Translations under genes and position numbers: made by a program
In this document: piece after piece, positions 1-32,693 of the stretch
Layout of the letters: each line of letters begins with the position of its first letter
Numbering within the stretch: the stretch's first letter is position 1
Notes under the pieces: model-generated
Seen by the model: only the letters and a program-made list of their open reading frames with translations
Told to the model about the DNA's origin: nothing
The model's database searches: none
Origin: a virus
Direction: 5' to 3' (one strand)
Virus record (IMG/VR): IMGVR_UViG_3300042373_000562
Coordinates: 1-32,693 of that record
DNA: 32,693 nt

Positions 1-127
1 AACAATCGGAGAAGGTTTACTTCCAGTATTTGAAACGGCGGTTTCGGCGGCCTTTTCATTCATTCAATCAATTAGTCAAATTCCGGCGTTTGTTCAGGAA
101 TACGGTCGAACATTGACTTTATTAGGC
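1..127. repeat. Terminal direct repeat, copy 1 (circular closure)
   Basis: These 127 bases are identical to the last 127 of the window. Both copies lie inside the tape measure gene, and joining them gives one uninterrupted reading frame. An overlap of exactly 127 nt equals a common maximum k-mer of de Bruijn assemblers, so this is best read as the overlap of a circular contig rather than a biological terminal repeat. The unique genome is then 32,566 bp. Confidence 0.95.
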
Positions 128-2515
128 GCCGCCGTTGCGTTTTATGTCGGTCAAAAGAACGCCGCAAATCAAGCCGAATTAATTTATCAAGTCCGCGTTC
201 GCGCGTTGATTGTTCAGGAACAAATTCAAATCGGTCTTTCAAAACTTCGATCGTTCTGGACAAGATCAACGGCGGCGGCGACGAACTTGTTGACCGGCGC
301 CACAACGGCGACAACGGTCGCGACAAGGATCGCAACTTCAGCACAAACGGCGTTCAACACTGTATTGAAGGCGAATCCGATCGGTCTTATTGTTGGTTTA
401 CTCGCGACGGCGGCGGCGTTTCTGGTTGACTTTGGTGAAGCCGAAGAAGTTGTTGTTGATCAAACCGAAAAGTTGATTGATTCACAATCCGCACTTGCGG
501 CCGCGCAAAGTGAAGCGAATCGCGAATCCGCAAAACAAAAGGCCGAACTTGACGCGCTTGTCAAACAAATCAAAAACGCGAACACTGGATCCGCCGAAAG
601 AAAAAAGTTGATTGATCAATTGAACAATCAATTCGGAACGACAATCAAAAACATTTCGGACGAAAAGAAGTTCGTGAAAGAACTTGACGAAGTTTATCAA
701 GAACTGTCATTGTCGATCAAGGCGTCCGCGTTTGCGAAGGCGTCCGAAACGCAAATCATTGAATTGACGAAACAACAACTTGATCTTGAAGAAAAGTTGA
801 AAGTCGCAAAAGAAGCCGCCGCGTCGGCGAATTTAATCGCGACGGACCAAAACAAGAAGGCCGTTGACGAATCAATTCAACTTCAGAACATTCAGGCGGA
901 AAACCTTCAGAACATTTCAAAAGGTTTCGCCGGTGATCCTGAAAAACTTCAAGCGCAACTTGACCAGACGACGAAGGCAATTGACGAACTCGCAAAAAAG
1001 GCCGCCGCCGGTTCTGGAAAAATTCAAAAGGCGGACCGTGATTCAGCGAAGTCGGCCGAAGACACGGCAAAGAAAAGGCGCGAACTTCTTCAGGACTTGA
1101 CGCGTCAAATCGAAATCTTGAATCGCGAAATTTCAACGCAAAACATTGAAATCACGGACGCGAAAACACTTGACGAAGAAAAAACAAAGATCCGCGCACT
1201 TTCTGAAGAACGAAAGAAGGCGATTGACGAAGAAACAATTGAAAAGGTCAAGAAAGCACAAGAAGACGGAACATTGTCGGCGACGATTTCAGCGCAATTT
1301 GAAGAACTGAAACGTCTTCAAAAGTTGAAAGTGACAAACGAAACCGAAAGTCAGATTTCGAAAATAATCGCACAAGAAACCGAAAGAAGGAATCAAGCGA
1401 ATTCAGACATTGACCAGATTGAAAACGAAAGGAAACTTTTTCAAAACGAACAATTGTTGAACGACCTTGAACGTCAACGCGGTTTCCTTGAAGATCAATT
1501 TTCGAAGTCGCGATCCGACGCCGAACGTGAACGAATCAAAGAAAGTCTTCAATCGAATCTTCAGGACATCAAAGACGCCTTGAACGAACAAGAAGACATT
1601 CGGATCAATGCGATCATTTCAGAACGCGACAAACAACTTGAAAACGTGTCTTTGATTGCTGAAGAACGAAAGTTGATTGAAGCGAACGCGGATCTTGAAA
1701 TCTTGAAAATTCGTTCTGAATTCAACGATCAAATTCAACAACTTGACGACGAATCACTTTCAAACGTCAAGGAAAACGAAGAACAACGACGCGCGGCAAT
1801 TATCAAAGGAATCGAAGACGTGATCAACGCGACGAAAGACTTGACGAACGCCGTTCTGGACGCTGCAATTCAACAAACCGACATTCAGATCAACGCACAA
1901 CAAAAACGTGTTGATCAAGCCGCGAAGATTGCCGAAAAAGGAAACGCCGAACTTCTTCAGGCCGAAGAAGATCGTTTGACCAAACTGAACGAAAAACGCG
2001 CGAAGTTCGTCCGCGCACAACAAGCACTTGCGGCGGTTGAACTTGTCGCGAATTCCGCCGTTGCAATTTCAAAGGCGGCGGCCGAAGGTGGCGCGGCGGC
2101 GCCGTTCACAATCGCGGCGACATTGATCGCACTTGCGGCCGGTCTTGTTGCTGCAAAGGCACAAGCGCAATCCGCCGCCGGTTCATTTGCTGAAGGTGGT
2201 TTCACCGGTGAAGGCGGAAAATATCAAACGGCCGGAACCGTTCACAAAGGCGAATTCGTTTTCACAAAAGAAAAGACGAAGAAGTTCAGGCCTTTGTTCG
2301 AAGCGATTCATAAAGGACGCGATCCGTTTCTTGCGGTTAATTTAGAAGGACGCGATTCAATGCAAACGCGAACAATGGAAACAAGACTTGAAAGAATTGA
2401 AAAGGCGATCAAGGAACAAAAAGGATTGAATCTTTCGATCGACGAAAACGGAATAAACGGAATCGTTTCTTCAGTGACTTACAAACAAAATCGAATTCGA
2501 AATAAAGCGCGATAA
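1..2515 (+). CDS. Tape measure protein, C-terminal part (gene crosses the circular join)
   Basis: This is the 3' part of the tail tape measure gene that starts at 31803; full length is 1,092 aa. Whole codons begin at base 2. Tape measure proteins set tail length, fill the tail tube and are ejected with the DNA. The part holds hydrophobic stretches (around the codons at bases 113-160 and 350-430), then a long Lys/Glu/Gln-rich coiled-coil region, then an Ala-rich hydrophobic segment near bases 2040-2180. The C-terminal end is Gly-rich (GGFTG, GGKY, AGTVHKGEFVF), a pattern I associate with tape measure proteins of Bacteroidota phages. The stop abuts the ATG of the next tail gene. An ATG at 113 would give an 800-aa open frame, but it is internal because the frame continues through the join. 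Confidence 0.93.
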   Translation, partial: TIGEGLLPVFETAVSAAFSFIQSISQIPAFVQEYGRTLTLLGAAVAFYVGQKNAANQAELIYQVRVRALIVQEQIQIGLSKLRSFWTRSTAAATNLLTGATTATTVATRIATSAQTAFNTVLKANPIGLIVGLLATAAAFLVDFGEAEEVVVDQTEKLIDSQSALAAAQSEANRESAKQKAELDALVKQIKNANTGSAERKKLIDQLNNQFGTTIKNISDEKKFVKELDEVYQELSLSIKASAFAKASETQIIELTKQQLDLEEKLKVAKEAAASANLIATDQNKKAVDESIQLQNIQAENLQNISKGFAGDPEKLQAQLDQTTKAIDELAKKAAAGSGKIQKADRDSAKSAEDTAKKRRELLQDLTRQIEILNREISTQNIEITDAKTLDEEKTKIRALSEERKKAIDEETIEKVKKAQEDGTLSATISAQFEELKRLQKLKVTNETESQISKIIAQETERRNQANSDIDQIENERKLFQNEQLLNDLERQRGFLEDQFSKSRSDAERERIKESLQSNLQDIKDALNEQEDIRINAIISERDKQLENVSLIAEERKLIEANADLEILKIRSEFNDQIQQLDDESLSNVKENEEQRRAAIIKGIEDVINATKDLTNAVLDAAIQQTDIQINAQQKRVDQAAKIAEKGNAELLQAEEDRLTKLNEKRAKFVRAQQALAAVELVANSAVAISKAAAEGGAAAPFTIAATLIALAAGLVAAKAQAQSAAGSFAEGGFTGEGGKYQTAGTVHKGEFVFTKEKTKKFRPLFEAIHKGRDPFLAVNLEGRDSMQTRTMETRLERIEKAIKEQKGLNLSIDENGINGIVSSVTYKQNRIRNKAR

Positions 2516-4270
2516 ATGAATTCAATGAAAATCGAATTGAACGGCGTTCTGATCACTGGACGCGTTGACGGAACGGACAATTTCGAAGTCACGCTTCGAC
2601 GCGAAGACAATTTCGGACGAACGGCGCGATCCTTTTCGACTGAACTTGTTTTCTTTGACGACGGATATTCGATTTTGAAGGCCGCCTTGATTGATCCGGT
2701 CAACGGTTTCGGATTGAAAGTTGACGTGAAGATTTTCGACGATTGTTGTTCTGAACCGGTTTTCGTTGGCGTTATTCGCGGCGACGCGATTGACTGGTGT
2801 GAACCTGAATGTTCAATTTCTTCACAAGTGATCGAAGAACAACTTTCATACAACTGTATTGAATCGAAGGTCCTGAATTCTGATCTGGACCGAAACGAAC
2901 GCGTCGATCTTCTTTATTGCATCGAAGGACGTCCGAAGTTCATTCATATCGTTCTTGGAATCCTTCTTTCGATTTTGGGATTCGTTGTTTCAACGGTTCT
3001 TTTGCCTTTTGTCGTTGTCATTTTGGTCATTGCGGCGCTTGTGTACTTTGTTTGTTCGGTCGTTTGCGTTTTGCCTTTGACCGATTGCACACAAGACGAT
3101 TGTGACGATTCACAATCGAATCCGTCCAACACGGTTGATTTGATTCAAGACTTGATCGACGAAACGGTCGGATTGTTCGACACTTGCAATCGAAAACATC
3201 CGTCTGGAATTTTGCGCGATTACATCAAAAGAACTTGTCAAGATTGCAATTTGCAATTTCAATCTTCAATTCTCAACGATCCTTCTTCAATTTATTACAA
3301 CACGGTTTTGTGGTCCGCACAAGTTGAAAAAGGCGTTTCGAATTCAATCACTTCGACGGAATTGATCGCCGAAAACGCGCCACTTGAAACACTTCAGACG
3401 TTGTTCGACAATATCTTGAAACCGACCTTCAACGCCGACTTTGCGATCGTCGGAAACACTCTTATTTTCGAACGGAAAGACTACTTCAACACTACGGTTC
3501 AATGGATCGACGCCGAACAATTATTGAATGACGGTCGAATCGCGGAAAACAAGATTTGTTTTTCTTGGATTGATCGCGAAAGATTCGCCTTCGGTCGTTT
3601 TGAATATAATCTGGACGCGCTTGACATTATCGGAAACGAAGCGAAACTTCGATTCAACGACATTGTCGAATTCAATATTCCATTTTCGCCGACACAATCC
3701 GGTCAATACAATGTTTCACTTCCATTGTCACCGGCGCGATTCAGGTCGGACGACGTTGACAACGAAGGAACGATCTTCGAAATTCTTGAATTCTTTCAAG
3801 GCGGTCTTTTGAACTTGATCTTCGGCGGACAATTCACGAATCAAAACAACAAATCAATGTTATTGAATAATCATTGCGGTTTCAACTACAAGTTGTTGAT
3901 TTGGGACGGCGACGATCTGGAATTCGGAACGGTGAAAAATAATTATTCCGACGCGTTCACGGGCGGACCGGTCTTCGTTGACGGCGCGAACGTGGATCCA
4001 GACGATCGTTTCAATTATCCGTTCTGGTTCAAGGAAAACAACTTGAACAATTTATATTCGCTTTTCCACTACATTGACGATCCGCGAAATCCGTCTTCAA
4101 CACAATTCAACTTCAACTTCACTTTTCAATTCAATTGTTCGGACTTGTCTTCTTTTGACTGGTCAAAAACTATTCGATTGCCGAAGAACGGAACAATTGT
4201 GAACGGACGTGTGAAAGAAGTCAAAATCAATTTCATCAATCGAACAATGTCCGTCAATGGGATTGTGTAA
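2516..4270 (+). CDS. Putative distal tail / tail hub protein with internal membrane-like segment
   Basis: The 584-aa protein begins directly after the tape measure stop, where siphophages encode distal tail or hub proteins. I do not recognise a specific family. It has several Cys pairs in the first 200 residues (CC near 77, C95/C99, C180/C184, C191/C196). A very hydrophobic stretch at about residues 142-188 could form two membrane-spanning helices, which is odd for an assembled tail protein. The rest is soluble and mixed. The role is inferred from position and size. The first ATG is used; a second in-frame ATG three codons later is also possible. Confidence 0.6.
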   Translation: MNSMKIELNGVLITGRVDGTDNFEVTLRREDNFGRTARSFSTELVFFDDGYSILKAALIDPVNGFGLKVDVKIFDDCCSEPVFVGVIRGDAIDWCEPECSISSQVIEEQLSYNCIESKVLNSDLDRNERVDLLYCIEGRPKFIHIVLGILLSILGFVVSTVLLPFVVVILVIAALVYFVCSVVCVLPLTDCTQDDCDDSQSNPSNTVDLIQDLIDETVGLFDTCNRKHPSGILRDYIKRTCQDCNLQFQSSILNDPSSIYYNTVLWSAQVEKGVSNSITSTELIAENAPLETLQTLFDNILKPTFNADFAIVGNTLIFERKDYFNTTVQWIDAEQLLNDGRIAENKICFSWIDRERFAFGRFEYNLDALDIIGNEAKLRFNDIVEFNIPFSPTQSGQYNVSLPLSPARFRSDDVDNEGTIFEILEFFQGGLLNLIFGGQFTNQNNKSMLLNNHCGFNYKLLIWDGDDLEFGTVKNNYSDAFTGGPVFVDGANVDPDDRFNYPFWFKENNLNNLYSLFHYIDDPRNPSSTQFNFNFTFQFNCSDLSSFDWSKTIRLPKNGTIVNGRVKEVKINFINRTMSVNGIV

Positions 4271-4282
4271 ATTTGTAAAATA

Positions 4283-7036
4283 ATGGCAAACAAACTGATT
4301 TTCAATCCTTGTCTTGATAAAGTCAACAAGAATAAAATGTATTCCGGTTGTTGTTGTGTCGTTGAATGTATTATTTCAAACACAAACACGAAGACCGTCA
4401 CAATCAATTCGATCAACGGTTTCTTCAATGGAACATTTTCGTTCAATCTTGTTTCGATCAATGGATCCGCGCCTTCTTTTCCGTTTTCGGTCGCGCAATC
4501 AACGACTTTTTCGATTGAATTTGAAATTTGCGCGGGTTCTGGAACGCCGACGGACACTTTGACGATTCAAATTTCTGAAACCGGCGGAACCGAAACAACG
4601 ACATTTCCGTTTGAACTTTGCGTGAATTCCGCGATCGCTTCGCCTTCGACGTTGGCGTTCGGACTTGTTCCGTCTGGAACAACTTCAGCGCCGCAAACAA
4701 TCACAATTCACAACGATCAAACAGTTTGTGAAGCGACTTTCAATTTTGATTCAGGCGATTGCGGCGCCGGTTTTGTTGCGATTCCTTCTTCGGTCACATT
4801 AACACCAAACGACACGACAACAATCGACGTCACATGGACGCCGCCTTCGGCGAATTTGAATGTCGATTGTCACCTTCGAATTGAAGTTTGTGACGTTTTT
4901 GATTTGATTTCGACAACGGCGGAATCTGAACCGGCGGACTGTGAATGTCTTTGTTGTACTGGCGTTCACATCGACACTGAACACCGTCTTATTTCGACCG
5001 TTGATCTTAGTTGTGACGATCCGGTTTTGTTTGACCAGTCGGCAATTGGTGAACAAAAAGAAGTCATTTTCGATTTCGCTTATTCGTTCGGAATCGGTGA
5101 CGGTTTTGAATTGTTTTTCAATCCGGTTGTTTTCGGCGTCAACTGCAACTTTTCTTCTTTATACGGCGGACCGATCAATTCGGCGCCGCCTTTCGGATAT
5201 TATATCGAATTCTTTACTTCAATGATTGGCGCCGGTTGGCAAACAATGGCCTTGTTCAATTCAGGCGTCAACACGCCGAATCAAAAGAACTGGATCGTTG
5301 AAATGTCCGCGATCACATCAACACAATTCAAAATCAAATTGACATTCTTTTTGATTTCGGATCTTCAAAATTGGATTTCAAACGCCGTATTCAATAACGC
5401 GCCGAAGTGGAGAAGGAATCACGTCTTCGCGCCGGTTCCGCCTTTGATCGGTCCTTTCACGAATTCTTTTCCTTCAGTTTACAATTCGAATCGAAGACTT
5501 TGTTCTTTGTTCTGGATTCATGATCCGAACCGAATCGTTGAAGAAACCGGAAACGATTTCGAATGTTACAACACACATTCGATAAACTGGACTTCGCGCT
5601 TCTTCAACAAAGGACTTTATGACGGACCTTCAGAATTCACTGATCCGTTGTTCACTTTTGAAAGAAACGGAAATCCGGTCACTGATCTTTCGACGATTCA
5701 AAAGACCGAAGTGAAGTTTTTCATCAAGATTCCTTCAGGTTTTGGAACCTTGAAAGGAATTGTTTTCAATTTGTTTGACGAATCAACGACGGACAACGCG
5801 GTTGACTTTCTGGCGAATTACAACAATTCAAGATCAAGAATCGTCAACAATCCTTTGACGTCGGTTCTGGACAATTTACTTGAATCGCCTTCTTCGATTG
5901 TCGCGCTTGGTGGCGGCGATTATGAAATCACGGCGTTCATCGGAACCGGATTGAATCTTTCACATCAATATCGAATTTTCGCGGTTGTTTATTCAATGAA
6001 CGAAACCGTGAATTCGTTCATTTCCGAACCGTTACGTGTGACGAATATTCCGACGCCGGATTGTGATAATTGTCAAGTTGAAGTTTCTTCAATCTGGTCA
6101 CAAGTTTTCAGACAAACGGAAAGCGATTGTTTGAAACCAGTCGCGAAGGAAAGGATCAAACATCAAAGTTTTTGGGGTGAAGGAACATTGAAGACTTGTT
6201 TTCCGGTCTTCTTGAATTTCCTTGATTATGTCAATTCAATAACTTTGAACGTGTATCGTCGCGAAACCGATTTTCCGATCGCCGGAAAAACAACTTTCTT
6301 CATGTACGAACAACACACTTCTTCGCGCGTCGTTGGATTTCCTTCAAACTGGAACAACTTCGGAAATTTAATCGTTTCCGATTCTGGTTCAGGATTCAGG
6401 ACCGAATTCACGCGTCGTGTAGGGTGGGAACAAAACGCGTTCAACGGATCGAATGTTCTTGTCGCAAATACGGCGACTTACATGAATCGGACACCGGCCG
6501 GACCTTTGGGCGCTCCTTATGTCGCGACTTTGGGCGTGAATAATGACTGGCGTGACGTTCAAATCATTTATGAATACGTTTTGCGAATGGACTTCAGTTC
6601 AATATTTGGAACGCCTTATGAAATTAATTACGTGAAGGCCTTTCAAGTTTTGGCAATTGACAACGAACCTTTGAATTCTGGATTTCCTTCGAAAATTGAA
6701 AGTGTTATTTTTGAAGGTTTTCAAGGCGGAATTTGGGTTGAACTGACTGGTCCGTTTTGTCCAGACAATTTCACTTTGATTCGCGCGACTTACGCGGCGA
6801 ATTCGGCCGGAAACTTTGCTTTCTTTGTTGAACCGTTTCCGAATGGAAACACGACGACAATTCGCGAATCTGAAGACGCCGCGTTTGAATTGCCGCAACA
6901 ATTGAATGTTCTTTCGCTTGACTTGGTATATTCGCCGACCGGAACCGATTACGTCGCGTCGGCGATTCTTGATCCTTCAACCTTGACCGGAAATTCTTAT
7001 TTGTTGTGTGGTTATTGGTCCGAAGTCTTTGAATAA
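4283..7036 (+). CDS. Large tail/baseplate protein with tandem Ig-like (ASH-type) domains
   Basis: This 917-aa protein is the third in the tail block. Residues 1 to about 225 look like two tandem Ig-like beta domains of the ASPM/SPD-2/Hydin kind. The second has the usual elements: PSTLAFG near 120, a run of alternating hydrophobic and Thr residues, then LTPNDTTTIDVTWTP. Cysteines are frequent, including CCC near the N-terminus and CECLCC after the second domain. The remaining ~690 residues are beta-rich, with many Asn/Phe and aromatic residues, and I recognise no enzyme motif. A tail-tip or adhesion role is inferred from the domain type and place. The start is the ATG after an A-rich leader, 12 nt after the previous stop. 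Confidence 0.65.
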   Translation: MANKLIFNPCLDKVNKNKMYSGCCCVVECIISNTNTKTVTINSINGFFNGTFSFNLVSINGSAPSFPFSVAQSTTFSIEFEICAGSGTPTDTLTIQISETGGTETTTFPFELCVNSAIASPSTLAFGLVPSGTTSAPQTITIHNDQTVCEATFNFDSGDCGAGFVAIPSSVTLTPNDTTTIDVTWTPPSANLNVDCHLRIEVCDVFDLISTTAESEPADCECLCCTGVHIDTEHRLISTVDLSCDDPVLFDQSAIGEQKEVIFDFAYSFGIGDGFELFFNPVVFGVNCNFSSLYGGPINSAPPFGYYIEFFTSMIGAGWQTMALFNSGVNTPNQKNWIVEMSAITSTQFKIKLTFFLISDLQNWISNAVFNNAPKWRRNHVFAPVPPLIGPFTNSFPSVYNSNRRLCSLFWIHDPNRIVEETGNDFECYNTHSINWTSRFFNKGLYDGPSEFTDPLFTFERNGNPVTDLSTIQKTEVKFFIKIPSGFGTLKGIVFNLFDESTTDNAVDFLANYNNSRSRIVNNPLTSVLDNLLESPSSIVALGGGDYEITAFIGTGLNLSHQYRIFAVVYSMNETVNSFISEPLRVTNIPTPDCDNCQVEVSSIWSQVFRQTESDCLKPVAKERIKHQSFWGEGTLKTCFPVFLNFLDYVNSITLNVYRRETDFPIAGKTTFFMYEQHTSSRVVGFPSNWNNFGNLIVSDSGSGFRTEFTRRVGWEQNAFNGSNVLVANTATYMNRTPAGPLGAPYVATLGVNNDWRDVQIIYEYVLRMDFSSIFGTPYEINYVKAFQVLAIDNEPLNSGFPSKIESVIFEGFQGGIWVELTGPFCPDNFTLIRATYAANSAGNFAFFVEPFPNGNTTTIRESEDAAFELPQQLNVLSLDLVYSPTGTDYVASAILDPSTLTGNSYLLCGYWSEVFE

Positions 7037-7050
7037 AAAAATCTAAAAAA

Positions 7051-8139
7051 ATGGCCGACCTTTTTGATTCATACGTAAGTCCAACAAACGCCGCGATCGC
7101 GTTTTGTGATCAAACAAACTTTCTTTGTCGAACCGATCCGACGACGCGATTGTTTTGTGATACAATTGACACAATTTGCGGATCGACTGATTGTTCGACT
7201 TTGATTGTGAATAATGGACTTGGACTTTGCAATTGCGCGGACACTTGGAATTCGACTTGTTGCGGAAACGACACGCCGTTTTTGATTCCATATCAAAAAG
7301 GTGACACAATTGATTTTCAATTTCAACAAATTCTTTCCGTTCTTGGTGGCGTTTCGGACGGTTGGTCTTCAGACGGAACACTTGACACGCGCGATTCGGC
7401 CGCCTACTTCGAAATTCGATCTTGTTGTTCCGACACTTTGATTCCGGTTGACGAAACCGTTTTCAATGACGTTGTTCGAAACAATTATGTCGGACGTTTT
7501 CAGGTTGTCAATTATGACGGAACGGTCACGACAAGACCGATTCAAATGATTCGTTTCGATTTGGGCGCGATTTCACAACTTGCGATTGATCTTGGACTTG
7601 ATCCTTGTTTCTACTTCAAATTTTGCTTCACGAAGACTTCAGGACCGATTCAAAATCCGATCAATCCGGCAAACGTCGAATGTTTTTGTTCGGAATCTTT
7701 CACGCTTGAAAAATGTCAAGGCGTTGAAAAACGGTCGGTTGTCATATCTTCAATTTATTCAAAGGACGATTGCTTCGGTTATTATTACGGAAATTCATTC
7801 GTTCAAACTTTAGGCGGTTCGCCGTTTACTTATTCAAACGAAATTCGTGTTCCGGCGGCGTTTGAACAAACGAACTTCCAGATCACGAAAAACATTATCA
7901 ACGCTTCACGAAAAACCACTTCAACCGAAGTTTGTGAAACGTGGATCTTGCGTTCTTTCGCTTTACCTTCGCGATTCATGCGACTTGTTGTTGAAATTAT
8001 CGCCGGCGCCGACGTTTACGTTGACGGTCGCGAATACAATTCACAAGGCGAAGTTTCAAAGAACAACGAAACCGGTTCAAGGTGGTTCACTGACATCACT
8101 TTTGAATATTGCAATTGCTCAAAAAATCTAACTTGTTGA
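7051..8139 (+). CDS. Cys-rich putative tail-tip protein
   Basis: The 362-aa protein follows the Ig-domain protein after 14 nt of A-rich leader and ends one base before the portal start. I do not recognise the family. Its first 75 residues hold many cysteines (CGSTDC, CNC, CC), later pairs include CFCSE, and the protein ends in Cys (YCNCSKNLTC). It is probably a beta-rich virion protein. A minor tail or receptor-binding role is inferred from position only. Confidence 0.5.
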   Translation: MADLFDSYVSPTNAAIAFCDQTNFLCRTDPTTRLFCDTIDTICGSTDCSTLIVNNGLGLCNCADTWNSTCCGNDTPFLIPYQKGDTIDFQFQQILSVLGGVSDGWSSDGTLDTRDSAAYFEIRSCCSDTLIPVDETVFNDVVRNNYVGRFQVVNYDGTVTTRPIQMIRFDLGAISQLAIDLGLDPCFYFKFCFTKTSGPIQNPINPANVECFCSESFTLEKCQGVEKRSVVISSIYSKDDCFGYYYGNSFVQTLGGSPFTYSNEIRVPAAFEQTNFQITKNIINASRKTTSTEVCETWILRSFALPSRFMRLVVEIIAGADVYVDGREYNSQGEVSKNNETGSRWFTDITFEYCNCSKNLTC

Positions 8140-8140
8140 C

Positions 8141-9829
8141 ATGATCACAATTGAAAACATTAATTCAATCCTTGTCGATTCTAACTTCAGACCGAAGAAC
8201 TTCGAACATTGGGAAAAGGTTCGTGAAACAATGTTCGTTCACACGCGCGGAAAAAAACCGGAAACGATATTGACGGCGCGTCGTCCGAACGAAGATCCAG
8301 ACGTTCAAAAATACCGTCTTATGATTTACGAACCGATCACGAAAGGATCAATGAATCGCGCGATCGACAAACTTTTCAGGATCTTTCAAAACGCGAACTT
8401 TTCGATTTCGGTTTCGGACGAATTGAACACGTATTTGAACGACAAGAAGTTTGAAGGTCAATTCTTTTATTCCTTCATTCAAAAGTTCGTTGTTCGTCGA
8501 ATGATCGAAGATCCGAACGGTTTCTTGATCTGGATTCCGAAAGGTGAAGGTTTGACGAATCCGTCGATCAAAGTCGAAGTTTCGCCGCTTTTGGTCATGT
8601 CAAATTATATCAAATTCACGTCTGAAGAATTGTTGACTTGGCAATCGCCTGAAGAATTTGTTGAAATAAAGGCAAACGGAAAAACAGAAATGACCGGTCT
8701 TGTTTATTACACCTTGACAACTGATTCATTTTATCGTCATTATCAAGTCGGTTCAGGACAAAACAAAAGATTTGAAACCGAATTGATTTATCAACACGAC
8801 ATCGGATCAATTCCGGCGATTGTTTTAGGCGGCGACTTGACCGACGAAGATTTCTTCGATTCGTACTTTTCGGCGTTTGTTCCGTTCGCAAACGAAGCGA
8901 TTCGACAATATTCAGACTGGACGGCGGTAATGACAACAAGCGCTTTTCCGTATCGTGAAGAAATCGCGGAATCTTGTTCGGCGAAAGGTTGTCGCGACGG
9001 AATTGTGTATAATTCAGAAACGGACGAACACGACCGTTGTTCAGTTTGTCGCGGTTCTGGACGCGTGATTTCGCGTTCGCCTTTCGGCGTGTATTTTCGA
9101 GAAAAATCGAATCCGTCATTAGGTGAAAACATTGGGCCTTCTGAATCAATGTTGAAGTTCATTTCGCCACCGGTTGACATTATTCAATACAGTGGTGACG
9201 CGTGGCAAATACTACTTAAAAAGGCCGAAGAAGCGCTTCATTTGAACGTGATTGACGAAGCGCAATCTGGAACGGCGAAACAAATTGATCGCGAAGATTC
9301 TTTTTCGCAATTGACGAAGATTTCGAACAATTTATTCGACGAAATCATTTACAAATCGTTGATTTTTATCGAACAATATCGAAACGTCACGGATCCGACC
9401 GAACCGATAATCGTCAAACCGATTTCGTTTTCAATGAAGACGGAAAGCGATTTGATTGACGAAATCACAAAATTGTCAGACAAAAACGCGCCGGTTGCGT
9501 TTCTGGTCGAATCGACTAAAGACCTTGCGAAGAAAAGATTTTCAGGAAACAAGTCCGTGACGCGAATTGTTGAAGTTTTGGTTTCTTATGATCCGTTGTT
9601 CAACGTGTCGGTCAAAGACAAACAAATTCTTTTGTCGTCTGGAACAATCAAGAAAGAAGACTTGATCAAATCGCTTCACGCTTACAAAGTATTGACGAAT
9701 CTTGTCGCGGACAATGGAACCGAATTCCTTGAACAATCTTTGTCTGAACTTTTCGCGGCAATTGATACGGCAATGAAACCGATTGTTGATTCTTACGTGA
9801 ATTCAAATGTCATTCAAATTCCTTCCTAA
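8141..9829 (+). CDS. Portal protein with inserted zinc-finger-like motif
   Basis: The 562-aa product has the size and general character of a phage portal, the dodecameric ring at the packaging vertex through which DNA enters and leaves. It lies directly upstream of the MuF-type head protein, as portals usually do. An unusual insertion at about residues 279-308 carries four cysteines in a zinc-finger arrangement (C279-x4-C284 and C300-x2-C303), the second pair followed by RGSGRV, resembling DnaJ-type CxxCxGxG motifs. The C-terminal third is helical and charged, as in portals. The call rests on length, context and overall look rather than a single diagnostic motif. Confidence 0.75.
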   Translation: MITIENINSILVDSNFRPKNFEHWEKVRETMFVHTRGKKPETILTARRPNEDPDVQKYRLMIYEPITKGSMNRAIDKLFRIFQNANFSISVSDELNTYLNDKKFEGQFFYSFIQKFVVRRMIEDPNGFLIWIPKGEGLTNPSIKVEVSPLLVMSNYIKFTSEELLTWQSPEEFVEIKANGKTEMTGLVYYTLTTDSFYRHYQVGSGQNKRFETELIYQHDIGSIPAIVLGGDLTDEDFFDSYFSAFVPFANEAIRQYSDWTAVMTTSAFPYREEIAESCSAKGCRDGIVYNSETDEHDRCSVCRGSGRVISRSPFGVYFREKSNPSLGENIGPSESMLKFISPPVDIIQYSGDAWQILLKKAEEALHLNVIDEAQSGTAKQIDREDSFSQLTKISNNLFDEIIYKSLIFIEQYRNVTDPTEPIIVKPISFSMKTESDLIDEITKLSDKNAPVAFLVESTKDLAKKRFSGNKSVTRIVEVLVSYDPLFNVSVKDKQILLSSGTIKKEDLIKSLHAYKVLTNLVADNGTEFLEQSLSELFAAIDTAMKPIVDSYVNSNVIQIPS

Positions 9830-9832
9830 ATT

Positions 9833-11536
9833 ATGGCGGATTTTTCCGACAATATTGTCAAGATTATCGCGAAGAAGGACAAGAATATTGTTTCGGCGGA
9901 AAACCGATTGATTCAACAACTCAATCCGACAAATCAACGCGTCTTTGCGGCGGTCAAGAAGTTGATCGACACAATGAACACGAAAGACGGAAAGATTGAA
10001 TTCGACGATCAAAACATTGACATCGTTTCGACGATCGACAAGACGATCATTGACGCGATTCAATCGTCTGAAATGCCGTCGGCGATTGCTGAATACCTTC
10101 GCGACTTTGAAACGATCAAGAAGTTCAATTTCGACATTCAAAAAGACGTCAACGATCTTTCTGAACAAGAACTTGAAGACTTGATTTCACCGGTTCAAAA
10201 GACGGCCGTTCAAAGTACACTTGACGGATTGACTGGTTCCGGCGTGAACGCAAACTTTGTCGAACCGGTCCGTCAAGGAATCTTTCAAAACATTGCCGCC
10301 GGAACGTCAAAATCGGATCTTGAAAAATATTTGACGAATTACATTCTTGGAAATCCAGACGTTGACGGACTTTATTCGCGATATGTCAAACAAGTTTCGC
10401 GTGACGCGCTGAATCAATTTGACGGTCAAGTCAATTCAAGGATCGCCGAAGAATTTGATCTTGACGCCTTCAGATATGTCGGTTCATTGATCGAAGATTC
10501 AAGAAGTCAGTGTGTTCGTTGGGTTAAAAAAAGGATTCTTGAAAAGTCTGACCTTCCTTCGGAAATCGCTTGGGCAAACAACAACGGTTCAGGAATGATT
10601 TCAGGAACGAACGCGGAAAACTTCGCGGTCTTTCGCGGCGGTTACAATTGCCGACATTCGGCGATTCCTTTCAAATTGACTGAATCACAACGAAAAAGGT
10701 TAAAGATTGAACAAACGCAAGTTGAAAACAAGGTTGACGAACAAATAAGTGAAGTCTTAAACGAAGCAAATGAAATTCAACAACAAAATCAATCCGCAAA
10801 TAAAAAAAATCAATTAAACAGTGAATTTGTAGCAACAACACAATCGAAAGAAATTCAAAAAAACTTTTTCGATTTGGTAAACGGTCAAGACGGCGCGGCC
10901 GAAATCGCAAACGAAAAAAAAACCGTCGTCGGACTTCTTAACGATTCAGAAAGAACAAGTCCTTCTTCAGTTTCAAATTCTGAACTTTGGAAATCAAAAC
11001 AACAAATTGATCCGAAGCAAATCGCAAAAGTTCCAAAAGACGCGAACGGCGTTTGTTATACTGACAATTCAATGTTGTCTTGTGTAATTAAAGAAGGTCA
11101 AAAAATTGAAGGTCGAAACTATTCTGAAGAATGTTCAATGATTTCAAGAACGCGTTTTGACGGCGGAAAATTTTGGTCAATGTCTTCAGTTTCGCGCGTC
11201 ATTGATCAAAACATTGCGCCGACAATCACACACGAATTTTCGCACTTAATACAAAACAAAGTTGATCCAAAACAATTCGCTTTTTTCAAAGGTGATCCAG
11301 AAGGACACGTCAAAATGAAGTCACTAATGAAGCAATTGAAGATTAAACTTTCGGACGCGCCGACTTCATACGGACAAACAAATCATTCAGAATTTTGGGC
11401 CGAATCTTTAACTGCTTATGTTTACGCGCCTGAATGGTTGATTGAAAGTCATCCAAAAGTCAACTTGTTGTTGAACAAATTATTTGACGAATACAAAATC
11501 GACAAGTCAACAATCACACAATTTTTGAAAAAATGA
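9833..11536 (+). CDS. MuF-type minor head protein fused to a C-terminal zincin metallopeptidase domain
   Basis: The 567-aa protein has two parts. Residues 1 to about 285 look like a MuF/SPP1-gp7-type head morphogenesis protein, placed just after the portal, with Cys227 in DSRSQC and the typical C-terminal NCRH (C273, H275). Such proteins ride inside the capsid. After a Gln/Asn/Lys-rich linker (about 286-340), the C-terminal part carries a zincin signature: HEFSH (H467, E468, H471) and a downstream FWAE (E524) as probable third zinc ligand. This resembles the lethal-factor-like metallopeptidase domains found at the C-termini of MuF polymorphic toxins. From about base 10690 codon use shifts to more A-rich codons, suggesting a separately acquired cassette. 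The stop overlaps the next ATG by 4 nt. An effector role is inferred; a structural protease role is also possible. Confidence 0.8.
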   Translation: MADFSDNIVKIIAKKDKNIVSAENRLIQQLNPTNQRVFAAVKKLIDTMNTKDGKIEFDDQNIDIVSTIDKTIIDAIQSSEMPSAIAEYLRDFETIKKFNFDIQKDVNDLSEQELEDLISPVQKTAVQSTLDGLTGSGVNANFVEPVRQGIFQNIAAGTSKSDLEKYLTNYILGNPDVDGLYSRYVKQVSRDALNQFDGQVNSRIAEEFDLDAFRYVGSLIEDSRSQCVRWVKKRILEKSDLPSEIAWANNNGSGMISGTNAENFAVFRGGYNCRHSAIPFKLTESQRKRLKIEQTQVENKVDEQISEVLNEANEIQQQNQSANKKNQLNSEFVATTQSKEIQKNFFDLVNGQDGAAEIANEKKTVVGLLNDSERTSPSSVSNSELWKSKQQIDPKQIAKVPKDANGVCYTDNSMLSCVIKEGQKIEGRNYSEECSMISRTRFDGGKFWSMSSVSRVIDQNIAPTITHEFSHLIQNKVDPKQFAFFKGDPEGHVKMKSLMKQLKIKLSDAPTSYGQTNHSEFWAESLTAYVYAPEWLIESHPKVNLLLNKLFDEYKIDKSTITQFLKK

Positions 11537-11727
11537 CAATCGAACAAATGACAAAATTGTCAGAAGCGACTGAAGTCGCGTCGGCAAACAATGACATTGA
11601 AACCTTAAAAAAGATTTATTCAATTGTTAAAAACGAAACCGTTCAAAACGAAGAAAATCCAGAAGGTTCTGAATGGTTTTTTTCATTAATTACGTCAAAT
11701 CAATCCGTTTCAATTGGTTTTCAATAA
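11533..11727 (+). CDS. Small acidic protein coupled to the MuF-metallopeptidase; candidate immunity protein
   Basis: The 64-aa ORF starts inside the stop of the metallopeptidase gene (ATGA), so the two are probably translationally coupled. It is Glu/Asn-rich and begins with a helical, charged half. No family is recognised. It shares the more A-rich codon use of the preceding toxin-like domain, and a promoter-like TATATTTG follows it, so the pair looks like a self-contained cassette. A small cognate immunity protein or inhibitor is the obvious hypothesis; a head accessory protein is the alternative. Confidence 0.55.
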   Translation: MTIEQMTKLSEATEVASANNDIETLKKIYSIVKNETVQNEENPEGSEWFFSLITSNQSVSIGFQ

Positions 11728-11732
11728 TGAAT

Positions 11733-11740
11733 TATATTTG
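11733..11740 (+). promoter_or_regulatory. Bacteroidota-type promoter -7 element before the head operon
   Basis: TATATTTG matches the Bacteroidota -7 consensus TAnnTTTG. A partial -33 (TTG at 11714-11716) lies 16 nt upstream, shorter than the usual 19. It sits between the metallopeptidase/64-aa pair and the 81-aa gene, where it could drive scaffold and capsid genes independently. Confidence 0.55.
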
Positions 11741-11773
11741 TCATTCAAAAGAATTCACAAATAAATTTCACAA

Positions 11774-12019
11774 ATGGAAAAGATCAAAGTTCAAAACGTG
11801 AAGACCGGAAAAGTTTCGGAAATCACGAAAATCGCTTTCGAACAATTGAAAAAAGGCGGACACGCGAAGAACTTCGACGTTCTTGAAAACGCGCCGAAAA
11901 AACAAATCAAGTTCAACGTGACAAATCAAGTCGAATCTGAAGGTCCTGAATCTGAAGTTCAAGTTTCTGAAGATCAAGTTTCAGAAAAACCAAAAACAAG
12001 AAAATCAAAATCTTTGTAA
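11774..12019 (+). CDS. Small charged head-region protein
   Basis: The 81-aa protein starts about 35 nt downstream of a promoter-like TATATTTG and ends 3 nt before the scaffold candidate. The N-terminal half (KVQNVKTGKV, EQLKKGG) looks like a small folded domain. The C-terminal third is a tail rich in Glu, Ser, Val and Lys (repeated VSE) that is probably disordered. I do not recognise a family. Its place suggests a head assembly accessory protein. Confidence 0.6.
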   Translation: MEKIKVQNVKTGKVSEITKIAFEQLKKGGHAKNFDVLENAPKKQIKFNVTNQVESEGPESEVQVSEDQVSEKPKTRKSKSL

Positions 12020-12022
12020 TTT

Positions 12023-12844
12023 ATGAAACACGTTGAAACCTTATTGAAAAAAATCGGAATTCCTTCGGACGCGATCGCAAAAATCACGTCGGACGATTCC
12101 GACATCAATCTTGATTTGATTGTCGCAAACTTCAAGACATCACAACGCGAAGTCCTGAAGAATGATTCCGATTTCATTCAACCGATCAAGGACGAAATTC
12201 GCGGCGAACAACTTTCGAAGATTGAACACAAACTGAAAAAAAAATTTTCGTTGTCGGCGGACGAAGTGAAGGACAAAAAGTTCGAAGAAATCGTCGATCT
12301 GGCCTTCGAAAAATCTTCAACAACAACTTCGCAAACGTCCGAAGAACTTCAGACGAAACTGATTGAATTGACGAACGAAAACAAACGACTTCTTGAAGAA
12401 GTGATTCCGGCGAAAGAAAACGAATCAAAGGCGGCAATCAAGACATTCAAACGCGAATCAATTCTTTCGTCAATTATGGCAAAGAAGAACTTGATCGTTT
12501 CGCCTGAAGTCGTTATTCCGGCCGTGAAAAGTTATCTTGACGCGAATTTCAATCTGGACGTTGACGACGCGACGAATTCAATTGTGATCAAAACAAAACA
12601 GAATTTGAATCCTTTGAATTCAGACGGTTCGAAAATTCTTACCTTTGACGAAGTTCTTGACGGACATTTGACAACTTTGAACGTGATCAAACAATCGAAC
12701 GGAAATCCGAATCCGGCGAAAACGCCAACAATCGGAAATCCGAATCCGAATCCAGACGCGCCGAAGTTCAATCTTGTCGGACTTGATAAGGCTCAACAAA
12801 ACGTCGAATCACTGAAGACAATGAAAGTTTTCGGTCAAGAATAA
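12023..12844 (+). CDS. Probable capsid scaffolding protein
   Basis: The 273-aa protein lies directly upstream of the major capsid gene, the usual scaffold position. It is highly charged and largely helical, with a coiled-coil-like centre around residues 110-150 (LQTKLIELTNENKRLLEE). A low-complexity NPNP/PNPN linker lies near residues 225-248, followed by a short C-terminal helix that could be the capsid-binding end. No protease motif was seen. The role is inferred from composition and position. Confidence 0.72.
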   Translation: MKHVETLLKKIGIPSDAIAKITSDDSDINLDLIVANFKTSQREVLKNDSDFIQPIKDEIRGEQLSKIEHKLKKKFSLSADEVKDKKFEEIVDLAFEKSSTTTSQTSEELQTKLIELTNENKRLLEEVIPAKENESKAAIKTFKRESILSSIMAKKNLIVSPEVVIPAVKSYLDANFNLDVDDATNSIVIKTKQNLNPLNSDGSKILTFDEVLDGHLTTLNVIKQSNGNPNPAKTPTIGNPNPNPDAPKFNLVGLDKAQQNVESLKTMKVFGQE

Positions 12845-13016
12845 AAAAGGACGGTCGCGTCAAAACGAAATTCTGGGTTCGCCGAACCGAAAACGGCAAT
12901 CTGGGGAAACCGATCCCAAAACGGAAAATCAATTCGTTGATTCTTTGTTTTGGGGTTTTTGCGTTTGTACCAAAAACCAAAATAAACCTTTTTCAAAAAC
13001 TCAAAAAACTAAAAAA
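12845..13016 (+). promoter_or_regulatory. Structured leader of the major capsid gene
   Basis: This 172-nt gap holds several inverted repeats: GGTTC (12876-12880) with GAACC (12884-12888); AATCAA (12927-12932) with TTGATT (12937-12942) around a TTCG loop; and GGTTTTTG (12954-12961) with CAAAAACC (12971-12978), which can be extended by TTTT/AAAA across a GG bulge. After the last hairpin comes an A-rich stretch up to the capsid ATG. No T-tract follows, so these are not simple terminators. They may stabilise the mRNA or set capsid translation. Confidence 0.5.
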
Positions 13017-14036
13017 ATGGCTTTTACACAAGGATTGTGTCAAAAACTTCAGCAAGATTTGACAAATGTCGCCGGACAAAACGCGCCTTCACTGAAGCGC
13101 GACAAAGTGGGTTATTTGGACGCCTTAATGTCTAACGAAAACCGTTCAGGATTCGAAGCGATTCAACTTCCAACGGACGGAAAATCGCGAATGGTACAAA
13201 TCAACTACATTCAGCGCGGAACCGACGCGGACGTAAATTTGACTTGTACGAATTCTTGCGAAACTGAACAAGAAATCGCGCCGAAAGAAACGATTTTCGA
13301 AATTGAAAACTGTATCGAAACAAAAGGAATGAAATTTTCCGAAGATCAAATGCGAAAACTTTGTGAAGCGGATTCAGTTTATGTTTCGAACGTGATCATG
13401 TCGCAAATGAACGCGATCAATGTCGCGCTTGACAAACAACTTTTGACGGCACAATCAACGAATTTCGGAAAATTCGCGGACGGAACGACGAAGAAAGACA
13501 TTCAATTGTTCGAAGCAACAACGAACGCGCCGCGTTCAATTGCGGCCGCGCAAATTTCTTCATATTACGAACAAACCGGCGCGTCCGGCGCTCCGATTAT
13601 TATCGGTTCTGGAAATATGGACCTTTACGCGAAAACTCAAAAGATCGCTTGTTGTAATTCTTTCGGCGTGGATTTAGCCCGTTGGACTGATTATATGTAC
13701 TTCAACGACCGTTTCGTTGAAACGATTATCGGCGCCGACGAATTCATTGTGATCGCTCCGAACGCGGTTCAATTAGTAACGTGGAACAAATACGTCGGAC
13801 CTTACGCGAAGCGAAACGACGTTTTCGAACACGGAACAATCACGGATCCTTTCACCGGATTGACATACGACTTGAAAGTTCATTATGACGATTGCGCGGA
13901 CGAATGGTCAATCAAACTTCAATTGAACTGGGGAATCTTCTTCATTCCGGCGAACGCTTTCGCGGCGACTGATGCGAACTTCGGCGTGAATTACACGTTC
14001 AACTTCGGCGATTGTTCAACAATTGCGGAATGTTAA
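13017..14036 (+). CDS. Major capsid protein
   Basis: The 339-aa protein follows the scaffold candidate and precedes the tail tube candidate. The length suits an HK97-fold capsid subunit, and the gene has a long structured leader, as expected for the most abundant virion protein. The sequence is mixed alpha/beta with an extended N-terminal part and an APNAVQLVTWNKY segment. Cysteines recur (CTNSC, CC, DDC, FGDC) and the last residue is Cys. The chosen ATG has a strong A-rich leader; an in-frame ATG 72 nt upstream would add a Lys- and Cys-rich extension lying across the hairpins and is rejected. Confidence 0.85.
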   Translation: MAFTQGLCQKLQQDLTNVAGQNAPSLKRDKVGYLDALMSNENRSGFEAIQLPTDGKSRMVQINYIQRGTDADVNLTCTNSCETEQEIAPKETIFEIENCIETKGMKFSEDQMRKLCEADSVYVSNVIMSQMNAINVALDKQLLTAQSTNFGKFADGTTKKDIQLFEATTNAPRSIAAAQISSYYEQTGASGAPIIIGSGNMDLYAKTQKIACCNSFGVDLARWTDYMYFNDRFVETIIGADEFIVIAPNAVQLVTWNKYVGPYAKRNDVFEHGTITDPFTGLTYDLKVHYDDCADEWSIKLQLNWGIFFIPANAFAATDANFGVNYTFNFGDCSTIAEC

Positions 14037-14073
14037 TCAACTGAAATTTTAACCTTAAAAAAAACGCGAAATC

Positions 14074-14616
14074 ATGGCCTTATGTCCTTCTTCTTGCGCT
14101 CCGGCCCTTCCAGTAAGTTATTCTGGTGGTTGCGGCGTCACCTTGCGAAATGGTGGAATTTCAAAACTTGCCTTCATCAAATGCGATTACACGTTCACGG
14201 ACATTGAAGATCGCGCCGAATGGATCGCCGCGATTGCGTCCGGTGACGTTGTGTTGACTGGTTTGATCGTTGGTCAAAAACCGAAAGGAACATTCACGAA
14301 GAAAAGGATTTCTTCTTGCGGTTCTGAAGCGGTGATCGGTGGCGAAAAAACTGTGACTTTTCAAGACTACAATTCGGACGCCGCTTCTTGCGCGGACGTG
14401 ACGTTCTGGAACACTGTTCAATTGAACGCGACGAACTATCAATTCGGATATTACACTTGTGACGGTTATTTCTACGGTCCAGTTGAATCGTTTCAAATTG
14501 AAGTCGATCAAGTGATTGAAGACAACAATACCGGTTCGATTTATTTCGACGGAACAATTTCATGGACGGCCGTTCTTGCGCCTTGTGGCGTGGCGGTTAA
14601 TCTTGACGGAATTTAA
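14074..14616 (+). CDS. Putative major tail tube protein
   Basis: The 180-aa protein is rich in beta-strand-forming residues and begins with a Cys-rich stretch (CPSSCAP, GGCG). Length, beta character and the strong terminator directly behind fit an abundantly expressed tail tube subunit that polymerises around the tape measure. It lies after the capsid gene, far from the tape measure gene. I do not recognise a family signature, so a head decoration protein is an alternative. Confidence 0.55.
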   Translation: MALCPSSCAPALPVSYSGGCGVTLRNGGISKLAFIKCDYTFTDIEDRAEWIAAIASGDVVLTGLIVGQKPKGTFTKKRISSCGSEAVIGGEKTVTFQDYNSDAASCADVTFWNTVQLNATNYQFGYYTCDGYFYGPVESFQIEVDQVIEDNNTGSIYFDGTISWTAVLAPCGVAVNLDGI

Positions 14617-14648
14617 TCGTTCAAGGATCCTTGAAAACTGAATGAAGG

Positions 14649-14689
14649 AATCGCCGGAAAGAATTTCTTGTCCGGCGATTTTCTTTTTT
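14649..14689 (+). terminator. Rho-independent terminator after capsid/tail tube genes
   Basis: A perfect 10-bp stem, AATCGCCGGA (14649-14658) with TCCGGCGATT (14671-14680), has a 12-nt loop and is followed by TTCTTTTTT. It ends the capsid and tail tube transcript. Confidence 0.9.
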
Positions 14690-14722
14690 CGCTTAATTTT
14701 ACAAAAACAAAAACTTCAAGAA

Positions 14723-15076
14723 ATGGCCGGATCAATCACTTCAGGCGGATCAAAAGACACAACGTCAACGCCAACAAAAGACACAACGACGCCGCCGAAA
14801 GACGGATCAACGGCGCCGGTTAAAGATACAACAACGCCGCCGTCAAAGAACGGATCAACGGCGCCGCCGAAAGGCGGTTCAACGCCGACAAAAGGCGGAA
14901 ATCAAGTTCAGGCGAATTCCGCGCAAATGTCAAAACGTGTTTCACAAGTGAATTCTGGAACAACGCCAAAAGGCCGGACCGGTGAAATCACTTCTTCAAG
15001 TTCGGCAAAACCGGCTAAAGTTGTTTTTGCTTTGCCGCGTGGAATGGGTTCAGGAATTAAATTCGGAAAAAAATGA
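14723..15076 (+). CDS. Low-complexity Thr/Pro/Lys/Gly repeat protein
   Basis: The 117-aa protein has an N-terminal half of degenerate tandem repeats of the form KDTTTPPKDGSTAP (residues about 11-59), then a Ser/Thr/Gln-rich region and a basic Gly-rich end (GMGSGIKFGKK). It is probably disordered. An in-frame ATG at 14642 lies on the terminator stem; the ATG at 14723, preceded by an A-rich leader, is used. The stop overlaps the next start (ATGA). A surface-exposed or linker role in the virion is possible, but no function is recognised. Confidence 0.65.
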   Translation: MAGSITSGGSKDTTSTPTKDTTTPPKDGSTAPVKDTTTPPSKNGSTAPPKGGSTPTKGGNQVQANSAQMSKRVSQVNSGTTPKGRTGEITSSSSAKPAKVVFALPRGMGSGIKFGKK

Positions 15077-15474
15077 TTTTTCGCCGCGAACTTCTTGATC
15101 AATTGCCTTCGCAAATTCGAAAGTCGATTCAATTCCTTGAATCACAATTTCAATTTGACATTCACTTGATCGCGATTTCTGAAGAACATTTGTTGAATTA
15201 TCAATCATTCGAAAAAAGACACAAGGCGAAGATTTGTCGAACCGGTTGGAAAAATGCAATCGCGCAAAACAAAGGCGTCATTTTTATTATTTCTTCAGGA
15301 ATGTTTTTTCGAAAGAAGAATTCAGAAATCGAAAGTTCGATTCAATATTTGAAAGAATTCATTCAAGTCAATTCTTTTCAATTGACATTTGACCAGATTG
15401 AAAAATCTGAAAAATTTGACGTTTACTTTTTAGCTATTAAAGAAGAATCAAAAAATTCTGAAAATGCAAATTAA
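15073..15474 (+). CDS. Hypothetical protein upstream of the amidase
   Basis: The 133-aa protein overlaps the repeat protein before it by 4 nt and the amidase after it by 11 nt. It is mixed alpha/beta, with a beta-like core (FDIHLIAIS, GVIFIISSG, FDVYFLAIK) and charged helices. I recognise no family. The tight coupling suggests it is made together with the lysis gene. Confidence 0.65.
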   Translation: MIFRRELLDQLPSQIRKSIQFLESQFQFDIHLIAISEEHLLNYQSFEKRHKAKICRTGWKNAIAQNKGVIFIISSGMFFRKKNSEIESSIQYLKEFIQVNSFQLTFDQIEKSEKFDVYFLAIKEESKNSENAN

Positions 15475-15976
15475 ACCGTTCAAATATTTTGTCATTCATT
15501 GCACTGCAACAAAAGAAGGACAAAACATCACGCCGGATCAAGTTCTTCGTTGGCATACGTCACCGGCGCCGGTCGGTCGCGGTTGGAAAAAAGTCGGATA
15601 TTCTGATTTGATCCAGATCGACGGAAAACGTCACCGTTTTGTTGAACACAACGGCGATTTGTGGATTCAAGAAACCGAAATCACAAACGGCGTCAAAGGA
15701 ATCAATTCGATTTCGCGTCACGTTGTTTATGTCGGCGGACTGGATCAAGACTTGAATCCGAAAAACACAATGAACGTCGAACAAACAAAGACCTTGACGA
15801 ATATTATTCGCGAAGTCCTTGAATACAATTCGAACGTGTTGATTGCCGGACACAATCAATTTGATAACAAGGCGTGTCCGTCTTTTTGGGTTCCAGACTT
15901 TTTGAAGTCAATCGGAATCAAAGAAAAAAACATTTACAAAAACGATCCTTTCGGTTATGGCGACAAGTTGTTTTGA
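15464..15976 (+). CDS. Endolysin: N-acetylmuramoyl-L-alanine amidase (T7 lysozyme-like, Amidase_2)
   Basis: The 170-aa protein matches the T7 lysozyme/PGRP zinc amidase fold, which cuts the bond between MurNAc and L-Ala in peptidoglycan. The probable zinc ligands are H12 (FVIHCTAT), H130 (AGHNQF) and C138 (KACPSF). Y46 (KVGYSDLI) and K136 correspond to the catalytic Tyr and Lys of T7 lysozyme. The segment SRHVVYVGG matches the conserved core strand. No signal peptide is seen, so export would depend on a holin. A holin candidate and spanin candidate lie 1-2 kb downstream. Confidence 0.93.
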   Translation: MQIKPFKYFVIHCTATKEGQNITPDQVLRWHTSPAPVGRGWKKVGYSDLIQIDGKRHRFVEHNGDLWIQETEITNGVKGINSISRHVVYVGGLDQDLNPKNTMNVEQTKTLTNIIREVLEYNSNVLIAGHNQFDNKACPSFWVPDFLKSIGIKEKNIYKNDPFGYGDKLF

Positions 15977-16907
15977 AAATTTTATCGGATTGAAGTGTAT
16001 TTCGACGACAACGCCGAAATCCGGCCTTTATATCGACGATCTTGAAGGAATCAATCTTCGCTTCGCGGCGGACATTGCGGATTCAGGATTCACTTCAGGA
16101 ATCAATTTGATTCAATCGAAGATCAATTTCGCAACTCAAATCGTCCTTGACGAAATCGCGAAGTTTGCGTCACCGTATTTTCGAATGAATTCATTGATCG
16201 ACGAACTGAAGGTCGGTGACTGGATTTCACCGGCTCAATATTTAACGCCGTCACCGGCGGACAAAGGCGTTCGAATCACGACGCGCGAATCGCGAATGTT
16301 ACGGATCCGCGTTCAGTCGGTTCAAATTCGAATTCTTCAGGCCGCGTTTTCTGGAATCTTGTTAATTGAAGACGGAATATTTTCGACACAATTTCCTTTC
16401 ACGACGGACCTAAGCGGATTCGCTGAAATCTTTCCGAATTATTTGTCCGACACGGCCGAAATTTACGTCTTGATTGACAACACGTTAATCGAACCGTTAA
16501 ACACAAAAATCAAATCTTCATGCAATTGTTCAACGGCGAAAAGTCGATTCTTGTCGGCGAACGGTTGGAACGGATCTTCAACTTCTTCGACGTCTTTCGG
16601 ACTTGTTGTTCAGGCGGTCGCGGAATGTTCACCGGACGAAATCGCTTGTGTTTTGGCTCAAAAGATCCGGTTTCCGATTCTTTACAAATCTGGAATCGAA
16701 ATCGTCAAAGAAGCAATGACGACCGACCGATTGAATTCAGTCACGTTGTTGGATTCTGACAAGTGTGAATTCATGCTGAACGAATTCGAAAAACAATATC
16801 AATCACACTTTGAAACGACGATCAAGTCTTTGCCGTCATTGTTTTCAAGGATGGACGATATTTGTGTCGTTTGCAATCAATCGCGTTATGTTTACGGAAC
16901 ACCTTAA
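15957..16907 (+). CDS. Putative virion protein (unknown family)
   Basis: The 316-aa protein starts 20 nt inside the amidase gene in another frame. It begins MATSCFENFIGL and SGLYIDDLEGI, a pattern I associate with uncharacterised structural proteins of Bacteroidota phages. A middle segment has CNC, and the C-terminal part has CVVC. No enzyme motif or membrane segment is clear. A head-tail connector or tail accessory role is inferred from being in the late operon. Confidence 0.55.
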   Translation: MATSCFENFIGLKCISTTTPKSGLYIDDLEGINLRFAADIADSGFTSGINLIQSKINFATQIVLDEIAKFASPYFRMNSLIDELKVGDWISPAQYLTPSPADKGVRITTRESRMLRIRVQSVQIRILQAAFSGILLIEDGIFSTQFPFTTDLSGFAEIFPNYLSDTAEIYVLIDNTLIEPLNTKIKSSCNCSTAKSRFLSANGWNGSSTSSTSFGLVVQAVAECSPDEIACVLAQKIRFPILYKSGIEIVKEAMTTDRLNSVTLLDSDKCEFMLNEFEKQYQSHFETTIKSLPSLFSRMDDICVVCNQSRYVYGTP

Positions 16908-16918
16908 ATTCTGAAATC

Positions 16919-17008
16919 ATGAAAACAATGTCACAACTTTCATTCGGTTGCAATTGCGGACCAAAAAGACCGGCCGGTCAAGGTCGTCCGATTCGTCGTC
17001 CGAAGTGA
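16919..17008 (+). CDS. 29-aa basic Cys/Gly/Pro microprotein
   Basis: This short ORF in an otherwise empty 162-nt gap encodes a peptide with CNCG in the middle and an Arg/Pro-rich end (GRPIRRPK). The codons match the genome's habits and the start follows a short A-containing leader. It is too short to assign and could be a chance ORF. Confidence 0.4.
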   Translation: MKTMSQLSFGCNCGPKRPAGQGRPIRRPK

Positions 17009-17069
17009 CTGAAGTAATAAATTCGACTTATTTCACAAACATTTCGATTTTGAAATCGTAAACTTTGGA

Positions 17070-17273
17070 ATGACAACGCGAAAAAAAAACAAGTTGAAAA
17101 TGATCGGAAACGTCGTTTTGAAATATTGGCGTTCAACGATCGGATCGCTTCTTGTTTTGGTTTCTGTTTTTCTTTTGATCTTGAAGAAGATTGAAGTTGA
17201 AACTTTGGCCGCAATAATCGCCGCGTTAATCGCCGCCGGATACATTCCAAAATCAAAAGAAAATGAAACTTGA
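17070..17273 (+). CDS. Putative holin
   Basis: The 67-aa protein has a Lys/Arg-rich N-terminus, a hydrophobic helix at about residues 25-40 (GSLLVLVSVFLLIL), a short charged turn, and a second Ala/Ile-rich helix at about 44-58 (TLAAIIAALIAAGY), ending in charged residues. Size and two-helix layout fit a class II-like holin that would release the amidase. It lies between the amidase and the spanin candidate and overlaps the next gene by 11 nt. Confidence 0.6.
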   Translation: MTTRKKNKLKMIGNVVLKYWRSTIGSLLVLVSVFLLILKKIEVETLAAIIAALIAAGYIPKSKENET

Positions 17274-17733
17274 ATCAAAAGACACCGTGATCACAATTCA
17301 ACACAAACATATTCAAGAATGTTCGTCGAAAGGTTTTTGTCCGAATCATCCGAACAAATATTTGAACGTCAACGGAACCGAAGCGCAATTTGAAAATCAC
17401 GACACAAGTTGTTTGAACGTCGTTGAATCAATTGTCGAAGGCGAAGAAGTTGTTCAGGCCGAAACGATTCACAAAGAAGAAGTGATTTTGACGGCGTTTG
17501 ATTCAATTCGTCCTTGTCCTGAATCATTTATTCTTGAAGGCGACAATCGCCTTTCAAATGAATTCATTCTGGTTCCAGAACACACTTCAAAACCGAATGA
17601 ATCAAACATTGATCTTGAATGTTTATCGTTGACCTTTGGATTTCTTCTTTTCATTTCGGTCAAATATGCGATCAATTCCGCGTCAAGTTGGTCTTCAATG
17701 TTTTCGGAAATCAAAACAATTGTCAATTCATGA
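17263..17733 (+). CDS. Hypothetical protein of the lysis region with a C-terminal membrane segment
   Basis: The 156-aa protein has an N-terminal Cys/His cluster (HKHIQEC, GFCPNHP, a later SC), which might bind metal, an acidic middle, and one hydrophobic stretch near residues 120-140 (LSLTFGFLLFISV). It overlaps the holin candidate by 11 nt and the spanin candidate by 4 nt. It may be a second holin-like or antiholin component, but no family is recognised. Confidence 0.55.
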   Translation: MKLESKDTVITIQHKHIQECSSKGFCPNHPNKYLNVNGTEAQFENHDTSCLNVVESIVEGEEVVQAETIHKEEVILTAFDSIRPCPESFILEGDNRLSNEFILVPEHTSKPNESNIDLECLSLTFGFLLFISVKYAINSASSWSSMFSEIKTIVNS

Positions 17734-18131
17734 AGAAGATCGCCTTTTTGATTCTGGTTCTTTCGTCGTTGTCTGGTTGTGTGACTGAACAAAAATGTCG
17801 CGATCGTTTTCCTTTGCAAATGCAAACGATTGTGAAAGACACTTTGATCGTCACTTCGTCCAGAACATTCGACACGTTGATTCAGGACGTCGGAAAAGAC
17901 ACGGTTTTCATTCGTGACATCAAGACAAGGATCGAAACAAAACTTGTTCGCGTGAACGATTCAATCTTCGTTTCGACGAAATGTCCTTCGGACACGGTTC
18001 GCGTCGAAAAAGTGATTCAAACCTTTTCAAATAACGTCAAGAATGTTTTCGACTGGTTTCCGGTTATTTTGGCGATTATTGGAACAACAATCGTTTTCTT
18101 TGTCTTCACAATGTTCATCAAACGAAAATGA
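17730..18131 (+). CDS. Putative unimolecular spanin (lipoprotein plus C-terminal TM)
   Basis: The 133-aa protein has a signal peptide with a lipobox (LSGC, lipidated Cys at residue 17) and a C-terminal transmembrane helix at about 109-130 followed by KRK. This two-anchor layout is that of u-spanins, which link outer and inner membranes and fuse them in the last step of lysis of Gram-negative hosts. The periplasmic part is rich in beta-type residues. The ATG at 17730 overlaps the previous stop and places the signal peptide at the N-terminus; longer in-frame starts would bury it. Confidence 0.75.
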   Translation: MKKIAFLILVLSSLSGCVTEQKCRDRFPLQMQTIVKDTLIVTSSRTFDTLIQDVGKDTVFIRDIKTRIETKLVRVNDSIFVSTKCPSDTVRVEKVIQTFSNNVKNVFDWFPVILAIIGTTIVFFVFTMFIKRK

Positions 18132-18577
18132 ATCTTCAGGACCTTCAGAATCGAATTCAATTCATCACAACACGACTGAACGCGAAGAAAGTCGATTTCT
18201 TGGTTTTGGGCGGAAAGAATCTTGAAGGATTAATGAAGGCGCGAATTTTCAATGACGGACTTGATTCAAAAGAAGCAAAAATCGGAAAATACAAATCGAA
18301 GTCATGGATCGCGAAAAGGTCCGAAAATGGACGTCAAACTTCAAATGTCGATCTTGAATTCACTGGTGAACTTCGCGATTCGATTCAAGTCGTTCGTTCA
18401 AAAAATGAAGTTTTCATTGTGATCAACAACGACAAAGACTTCGCAAAGGCAAAAGGTCAAGAATCGCGAAGGAAAAAGAAAATCTTCATTCCTTCGCGTG
18501 ACGAAAGAAAGCAAACCGAAGACTACATTGTTGACCTTTTCAACGAAGAACTTTCTAAAATTGTGAAACTCTTATGA
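18128..18577 (+). CDS. Putative head-tail joining / tail completion protein (HK97 gp10-like)
   Basis: The 149-aa protein is basic and has the look of phage virion morphogenesis or HK97-gp10-type proteins: an N-terminal helix, a GKYKSKSW segment, VDLEFTGELRDSIQV, a short beta strand (VFIVINN) and a C-terminal FIPSRDE followed by a helix. Such proteins link the neck to the tail tube. It overlaps the genes on both sides by 4 nt and precedes a tail-terminator candidate, the usual neck-gene order. Confidence 0.6.
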   Translation: MNLQDLQNRIQFITTRLNAKKVDFLVLGGKNLEGLMKARIFNDGLDSKEAKIGKYKSKSWIAKRSENGRQTSNVDLEFTGELRDSIQVVRSKNEVFIVINNDKDFAKAKGQESRRKKKIFIPSRDERKQTEDYIVDLFNEELSKIVKLL

Positions 18578-19140
18578 TCGAACAAATTCAAATCATTGCC
18601 GACGCGATTTCAAGTTCAATTCCAGACTTCAAGAAATCCGTTTTTCTTGCCGTTCTGGATGAAGAAGGCCGCGTTTTGAAGCGCGATCAAACTTCGAACG
18701 AATACGTGTTCGCCGGAATCAATGACCTTGACAACTCTTATTTCTACATTCGGACGCGCAATTCTGGAAAGATTGAATTTTCTGAATCTTCAACTTCAAA
18801 AAAGTTCGCGCAATTTCAAAACTTCTTTCGTGTCCGTTACGAATTGCGTGTCGTTGCGTGTTTGCAAAATGTCGATCCGTTTTGTTTCGAAGAATCGCTT
18901 CGGTTTGCAATCATGAACGCGAATCTTCAATCTTCGGCGATTTTTGCGAACGTGTCCGTTGTTCCAGTTCAATCGTTAATTGATCCGATCGCGGTCGTTT
19001 CTGAAGAAACGCCGTCGAAGAAGACAAAACAATTTTCGAAAAACTTGACCTTTGTCGCGTTCGATTTCGACATTGTCGGCGATCGCGACATGTCACTTGA
19101 AGCATATTGTTTGAATCCTTGTTCGCCGCCGTCTTGTTAA
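18574..19140 (+). CDS. Putative tail terminator / neck protein
   Basis: The 188-aa protein directly follows the tail completion candidate, where tail terminators are often found. It is alpha/beta with repeated FxVRYEL/RVVACLQ-type strands. It ends with a Cys-rich tail (YCLNPCSPPSC), and Cys is the last residue. No diagnostic motif was seen; the role is positional. Confidence 0.5.
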   Translation: MIEQIQIIADAISSSIPDFKKSVFLAVLDEEGRVLKRDQTSNEYVFAGINDLDNSYFYIRTRNSGKIEFSESSTSKKFAQFQNFFRVRYELRVVACLQNVDPFCFEESLRFAIMNANLQSSAIFANVSVVPVQSLIDPIAVVSEETPSKKTKQFSKNLTFVAFDFDIVGDRDMSLEAYCLNPCSPPSC

Positions 19141-19171
19141 AATTCATAATTTTACCAAAAAGAAAAACGTC

Positions 19172-19477
19172 ATGAATTGCGGCTGCACAAAACACTTAGG
19201 TTGTTTCCTTCCTAATCAATTAATTGACTTCGGCGTTTTGGCGCCTTACACGGGCGATTATGAAATCGAAGTCTTTTCAAATTCTGGATTTCAAACTTTC
19301 GTTCATCAAGAAGATTTCGGAACGCCGTTCACATTGCCGTTCACGTTCAATGAAAATTCGACGACGATTATCAAAGTAAAATTCGACATCGCGTTTGTTC
19401 AGTACGGAATGTATTACATGACGTCAAAGGACGGCGCGTGTTCGTTTGAAGTTTCAGGAATTTCGCCTTCTTGTTAA
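19172..19477 (+). CDS. Small Cys-containing structural protein candidate
   Basis: The 101-aa protein begins MNCGCTKHLGC and ends SPSC. The core is beta-rich (YEIEVFSNSGFQTFVHQ, FTLPFTFNENSTTIIKVKFD). It may be a head decoration or tail accessory domain. It follows an A-rich 31-nt leader, and no family is recognised. Confidence 0.55.
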   Translation: MNCGCTKHLGCFLPNQLIDFGVLAPYTGDYEIEVFSNSGFQTFVHQEDFGTPFTLPFTFNENSTTIIKVKFDIAFVQYGMYYMTSKDGACSFEVSGISPSC

Positions 19478-19487
19478 AAAATACAAA

Positions 19488-19910
19488 ATGAAAAATTTCG
19501 CAAAAGTCAAAGAATCAATCAATCAATTCGGATTCATTTCAATCGGATTCTTGTTCGGTTTCGCCGTCGCGATCTTGACCGGACAAACGGCCGGTCCAGT
19601 ATTCACGGCCGTCGCCGTTGGAACTTCGTCGGCCTTGATTTCGATTTTCGTCGATTTCATAATTCAACCGGAACAAATCTTCGGATTCTGGACAACAAAG
19701 GTTCTGAAGTGGATCAAACACGAAAGAAACTTGTTGCGTGTTTTGGCGAAACCTTTAGGCGGTTGTTTGTATTGTATGAACGTCTGGTTGACTTTGGCCG
19801 TGTTCATTTATTCAAAACCTTTCACCGGTTTTTCATGGCCGGTTTTCTTCGCGGTTGTTTCGATTTCACACGTCGTTCTTGCGATCGTTGAAAGGAAAGT
19901 GAATTCTTAA
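19488..19910 (+). CDS. Integral membrane protein with GGCLYCMNVW motif
   Basis: The 140-aa protein has about four hydrophobic segments (residues near 13-30, 37-58, 96-110 and 116-134) and a conserved-looking CxxC motif followed by a Trp (GGCLYCMNVW, around 90-99). The motif recalls small phage membrane proteins with a CxxC-x2-W element (perhaps DUF1360-like), whose function is not known to me. The ATG at 19488 is chosen because it follows the previous stop by 10 nt with an A-rich leader. It is the last gene of the late region. Confidence 0.6.
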   Translation: MKNFAKVKESINQFGFISIGFLFGFAVAILTGQTAGPVFTAVAVGTSSALISIFVDFIIQPEQIFGFWTTKVLKWIKHERNLLRVLAKPLGGCLYCMNVWLTLAVFIYSKPFTGFSWPVFFAVVSISHVVLAIVERKVNS

Positions 19911-19940
19911 AAAGTCGCGCCGTATTTGACGGCCTTTTCA

Positions 19941-19948
19941 TATATTTG
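19941..19948 (+). promoter_or_regulatory. Promoter-like TATATTTG (first of a tandem pair)
   Basis: TATATTTG fits the Bacteroidota -7 consensus and is followed by TGAC. The same TAYATTTGTGAC word recurs 31 nt later. No good -33 element is seen at the expected distance. Confidence 0.45.
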
Positions 19949-19971
19949 TGACATTGTTCAAGTGGTTTTGA

Positions 19972-19979
19972 TACATTTG
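19972..19979 (+). promoter_or_regulatory. Promoter-like TACATTTG (second of a tandem pair)
   Basis: TACATTTG followed by TGAC repeats the upstream element. A transcript from here would start about 19986 and run straight into the hairpin at 19994-20018, giving a very short RNA unless it reads through. Confidence 0.45.
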
Positions 19980-19993
19980 TGACGATTTGCGAC

Positions 19994-20019
19994 AAACGCC
20001 GAACTTGTTTCGGCGTTTT
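19994..20019 (+). terminator. Hairpin terminator at the end of the late region
   Basis: AAACGCCGAA (19994-20003) pairs perfectly with TTCGGCGTTT (20009-20018) around a 5-nt loop, with a T-run in the 3' arm. It ends the late transcript coming from the membrane protein gene. Confidence 0.8.
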
Positions 20020-20081
20020 GCATTTTATCAAGTTGGCTTTCAGTCAATTAAAAAAATGTTTTGACATTTATTTCAGTTTTG

Positions 20082-20112
20082 TTTGTTTGTGTTGATAATG
20101 TTTCTACATTTG
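20082..20112 (+). promoter_or_regulatory. Strong Bacteroidota-type early promoter 1
   Basis: TTTG (20082-20085), exactly 19 nt, then TACATTTG (20105-20112) match the Bacteroidota -33/-7 consensus. The spacing and -7 sequence are identical to the promoter at 22149. It drives the 67-aa gene. Confidence 0.85.
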
Positions 20113-20134
20113 TCAAACGCAAAACGAACACGTC

Positions 20135-20338
20135 ATGAACTACAAATCACATTTATTCGCAAGTATCGGAAACAACAAACTTCATCCTTCAAGGATGCAA
20201 TGCGGCCGTCATATTTACAGAAACGGAAAAGGAACACACGCCGTGAAAACTGCACAATTCAAAAAAGACTTTGAAGAAGATGAATCAAGTGTTTGCGAAA
20301 AGTGTTTGAAGTGGGCAAAAGAAAACGGAAAAATCTAA
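20135..20338 (+). CDS. Small Cys/His protein, first early gene
   Basis: The 67-aa basic protein has CGRH in the middle and CEKC near the end, a possible zinc-binding set. It is the only gene between a consensus promoter and a strong terminator, so it should be heavily expressed early. The function is unknown; a small regulator or host-takeover protein is plausible. Confidence 0.65.
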   Translation: MNYKSHLFASIGNNKLHPSRMQCGRHIYRNGKGTHAVKTAQFKKDFEEDESSVCEKCLKWAKENGKI

Positions 20339-20345
20339 AAATATC

Positions 20346-20373
20346 AAGGACCGGTTTCGGCCGGTCCTTTTTT
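20346..20373 (+). terminator. Strong terminator behind the first early gene
   Basis: AAGGACCGG (20346-20354), loop TTTCGG, and CCGGTCCTT (20361-20369) form a perfect 9-bp stem followed by T6. The GGACCGG stem, loop and T-run recur at 22505-22530. Confidence 0.9.
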
Positions 20374-20391
20374 ATTCAATCGCAAATCAAA
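20348..20391 (+). repeat. Terminator-leader repeat, copy 1
   Basis: Terminator stem, T-run and the leader motif CGCAAATCAAA (20381-20391) form a block repeated almost exactly at 22505-22545, with only a 3-nt length difference after the T-run. Both copies stand between a small Cys-rich gene and an early operon. Confidence 0.85.
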
Positions 20392-20396
20392 AAAAA

Positions 20397-21047
20397 ATGA
20401 ATTCAATTGTTTACAATGAAGATTGTCTTTCAGGAATGAAAAGATTTCCAGACAAATATTTCGATTTGGCCGTTGTTGATCCGCCTTATGGGATAAATAT
20501 TGCTGCAAGTGGAAGCATAGGCAGAGATAAGTTTACTCCTAAAAATTGGGATGAAAAAATACCTGACAATGAATACTTTATTGAGTTGCAGCGGGTATCT
20601 AAAAATCAAATTGTTTGGGGTGGAAATTACTTTCCTTATTTATGGAATAACGGATGTAAGGGCTTTATCTGTTGGAATAAATTAAACCACCACGATAACA
20701 GAGCAGATGTTGAGTTGGCTTGGACTTCATTTAATAAGTTGGCTAAATATTTCGAATATATGTGGGATGGAAATAGATATGGAACTAAAGGAAATATACA
20801 AGGAGTAGGAAAGCCAACTATAAGAATTCATCCAACACAAAAACCGGTTGCCCTTTACGACTGGATATTTCACAACTACGCGAAACCAGAAGACAAGATT
20901 CTTGATACTCATTTAGGAAGTGGATCTTCAAGAATTGCCGCCTTCAAAAACGGACTTGATTTCACCGGTTTTGAACTTGACAAAGAATATTTCGAAGCCG
21001 CCGAAAAGCGTTTCAAAGTATTCAAATCACAATTGACACTTTTTTAA
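20397..21047 (+). CDS. Orphan DNA adenine/cytosine-N4 methyltransferase, mosaic gene
   Basis: The 216-aa protein has the amino-methyltransferase motifs: catalytic DPPY (28-31) near the N-terminus, HPTQKP (145-150), and the SAM-binding segment DTHLGSGSSRIAA (170-182) followed by FELD. The order (motif IV before motif I) is that of beta-type enzymes, with the target recognition domain in between. No cognate nuclease is nearby, so it probably protects phage DNA from host restriction. Codon use is split: the ends look like the rest of the genome, whereas about bases 20488-20850 use ATA, GAG, AGG, GCT and TTA codons that are rare elsewhere, pointing to a swapped recognition domain. Confidence 0.9.
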   Translation: MNSIVYNEDCLSGMKRFPDKYFDLAVVDPPYGINIAASGSIGRDKFTPKNWDEKIPDNEYFIELQRVSKNQIVWGGNYFPYLWNNGCKGFICWNKLNHHDNRADVELAWTSFNKLAKYFEYMWDGNRYGTKGNIQGVGKPTIRIHPTQKPVALYDWIFHNYAKPEDKILDTHLGSGSSRIAAFKNGLDFTGFELDKEYFEAAEKRFKVFKSQLTLF

Positions 21048-21051
21048 TCAC

Positions 21052-21405
21052 ATGACAACAAACTTCAAAAGTTTCGGAACCTTCAAAAGAAAGTTCATTC
21101 TTGAACAAAAAGAAATTCATGACGAATTTCAGGATCTTGTTTCAAACTTTTTCGCCGTTCTTTTTTCTTACGATTGGGATTCATTGGACGAACTTTTTCA
21201 ATACAAAGTTTTCGAAGAATACAATCGAATTTGGATTGTTTTTTCGGAAAGGTGGAACCAGAATGAACGACACGTCACAAAGGTCAATTCTTACGCTTTT
21301 CATCAATTCGCAATAAGTCAAAACGAAAAGGACCTTGAAAACGGAATCAACTTGATCAAATTAAATGAAGAAGTCAAATCAAGCGATTCAGGCGCGTCTT
21401 TTTGA
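21052..21405 (+). CDS. Hypothetical early protein
   Basis: The 117-aa helical, aromatic and acidic protein lies 4 nt after the methyltransferase. It has an FFAVLFSYDWDSLDELF segment and a Ser/Asp-rich C-terminal end. No family is recognised. It overlaps the next gene by 41 nt. Confidence 0.6.
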   Translation: MTTNFKSFGTFKRKFILEQKEIHDEFQDLVSNFFAVLFSYDWDSLDELFQYKVFEEYNRIWIVFSERWNQNERHVTKVNSYAFHQFAISQNEKDLENGINLIKLNEEVKSSDSGASF

Positions 21406-21583
21406 AGAATCGGACAAACATGTCGTCGAATTCCAGATCGTCGGCAAATCAACGCAAATCACGCGAATAATGACAAAAGAAGAATGTCAAGACTTTATTG
21501 ACTTTCTTGACGTGTTCGCGATTCAATACAACTTCGCAAATATCAAGAATCATGAAAGTAATAATCAAACACGAATTCAATAA
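21365..21583 (+). CDS. Hypothetical small early protein
   Basis: The 72-aa protein overlaps its neighbours by 41 and 32 nt. It has a strand-like segment (HVVEFQIVGKSTQITRIM) and a helix (KEECQDFIDFLDVFAIQY). No family is recognised. The overlaps suggest coupled translation within the methyltransferase operon. Confidence 0.55.
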   Translation: MKKSNQAIQARLFEESDKHVVEFQIVGKSTQITRIMTKEECQDFIDFLDVFAIQYNFANIKNHESNNQTRIQ

Positions 21584-22130
21584 ATTCAAACAACTGAACT
21601 TCAGAACCTTCGAAGTCAAACGGACCGTCGGCGGAAAGATCGCCGAAGTTTACATTCCTGAACAAGATCGAACACTTGACTTTTCGTTCAAAGAAGTTTT
21701 GATTCTGGACGTTGAAGGCGTTCTTCAAAGTTTCCAGAATGAAGGAATTCCGACAAACGATTTCGACTTTGTCATGAACTACCTTGAACACAATTATCGC
21801 GATCCTGAAGAAATCATTGTGACTTTCGGTTGTTTGATTGATTCTTGTGTGAAGAAAATCAAGGCCGAAAAAAAGAAATTGAATTCGTGTTTGTTGTCCG
21901 ATTCAAGTCTTGAAGAAAAGATTCCTTGTTCAAACTTTTCAGTTTTGAATGAAATCAAACACGAATTCAAACACGGTAAATATTACAGAAACAAAGTTCA
22001 TTTCGGCGACGTGGTCTTTGCAAATGGAAATGAAATTCAAGTCGAATGTAATGACGCGAATCCTTACATGAAAGGTCAAATTCTGACTTTTCACGCGATT
22101 CATCAAAACGGCGAAATCAAACCAAAATAA
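21552..22130 (+). CDS. Hypothetical early protein
   Basis: The 192-aa protein has an N-terminal beta-rich part, a Cys-containing helical middle (FGCLIDSCVKKIKAEKK, later CLL and IPC), and a C-terminal beta-rich domain with NPYMKGQILTFHAI. The start at 21552 overlaps the upstream gene by 32 nt; an in-frame ATG at 21498 would overlap it by 86 nt and is less likely. No family is recognised. Confidence 0.6.
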   Translation: MKVIIKHEFNKFKQLNFRTFEVKRTVGGKIAEVYIPEQDRTLDFSFKEVLILDVEGVLQSFQNEGIPTNDFDFVMNYLEHNYRDPEEIIVTFGCLIDSCVKKIKAEKKKLNSCLLSDSSLEEKIPCSNFSVLNEIKHEFKHGKYYRNKVHFGDVVFANGNEIQVECNDANPYMKGQILTFHAIHQNGEIKPK

Positions 22131-22148
22131 AAAAATATTTCTTTTTTA

Positions 22149-22179
22149 TTTGTTTATTTGATTTTTCTTTTTACATTTG
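22149..22179 (+). promoter_or_regulatory. Strong Bacteroidota-type early promoter 2
   Basis: TTTG (22149-22152), 19 nt, TACATTTG (22172-22179) copy the layout of the promoter at 20082. The surrounding DNA is very AT-rich. Transcripts should begin near the leader motif AGCAAATCAAA (22183-22193). Confidence 0.85.
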
Positions 22180-22203
22180 TCAAGCAAATCAAAACACAAA
22201 ATC

Positions 22204-22491
22204 ATGAAAAATCAAAAACCTTTAACAATTGAACTTTATGTTTCTCCACAAAAAGAAGCAAACGAAGAACGCTTCGGTTTAGACGCAAATCAATGTATTT
22301 GTTGTGGTAAACTAATGAAAGAAGGCGAAAAACTTTATGTTCATATGAACACAATCGGTCAAGTCTTGAATCCACAAATTGTCACTGATGAAAATTGTGA
22401 AGAATTGACCGGTTTTGAATCACAAGGCGCTTTTCCAGTCGGTAATTCTTGCGCGAAAAAAATGAAAGGATTCACTTTTCTTTTGGACTGA
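22204..22491 (+). CDS. Small Cys-rich protein (zinc-ribbon-like), second early module
   Basis: The 95-aa protein has CICCGK near residues 31-36 and further Cys at the C-terminal side (ENCEE, NSCAKK), consistent with zinc binding. It stands alone between a consensus promoter and a terminator, like the 67-aa gene, but does not look homologous to it. The ATG at 22204 is used because an earlier in-frame start would lie within the promoter. Confidence 0.7.
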   Translation: MKNQKPLTIELYVSPQKEANEERFGLDANQCICCGKLMKEGEKLYVHMNTIGQVLNPQIVTDENCEELTGFESQGAFPVGNSCAKKMKGFTFLLD

Positions 22492-22504
22492 TATAATTTT
22501 CAAC

Positions 22505-22530
22505 GGACCGGTTTCGGCCGGTCCTTTTTT
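22505..22530 (+). terminator. Strong terminator behind the second small Cys-rich gene
   Basis: GGACCGG (22505-22511), loop TTTCGG, CCGGTCC (22518-22524) and T6 repeat the terminator at 20346-20373. Confidence 0.9.
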
Positions 22531-22545
22531 CAATCGCAAATCAAA
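22505..22545 (+). repeat. Terminator-leader repeat, copy 2
   Basis: This is the second copy of the block at 20348-20391. It ends with CGCAAATCAAA (22535-22545), 12 nt upstream of the next ATG. Confidence 0.85.
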
Positions 22546-22557
22546 TCAATTCAAATC

Positions 22558-23181
22558 ATGTACAAACTACAAATCGAAAACACACTTTCCGGTTCATTAA
22601 CCGAAAAAACATTTCTTGAATTTTCAAAATGTTTTGAAGTCTTTCAGATCGAACTTCGAATTCGCGAAATCCAAAAGTTTGACGGTTTCGGAATTCCGCG
22701 CGACGAAGACATTGAAGACGTCGGTTTCGGACTTATGTTTTATGCGAACGGACGATTCGCGAACATTTCGATCCTGAAAACTGCAACGGGCAACGAATTG
22801 AAGATCAAGAATCCGTTCTTGAAGAATTACAACAAACACACTGAATCCTTGATTCATTTCATGCTTAACAACGGCGCCCGTGAATTCTTGTCGTTGAATG
22901 TTCAATTTGAATATTCAGACGCCGGACTTGTTCGATTCTTTGAATGTTCGAATCAAGTTGTCGGAATCGTTGAAAGGAAACAACAATTTGAAGTTGTCTT
23001 TTCTCAACACTTTGAAACATTCGGCGAAGCGGTGACGGCAATCGAAAAACATTTCAATTCAGACGACACGAATCCGGACTTGATCGAAAACAAAAACAGT
23101 TTTGAAAGAAACGTGTATTTGACAACGATCGTCACACTTTCAATCCTTTCAATTGTATTCTTGACAAAATTCTTTTTTTAA
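22558..23181 (+). CDS. Hypothetical early protein with C-terminal membrane anchor
   Basis: The 207-aa protein is soluble for about 180 residues and ends in a single hydrophobic helix (LTTIVTLSILSIVFLTKFFF) with no tail after it, the layout of a tail-anchored inner membrane protein. No family is recognised. As the first gene behind the second terminator it may act early at the membrane, for instance in host takeover or superinfection exclusion; this is only a guess. Confidence 0.6.
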   Translation: MYKLQIENTLSGSLTEKTFLEFSKCFEVFQIELRIREIQKFDGFGIPRDEDIEDVGFGLMFYANGRFANISILKTATGNELKIKNPFLKNYNKHTESLIHFMLNNGAREFLSLNVQFEYSDAGLVRFFECSNQVVGIVERKQQFEVVFSQHFETFGEAVTAIEKHFNSDDTNPDLIENKNSFERNVYLTTIVTLSILSIVFLTKFFF

Positions 23182-23184
23182 GCA

Positions 23185-23409
23185 ATGGAAAACGTCATTT
23201 TTCGCGATTTCTTCGCACAACTCAACGACACGGAAATCGAATTCGTGATCAATCACTTGAATCGAAATAGTGTTTTCGGTTTTGAAATTCTTCGGTCGAA
23301 CGTTGGCGACATTGACGCGAAGTTCATCAAATACTTTGTGAAAAATATTCAAGTCGGTTTTCTTGGATCAATCGTTTGCGAATCAATCGACAACAAAATT
23401 CAAATCTAA
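23185..23409 (+). CDS. Hypothetical small early protein
   Basis: The 74-aa protein is mostly helical (FFAQLNDTEIEFVINHLNR, FIKYFVKNIQ) and lies 3 nt after the membrane-anchored protein. No family is recognised. Confidence 0.55.
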   Translation: MENVIFRDFFAQLNDTEIEFVINHLNRNSVFGFEILRSNVGDIDAKFIKYFVKNIQVGFLGSIVCESIDNKIQI

Positions 23410-23421
23410 ATTCAAAACAAA

Positions 23422-23901
23422 ATGAACACACTTTCAAACATTGTCCAGACTGAAACCGAACTTTCGAAAAAGAAGGTCATTGAAGTTTCAAACGAACTTA
23501 TTCAACTAACTGAAGAAGGAAACATTGACACGTTGACCGTTCTTGCAAGGATCGAATTTCTTTCGCAAGTTTTGGACGCGGCGAAGGCCGTGATCCGCGA
23601 ACGCGCAAACGATGAACTGGATCTTTACGGTCCTGAAGCAAAGACCGGCGTCGTGAAACAAGGCGTCACTTTCAAACACAAAGAAACGGCCGTCAAATAC
23701 GACTTTTCAAATGTCGATTTCTGGAATCAACTTAAAAAAGAAGAAGAAGTTCACACAAACACAAGAAAAGAATTTGAATCATTCTTGAAGACAATCAAGA
23801 AACCGACCGAAATCGCGGATCCTGAAACCGGCGAAATGATCAAAGTCGCGCCGCCTATCAAATCGTCAAAAACGACGGTTGAAATAACACTTTCGAAATA
23901 A
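23422..23901 (+). CDS. Hypothetical protein of the recombination module
   Basis: The 159-aa protein lies just upstream of the Bet/RecT gene. It has an N-terminal helical half with coiled-coil character, a segment GVTFKHKETAVKYDFSN, a charged helix, and a C-terminal KSSKTTVEITLSK. Proteins of this sort are common beside phage annealing proteins and are sometimes compared with Gam or Gp157. I cannot confirm a family. Confidence 0.6.
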   Translation: MNTLSNIVQTETELSKKKVIEVSNELIQLTEEGNIDTLTVLARIEFLSQVLDAAKAVIRERANDELDLYGPEAKTGVVKQGVTFKHKETAVKYDFSNVDFWNQLKKEEEVHTNTRKEFESFLKTIKKPTEIADPETGEMIKVAPPIKSSKTTVEITLSK

Positions 23902-23918
23902 TATTCAAATAAACTTTG

Positions 23919-23926
23919 TATCTTTG
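23919..23926 (+). promoter_or_regulatory. Promoter-like TATCTTTG before the recombination gene
   Basis: TATCTTTG matches TAnnTTTG, and the predicted transcript would start near the leader motif CGCAAATCAAAA (from 23933) just before the ATG at 23950. No clear -33 TTTG is seen, so it may be weaker or need an activator. Confidence 0.65.
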
Positions 23927-23949
23927 TGAAAACGCAAATCAAAACAATC

Positions 23950-24990
23950 ATGAACAAAATCGAAGCAATCAACGAATCGAAAAATTTCGACGTTGAAAAA
24001 ATCAAAAAGTATCTTCAGGCGATGAACCTTTCGTCAAACTTGACGACTGGCGAAGTTGAACAATTCATTGAAATCGCGAAATCATTCAACTTGAATCCGT
24101 TCAAGCGCGAAATCTACGCGAACAAATACGGCGACAAGTTCAGCGTGATCGTCGGTTTTGAAACTTATATCAAACGCGCCGAACGATCTGGACTTCTTTC
24201 AGGTTGGAACGTACGAACTGAAGGCGTCATTGACTTTCAAAACATTATGAATTCAAGTCTTCGCGCGATTATTACAATTCACCGAAAGGATTTTGAATTT
24301 CCTTTCGTTCACGAAGTTTATTATTCGGAATATGTAGGCCGCAAACGCGACGGATCAATCACGGAATTCTGGAAAAACAAACCGGTCACAATGACGAAAA
24401 AGGTCGCAATGGCACAAGGATTCAGACTTTGTTTTTCGGACGAACTCGGCGGTTTACCTTACACAACTGAAGAACTTTCGACAATTGACGAAGACGCGGT
24501 TGTTGTTGAAACCAACAAACCAGAACGCAAGAAACAATCCGTTCAGGTTATCAAGCCGGAAACGATTCAAAAAGACACGGTCCGAATTCGTGAACTTTTG
24601 GACAAGATCAAAGAATCAAAATCAAAAGACGATCTTGTCGCGATCTGGAAATCGAATCAAGACCTTCACGGCGAAATTGTGTTCAAGAACGCAATGACAT
24701 TCCGAAAGAATCAACTGAACGAAAACGTTTCCGTTGATTTGCCTGAAACCGAAAAAGAAAACAAAAACAAAACGGATCAAGAACTTTTTGAAATCAAAAA
24801 ATCAATGACACTTCGAAACAATCAAATTTCGATCATTGACAAAATTAAGTCCGCCGAAACGCCTGAAGAACTTTTCGAATTGACTGAAAACGAAACCGAC
24901 AAGGAAATCTTGAAGGCCGCCGACGAAAGAATGAAAGAACTTTTTGAAATCGAACCGTTTGACACTGTAAAAAATGAAATCGAACACTAA
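23950..24990 (+). CDS. bet: Single-strand annealing recombinase, Bet/RecT family
   Basis: The 346-aa protein matches the phage Bet (Red-beta) type annealing protein, which anneals complementary single strands in recombination and genome repair. Recognisable core blocks lie in residues 15-185: LNPFKREIYANKYG, FSVIVGFETYIKRAERSG, the basic IHRKD, EYVGR and KKVAMAQGFRLCFSDELGG. The remaining 160 residues form a Glu/Lys-rich helical tail. A GTG at 23926 would extend the frame but lies inside the promoter, so ATG 23950 is chosen. No paired exonuclease was recognised. The gene overlaps the next by 17 nt. Confidence 0.9.
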   Translation: MNKIEAINESKNFDVEKIKKYLQAMNLSSNLTTGEVEQFIEIAKSFNLNPFKREIYANKYGDKFSVIVGFETYIKRAERSGLLSGWNVRTEGVIDFQNIMNSSLRAIITIHRKDFEFPFVHEVYYSEYVGRKRDGSITEFWKNKPVTMTKKVAMAQGFRLCFSDELGGLPYTTEELSTIDEDAVVVETNKPERKKQSVQVIKPETIQKDTVRIRELLDKIKESKSKDDLVAIWKSNQDLHGEIVFKNAMTFRKNQLNENVSVDLPETEKENKNKTDQELFEIKKSMTLRNNQISIIDKIKSAETPEELFELTENETDKEILKAADERMKELFEIEPFDTVKNEIEH

Positions 24991-25390
24991 AGTTCAAAAA
25001 CTACAAAAACAGATCCGAACGCGGTTCGGATCTGTTGAACGTTTTTGTGATTACCTGAAGAAACAAGAAATTGATTTGAATTATTACACGGTCACAAACG
25101 CCTTTTCTGGACGCCTTAAACACGACCGAAATGAAATCGTGATCGAATTCATTGATCTTGTCTTGACAACGTCAAAAATCGAAGGAAATGATCATTTGAT
25201 CACTGACAAAGATCGAAGTGAAATAAGGTTGTCGATTCTTCAGAACTTCAGGAATGTCAGAACCTTTTCAAAACTTTACGATCAATTCACGCCGGTTTTC
25301 ATTCACAACGTCATTTCAGGCAAAAGAAAGAAACGCGATCAACGATTTCATGAACTCAAAAAGACATTGAATCATGAAGGTTTCAAATAA
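24974..25390 (+). CDS. DNA-binding-like protein with duplicated helix-turn-helix unit
   Basis: The 138-aa protein seems to contain two copies of one unit: residues 18-50 (SVERFCDYL ... TVTNAFSGRLKH) and 93-120 (NVRTFSKLY ... FIHNVISGKRKK). Each resembles a helix-turn-helix with a basic end. It is very basic overall. It lies between the annealing protein and the replication initiator, overlapping both by 17 nt. A DNA-binding regulator or replication accessory role is inferred. Confidence 0.6.
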   Translation: MKSNTKVQKLQKQIRTRFGSVERFCDYLKKQEIDLNYYTVTNAFSGRLKHDRNEIVIEFIDLVLTTSKIEGNDHLITDKDRSEIRLSILQNFRNVRTFSKLYDQFTPVFIHNVISGKRKKRDQRFHELKKTLNHEGFK

Positions 25391-26195
25391 TTCGTCCGAA
25401 AGACTTCCATATTTCAACTTTTATCCGGCGGACTGGTTGACCGACCTTTCACTTCGATTGTGTTCGGCCGAAACGCGCGGCGTCTGGATTGATCTTCTTT
25501 GTCACATGTCGCTTTCACCAGAACGCGGATATTTGATTCTTAACGGTCACGTTTTGGACGCGAAAGGAATCCAAAAGTTGTCCAATATTAGTCCAAAAAG
25601 ATTCAAAAAAGTGTTTGAAGAATTGACTTCTTTTGGAATACTTCGGACCGACGAAAACGGTCGATTTTTTTCGAAAAGAATGATCGGCGACGAACGTCTT
25701 CGTCAAATACGGCGCGAAGTTGGCAAGAAAGGCGGAAATCCAAACTTGAAGAAATCCGGCGAAGATTTGGTAAACGATACTGTTGAAAATTTGCTTAACC
25801 AAAACACAAACCAAAATTCAACCCTATCAAAGTCAAAGTCAAAAGTCAAAGTCATATCAAACAATAAAGAAGAACTTTATTGTTCTGAAAAAACAATTCA
25901 AGTCTTCAATCCGGTTGTTGATTACATTCAAAAAAATTGTCCGAACGTGTCGAAACTCAAAAATCAATTGACAATTGATCAAGCGGAAAATTTGATTCAA
26001 GAATTTTCAATCGAATTGATTCGTGACGTCATTGATCAAATGGAAAATTTCAAACCTTTAGTTTCGAAATATTCTTCGGTTCATCTAACTTTGAAAAATT
26101 GGTTAAAACTAAAAAACGCAAATCATGACAAATCAAATTCAAATTCAAAACTCAACGGAAAACCTTCTTTCACAAATGCAATTCGTGACTTTTAA
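25374..26195 (+). CDS. Replication initiator / replisome organiser (DUF1376-like winged helix)
   Basis: The 273-aa protein starts with LPYFNFYPADWLTD, followed by LRLCSAETRGVWIDLLCHM and a winged-helix region (about residues 15-110), the pattern of phage replisome organiser proteins that bind the origin and recruit the helicase. A low-complexity linker (about 140-165) is encoded by TCAAAG repeats. The C-terminal half is helical with FKPLVSKYSSVHLTLKNWLK, DnaD-like in character. It overlaps the helicase-loader candidate by 71 nt. Confidence 0.8.
   Translation: MKVSNNSSERLPYFNFYPADWLTDLSLRLCSAETRGVWIDLLCHMSLSPERGYLILNGHVLDAKGIQKLSNISPKRFKKVFEELTSFGILRTDENGRFFSKRMIGDERLRQIRREVGKKGGNPNLKKSGEDLVNDTVENLLNQNTNQNSTLSKSKSKVKVISNNKEELYCSEKTIQVFNPVVDYIQKNCPNVSKLKNQLTIDQAENLIQEFSIELIRDVIDQMENFKPLVSKYSSVHLTLKNWLKLKNANHDKSNSNSKLNGKPSFTNAIRDF
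25827..25853 (+). repeat. TCAAAG iteron-like repeats, candidate replication origin
   Basis: TCAAAG occurs at 25827, 25833 and 25846, with a TCAAAAG variant at 25839 and TC following, within the linker of the initiator gene. AT-rich DNA follows (about 25855-25885). Lambda-type phages place the origin inside the initiator gene in this way. Confidence 0.5.
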
Positions 26196-27009
26196 CGCGA
26201 AAGAAATCGTCAAAACTGCAACTGAAGGAATTTGGATCAAAAACCTTCAGGACGACGAACCGATTCGACAAGCGTTCAGGTATATTTTCACCTTGATCGG
26301 ATTGAAGGCCGAAAACATTCCTTCAGAACTTCAAAAAGTCGTTCTTTTGAATTATGTCAAGTCAGAACTTGGACACTTCACGCCTGAAGAATTATGTCTG
26401 GCCTTTCGTCTGGCCGTTTCGAAACGTCTGGACGTTGAAATTCAACACTATCAAAATTTCAACGCGATTTATTTATCTGAAGTCATGGAATCGTTTCGAA
26501 TCCAAAAACAAAACGCCGTTTCTGAATATCGAAGACAATTGAAATCAATCGAAATGAAAAACGAAAATGAAGTTTCACCAGAAACAAAACTTCGCCTTTT
26601 CTGGGAATTTGTCGATCAAGTCATTGTTGAAATTTGGGATCAATTCGAAAAGTCTGGACAAATCAAGTTTTCACATTATCGAATCGCGACGATCTTCGAC
26701 ACTTTGGAAAATCAACTTTGTGTTTTGGTTTTGACGCGTGATCAAAAACTTGAAATTAAAAAACGCGCTGAAGAAATCGCGAAGAAAGAACTTGACGAAC
26801 CGTCTGAATCAATCGAAAAGATCCGCGAAATTCGTTCAATCAAGGAAACAATCAACGCCGGAATCAATCACATCGGTTTCGAATCGAAAGTCGTCAACAA
26901 ATGCAAGGAAATAGCAATTCGCGAATTCTTTCAAAGATTGAAAAGCGAAAAAAAGGACCTTCGAAAAATCATTGAAGAAATCAAACCGACATTCAACTTC
27001 ACTTCATGA
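26125..27009 (+). CDS. Putative helicase loader / replication protein
   Basis: The 294-aa helical protein directly follows the replication initiator. The segment from about residue 45 to 130 (FRYIFTLIGLKAENIPSELQ, EELCLAFRLAVSKRL, FNAIYLSEVMESFRIQ) resembles replication proteins I associate with Bacteroidota phages in the helicase-loader position, comparable in role to lambda P. No Walker motif is present, so it is not an ATPase loader of the DnaC type. The ATG is directly preceded by the leader motif CGCAAATC although it lies inside the upstream gene. Confidence 0.6.
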   Translation: MTNQIQIQNSTENLLSQMQFVTFNAKEIVKTATEGIWIKNLQDDEPIRQAFRYIFTLIGLKAENIPSELQKVVLLNYVKSELGHFTPEELCLAFRLAVSKRLDVEIQHYQNFNAIYLSEVMESFRIQKQNAVSEYRRQLKSIEMKNENEVSPETKLRLFWEFVDQVIVEIWDQFEKSGQIKFSHYRIATIFDTLENQLCVLVLTRDQKLEIKKRAEEIAKKELDEPSESIEKIREIRSIKETINAGINHIGFESKVVNKCKEIAIREFFQRLKSEKKDLRKIIEEIKPTFNFTS

Positions 27010-27227
27010 CACCGGTCCAGATTCTTGCAACAATCATTCAAGACGTTCATCCTGAAATCTTTAATTTGAAAACGTCAAAAGGACGGAAACTTCTTCAAAG
27101 AATCGCCGAAACAATGGAAATCGAAAAAATCGAATTCATTTTGACCTTTGAAGAAGGAAAGACTTCAGGAAAAAAACAAACCGGTGAAAATCATTATCAA
27201 GAAAAATTCAAACTGAAAAACTTATGA
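27006..27227 (+). CDS. Hypothetical small replication-region protein
   Basis: The 73-aa protein overlaps the genes on both sides by 4 nt. It has a helical N-terminal half and a basic C-terminal tail (GKKQTGENHYQEKFKLKNL). No family is recognised. Confidence 0.6.
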   Translation: MTPVQILATIIQDVHPEIFNLKTSKGRKLLQRIAETMEIEKIEFILTFEEGKTSGKKQTGENHYQEKFKLKNL

Positions 27228-27481
27228 AAACCGAAATCAACTTCGGAAACGCCGTTCTTCTTCTTCTTCAACGTGAATTCATTCGTGAATGTAAAATTGA
27301 AAAGGCAATCGACGAAAACGGAAATCCAGTCAAAGACGAAAACGGAATTGAACTTGATCGCGCGGTTCATCCGCAAAACCTGAACTTTCCGAAATGGCTT
27401 TCTTTTCACAAACTGATTCAAGAAAAGAACGCAATCATTCGACCGGATCAATTTGACAAACCTTTCAAAATAATCAAATGA
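27224..27481 (+). CDS. Hypothetical small replication-region protein
   Basis: The 85-aa protein has an N-terminal helix, a DENGNPVKDENGIEL turn, and a C-terminal WLSFHKLIQEKNAIIRPDQF. It is coupled (4-nt overlaps) to its neighbours, including SSB. No family is recognised. Confidence 0.6.
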   Translation: MKTEINFGNAVLLLLQREFIRECKIEKAIDENGNPVKDENGIELDRAVHPQNLNFPKWLSFHKLIQEKNAIIRPDQFDKPFKIIK

Positions 27482-27822
27482 TAAAAATCTTCTTAATCGG
27501 AAACGTCGGATCGGATCCAGAAACCAAACAAACACAATCTTCAACAATGACTTCTTTTTCGTTGGCAATCAATGAAAACAAAAAGAAAGGTGACACAATC
27601 GAAAAGAAAACAAACTGGTTTCGAATTGTTCACTTCGGCAAAGGCGCCGAATTTTCGAAGAAATACGTCAAGAAAGGAATGAAGATTCATGTCGAAGGCA
27701 AAATCGAAATTTCAACCTATCAAGACAAAGACGGAAATCAACGCGAATCAATTTCAGTGATCGCGGAAAACATTAATATTTTTGATAAAAAAACTACAAA
27801 TGAAGAATCTTTCGACTTTTGA
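27478..27822 (+). CDS. ssb: Single-stranded DNA-binding protein
   Basis: The 114-aa protein is a compact OB-fold SSB: IFLIGNVGSDPETK at the N-terminus, FSLAINE, WFRIVHFGKGAEF, and KKGMKIHVEGKIEISTYQDKDG. It ends NEESFDF, resembling the acidic Phe-ended tip by which SSBs recruit partner proteins. It lacks the long Gly/Gln-rich linker of cellular SSBs, as is common in phages. It would coat single strands during replication and annealing. Confidence 0.93.
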   Translation: MIKIFLIGNVGSDPETKQTQSSTMTSFSLAINENKKKGDTIEKKTNWFRIVHFGKGAEFSKKYVKKGMKIHVEGKIEISTYQDKDGNQRESISVIAENINIFDKKTTNEESFDF

Positions 27823-28048
27823 AAAAATCGCGTTCATCTGGACAATTCCGATTTTCATAATTTTAATAAGCGCCGCCGCCGTATTTGCAACAATCAAGTT
27901 TTTCTTGATCTTGTTATTCGTCAAATCTGGAACGGCCGGATCTTTGTCATTCATTTTCTTGAAGGTCAAATCGTCTTCAGTCAAAAAGAAGTTCGATCAA
28001 TTCAGAAATGAAGATTCGATTGTTTCAAGTTACTCAAACTGGAATTGA
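27800..28048 (+). CDS. Small membrane protein
   Basis: The 82-aa protein has two hydrophobic helices (about residues 8-27 and 29-45) and a basic C-terminal tail. The ATG at 27800 lies within the end of ssb. A TTG start 18 nt upstream is possible but less likely. No family is recognised; early membrane proteins of this kind can affect the host membrane or exclude other phages, but nothing proves it here. Confidence 0.55.
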   Translation: MKNLSTFEKIAFIWTIPIFIILISAAAVFATIKFFLILLFVKSGTAGSLSFIFLKVKSSSVKKKFDQFRNEDSIVSSYSNWN

Positions 28049-28049
28049 A

Positions 28050-28223
28050 ATGAACATTTCGCGAATATTTCAAAGAACTTCAGCAATTCAAACATCAATT
28101 GAATTCGCAGAAAATCACATTCAAAGACTTGAACAATCGAAAAGATTGATCGAAAAACAAATTCAAGTCTGGAACAAGAAAAAAGAAAACCTTGAAAAGC
28201 AAATCAAAACAAGTCAATCATGA
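28050..28223 (+). CDS. Short coiled-coil protein
   Basis: The 57-aa protein consists almost wholly of a charged helix with heptad-like spacing (EFAENHIQRLEQSKRLIEKQ, then KKKENLEKQIK). ATG 28050 begins one base after the previous stop; an in-frame ATG at 28008 would add 14 residues with a 41-nt overlap. No family is recognised. Confidence 0.5.
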   Translation: MNISRIFQRTSAIQTSIEFAENHIQRLEQSKRLIEKQIQVWNKKKENLEKQIKTSQS

Positions 28224-28612
28224 TCAAAGGATTCGAAGAACACACTTTTGAATTGACGCAAGAAGAACGATTCGTCGCGCAAACAATCATTCGAAGATTT
28301 GAAAATCGAAAAGGAAAAGAACACATTGTCACCGGCGAAGCGATTCGCGACGGAATCAACAAACATTTGAATTTGAAATATGACACAATTCGAATTCGAA
28401 AAATGATTCAATTCATTCGATCGAACGATCTTGTTGTCGGATTGATCGCAACTTCGAAAGGATATTATGTCGCGAAGACGGTTGAAGAAATTGAATTCTG
28501 GATCAATTCACTGAAGTCACGCGAAAACGCAATTCGAAACATTCGTGAACGCGCTGAACAAACCGTCCTTGAAATGAAATCAAAACAAACACAAACGCAA
28601 TTGTTCACATGA
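28220..28612 (+). CDS. Winged-helix-like DNA-binding protein candidate
   Basis: The 130-aa protein has FELTQEERFVAQTIIRRFE, a GEAIRDGINKHL helix, and TIRIRKMIQFIRSNDLVVGLIATSKGYYVAK, which reads like a winged helix whose wing is SKGYYVA. The C-terminal part is a helix with repeated Arg/Ala. Similar small proteins are common near phage replication modules. A role in DNA binding is inferred. Confidence 0.6.
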   Translation: MIKGFEEHTFELTQEERFVAQTIIRRFENRKGKEHIVTGEAIRDGINKHLNLKYDTIRIRKMIQFIRSNDLVVGLIATSKGYYVAKTVEEIEFWINSLKSRENAIRNIRERAEQTVLEMKSKQTQTQLFT

Positions 28613-28809
28613 AAAAGAAATTTACACTTGACAACTACGATAACAACAAGACCTTAGACATTGAACTTTCAGACATTCCGCGAAGTGGTGACTGGATCAA
28701 AATTGAAGATCAAGATTTCACTGAAGGCGAAGACTACATGAAAGTCAAACAAGTGATCTTTGATCCTTTGGACGAAGTTATTTTTTTGATCGTTCAAGCG
28801 ATTTGTTGA
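28609..28809 (+). CDS. Hypothetical small acidic protein
   Basis: The 66-aa protein is acidic and beta-like (WIKIEDQDFTEGEDYMKVKQVIF). It overlaps the previous gene by 4 nt and is the last gene before the terminase. The 75 bases after it contain an inverted repeat (CGGTTT with AAACCG) but no clear promoter. Confidence 0.55.
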   Translation: MKKKFTLDNYDNNKTLDIELSDIPRSGDWIKIEDQDFTEGEDYMKVKQVIFDPLDEVIFLIVQAIC

Positions 28810-28884
28810 ATATTCAAATCAAAAAACAAAGACGGTTCGGTTTCCGTATAAAAAAACCGACGGAACAAGTAAAGTTCGAAAAAC

Positions 28885-29418
28885 ATGACCAAACCGAAAA
28901 AGAAACCGACGAAGGCCGAAATCGAAGCAATCGAAAGAAAGCGAAACGAAAAGAAGATTCAGGATCGCCGCGAAAAAGTCGAAAAGATTTGTGAACTGTA
29001 TTCCGCCGGAAACGTCACAATCGAATCTTGTTGTGAAGAAGTCGGAATCACGGTTCGAACTTTCTGGAATTACACGGATCAAGATTCCGAATTTTCACTT
29101 CTTTACAAAAAGGCAAAGGAAAAACACGCAAAGGTCGGAAAAGAAGGACTTCGAGAAAAGGCCGAAGACAATCTTTCGAAATTGATCACTGGATTCTGGA
29201 TCGAAGAAACCGAAACCGAAGAACTTTATTCGCGGACCGGTCAATTGTCTGGAAAACGAATCAAGAAAAAAAGTAAATTCATCGCGCCGAACGTGACGGC
29301 CGTCATTTTCGCCTTGAAGAATTGTGATCCGCAAAACTGGAATGAACACGTTCAGGTCGATATTTCAGGCGAAAAACAAGTCTTCAAGATAGGCGATCAA
29401 ATAATCGAATTCAATTGA
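28885..29418 (+). CDS. terS: Terminase small subunit
   Basis: The 177-aa protein lies just upstream of the large subunit and should bind the packaging site. The N-terminus is very Lys/Glu-rich. A helix-turn-helix spans about residues 36-66 (CELYSAGNVTIESCCEEVGITVRTFWNY), as in many terminase small subunits. A central helical oligomerisation-like region follows, and the C-terminal strands (FKIGDQIIEF) may contact the portal or large subunit. No pac or cos site can be pointed to. Confidence 0.8.
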   Translation: MTKPKKKPTKAEIEAIERKRNEKKIQDRREKVEKICELYSAGNVTIESCCEEVGITVRTFWNYTDQDSEFSLLYKKAKEKHAKVGKEGLREKAEDNLSKLITGFWIEETETEELYSRTGQLSGKRIKKKSKFIAPNVTAVIFALKNCDPQNWNEHVQVDISGEKQVFKIGDQIIEFN

Positions 29419-29419
29419 C

Positions 29420-29623
29420 ATGACAAACCTTGAAGAACGTGTCGAATGGTACACGGAAACTTTGTTCGAAAAATTCGGAACGTCTGAAGAAGTTTTGAAA
29501 TACCTGAACAACGAAATCGAAAAAATGATTCTTGACGAATTTTATTTCGACGAACCGACTTTCACTTTTGATTTTCTGAATAAAGTTCGAAGACATATTT
29601 CAAACAAGGCGAAGTTTCAATGA
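29420..29623 (+). CDS. Hypothetical protein between terminase subunits
   Basis: The 67-aa acidic, helical protein starts one base after the small subunit stop and overlaps the large subunit start by 4 nt. No family is recognised. It could be an accessory to packaging. Confidence 0.6.
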   Translation: MTNLEERVEWYTETLFEKFGTSEEVLKYLNNEIEKMILDEFYFDEPTFTFDFLNKVRRHISNKAKFQ

Positions 29624-30888
29624 ACGTCGTTTTCAGTCCACACGCGAAACAACTGGAATTCATTCAGGCCGTTTTTTCGTTCAAATATGAATCTTTACTT
29701 TTTGGCGGCGCGGCCGGTGGCGGAAAGTCTTATGTTTCACTCGCGACGTTGATCACACTCGCGAAACTTTATCCGAATTCACGTTCACACGTTATTCGTG
29801 AAAGTTTGCCGACACTTAAACGAACAACGATTCCGACGTTCTTCAAACTTTGCCCGAAATCATTTATTCGCAATTATCACCAGACGGACCACATTGTCAC
29901 TTTCACAAACGGATCAACGCTTGAATTCTTTCCTGAAAACTTCAGTCAAGACAAGAACTTGACGCGATTCGACGGTCTTGAAACGAACTTTTTCTTGATC
30001 GAAGAAGCACAAGAAGTTCAAAAGAAGACCTTCGAAAAATGCAAACTTCGCGTCGGTCGTCATATCATTCCGAATCAGCCGCCGCGTTTAATCTTGTTGA
30101 CTTGCAATCCTTCGCAAACATGGACGAAGAAAGAATTTCATGAACCGGCAATGAACGGAACACTTCAGACGTCGTATTTCTACAAACGCGCGTTAATGTC
30201 TGACAATCCAGATTTGCCGCCTGAATACGTCGCCGCAATGGAAAATCTTGACGACGTCACACGGGCCGTTTTCGTGAACGGCGACTGGAACGTCGTTGAC
30301 GTCGAACGTCCTTTCGCTTATGGATTCGATAAATTCAAAACGGTCAAGTCAAATGTCGAAATCGAAAAGTCGGAACCGATCATTCTTTCTTTCGACTTCA
30401 ACGTCGATCCGATCACGGCAATCGCCGGACAATCATTCAAAGACAAGATCCGCGTCATTCGTGAATTCAGACTTCGGAATTCAGATATTTACAACTTATG
30501 TTCAGTAATTCGATCCGAATTCGGCGATCGTTTGTTCATTGTCACCGGTGACGCGTCCGGCGCGAATCGTTCAGCAATGACGAAAGGCGTCATGAATTAT
30601 TATACAATCATTCGCGACGAACTGGACCTTCCAAAATCCGCCTTCAAGGTTCCGACGTTCAATCCTTCAATCAAGAATTCACGCGTTCTTTTGAATTCGA
30701 TTCTTCAGAAACACAAGAACCTTGAAATCGACGCGTCTTGTCAATATTTGATTCACGACCTTCAGAACGTCGAAGCGGATCAACACGGCGACATTGAAAA
30801 ATCAAAGGATTCAAAATCAACTCACCTTCTTGATTGTTTTCGTTATTTTCTTTGGACATTCAACAATGACTTCGTTCGGTTGAAATGA
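29620..30888 (+). CDS. terL: Terminase large subunit (ATPase and nuclease)
   Basis: The 422-aa protein is the DNA packaging motor. The ATPase domain has Walker A GGAAGGGKS (29-37) and Walker B FFLIEE (124-129). The RNase H-like nuclease domain has acidic residues D259 (SFDFNVDP), D311 (VTGDASG) and D405 (HLLDCF). The length is normal for a phage-type terminase. A perfect hairpin follows the stop. Confidence 0.96.
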   Translation: MNVVFSPHAKQLEFIQAVFSFKYESLLFGGAAGGGKSYVSLATLITLAKLYPNSRSHVIRESLPTLKRTTIPTFFKLCPKSFIRNYHQTDHIVTFTNGSTLEFFPENFSQDKNLTRFDGLETNFFLIEEAQEVQKKTFEKCKLRVGRHIIPNQPPRLILLTCNPSQTWTKKEFHEPAMNGTLQTSYFYKRALMSDNPDLPPEYVAAMENLDDVTRAVFVNGDWNVVDVERPFAYGFDKFKTVKSNVEIEKSEPIILSFDFNVDPITAIAGQSFKDKIRVIREFRLRNSDIYNLCSVIRSEFGDRLFIVTGDASGANRSAMTKGVMNYYTIIRDELDLPKSAFKVPTFNPSIKNSRVLLNSILQKHKNLEIDASCQYLIHDLQNVEADQHGDIEKSKDSKSTHLLDCFRYFLWTFNNDFVRLK

Positions 30889-30892
30889 TTAT

Positions 30893-30918
30893 TTTTGAAG
30901 TGGAAAAACACTTCAAAA
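30893..30918 (+). promoter_or_regulatory. Perfect hairpin between terminase and downstream small gene
   Basis: TTTTGAAGTG (30893-30902) pairs with CACTTCAAAA (30909-30918) around a GAAAAA loop. The ATG of the 46-aa gene begins two bases later. There is no T-tract, so it is more likely an RNA stability or translation element than a terminator. Confidence 0.6.
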
Positions 30919-30920
30919 TC

Positions 30921-31061
30921 ATGTCGGCAAAATTAGACCGTTGCGTCAAAGACGTTATCAAACAAGGAAAAGACGAATCGTCCGCCTACGCGATTTGTAC
31001 GGCGTCACTGAACAAAATGAAGAAGGCGAACGGATCAACTTCAAAATCAAAAAGGAAATGA
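30921..31061 (+). CDS. 46-aa small phage protein with CV-x-GK-AYAIC motif
   Basis: The short ORF encodes a protein with LDRCVKDVIKQGKDESSAYA followed by ICTAS, then a Lys-rich tail. The C-x3-V-x3-GK-x5-AYAIC pattern recurs in small phage proteins and at the N-termini of some head-associated proteins, to my knowledge without assigned function. It overlaps the next gene by 4 nt (ATGA), supporting that it is real. Confidence 0.7.
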   Translation: MSAKLDRCVKDVIKQGKDESSAYAICTASLNKMKKANGSTSKSKRK

Positions 31062-31657
31062 TTTTCGGAAAGTTGAAGAAAAACGTCGCGACTTCTTCAG
31101 GCGAAAAAAAGTCTGAAACCGGTTCAAAAATTCCTTTGAATCACATTTATACGGACGCCGACGGCGTGAAGTGGTTCGAATTCGCGAATCCTTTGACAAT
31201 GTCAGCAAAACGCGCGATCGCGGCCGAAATCGCGACAAGGTTCGCCGAAATGAACTTGACGAAAGATCAATTGAAGACTTTGATCGAATCAATGAAGCGA
31301 AACGCGAATTCTGGAAACATTGTTGAACTGTTTAATGTTTTGGCCGAACTTGAATTCCGTCTGGAATACGTCGGCGAAATGCAAACAATGATTGAACTTG
31401 CGACGTCTTATTTCGTGATTGACGGCGAAGACGAATCAGAATTTTCTGAAATCTGGAAACAACGCAAACAAGAAAAATTCAAGTCGGACCAACAACTTCA
31501 AGATTTTTTTTTTCAAAAGGCGTTCGAACTCACAATCAAATCTTCGGAATTGTCCGTTCAAGATATTCACGACTATTTGAAAGCAGCAATTCCGGCAAAA
31601 GATCGGTTCAATCGCCTTTTGCGTCGGTTGAACTCGGAAAATACATTGATCAAATAA
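31058..31657 (+). CDS. Putative tail assembly chaperone
   Basis: The 199-aa protein lies just upstream of the tape measure gene, the position of lambda G/GT-type chaperones. It is helical and charged, with WFEFANPLTMSAKRAIAAEI near residue 40 and a run of three Phe encoded by a T10 tract at 31504-31513. In-phase T_TTT_TTT is a slippery heptamer. The -1 frame is open from the tract to 31803 and beyond 31657 reads as plausible helical protein, so a frameshifted longer form is possible. ATG 31058 overlaps the previous stop and is preferred over upstream in-frame starts that overlap the 46-aa gene. Confidence 0.6.
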   Translation: MIFGKLKKNVATSSGEKKSETGSKIPLNHIYTDADGVKWFEFANPLTMSAKRAIAAEIATRFAEMNLTKDQLKTLIESMKRNANSGNIVELFNVLAELEFRLEYVGEMQTMIELATSYFVIDGEDESEFSEIWKQRKQEKFKSDQQLQDFFFQKAFELTIKSSELSVQDIHDYLKAAIPAKDRFNRLLRRLNSENTLIK

Positions 31658-31698
31658 ATTATGTCAATCAAATTCTTTGTGACAACAAAGTCAGTGAA

Positions 31699-31803
31699 AT
31701 GAAGGCACTTGAATCTTTGTCGATTGACGAATATTATCAAACGATTTCGACTTTCTTCAGAATCAACGATGAACGAAATGAACAATTTGAAAAATCAAGA
31801 TAA
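31699..31803 (+). CDS. Short ORF, possible -1 frameshift extension of the tail chaperone
   Basis: Alone, ATG 31699 gives a 34-aa peptide (MKALESLSIDEYYQTISTFF and on), ending TAATG so that its stop overlaps the tape measure start. The same frame is open far upstream, through GKYIDQINYVNQILCDNKV, so it may be the T part of a G/GT-like frameshift product rather than a separate gene. Confidence 0.45.
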   Translation: MKALESLSIDEYYQTISTFFRINDERNEQFEKSR

Positions 31804-32693
31804 TGGCCGAAGACGTTAAAAATGTATTATTCAGACTTCAGGCGGACACCGGACAACTTCGGCGCGAACTTGAATCAATCAAGTCCGGACTTGGAAACAT
31901 TGGAACGGCGACAAAAGGCGCGGAAAGCCAACTTTCAGGACTTCGAAAAAGTTTGACCGGCGCGGCGGCGGCGTTCGGCGGAATTTCCGTCGCGGCGTCC
32001 GCGATTGACTTCGGCAAAGGCGCGATTCAAGCGGTTTCCGAATTTGAATCCGTTCAGATTTCACTTGAAACTTTTCTCGGTTCGGCCGACAAGGCGAAAG
32101 AAGTTTTCAAGGACCTTGAAAATTTCGCAATCAAAACGCCGTTCACGCCTGAAGAAGTTAATCAAGCCGGAAAGGCGCTTCTTGCGTTCGGCGAACCGGT
32201 CGAAGAACTGACAACAACACTTCAGCGCGTCGGCGACGTTTCCGCCGCCACTGGAAAGAACTTCAACGAACTCGCGGTCATTTACGGAAAGGCGCGAACA
32301 CAAGGGACACTTTTCGCCGAAGACATCAATCAATTGACTGAAGCCGGAATTCCGATCATTGGTTTATTCGCCGAACAATTCAAAACAACTGAAGAAAATG
32401 TCAAGAAATTAGGATCTGAAGGTCAAATCAAATTCGCAAACCTTGAAGAAGCGTTCAAGACTTTGACGTCTGAAGGCGGTCGATTCTTTGGACTTACTGA
32501 AAAACTTTCGCAATCAACGGCCGGACGTTTGTCGAATCTTGAAGGCGAATTCGGAAAACTTCAAAGAACAATCGGAGAAGGTTTACTTCCAGTATTTGAA
32601 ACGGCGGTTTCGGCGGCCTTTTCATTCATTCAATCAATTAGTCAAATTCCGGCGTTTGTTCAGGAATACGGTCGAACATTGACTTTATTAGGC
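31803..32693 (+). CDS. Tape measure protein, N-terminal part (continues at base 1)
   Basis: This is the start of the 1,092-aa tape measure gene; the frame is open at the window end and continues at bases 1-2515. The first 297 residues contain the conserved tape measure domain: QADTGQLRRELESI, EFESVQISLETFLGSADKA, TPFTPEEVNQAGKALLAFG, VGDVSAATGKNFNELA, YGKARTQGTLFAEDINQLTE and AGIPIIGLFAEQF. Such domains are widespread in siphophage tape measure proteins. The ATG overlaps the previous stop (TAATG). Confidence 0.95.
   Translation, partial: MAEDVKNVLFRLQADTGQLRRELESIKSGLGNIGTATKGAESQLSGLRKSLTGAAAAFGGISVAASAIDFGKGAIQAVSEFESVQISLETFLGSADKAKEVFKDLENFAIKTPFTPEEVNQAGKALLAFGEPVEELTTTLQRVGDVSAATGKNFNELAVIYGKARTQGTLFAEDINQLTEAGIPIIGLFAEQFKTTEENVKKLGSEGQIKFANLEEAFKTLTSEGGRFFGLTEKLSQSTAGRLSNLEGEFGKLQRTIGEGLLPVFETAVSAAFSFIQSISQIPAFVQEYGRTLTLLG
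32567..32693. repeat. Terminal direct repeat, copy 2 (circular closure)
   Basis: Identical to bases 1-127. Removing one copy gives the circular sequence. Confidence 0.95.

What the first reader, a model, noticed from the sequence alone, without database searches (positions are those of the whole stretch)
9833..11727. MuF head protein fused to a zincin metallopeptidase, with a coupled small gene (possible toxin-immunity cassette)
Seen: a portal-adjacent MuF-like N-terminus with NCRH, a low-complexity linker, then HEFSH (467-471) plus FWAE (E524), a zincin arrangement; an ATGA-overlapping 64-aa gene; a promoter-like element directly after the pair; and more A-rich codons from about 10690 to 11727 than in flanking head genes. 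Known: MuF proteins can carry C-terminal polymorphic toxin domains, including lethal-factor-like metallopeptidases, mostly described in prophages of other phyla. Inference: an effector packaged in the capsid and injected with DNA, acting on a host or rival target, with the small gene as immunity protein. Its presence in a phage without a visible integrase makes it more unusual.
Basis: partly seen in the sequence, partly recalled or inferred. Interest (0 to 1): 0.75.

Follow-up and report, generated by a model that had tools for sequence, protein, structure and literature searches.

The report
Swappable protease-toxin cassette on phage head protein
A virus of bacteria carries, on one of its head proteins, an interchangeable protease together with a matching small partner gene, and related viruses swap this pair for another one or lack it, which suggests a weapon loaded into the virus particle with its own safety catch.

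Summary
The 567-aa MuF-like head protein (9833-11536) ends in a zincin domain whose model (pLDDT 86) aligns with the lethal factor / Pro-Pro endopeptidase fold (Z 11.7). A 64-aa acidic gene overlaps its stop. In related contigs, domain and small gene travel as one exchangeable cassette. All 29 distinct type-A carriers have a type-A small gene; all 18 carriers of another zincin (type B) have an unrelated type-B small gene; none of 52 MuF-only genes has either. Closely related backbones carry zincin A, a Zeta-toxin domain or nothing, with sharp DNA borders. This fits a MuF polymorphic effector with a cognate inhibitor, not a capsid maturation protease. The phage looks complete (127-b terminal repeat, about 32.57 kb) and gave no integrase, resolvase, rve or HTH_3 match, whereas published MuF toxins were described as exclusive to temperate phages. 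Cultured pelagiphages (HTVC026P, Kolga) carry a distant version of the same arrangement; three relatives of HTVC026P lack it. Packaging, injection, proteolysis, target and neutralisation are inferred, not shown. Verdict: supported; a new variant of the MuF-toxin kind.

The parts
8141..9829 (+). portal-like protein, 562 aa, directly upstream
   Evidence: phrog_145 portal E 0.0031; position before MuF kept in the portal-bearing relatives read
9833..10702 (+). MuF-like N-terminal domain, residues 1-290, ending after NCRH
   Evidence: PF06152 Phage_min_cap2 matched by 16 of 16 aligned N-parts, best 9.2e-6; window 0.00019, 20.9 bits, under the 26.3 cut-off
10703..10822 (+). A-rich linker, residues 291-330; exchange border lies just before it
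   Evidence: GC 0.296 for 10688-10822; DNA identity falls at about +840 of the gene in 8 of 8 pairs with unlike cassettes
10823..11533 (+). type-A zincin domain, residues 331-567
   Evidence: AlphaFold2 model pLDDT 86.2, pTM 0.86; lethal factor Z 11.7, PPEP-1 Z 10.8
11231..11245 (+). HEFSH, residues 467-471 (zinc histidines and catalytic Glu468)
   Evidence: H, E and H invariant in 23 of 23
11369..11404 (+). Y513, E520 and E524: Tyr, likely third zinc ligand, likely second-shell Glu
   Evidence: E520 and E524 23 of 23, Y513 21 of 23; roles by recalled spacing
11533..11727 (+). 64-aa acidic small gene, proposed cognate inhibitor (immunity) gene
   Evidence: ATGA overlap; type A7 family follows 29 of 29 type-A carriers; pI 4.3
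11733..11740 (+). TATATTTG promoter-like element after the cassette, before the next head gene
   Evidence: TAnnTTTG at this place in 33 of 42 relatives' sequences
11774..12019 (+). 81-aa conserved gene after the cassette (far flank of the exchange block)
   Evidence: present after the cassette, or directly after MuF when the cassette is missing, e.g. L057
12023..12844 (+). 273-aa gene in scaffold position
   Evidence: position only; no significant family match
13017..14036 (+). 339-aa gene in major-capsid position
   Evidence: position only; no family match, no match in the phages collection
1..127 (+). left copy of exact 127-b terminal repeat
   Evidence: identity checked again
32567..32693 (+). 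right copy of exact 127-b terminal repeat
   Evidence: identity checked again

Best explanation
The gene encodes a MuF-type polymorphic effector. The conserved N-terminal part ties it to the portal and head; the C-terminal domain is a lethal factor / Pro-Pro-endopeptidase-like zinc protease (type A) that is packaged with the head and ejected with the DNA into the next cell, where it cuts a cytoplasmic target. The overlapping 64-aa acidic gene makes a cognate inhibitor, translated with the effector, that keeps the protease off in the producing cell. Domain and inhibitor form one cassette that phages exchange by recombination in the conserved flanks (MuF N-part on one side, the 81-aa gene on the other) for another zincin with its own small gene, for a Zeta-toxin domain, or for nothing. 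Shown here: domain architecture, predicted fold, intact motif, cassette exchange, co-exchange of the small gene, loss in relatives, a self-closing contig without the four integration or repressor families tested. Inferred: packaging, ejection, proteolysis, target, inhibition, and that the phage does not form lysogens.
For: Fold: model pLDDT 86.2; lethal factor catalytic domain Z 11.7, rmsd 3.7, 173 aligned, PPEP-1 Z 10.8; profile against PDB sequences: lethal factor 1.5e-4, PPEP-1 1.5e-3. Catalytic residues invariant 23 of 23. Coupling: 29 of 29 type-A and 18 of 18 type-B carriers have the matching small gene (L138 under a longer start), none has the other kind, 0 of 52 MuF-only genes has either; outside the sequences used to build the small-gene profiles 18 of 18 and 12 of 12. 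Small-gene distances follow the C-terminal domain rather than the N-part: partial r 0.72 (n=20) and 0.66 (n=15), 0 of 5000 permutations as high in each. Exchange: L012 and L010 N-part 94%, domain 32%, small gene 38%; L012 and window N-part 68%, domain 79%, small gene 84%; at least 9 A/B changes on the N-part tree; sharp DNA borders in 8 of 8 unlike pairs. A known toxin family in the same slot: L056 Zeta_toxin 3.5e-13, 49.9 bits, cut-off 22.3. Same domain and small gene behind another MuF family, L050 and L051 for A and L141 and L143 for B. Distant parallel in cultured phages: HTVC026P gp30/gp31 and Kolga gp59/gp60 share domain (36%) and small gene (39% over 41 aa) behind unrelated N-parts.
Against: No experiment. 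Foldseek's best E is 0.0029, none under 0.001. The window's own domain gives no ATLF hit at E up to 1, only sub-threshold M90. No close match to the domain in the 50,697 phage records or by two pattern-limited scans of genome contigs. Co-exchange does not tell an inhibitor from a chaperone or loading factor. The L056 Zeta gene has no same-strand small gene; the nearest candidate is an antisense 75-aa ORF without a family. Acidity is weak evidence: 7 of 22 other small genes of the window have pI under 5, and Kolga gp60 has pI 6.6. Killing the host early would not pay for a phage that must replicate in it, so the target must be tolerable or useful to cut.
Confidence: 0.72

Rival explanations
1. 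The zincin is a capsid maturation or self-processing protease of the phage, and the small gene its regulator.
For: It sits among head genes; zincins are described as processing peptidases within phage polyvalent proteins (PMC5512222, passages).
Against: Relatives with the same head genes lack it (L057, L062, L067) or carry a Zeta-toxin domain (L056); three HTVC026P relatives lack the extension. A needed maturation protease should not be dispensable or swapped.
Confidence: 0.06
2. The effector is injected chiefly to disarm the host (a defence or regulatory protein) for the phage's own benefit rather than to kill rivals; domain types change with the defences met.
For: No integrase, resolvase, rve or HTH_3 match in four self-closing genomes, so a benefit to lysogens is unlikely; domain loss in some relatives fits a conditional need.
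Against: A Zeta-toxin domain in the same slot looks like a toxin rather than a counter-defence protein (function of Zeta toxins recalled); no target known.
Confidence: 0.4
3. The small gene is not an inhibitor but a domain-specific chaperone, loading factor or activator.
For: Chaperones would also be exchanged with their clients; overlap of genes fits co-translational binding (25 of 29 type-A pairs overlap by 4 b).
Against: Small genes of about 60-80 aa after MuF toxins are described as immunity genes, 89.4% of 191 against 25.5% of 952 short MuF genes (PMC5576092, section 8); two MuF toxins, Bxa and Apk2, have physical blockers (PMC11699363, passages).
Confidence: 0.18
4. Ordinary temperate-phage MuF toxin: the phage does form lysogens by a route not recognised here, and the toxin serves lysogens as in the published model.
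For: Most published MuF toxins are in prophages (PMC5576092, abstract and passages). Pelagiphage isolates showed dynamics suggestive of lysogeny or chronic infection despite lack of such genes (PMC8163748, passages). Most window genes have no family.
Against: No PF00589, PF00239, PF01381 or PF00665 match in the window and three other self-closing genomes; two scans of genome contigs found no copy of the domain.
Confidence: 0.2

Closest known systems
MuF polymorphic toxins (Jamet et al. 2017, PMC5576092; passages and section 8 seen)
   Same: MuF-like N-part beside the portal, variable C-terminal toxin domain, small ORF after toxin-bearing but seldom after short MuF genes; 20% of 191 had a metallopeptidase domain.
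   Different: Described as exclusive to temperate phages and mostly Firmicutes (no virulent phage with a known toxin domain among 979 phages with predicted lifestyle; the temperate link for toxin genes alone was p = 0.055). Here: self-closing genomes without integrase, a Bacteroidota-type promoter motif, and dense exchange of whole cassettes between close backbones.
Bxa and Apk2 MuF toxins of prophages (PMC11699363; passages seen)
   Same: MuF fusion with adjacent immunity genes, including physical blockers; Bacteroidales hosts for Bxa.
   Different: Enzymes are an ADP-ribosyltransferase and a (p)ppApp synthetase; prophage-borne; more than one immunity gene.
Lethal-factor-like metallopeptidase toxin domains (Tox-ALF, Zhang et al. 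2012, PMC3482391; passages seen) and Pro-Pro endopeptidases (PDB 5a0p and others)
   Same: Same predicted zincin fold with HExxH and a later Glu helix.
   Different: Zhang's table lists Tox-ALF with PVC and T2SS delivery and an Imm-SuFu immunity domain, not MuF; the small genes here match no family searched.
Zeta toxin (Pfam PF06414)
   Same: Present as the C-terminal domain of the L056 MuF protein in the same slot.
   Different: Not in the window; no epsilon-type antitoxin recognised, only an antisense 75-aa ORF without a family.
Pelagiphages HTVC026P (MN698240) and Kolga EXVC016S (MT375529)
   Same: MuF-like or head morphogenesis protein ending in an HExxH...EFFAE or EWFAE domain, followed by an overlapping 56-60 aa gene; no integrase match.
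   Different: Different hosts (SAR11); domain only distantly alike (profile scores 29.9 and 23.7 bits); small genes not alike to the window's.

Membership tests
MuF polymorphic toxins | N-terminal MuF-superfamily domain | tested here: inconclusive
   16 of 16 N-parts match PF06152 at E up to 0.1, best 9.2e-6, window 20.9 bits under the 26.3 cut-off; L066 passes it (27.8 bits). No PF04233 hit in the window; cassette carriers L141, L147 and L148 do pass PF04233.
MuF polymorphic toxins | encoded in the head/packaging module beside the portal | tested here: met
   portal-like gene ends 3 b before it; terminase at 29620
MuF polymorphic toxins | C-terminal toxin domain that varies between relatives with a conserved N-part | tested here: met
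   zincin A, zincin B, Zeta or nothing on related N-parts
MuF polymorphic toxins | small ORF downstream tied to presence of the toxin domain | tested here: met
   29 of 29 and 18 of 18 carriers; 0 of 52 MuF-only genes
MuF polymorphic toxins | restriction to temperate phages (reported association, not part of the architecture that defines the family) | tested here: not met
   no PF00589 in the window or 42 related records, four of which close on themselves with the window counted; no PF00239, PF01381, PF00665 in those four. Lysogeny by an unknown route is not excluded.
MuF polymorphic toxins | toxicity neutralised by the downstream product | not testable with these tools
   needs co-expression
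Lethal factor / PPEP-like zincins (Pfam ATLF PF07737) | HExxH and downstream zinc-binding Glu | tested here: met
   H467, E468, H471, E520 invariant 23 of 23
Lethal factor / PPEP-like zincins (Pfam ATLF PF07737) | shared catalytic-domain fold | tested here: met
   Z 11.7 and 10.8; but Foldseek best E 0.0029
Lethal factor / PPEP-like zincins (Pfam ATLF PF07737) | sequence match to the Pfam model | tested here: inconclusive
   8 of 23 relatives match ATLF, best 8.4e-6; the window itself does not at E up to 1 and gives M90 9.6e-4 under its cut-off
Lethal factor / PPEP-like zincins (Pfam ATLF PF07737) | substrate preference | not testable with these tools
   no assay
Capsid maturation protease | kept in relatives that have the same head genes | tested here: not met
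   missing or replaced in L056, L057, L062, L067

The most novel reading that the evidence does not exclude
Phages that do not make lysogens load polymorphic toxin-immunity cassettes into their heads and keep exchanging them, so the cassette acts between phages: a cell already infected by one phage makes the small inhibitor, and is spared only by an incoming particle of the same cassette type, while other types are penalised or wreck the resident infection. The cassette type would then be a compatibility tag, with immunity protecting a virus factory rather than a lysogen.
Probability: 0.2. Interest if true: 0.85.

Novelty: new variant of a known kind. Interest (0 to 1): 0.62.

Why it matters
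MuF toxins were reported as a property of temperate phages, with models that rest on lysogens. A self-closing set of genomes without integrase that carries co-exchanging effector and partner cassettes, plus a distant parallel in cultured pelagiphages with relatives that lack it, makes it testable whether a packaged toxin serves the infecting phage itself, and what an immunity gene does for a phage that need not protect a lysogen. It also adds lethal-factor/PPEP-like proteases with a new small partner family to the capsid-delivered effectors.

Tried and rejected
Searches that led nowhere: the window's domain and the type-B domain gave no match in the phages collection (E limit 1); the capsid-position gene gave none; two pattern-limited scans of genome contigs with the domain profile matched 44 and 8 stretches and no relative. 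NCBIfam gave nothing useful. The small proteins match no family above chance in Pfam, PHROGs or NCBIfam. The two small-gene families are not detectably related (hhalign 0.3%); the two zincin types meet only over 43 columns round the Glu helix (30%, E 5.5e-4). The type-B model (pLDDT 86.7) gives lethal factor Z 8.7, in the range where unrelated folds occur, and Foldseek's best E is 1.5; its zincin call rests on the invariant HExxH (17 of 17) and on PF18818, 5 of 6 members, best 4.7e-6.

Rows dropped before counts: type-A matches at E above 1e-10 (L106, L111; their small genes do not match A7) and 3'-open rows (L049, L055, L060); type-B matches at E above 1e-40 (L147, L148, L149; their 80-83 aa overlapping genes do not match A5) and 3'-open L152; L004 (349 aa, stops 23 b before its contig end, class unclear) is in no class. 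Distinct means distinct ORF letters: several of the 29 are near copies or fragments of one population (L026-L028; L042, L045, L046, L048; L037, L038), so I give no p-value for the contingency. L138's small gene is called only with a longer upstream start.

Considered and rejected: maturation protease; chance motif; reading the whole window as enriched for TAnnTTTG (it is not); small-gene acidity as strong evidence (7 of 22 other small genes are as acidic). Not done: a fold of the small protein or of the complex (both fold jobs went to the two zincin domains).
Full report
What is there. The window is one IMG/VR virus record of 32,693 b. ORF 9833-11536 (567 aa) follows a portal-like gene (8141-9829, phrog_145, E 0.0031) by 3 b and shares ATGA with ORF 11533-11727 (64 aa). 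Its first 290 residues resemble phage minor capsid protein 2 (PF06152; 16 of 16 aligned N-parts match, best 9.2e-6; the window's 20.9 bits are under the cut-off of 26.3). PF04233 was not hit by the window, but is passed by L141, L147 and L148, which carry related C-terminal domains. Residues 291-330 are an A-rich linker, 331-567 the zincin domain.

The domain. In 23 homologues H467, E468, H471, E520 and E524 are invariant and Y513 is kept in 21. The AlphaFold2 model has pLDDT 86.2 and pTM 0.86. Foldseek ranks lethal factor and Pro-Pro endopeptidases first, with a best E of only 0.0029; VIA-align gives Z 11.7 (rmsd 3.7, 173 aligned) to lethal factor residues 572-775, 10.8 to PPEP-1, 8.3 to Certhrax. 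A profile search of PDB sequences gives lethal factor 1.5e-4 and PPEP-1 1.5e-3. Pfam ATLF is matched by 8 of 23 members, best 8.4e-6, and M90 by 9 of 23; the window itself shows only M90 under its cut-off. By the Tyr-to-Glu spacing recalled for this fold, E520 rather than E524 would be the third zinc ligand.

A cassette, not a fixed domain. Relatives were fetched with the MuF protein, portal, N-part, domain A and domain B. Besides type A there is a second, hardly related zincin, type B (hhalign 30% over 43 columns; PF18818 in 5 of 6 members, best 4.7e-6). Of distinct carriers whose 3' end is in the contig, 29 of 29 type-A rows (E under 1e-10) are followed by the A7 small-gene family and 18 of 18 type-B rows (E under 1e-40) by the A5 family, L138 only under a longer start; none has the other kind; 0 of 52 MuF-only genes with at least 300 b downstream has either within 300 b. 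Outside the sequences used to build the small-gene profiles the score is 18 of 18 and 12 of 12. The two small-gene families are not detectably related. Several rows are near copies, so these are counts of distinct ORFs, not of independent events.

Independent signs of exchange. Small-gene distances follow the domain more than the N-part: type A r 0.83 against 0.65, partial r given the N-part 0.72 (n=20); type B 0.93 against 0.87, partial 0.66 (n=15); 0 of 5000 permutations reached either partial value. L012 and L010 share 94% of the N-part but 32% of the domain and 38% of the small gene; L012 and the window share 68% of the N-part but 79% and 84%. The N-part tree of 53 rows (20 A, 16 B, 15 none, 1 Zeta, 1 unclear) needs at least 9 changes between A and B, and starred branches force 8 for A and 7 for B (quick tree without bootstrap, several long branches). 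L039 and L040 (A), L056 (Zeta, PF06414 3.5e-13) and L057 (none) lie in one supported group. In 8 of 8 pairs with unlike cassettes DNA identity falls near +840 of the MuF gene and rises again at the 81-aa gene: for L039 and L056, 82-97% before, 36-63% within, 92-97% after until the contig ends come near. Two controls behave: L040 and L039, same cassette, stay at 94-100% through it (they differ in the next gene instead), and the window and L012, unlike backbones, are more alike inside the cassette (71-87%) than before it (38-76%). Domain A with its small gene also stands behind another MuF family with another portal family in L050 and L051, and domain B in L141 and L143.

Genes around it. The small genes are acidic (mean pI 4.3; net negative in 28 of 29 and 17 of 17) and the domains basic, but 7 of 22 other small genes of the window have pI under 5, so this is weak. 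25 of 29 type-A and 9 of 17 type-B pairs overlap by ATGA, so the small protein is probably made whenever the effector is. A TAnnTTTG promoter-like motif lies just after the cassette in 33 of 42 relatives' sequences, which would give the downstream head genes their own start and leave the cassette as the tail of the upstream operon. With a Bacteroides phage as the lowest E-value among the 20 terminase matches listed (3e-25) this suggests, but does not show, a Bacteroidota host.

Lifestyle. The window ends carry an exact 127-b repeat that falls inside one tape-measure gene, so it closes to about 32,566 b; of ten related records tested three also close, G006, G029 and G034. No PF00589 match in the window, in 28 and in 14 related records, most of them fragments; no PF00239 in 9 and 2; no PF01381 or PF00665 in the four self-closing genomes. 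Controls rang in 6 to 14 of 14 named genomes. Unknown recombinases, plasmid-like persistence and chronic infection are not excluded.

A distant parallel in cultured phages. Tblastn of the whole protein finds four pelagiphages. HTVC026P gp30 (608 aa) continues past the MuF part into HEFGH (511) and EFFAE (575) with an overlapping 60-aa acidic gp31; HTVC112P, HTVC111P and HTVC202P, the other three hits, have MuF genes of about 330-340 aa with scaffold genes next and no such pair. [quoted passage not shown] Kolga gp60 is not acidic (pI 6.6). No PF00589 in these records.

Mechanism. A domain that is swapped or lost while the head genes stay is not a maturation protease. A partner gene that always goes with one enzyme type and is missing without it fits an inhibitor or a dedicated chaperone; published MuF toxins argue for the inhibitor (small ORF after 89.4% of 191 toxin-bearing against 25.5% of 952 short MuF genes, PMC5576092, section 8; physical blockers of Bxa and Apk2, PMC11699363, passages). 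I therefore read the window as a capsid-delivered protease with a co-made safety catch. For a phage without lysogeny the catch would protect the producing cell, and the injected enzyme should serve the infection: disarming the host, or acting against other phages.

Known and new. MuF fusions to metallopeptidases are known: 20% of 191 toxins had a metallopeptidase domain (PMC5576092, passages). The table of Zhang et al. (PMC3482391, passages) lists the lethal-factor-like type with PVC and T2SS delivery only. I found no paper on MuF toxins in virulent phages or on this cassette in ten searches of the held library; subscription papers are mostly not held. New are the self-closing genomes without integrase, the whole-cassette exchange between close backbones, and the small partner families.

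Noticed in passing
L056:1076-3012: MuF protein of a backbone close to L039, L040 and L057 ends in a Zeta-toxin domain (PF06414, 3.5e-13); the gap behind it holds an antisense 75-aa ORF (2785-3012, minus strand) with no family, possibly its antitoxin.
   Followed up: partly
L106:5737-7680; L107:5737-7698; L111:3-1514 and next gene: Distant MuF proteins with another HEFAH domain and a 66-77 aa cysteine-containing small gene (start CST or CGTC-like pattern): a possible third cassette type.
   Followed up: no
L147:3-1625; L148:374-2071; L149:1-1671: PF04233-type MuF proteins (L147, L148 tested) with a distant type-B domain, followed by a different 80-83 aa gene that overlaps by more bases.
   Followed up: partly
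MN698240.1 11402-13400 (L179:4347-6345): Cultured pelagiphage HTVC026P gp30/gp31, annotated as hypothetical proteins, look like a MuF-zincin and partner pair; HTVC112P, HTVC111P and HTVC202P lack it.
   Followed up: yes
L016:8949-10655: The type-B domain holds an internal tandem duplication of 19 residues between HExxH and the Glu helix (seen as an insert in the alignment).
   Followed up: no
window 7051-8139: Cysteine-rich 362-aa protein just before the portal with no significant family match.
   Followed up: no
L040 and L039, about +2010 to +2280 from the MuF start: Two near-identical cassettes are followed by a diverged stretch in the next gene (43-75% DNA identity): a second exchange spot.
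   Followed up: no
window 20397-21047: N6/N4 DNA methyltransferase (PF01555, 6.1e-16); RecT at 23926 and SSB at 27478 are also present.
   Followed up: no

Follow-up and report, generated by a model that had tools for sequence, protein, structure and literature searches.

The gene for a predicted orphan DNA methyltransferase of a tailed phage appears to have kept its long-resident ends through a recent two-junction exchange that replaced the block between motifs IV and X with the corresponding block of a related methyltransferase. We put the probability of this reading, including the mechanism and the selection proposed for it, at about 0.88. The gene lies in the window, by which we mean the whole stretch of 32,693 bases that was analysed, a virus record with the tail, lysis, terminase and RecT genes of a tailed phage. 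The features discussed are collected in Table 1.

Table 1. Coordinates of the methyltransferase gene, its parts and associated features in the window.
Feature	Position	Strand	Basis
Predicted orphan beta-class DNA methyltransferase gene (N6_N4_Mtase), 216 codons	20397..21047	+	Pfam PF01555, PHROG, structure model
Native N-terminal flank ending in motif IV (DPPY, 20478-20489)	20397..20489	+	Codon z +0.76; 81% amino-acid identity to L007 and L003
Foreign central block, taken to hold motifs V-VIII and the target recognition region	20490..20834	+	Codon z, Markov scan, CpG, GAG+CTC, nearest relatives L003/L004
Right junction at HPTQKP, in the motif X region	20829..20846	+	Sequence; DNA similarity of homologues resumes at a median of -3 nt from the motif
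Native C-terminal flank, including motif I (SAM binding; ILDTHLGSGSS)	20847..21047	+	Codon z; residues 144-216 92% identical to L007
Hypervariable accessory slot containing the methyltransferase gene	19993..22552	+	L167 colinear with the window up to 19992 and from 22553 onwards; L156
First copy of a terminator-like direct repeat, immediately upstream of the gene	20348..20373	+	All 26 nt match 22505-22530
Second copy of the terminator-like direct repeat, closing the accessory segment	22505..22530	+	The DNA match to L156 and L164 picks up again at 22529
RecT/Bet-type single-strand annealing protein, candidate recombinase	23926..24990	+	PF03837 RecT 4e-25; TIGR01913; phrog_10056 6e-41

A solitary beta-class methyltransferase

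The predicted product matched PF01555 (6e-16; 59.5 bits against a cut-off of 26.7) and, along its entire length, the PHROG 67/23224 DNA methyltransferase families; no second PF01555 gene was found in the window. An AlphaFold2 model (mean pLDDT 84.5) superimposed on M.BceJIV over 186 residues with a Z of 19.5 and an rmsd of 2.9, and also matched CcrM, MboIIA, M1.HpyAVI and RsrI, with Z between 17 and 19.5 for M.BceJIV, CcrM, MboIIA and RsrI. Catalytic motif IV (DPPY, residues 28-31), which was invariant in 61 homologues, is followed by HPTQKP at residues 145-150 and by the SAM-binding motif I (ILDTHLGSGSS) at residues 168-178. This gives the order that defines the beta class, namely IV, then V-VIII and the target recognition domain (TRD), then X and I. 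The protein is accordingly classed as a beta-class N6/N4 DNA methyltransferase on its sequence and modelled fold, and is predicted to methylate adenine at N6 or cytosine at N4 within a specific sequence. Among the scanned genes adjoining it, none gave a family match to the Res partner that a Type III Mod protein would have. Likewise, no cognate nuclease was recognised by Pfam or PADLOC among the scanned neighbours, which are genes of unknown function in a possibly incomplete record. Judged by these neighbours, the enzyme appears to be an orphan.

A compositionally foreign centre

We scored synonymous codon usage by leaving out one gene at a time and conditioning on the amino acid, so that the 40 remaining genes supplied the reference usage. 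The resulting z was +0.76 for codons 2-31, -11.72 for codons 32-146 and -1.07 for codons 147-216 (0.06 for codons 176-216), and 1,634 forty-codon windows from the other genes had a mean of 0.11, a standard deviation of 1.01 and a minimum of -3.21. The lowest-scoring run of codons was exactly 32-146 (nt 20490-20834), with a score of -31.1, whereas 5,000 synonymous recodings drawn from native usage never went below -9.9. Run over the window without regard to genes, an order-3 Markov scan returned one outstanding anomaly at 20488-20923 (score 218.9; next best 23.9). The central block also has a CpG observed/expected ratio of 0.43 versus 1.96 elsewhere and a GAG+CTC density of 17 per kb versus 1.2 per kb elsewhere, and it contains 5 of the 10 GAG words of the window. 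These effects are large because the signature of the genome is itself strong, with a CpG ratio of 1.96 at 41% GC and a near absence of GAG/CTC. The compositional anomaly of the centre is confirmed and lies far beyond chance. Elsewhere in the window, the runner-up anomaly is a weak one at 25770-25828 (score 24).

The first-pass annotation, which had described native ends around a foreign centre and had proposed a sliding codon or k-mer analysis as a check, is borne out by both scans. Its list of codons scarce in the rest of the genome needs trimming. ATA (4% of Ile codons), GAG (0 among more than 700 Glu codons), GCT (7%) and TTA (9%, fairly scarce) belong on it; TAT is in fact the commoner Tyr codon of the genome (58%), and AGG has no in-frame occurrence in the centre, where Arg is encoded mostly by AGA.

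The left edge of the centre falls directly after DPPY and the right edge within or just past HPTQKP. From codons alone the junctions range over 20412-20490 on the left and 20825-20957 on the right, where about 130 nt are uncertain, and the first ~80 nt of the C-terminal part are intermediate in composition. In the structure model, residues 58-74, 90-94 and 105-120 of the block supply helical and strand elements to the catalytic fold, and residues 31-50 and 121-140 form low-confidence loops. From established knowledge of beta-class enzymes, we take the block to hold motifs V-VIII together with the target recognition region.

Different ancestry of flanks and centre

We aligned 117 homologues, built separate trees for flanks and centre and compared groupings by AU tests. 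The flanks closest to those of the window's gene were found in L007 (81% amino-acid identity in the N-terminal and 92% in the C-terminal flank), whose two centre halves are 39% and 25% identical. The closest centres were those of L004 (92%) and L003 (83%) over residues 96-143, and the flanks of L004 reach 55%. Sliding identity favours L007 up to about residue 32, L003/L004 from there on, and L007 again from about residue 147. The trees agree with this picture: the window's gene groups with L007 in the flank tree (96/75) and with L003 and L004, inside a starred clade, in the centre tree (99/67). For the flanks, the AU test rejected a grouping with L004 (4e-8) and with L003 plus L004 (3e-68), and for the centre it rejected a grouping with L007 (5e-5); these p-values are optimistic, as the groups were picked after the identities were known, but the differences in log-likelihood, 91 and 145, are large. 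L003, which is 76% identical to the window's gene over the whole length, was not rejected as its sister in the flanks (p = 0.10). By these comparisons, flanks and centre differ in ancestry and meet at conserved motifs, as expected of a TRD exchange.

Searches for a near-identical donor of the centre gave 3 relatives among viral contigs, 3 distant whole-protein relatives among bacterial and archaeal genome contigs, and 76 relatives, all below 60% amino-acid identity, among phage records. A plasmid search with the centre and a Megablast search of window positions 1-24000 against phage records had no match, and the centre DNA of L004 is about 62-83% identical to that of the window's gene. As no near-identical donor DNA was found, this single exchange cannot be traced to a source.

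The first-pass annotation had placed the junctions close to DPPY and HPTQKP, which holds, and had suggested aligning homologues to see whether flanks and centre have different nearest relatives, which they do. Uniform composition and one consistent phylogeny among close homologues, which it had named as evidence against an exchange, were not what we found overall, the position of L003 in the flanks being the one unrejected exception. Its proposal that recombination at conserved blocks had replaced the TRD stands as regards exchange at those blocks, which composition, the discordant relatives with the AU tests and the homologue pairs described below all favour. It is too narrow as regards the unit: as modelled, the exchanged stretch spans the full interval from motif IV to motif X, including motifs V-VIII and core strands of the fold.

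Recurrence across the family

The centre is variable throughout the methyltransferase family. Flanks at least 85% identical around centres less than 40% identical occurred in 82 pairs of homologues, and the reverse pattern in 6; only 7 of the 117 genes had the same nearest relative in flanks and centre, and one flank group of 11 genes carried 10 centre types. At the DNA level, 48 pairs drawn from 33 loci have flanks that are about 90% identical; in these, similarity stopped at a median of +5 nt after DPPY (10-90%: 2 to 8) and restarted at a median of -3 nt before HPTQKP (10-90%: -12 to +3). The 48 pairs are not independent events, and local alignments end where similarity fades, so these values mark block limits and not exact crossovers.

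Individual loci show the same arrangement. L013 and L024 are 95% identical over 661 nt upstream and into the gene, then lack a DNA match for ~300 nt, and then resume at 89%; L016 and L017 are colinear over ~10 kb at 72-81% DNA identity with the central block missing from the match. The Flavobacterium phages stinky9-1 and filifjonk9-1, complete isolate genomes of different genera from the same host strain, share the gene ends at 94% and 93% DNA identity around a centre that is 40% identical in amino acids. Within the central block lies a short conserved island, VSKNQIVWGGNYF (residues 67-79), which may hold a 45-nt DNA match kept between these two isolates (its position is approximate) and could be a third crossover site.

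Alternative explanations

Three other histories have to be weighed. The whole gene might have been imported, its ends looking native merely through conservation or shortness. The gene is indeed accessory, with no tblastn homologue in the related contigs L156 or L167, and has short flanks of 93 and about 200 nt, but the ends fit the genome even under codon scores conditioned on amino acid, and neither the different nearest relatives of flanks and centre nor the AU rejections sit well with a single import; we consider this very improbable. Divergence of the centre by point mutation under diversifying selection, in place of exchange, would account for a centre that varies across the family. It leaves unexplained why the codon usage and CpG content of the centre are foreign to this genome, why similar centres are found on different flanks, and why flank DNA about 90% identical adjoins a centre without general DNA similarity, and we regard it as extremely unlikely, the least probable of the three.

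An artefact has to be considered as well, since the window is an IMG/VR virus record and the window's gene shares with L007 an identical 20-nt word around DPPY; an assembler might have joined two phage methyltransferases of one sample at such a word. Two false junctions would be needed for this, however, and the same junctions recur in many unrelated data sets and in the complete genomes of stinky9-1 and filifjonk9-1, which argues against assembly chimeras as a general cause. We therefore judge a chimera very unlikely, somewhat more so than whole-gene import, and retain the two-junction exchange of the central block.

Genomic setting

The accessory slot differs in content among relatives. L167 has other genes between its colinear parts, and L156, a closer relative than L167, carries a C5-cytosine methyltransferase gene there. 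The latter gene (L156:7-1215) is near-native in composition except for a dip at ~601-800, and a gene in the same slot of L167 (9566-10417) encodes a product that we likened by eye to a PAPS-reductase/DndC-like enzyme. The identical 26-nt repeats on either side of the accessory segment might mediate its gain or loss.

GAG and CTC are near absent in every reading frame and on both strands, in the window as in L152-L165. Outside the methyltransferase gene the window has 38 occurrences versus 614 expected from dinucleotides, and L159 has 5 in 19.4 kb; the window is also poor in TA (observed/expected 0.22). In fourteen relative contigs, found via the terminase, GAG/CTC ran at 0.3-3.3 per kb (0.68 per kb when 84 kb from six of them are taken together). 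The near absence is common to relatives, and the native signature is therefore long-standing and the centre not yet assimilated to it.

A link between GAG avoidance and the imported block itself was suggested by L006, whose centre belongs to the same clade and which is the second-strongest GAG avoider among the compared loci. We do not claim it: L004 and L005 of that clade are GAG-rich and L137 is ordinary, and many relatives of this phage avoid GAG yet show no such gene in the stretches examined. A literature search for trinucleotide avoidance in phages found nothing. In L149, the contig of L006, YGAG/CTCR is absent though RGAG is present, and CCGG occurs 0 times against 41 expected, a pattern that looks like restriction-site avoidance. 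GATC is missing from L003 1-4253 (0 versus 29 expected); the window has 255.

Proposed mechanism and implications

We propose that the equivalent block of a related methyltransferase, in a genome of different composition, entered the resident gene through homologous pairing around DPPY and HPTQKP, where the DNA is conserved at both motifs. The RecT-like annealing protein of the phage, whose match to TIGR01913 (bet_lambda) stands at 77.0 bits against a cut-off of 76.95, might have assisted; Rad52-like phage recombinases tolerate divergence and act on short and diverged sequences (PMC3945230). The imported block would bring a different target recognition region and so alter the methylated sequence. 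A changed methylation specificity is likely, because the block holds motifs V-VIII and the recognition region. Host restriction would then select for recombinants and keep them, and escape from restriction through the swapped block, as the first-pass annotation had suggested, is plausible.

More tentatively, and with slightly less than even confidence, we suggest that several phage genera share a pool of recognition blocks that move as DPPY-HPTQKP cassettes, driven by annealing recombinases and kept by selection. If so, one gene family would be the phage equivalent of HsdS shuffling and offer a combinatorial, population-wide way to keep up with changes in host restriction specificity. The family supplies natural matched pairs with the same ends and different centres, their junctions mapped within a few nucleotides. 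Such pairs would allow methylation motifs to be assigned directly to recognition blocks, and restriction escape by specificity swap to be tested against acquisition of new genes.

Comparison with known systems

We found no report of recognition-block exchange in stand-alone phage methyltransferases in the open-access papers searched, although this says little about its absence. The lactococcal 936-type phages have orphan adenine methyltransferases that protect against HphI and DpnII; these are similar in being phage-borne and, in some cases, gained by exchange; they differ in being discussed against group alpha motifs, and a swap of a central block was not found in the part of that report used here (PMC4190342). 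In Type I systems, shuffling or domain movement of HsdS TRDs likewise alters methylation specificity through swappable recognition domains between conserved segments (PMC3077401, PMC3983042). HsdS, however, determines specificity as a subunit of its own, which has two TRDs and repeats; the phage enzyme is one chain with one block.

There is also a likeness to the Type III Mod genes of Helicobacter pylori, between which TRDs move, as described in PMC3983042 with reference to earlier work. There, non-orthologous genes exchange the recognition domain by recombining where the DNA for conserved methyltransferase motifs is weakly similar. Our model also aligns with the Mod proteins of EcoP15I and Mbo45V (Z 15.5 and 13.9). 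The phage methyltransferase differs in being short and stand-alone, without a Res partner, and its exchanged block includes motifs V-VIII and not just an inserted TRD. Exchange of recognition domains at conserved motifs is thus already known for Type III Mod enzymes; what appears to be new is a family of orphan phage methyltransferases doing so.
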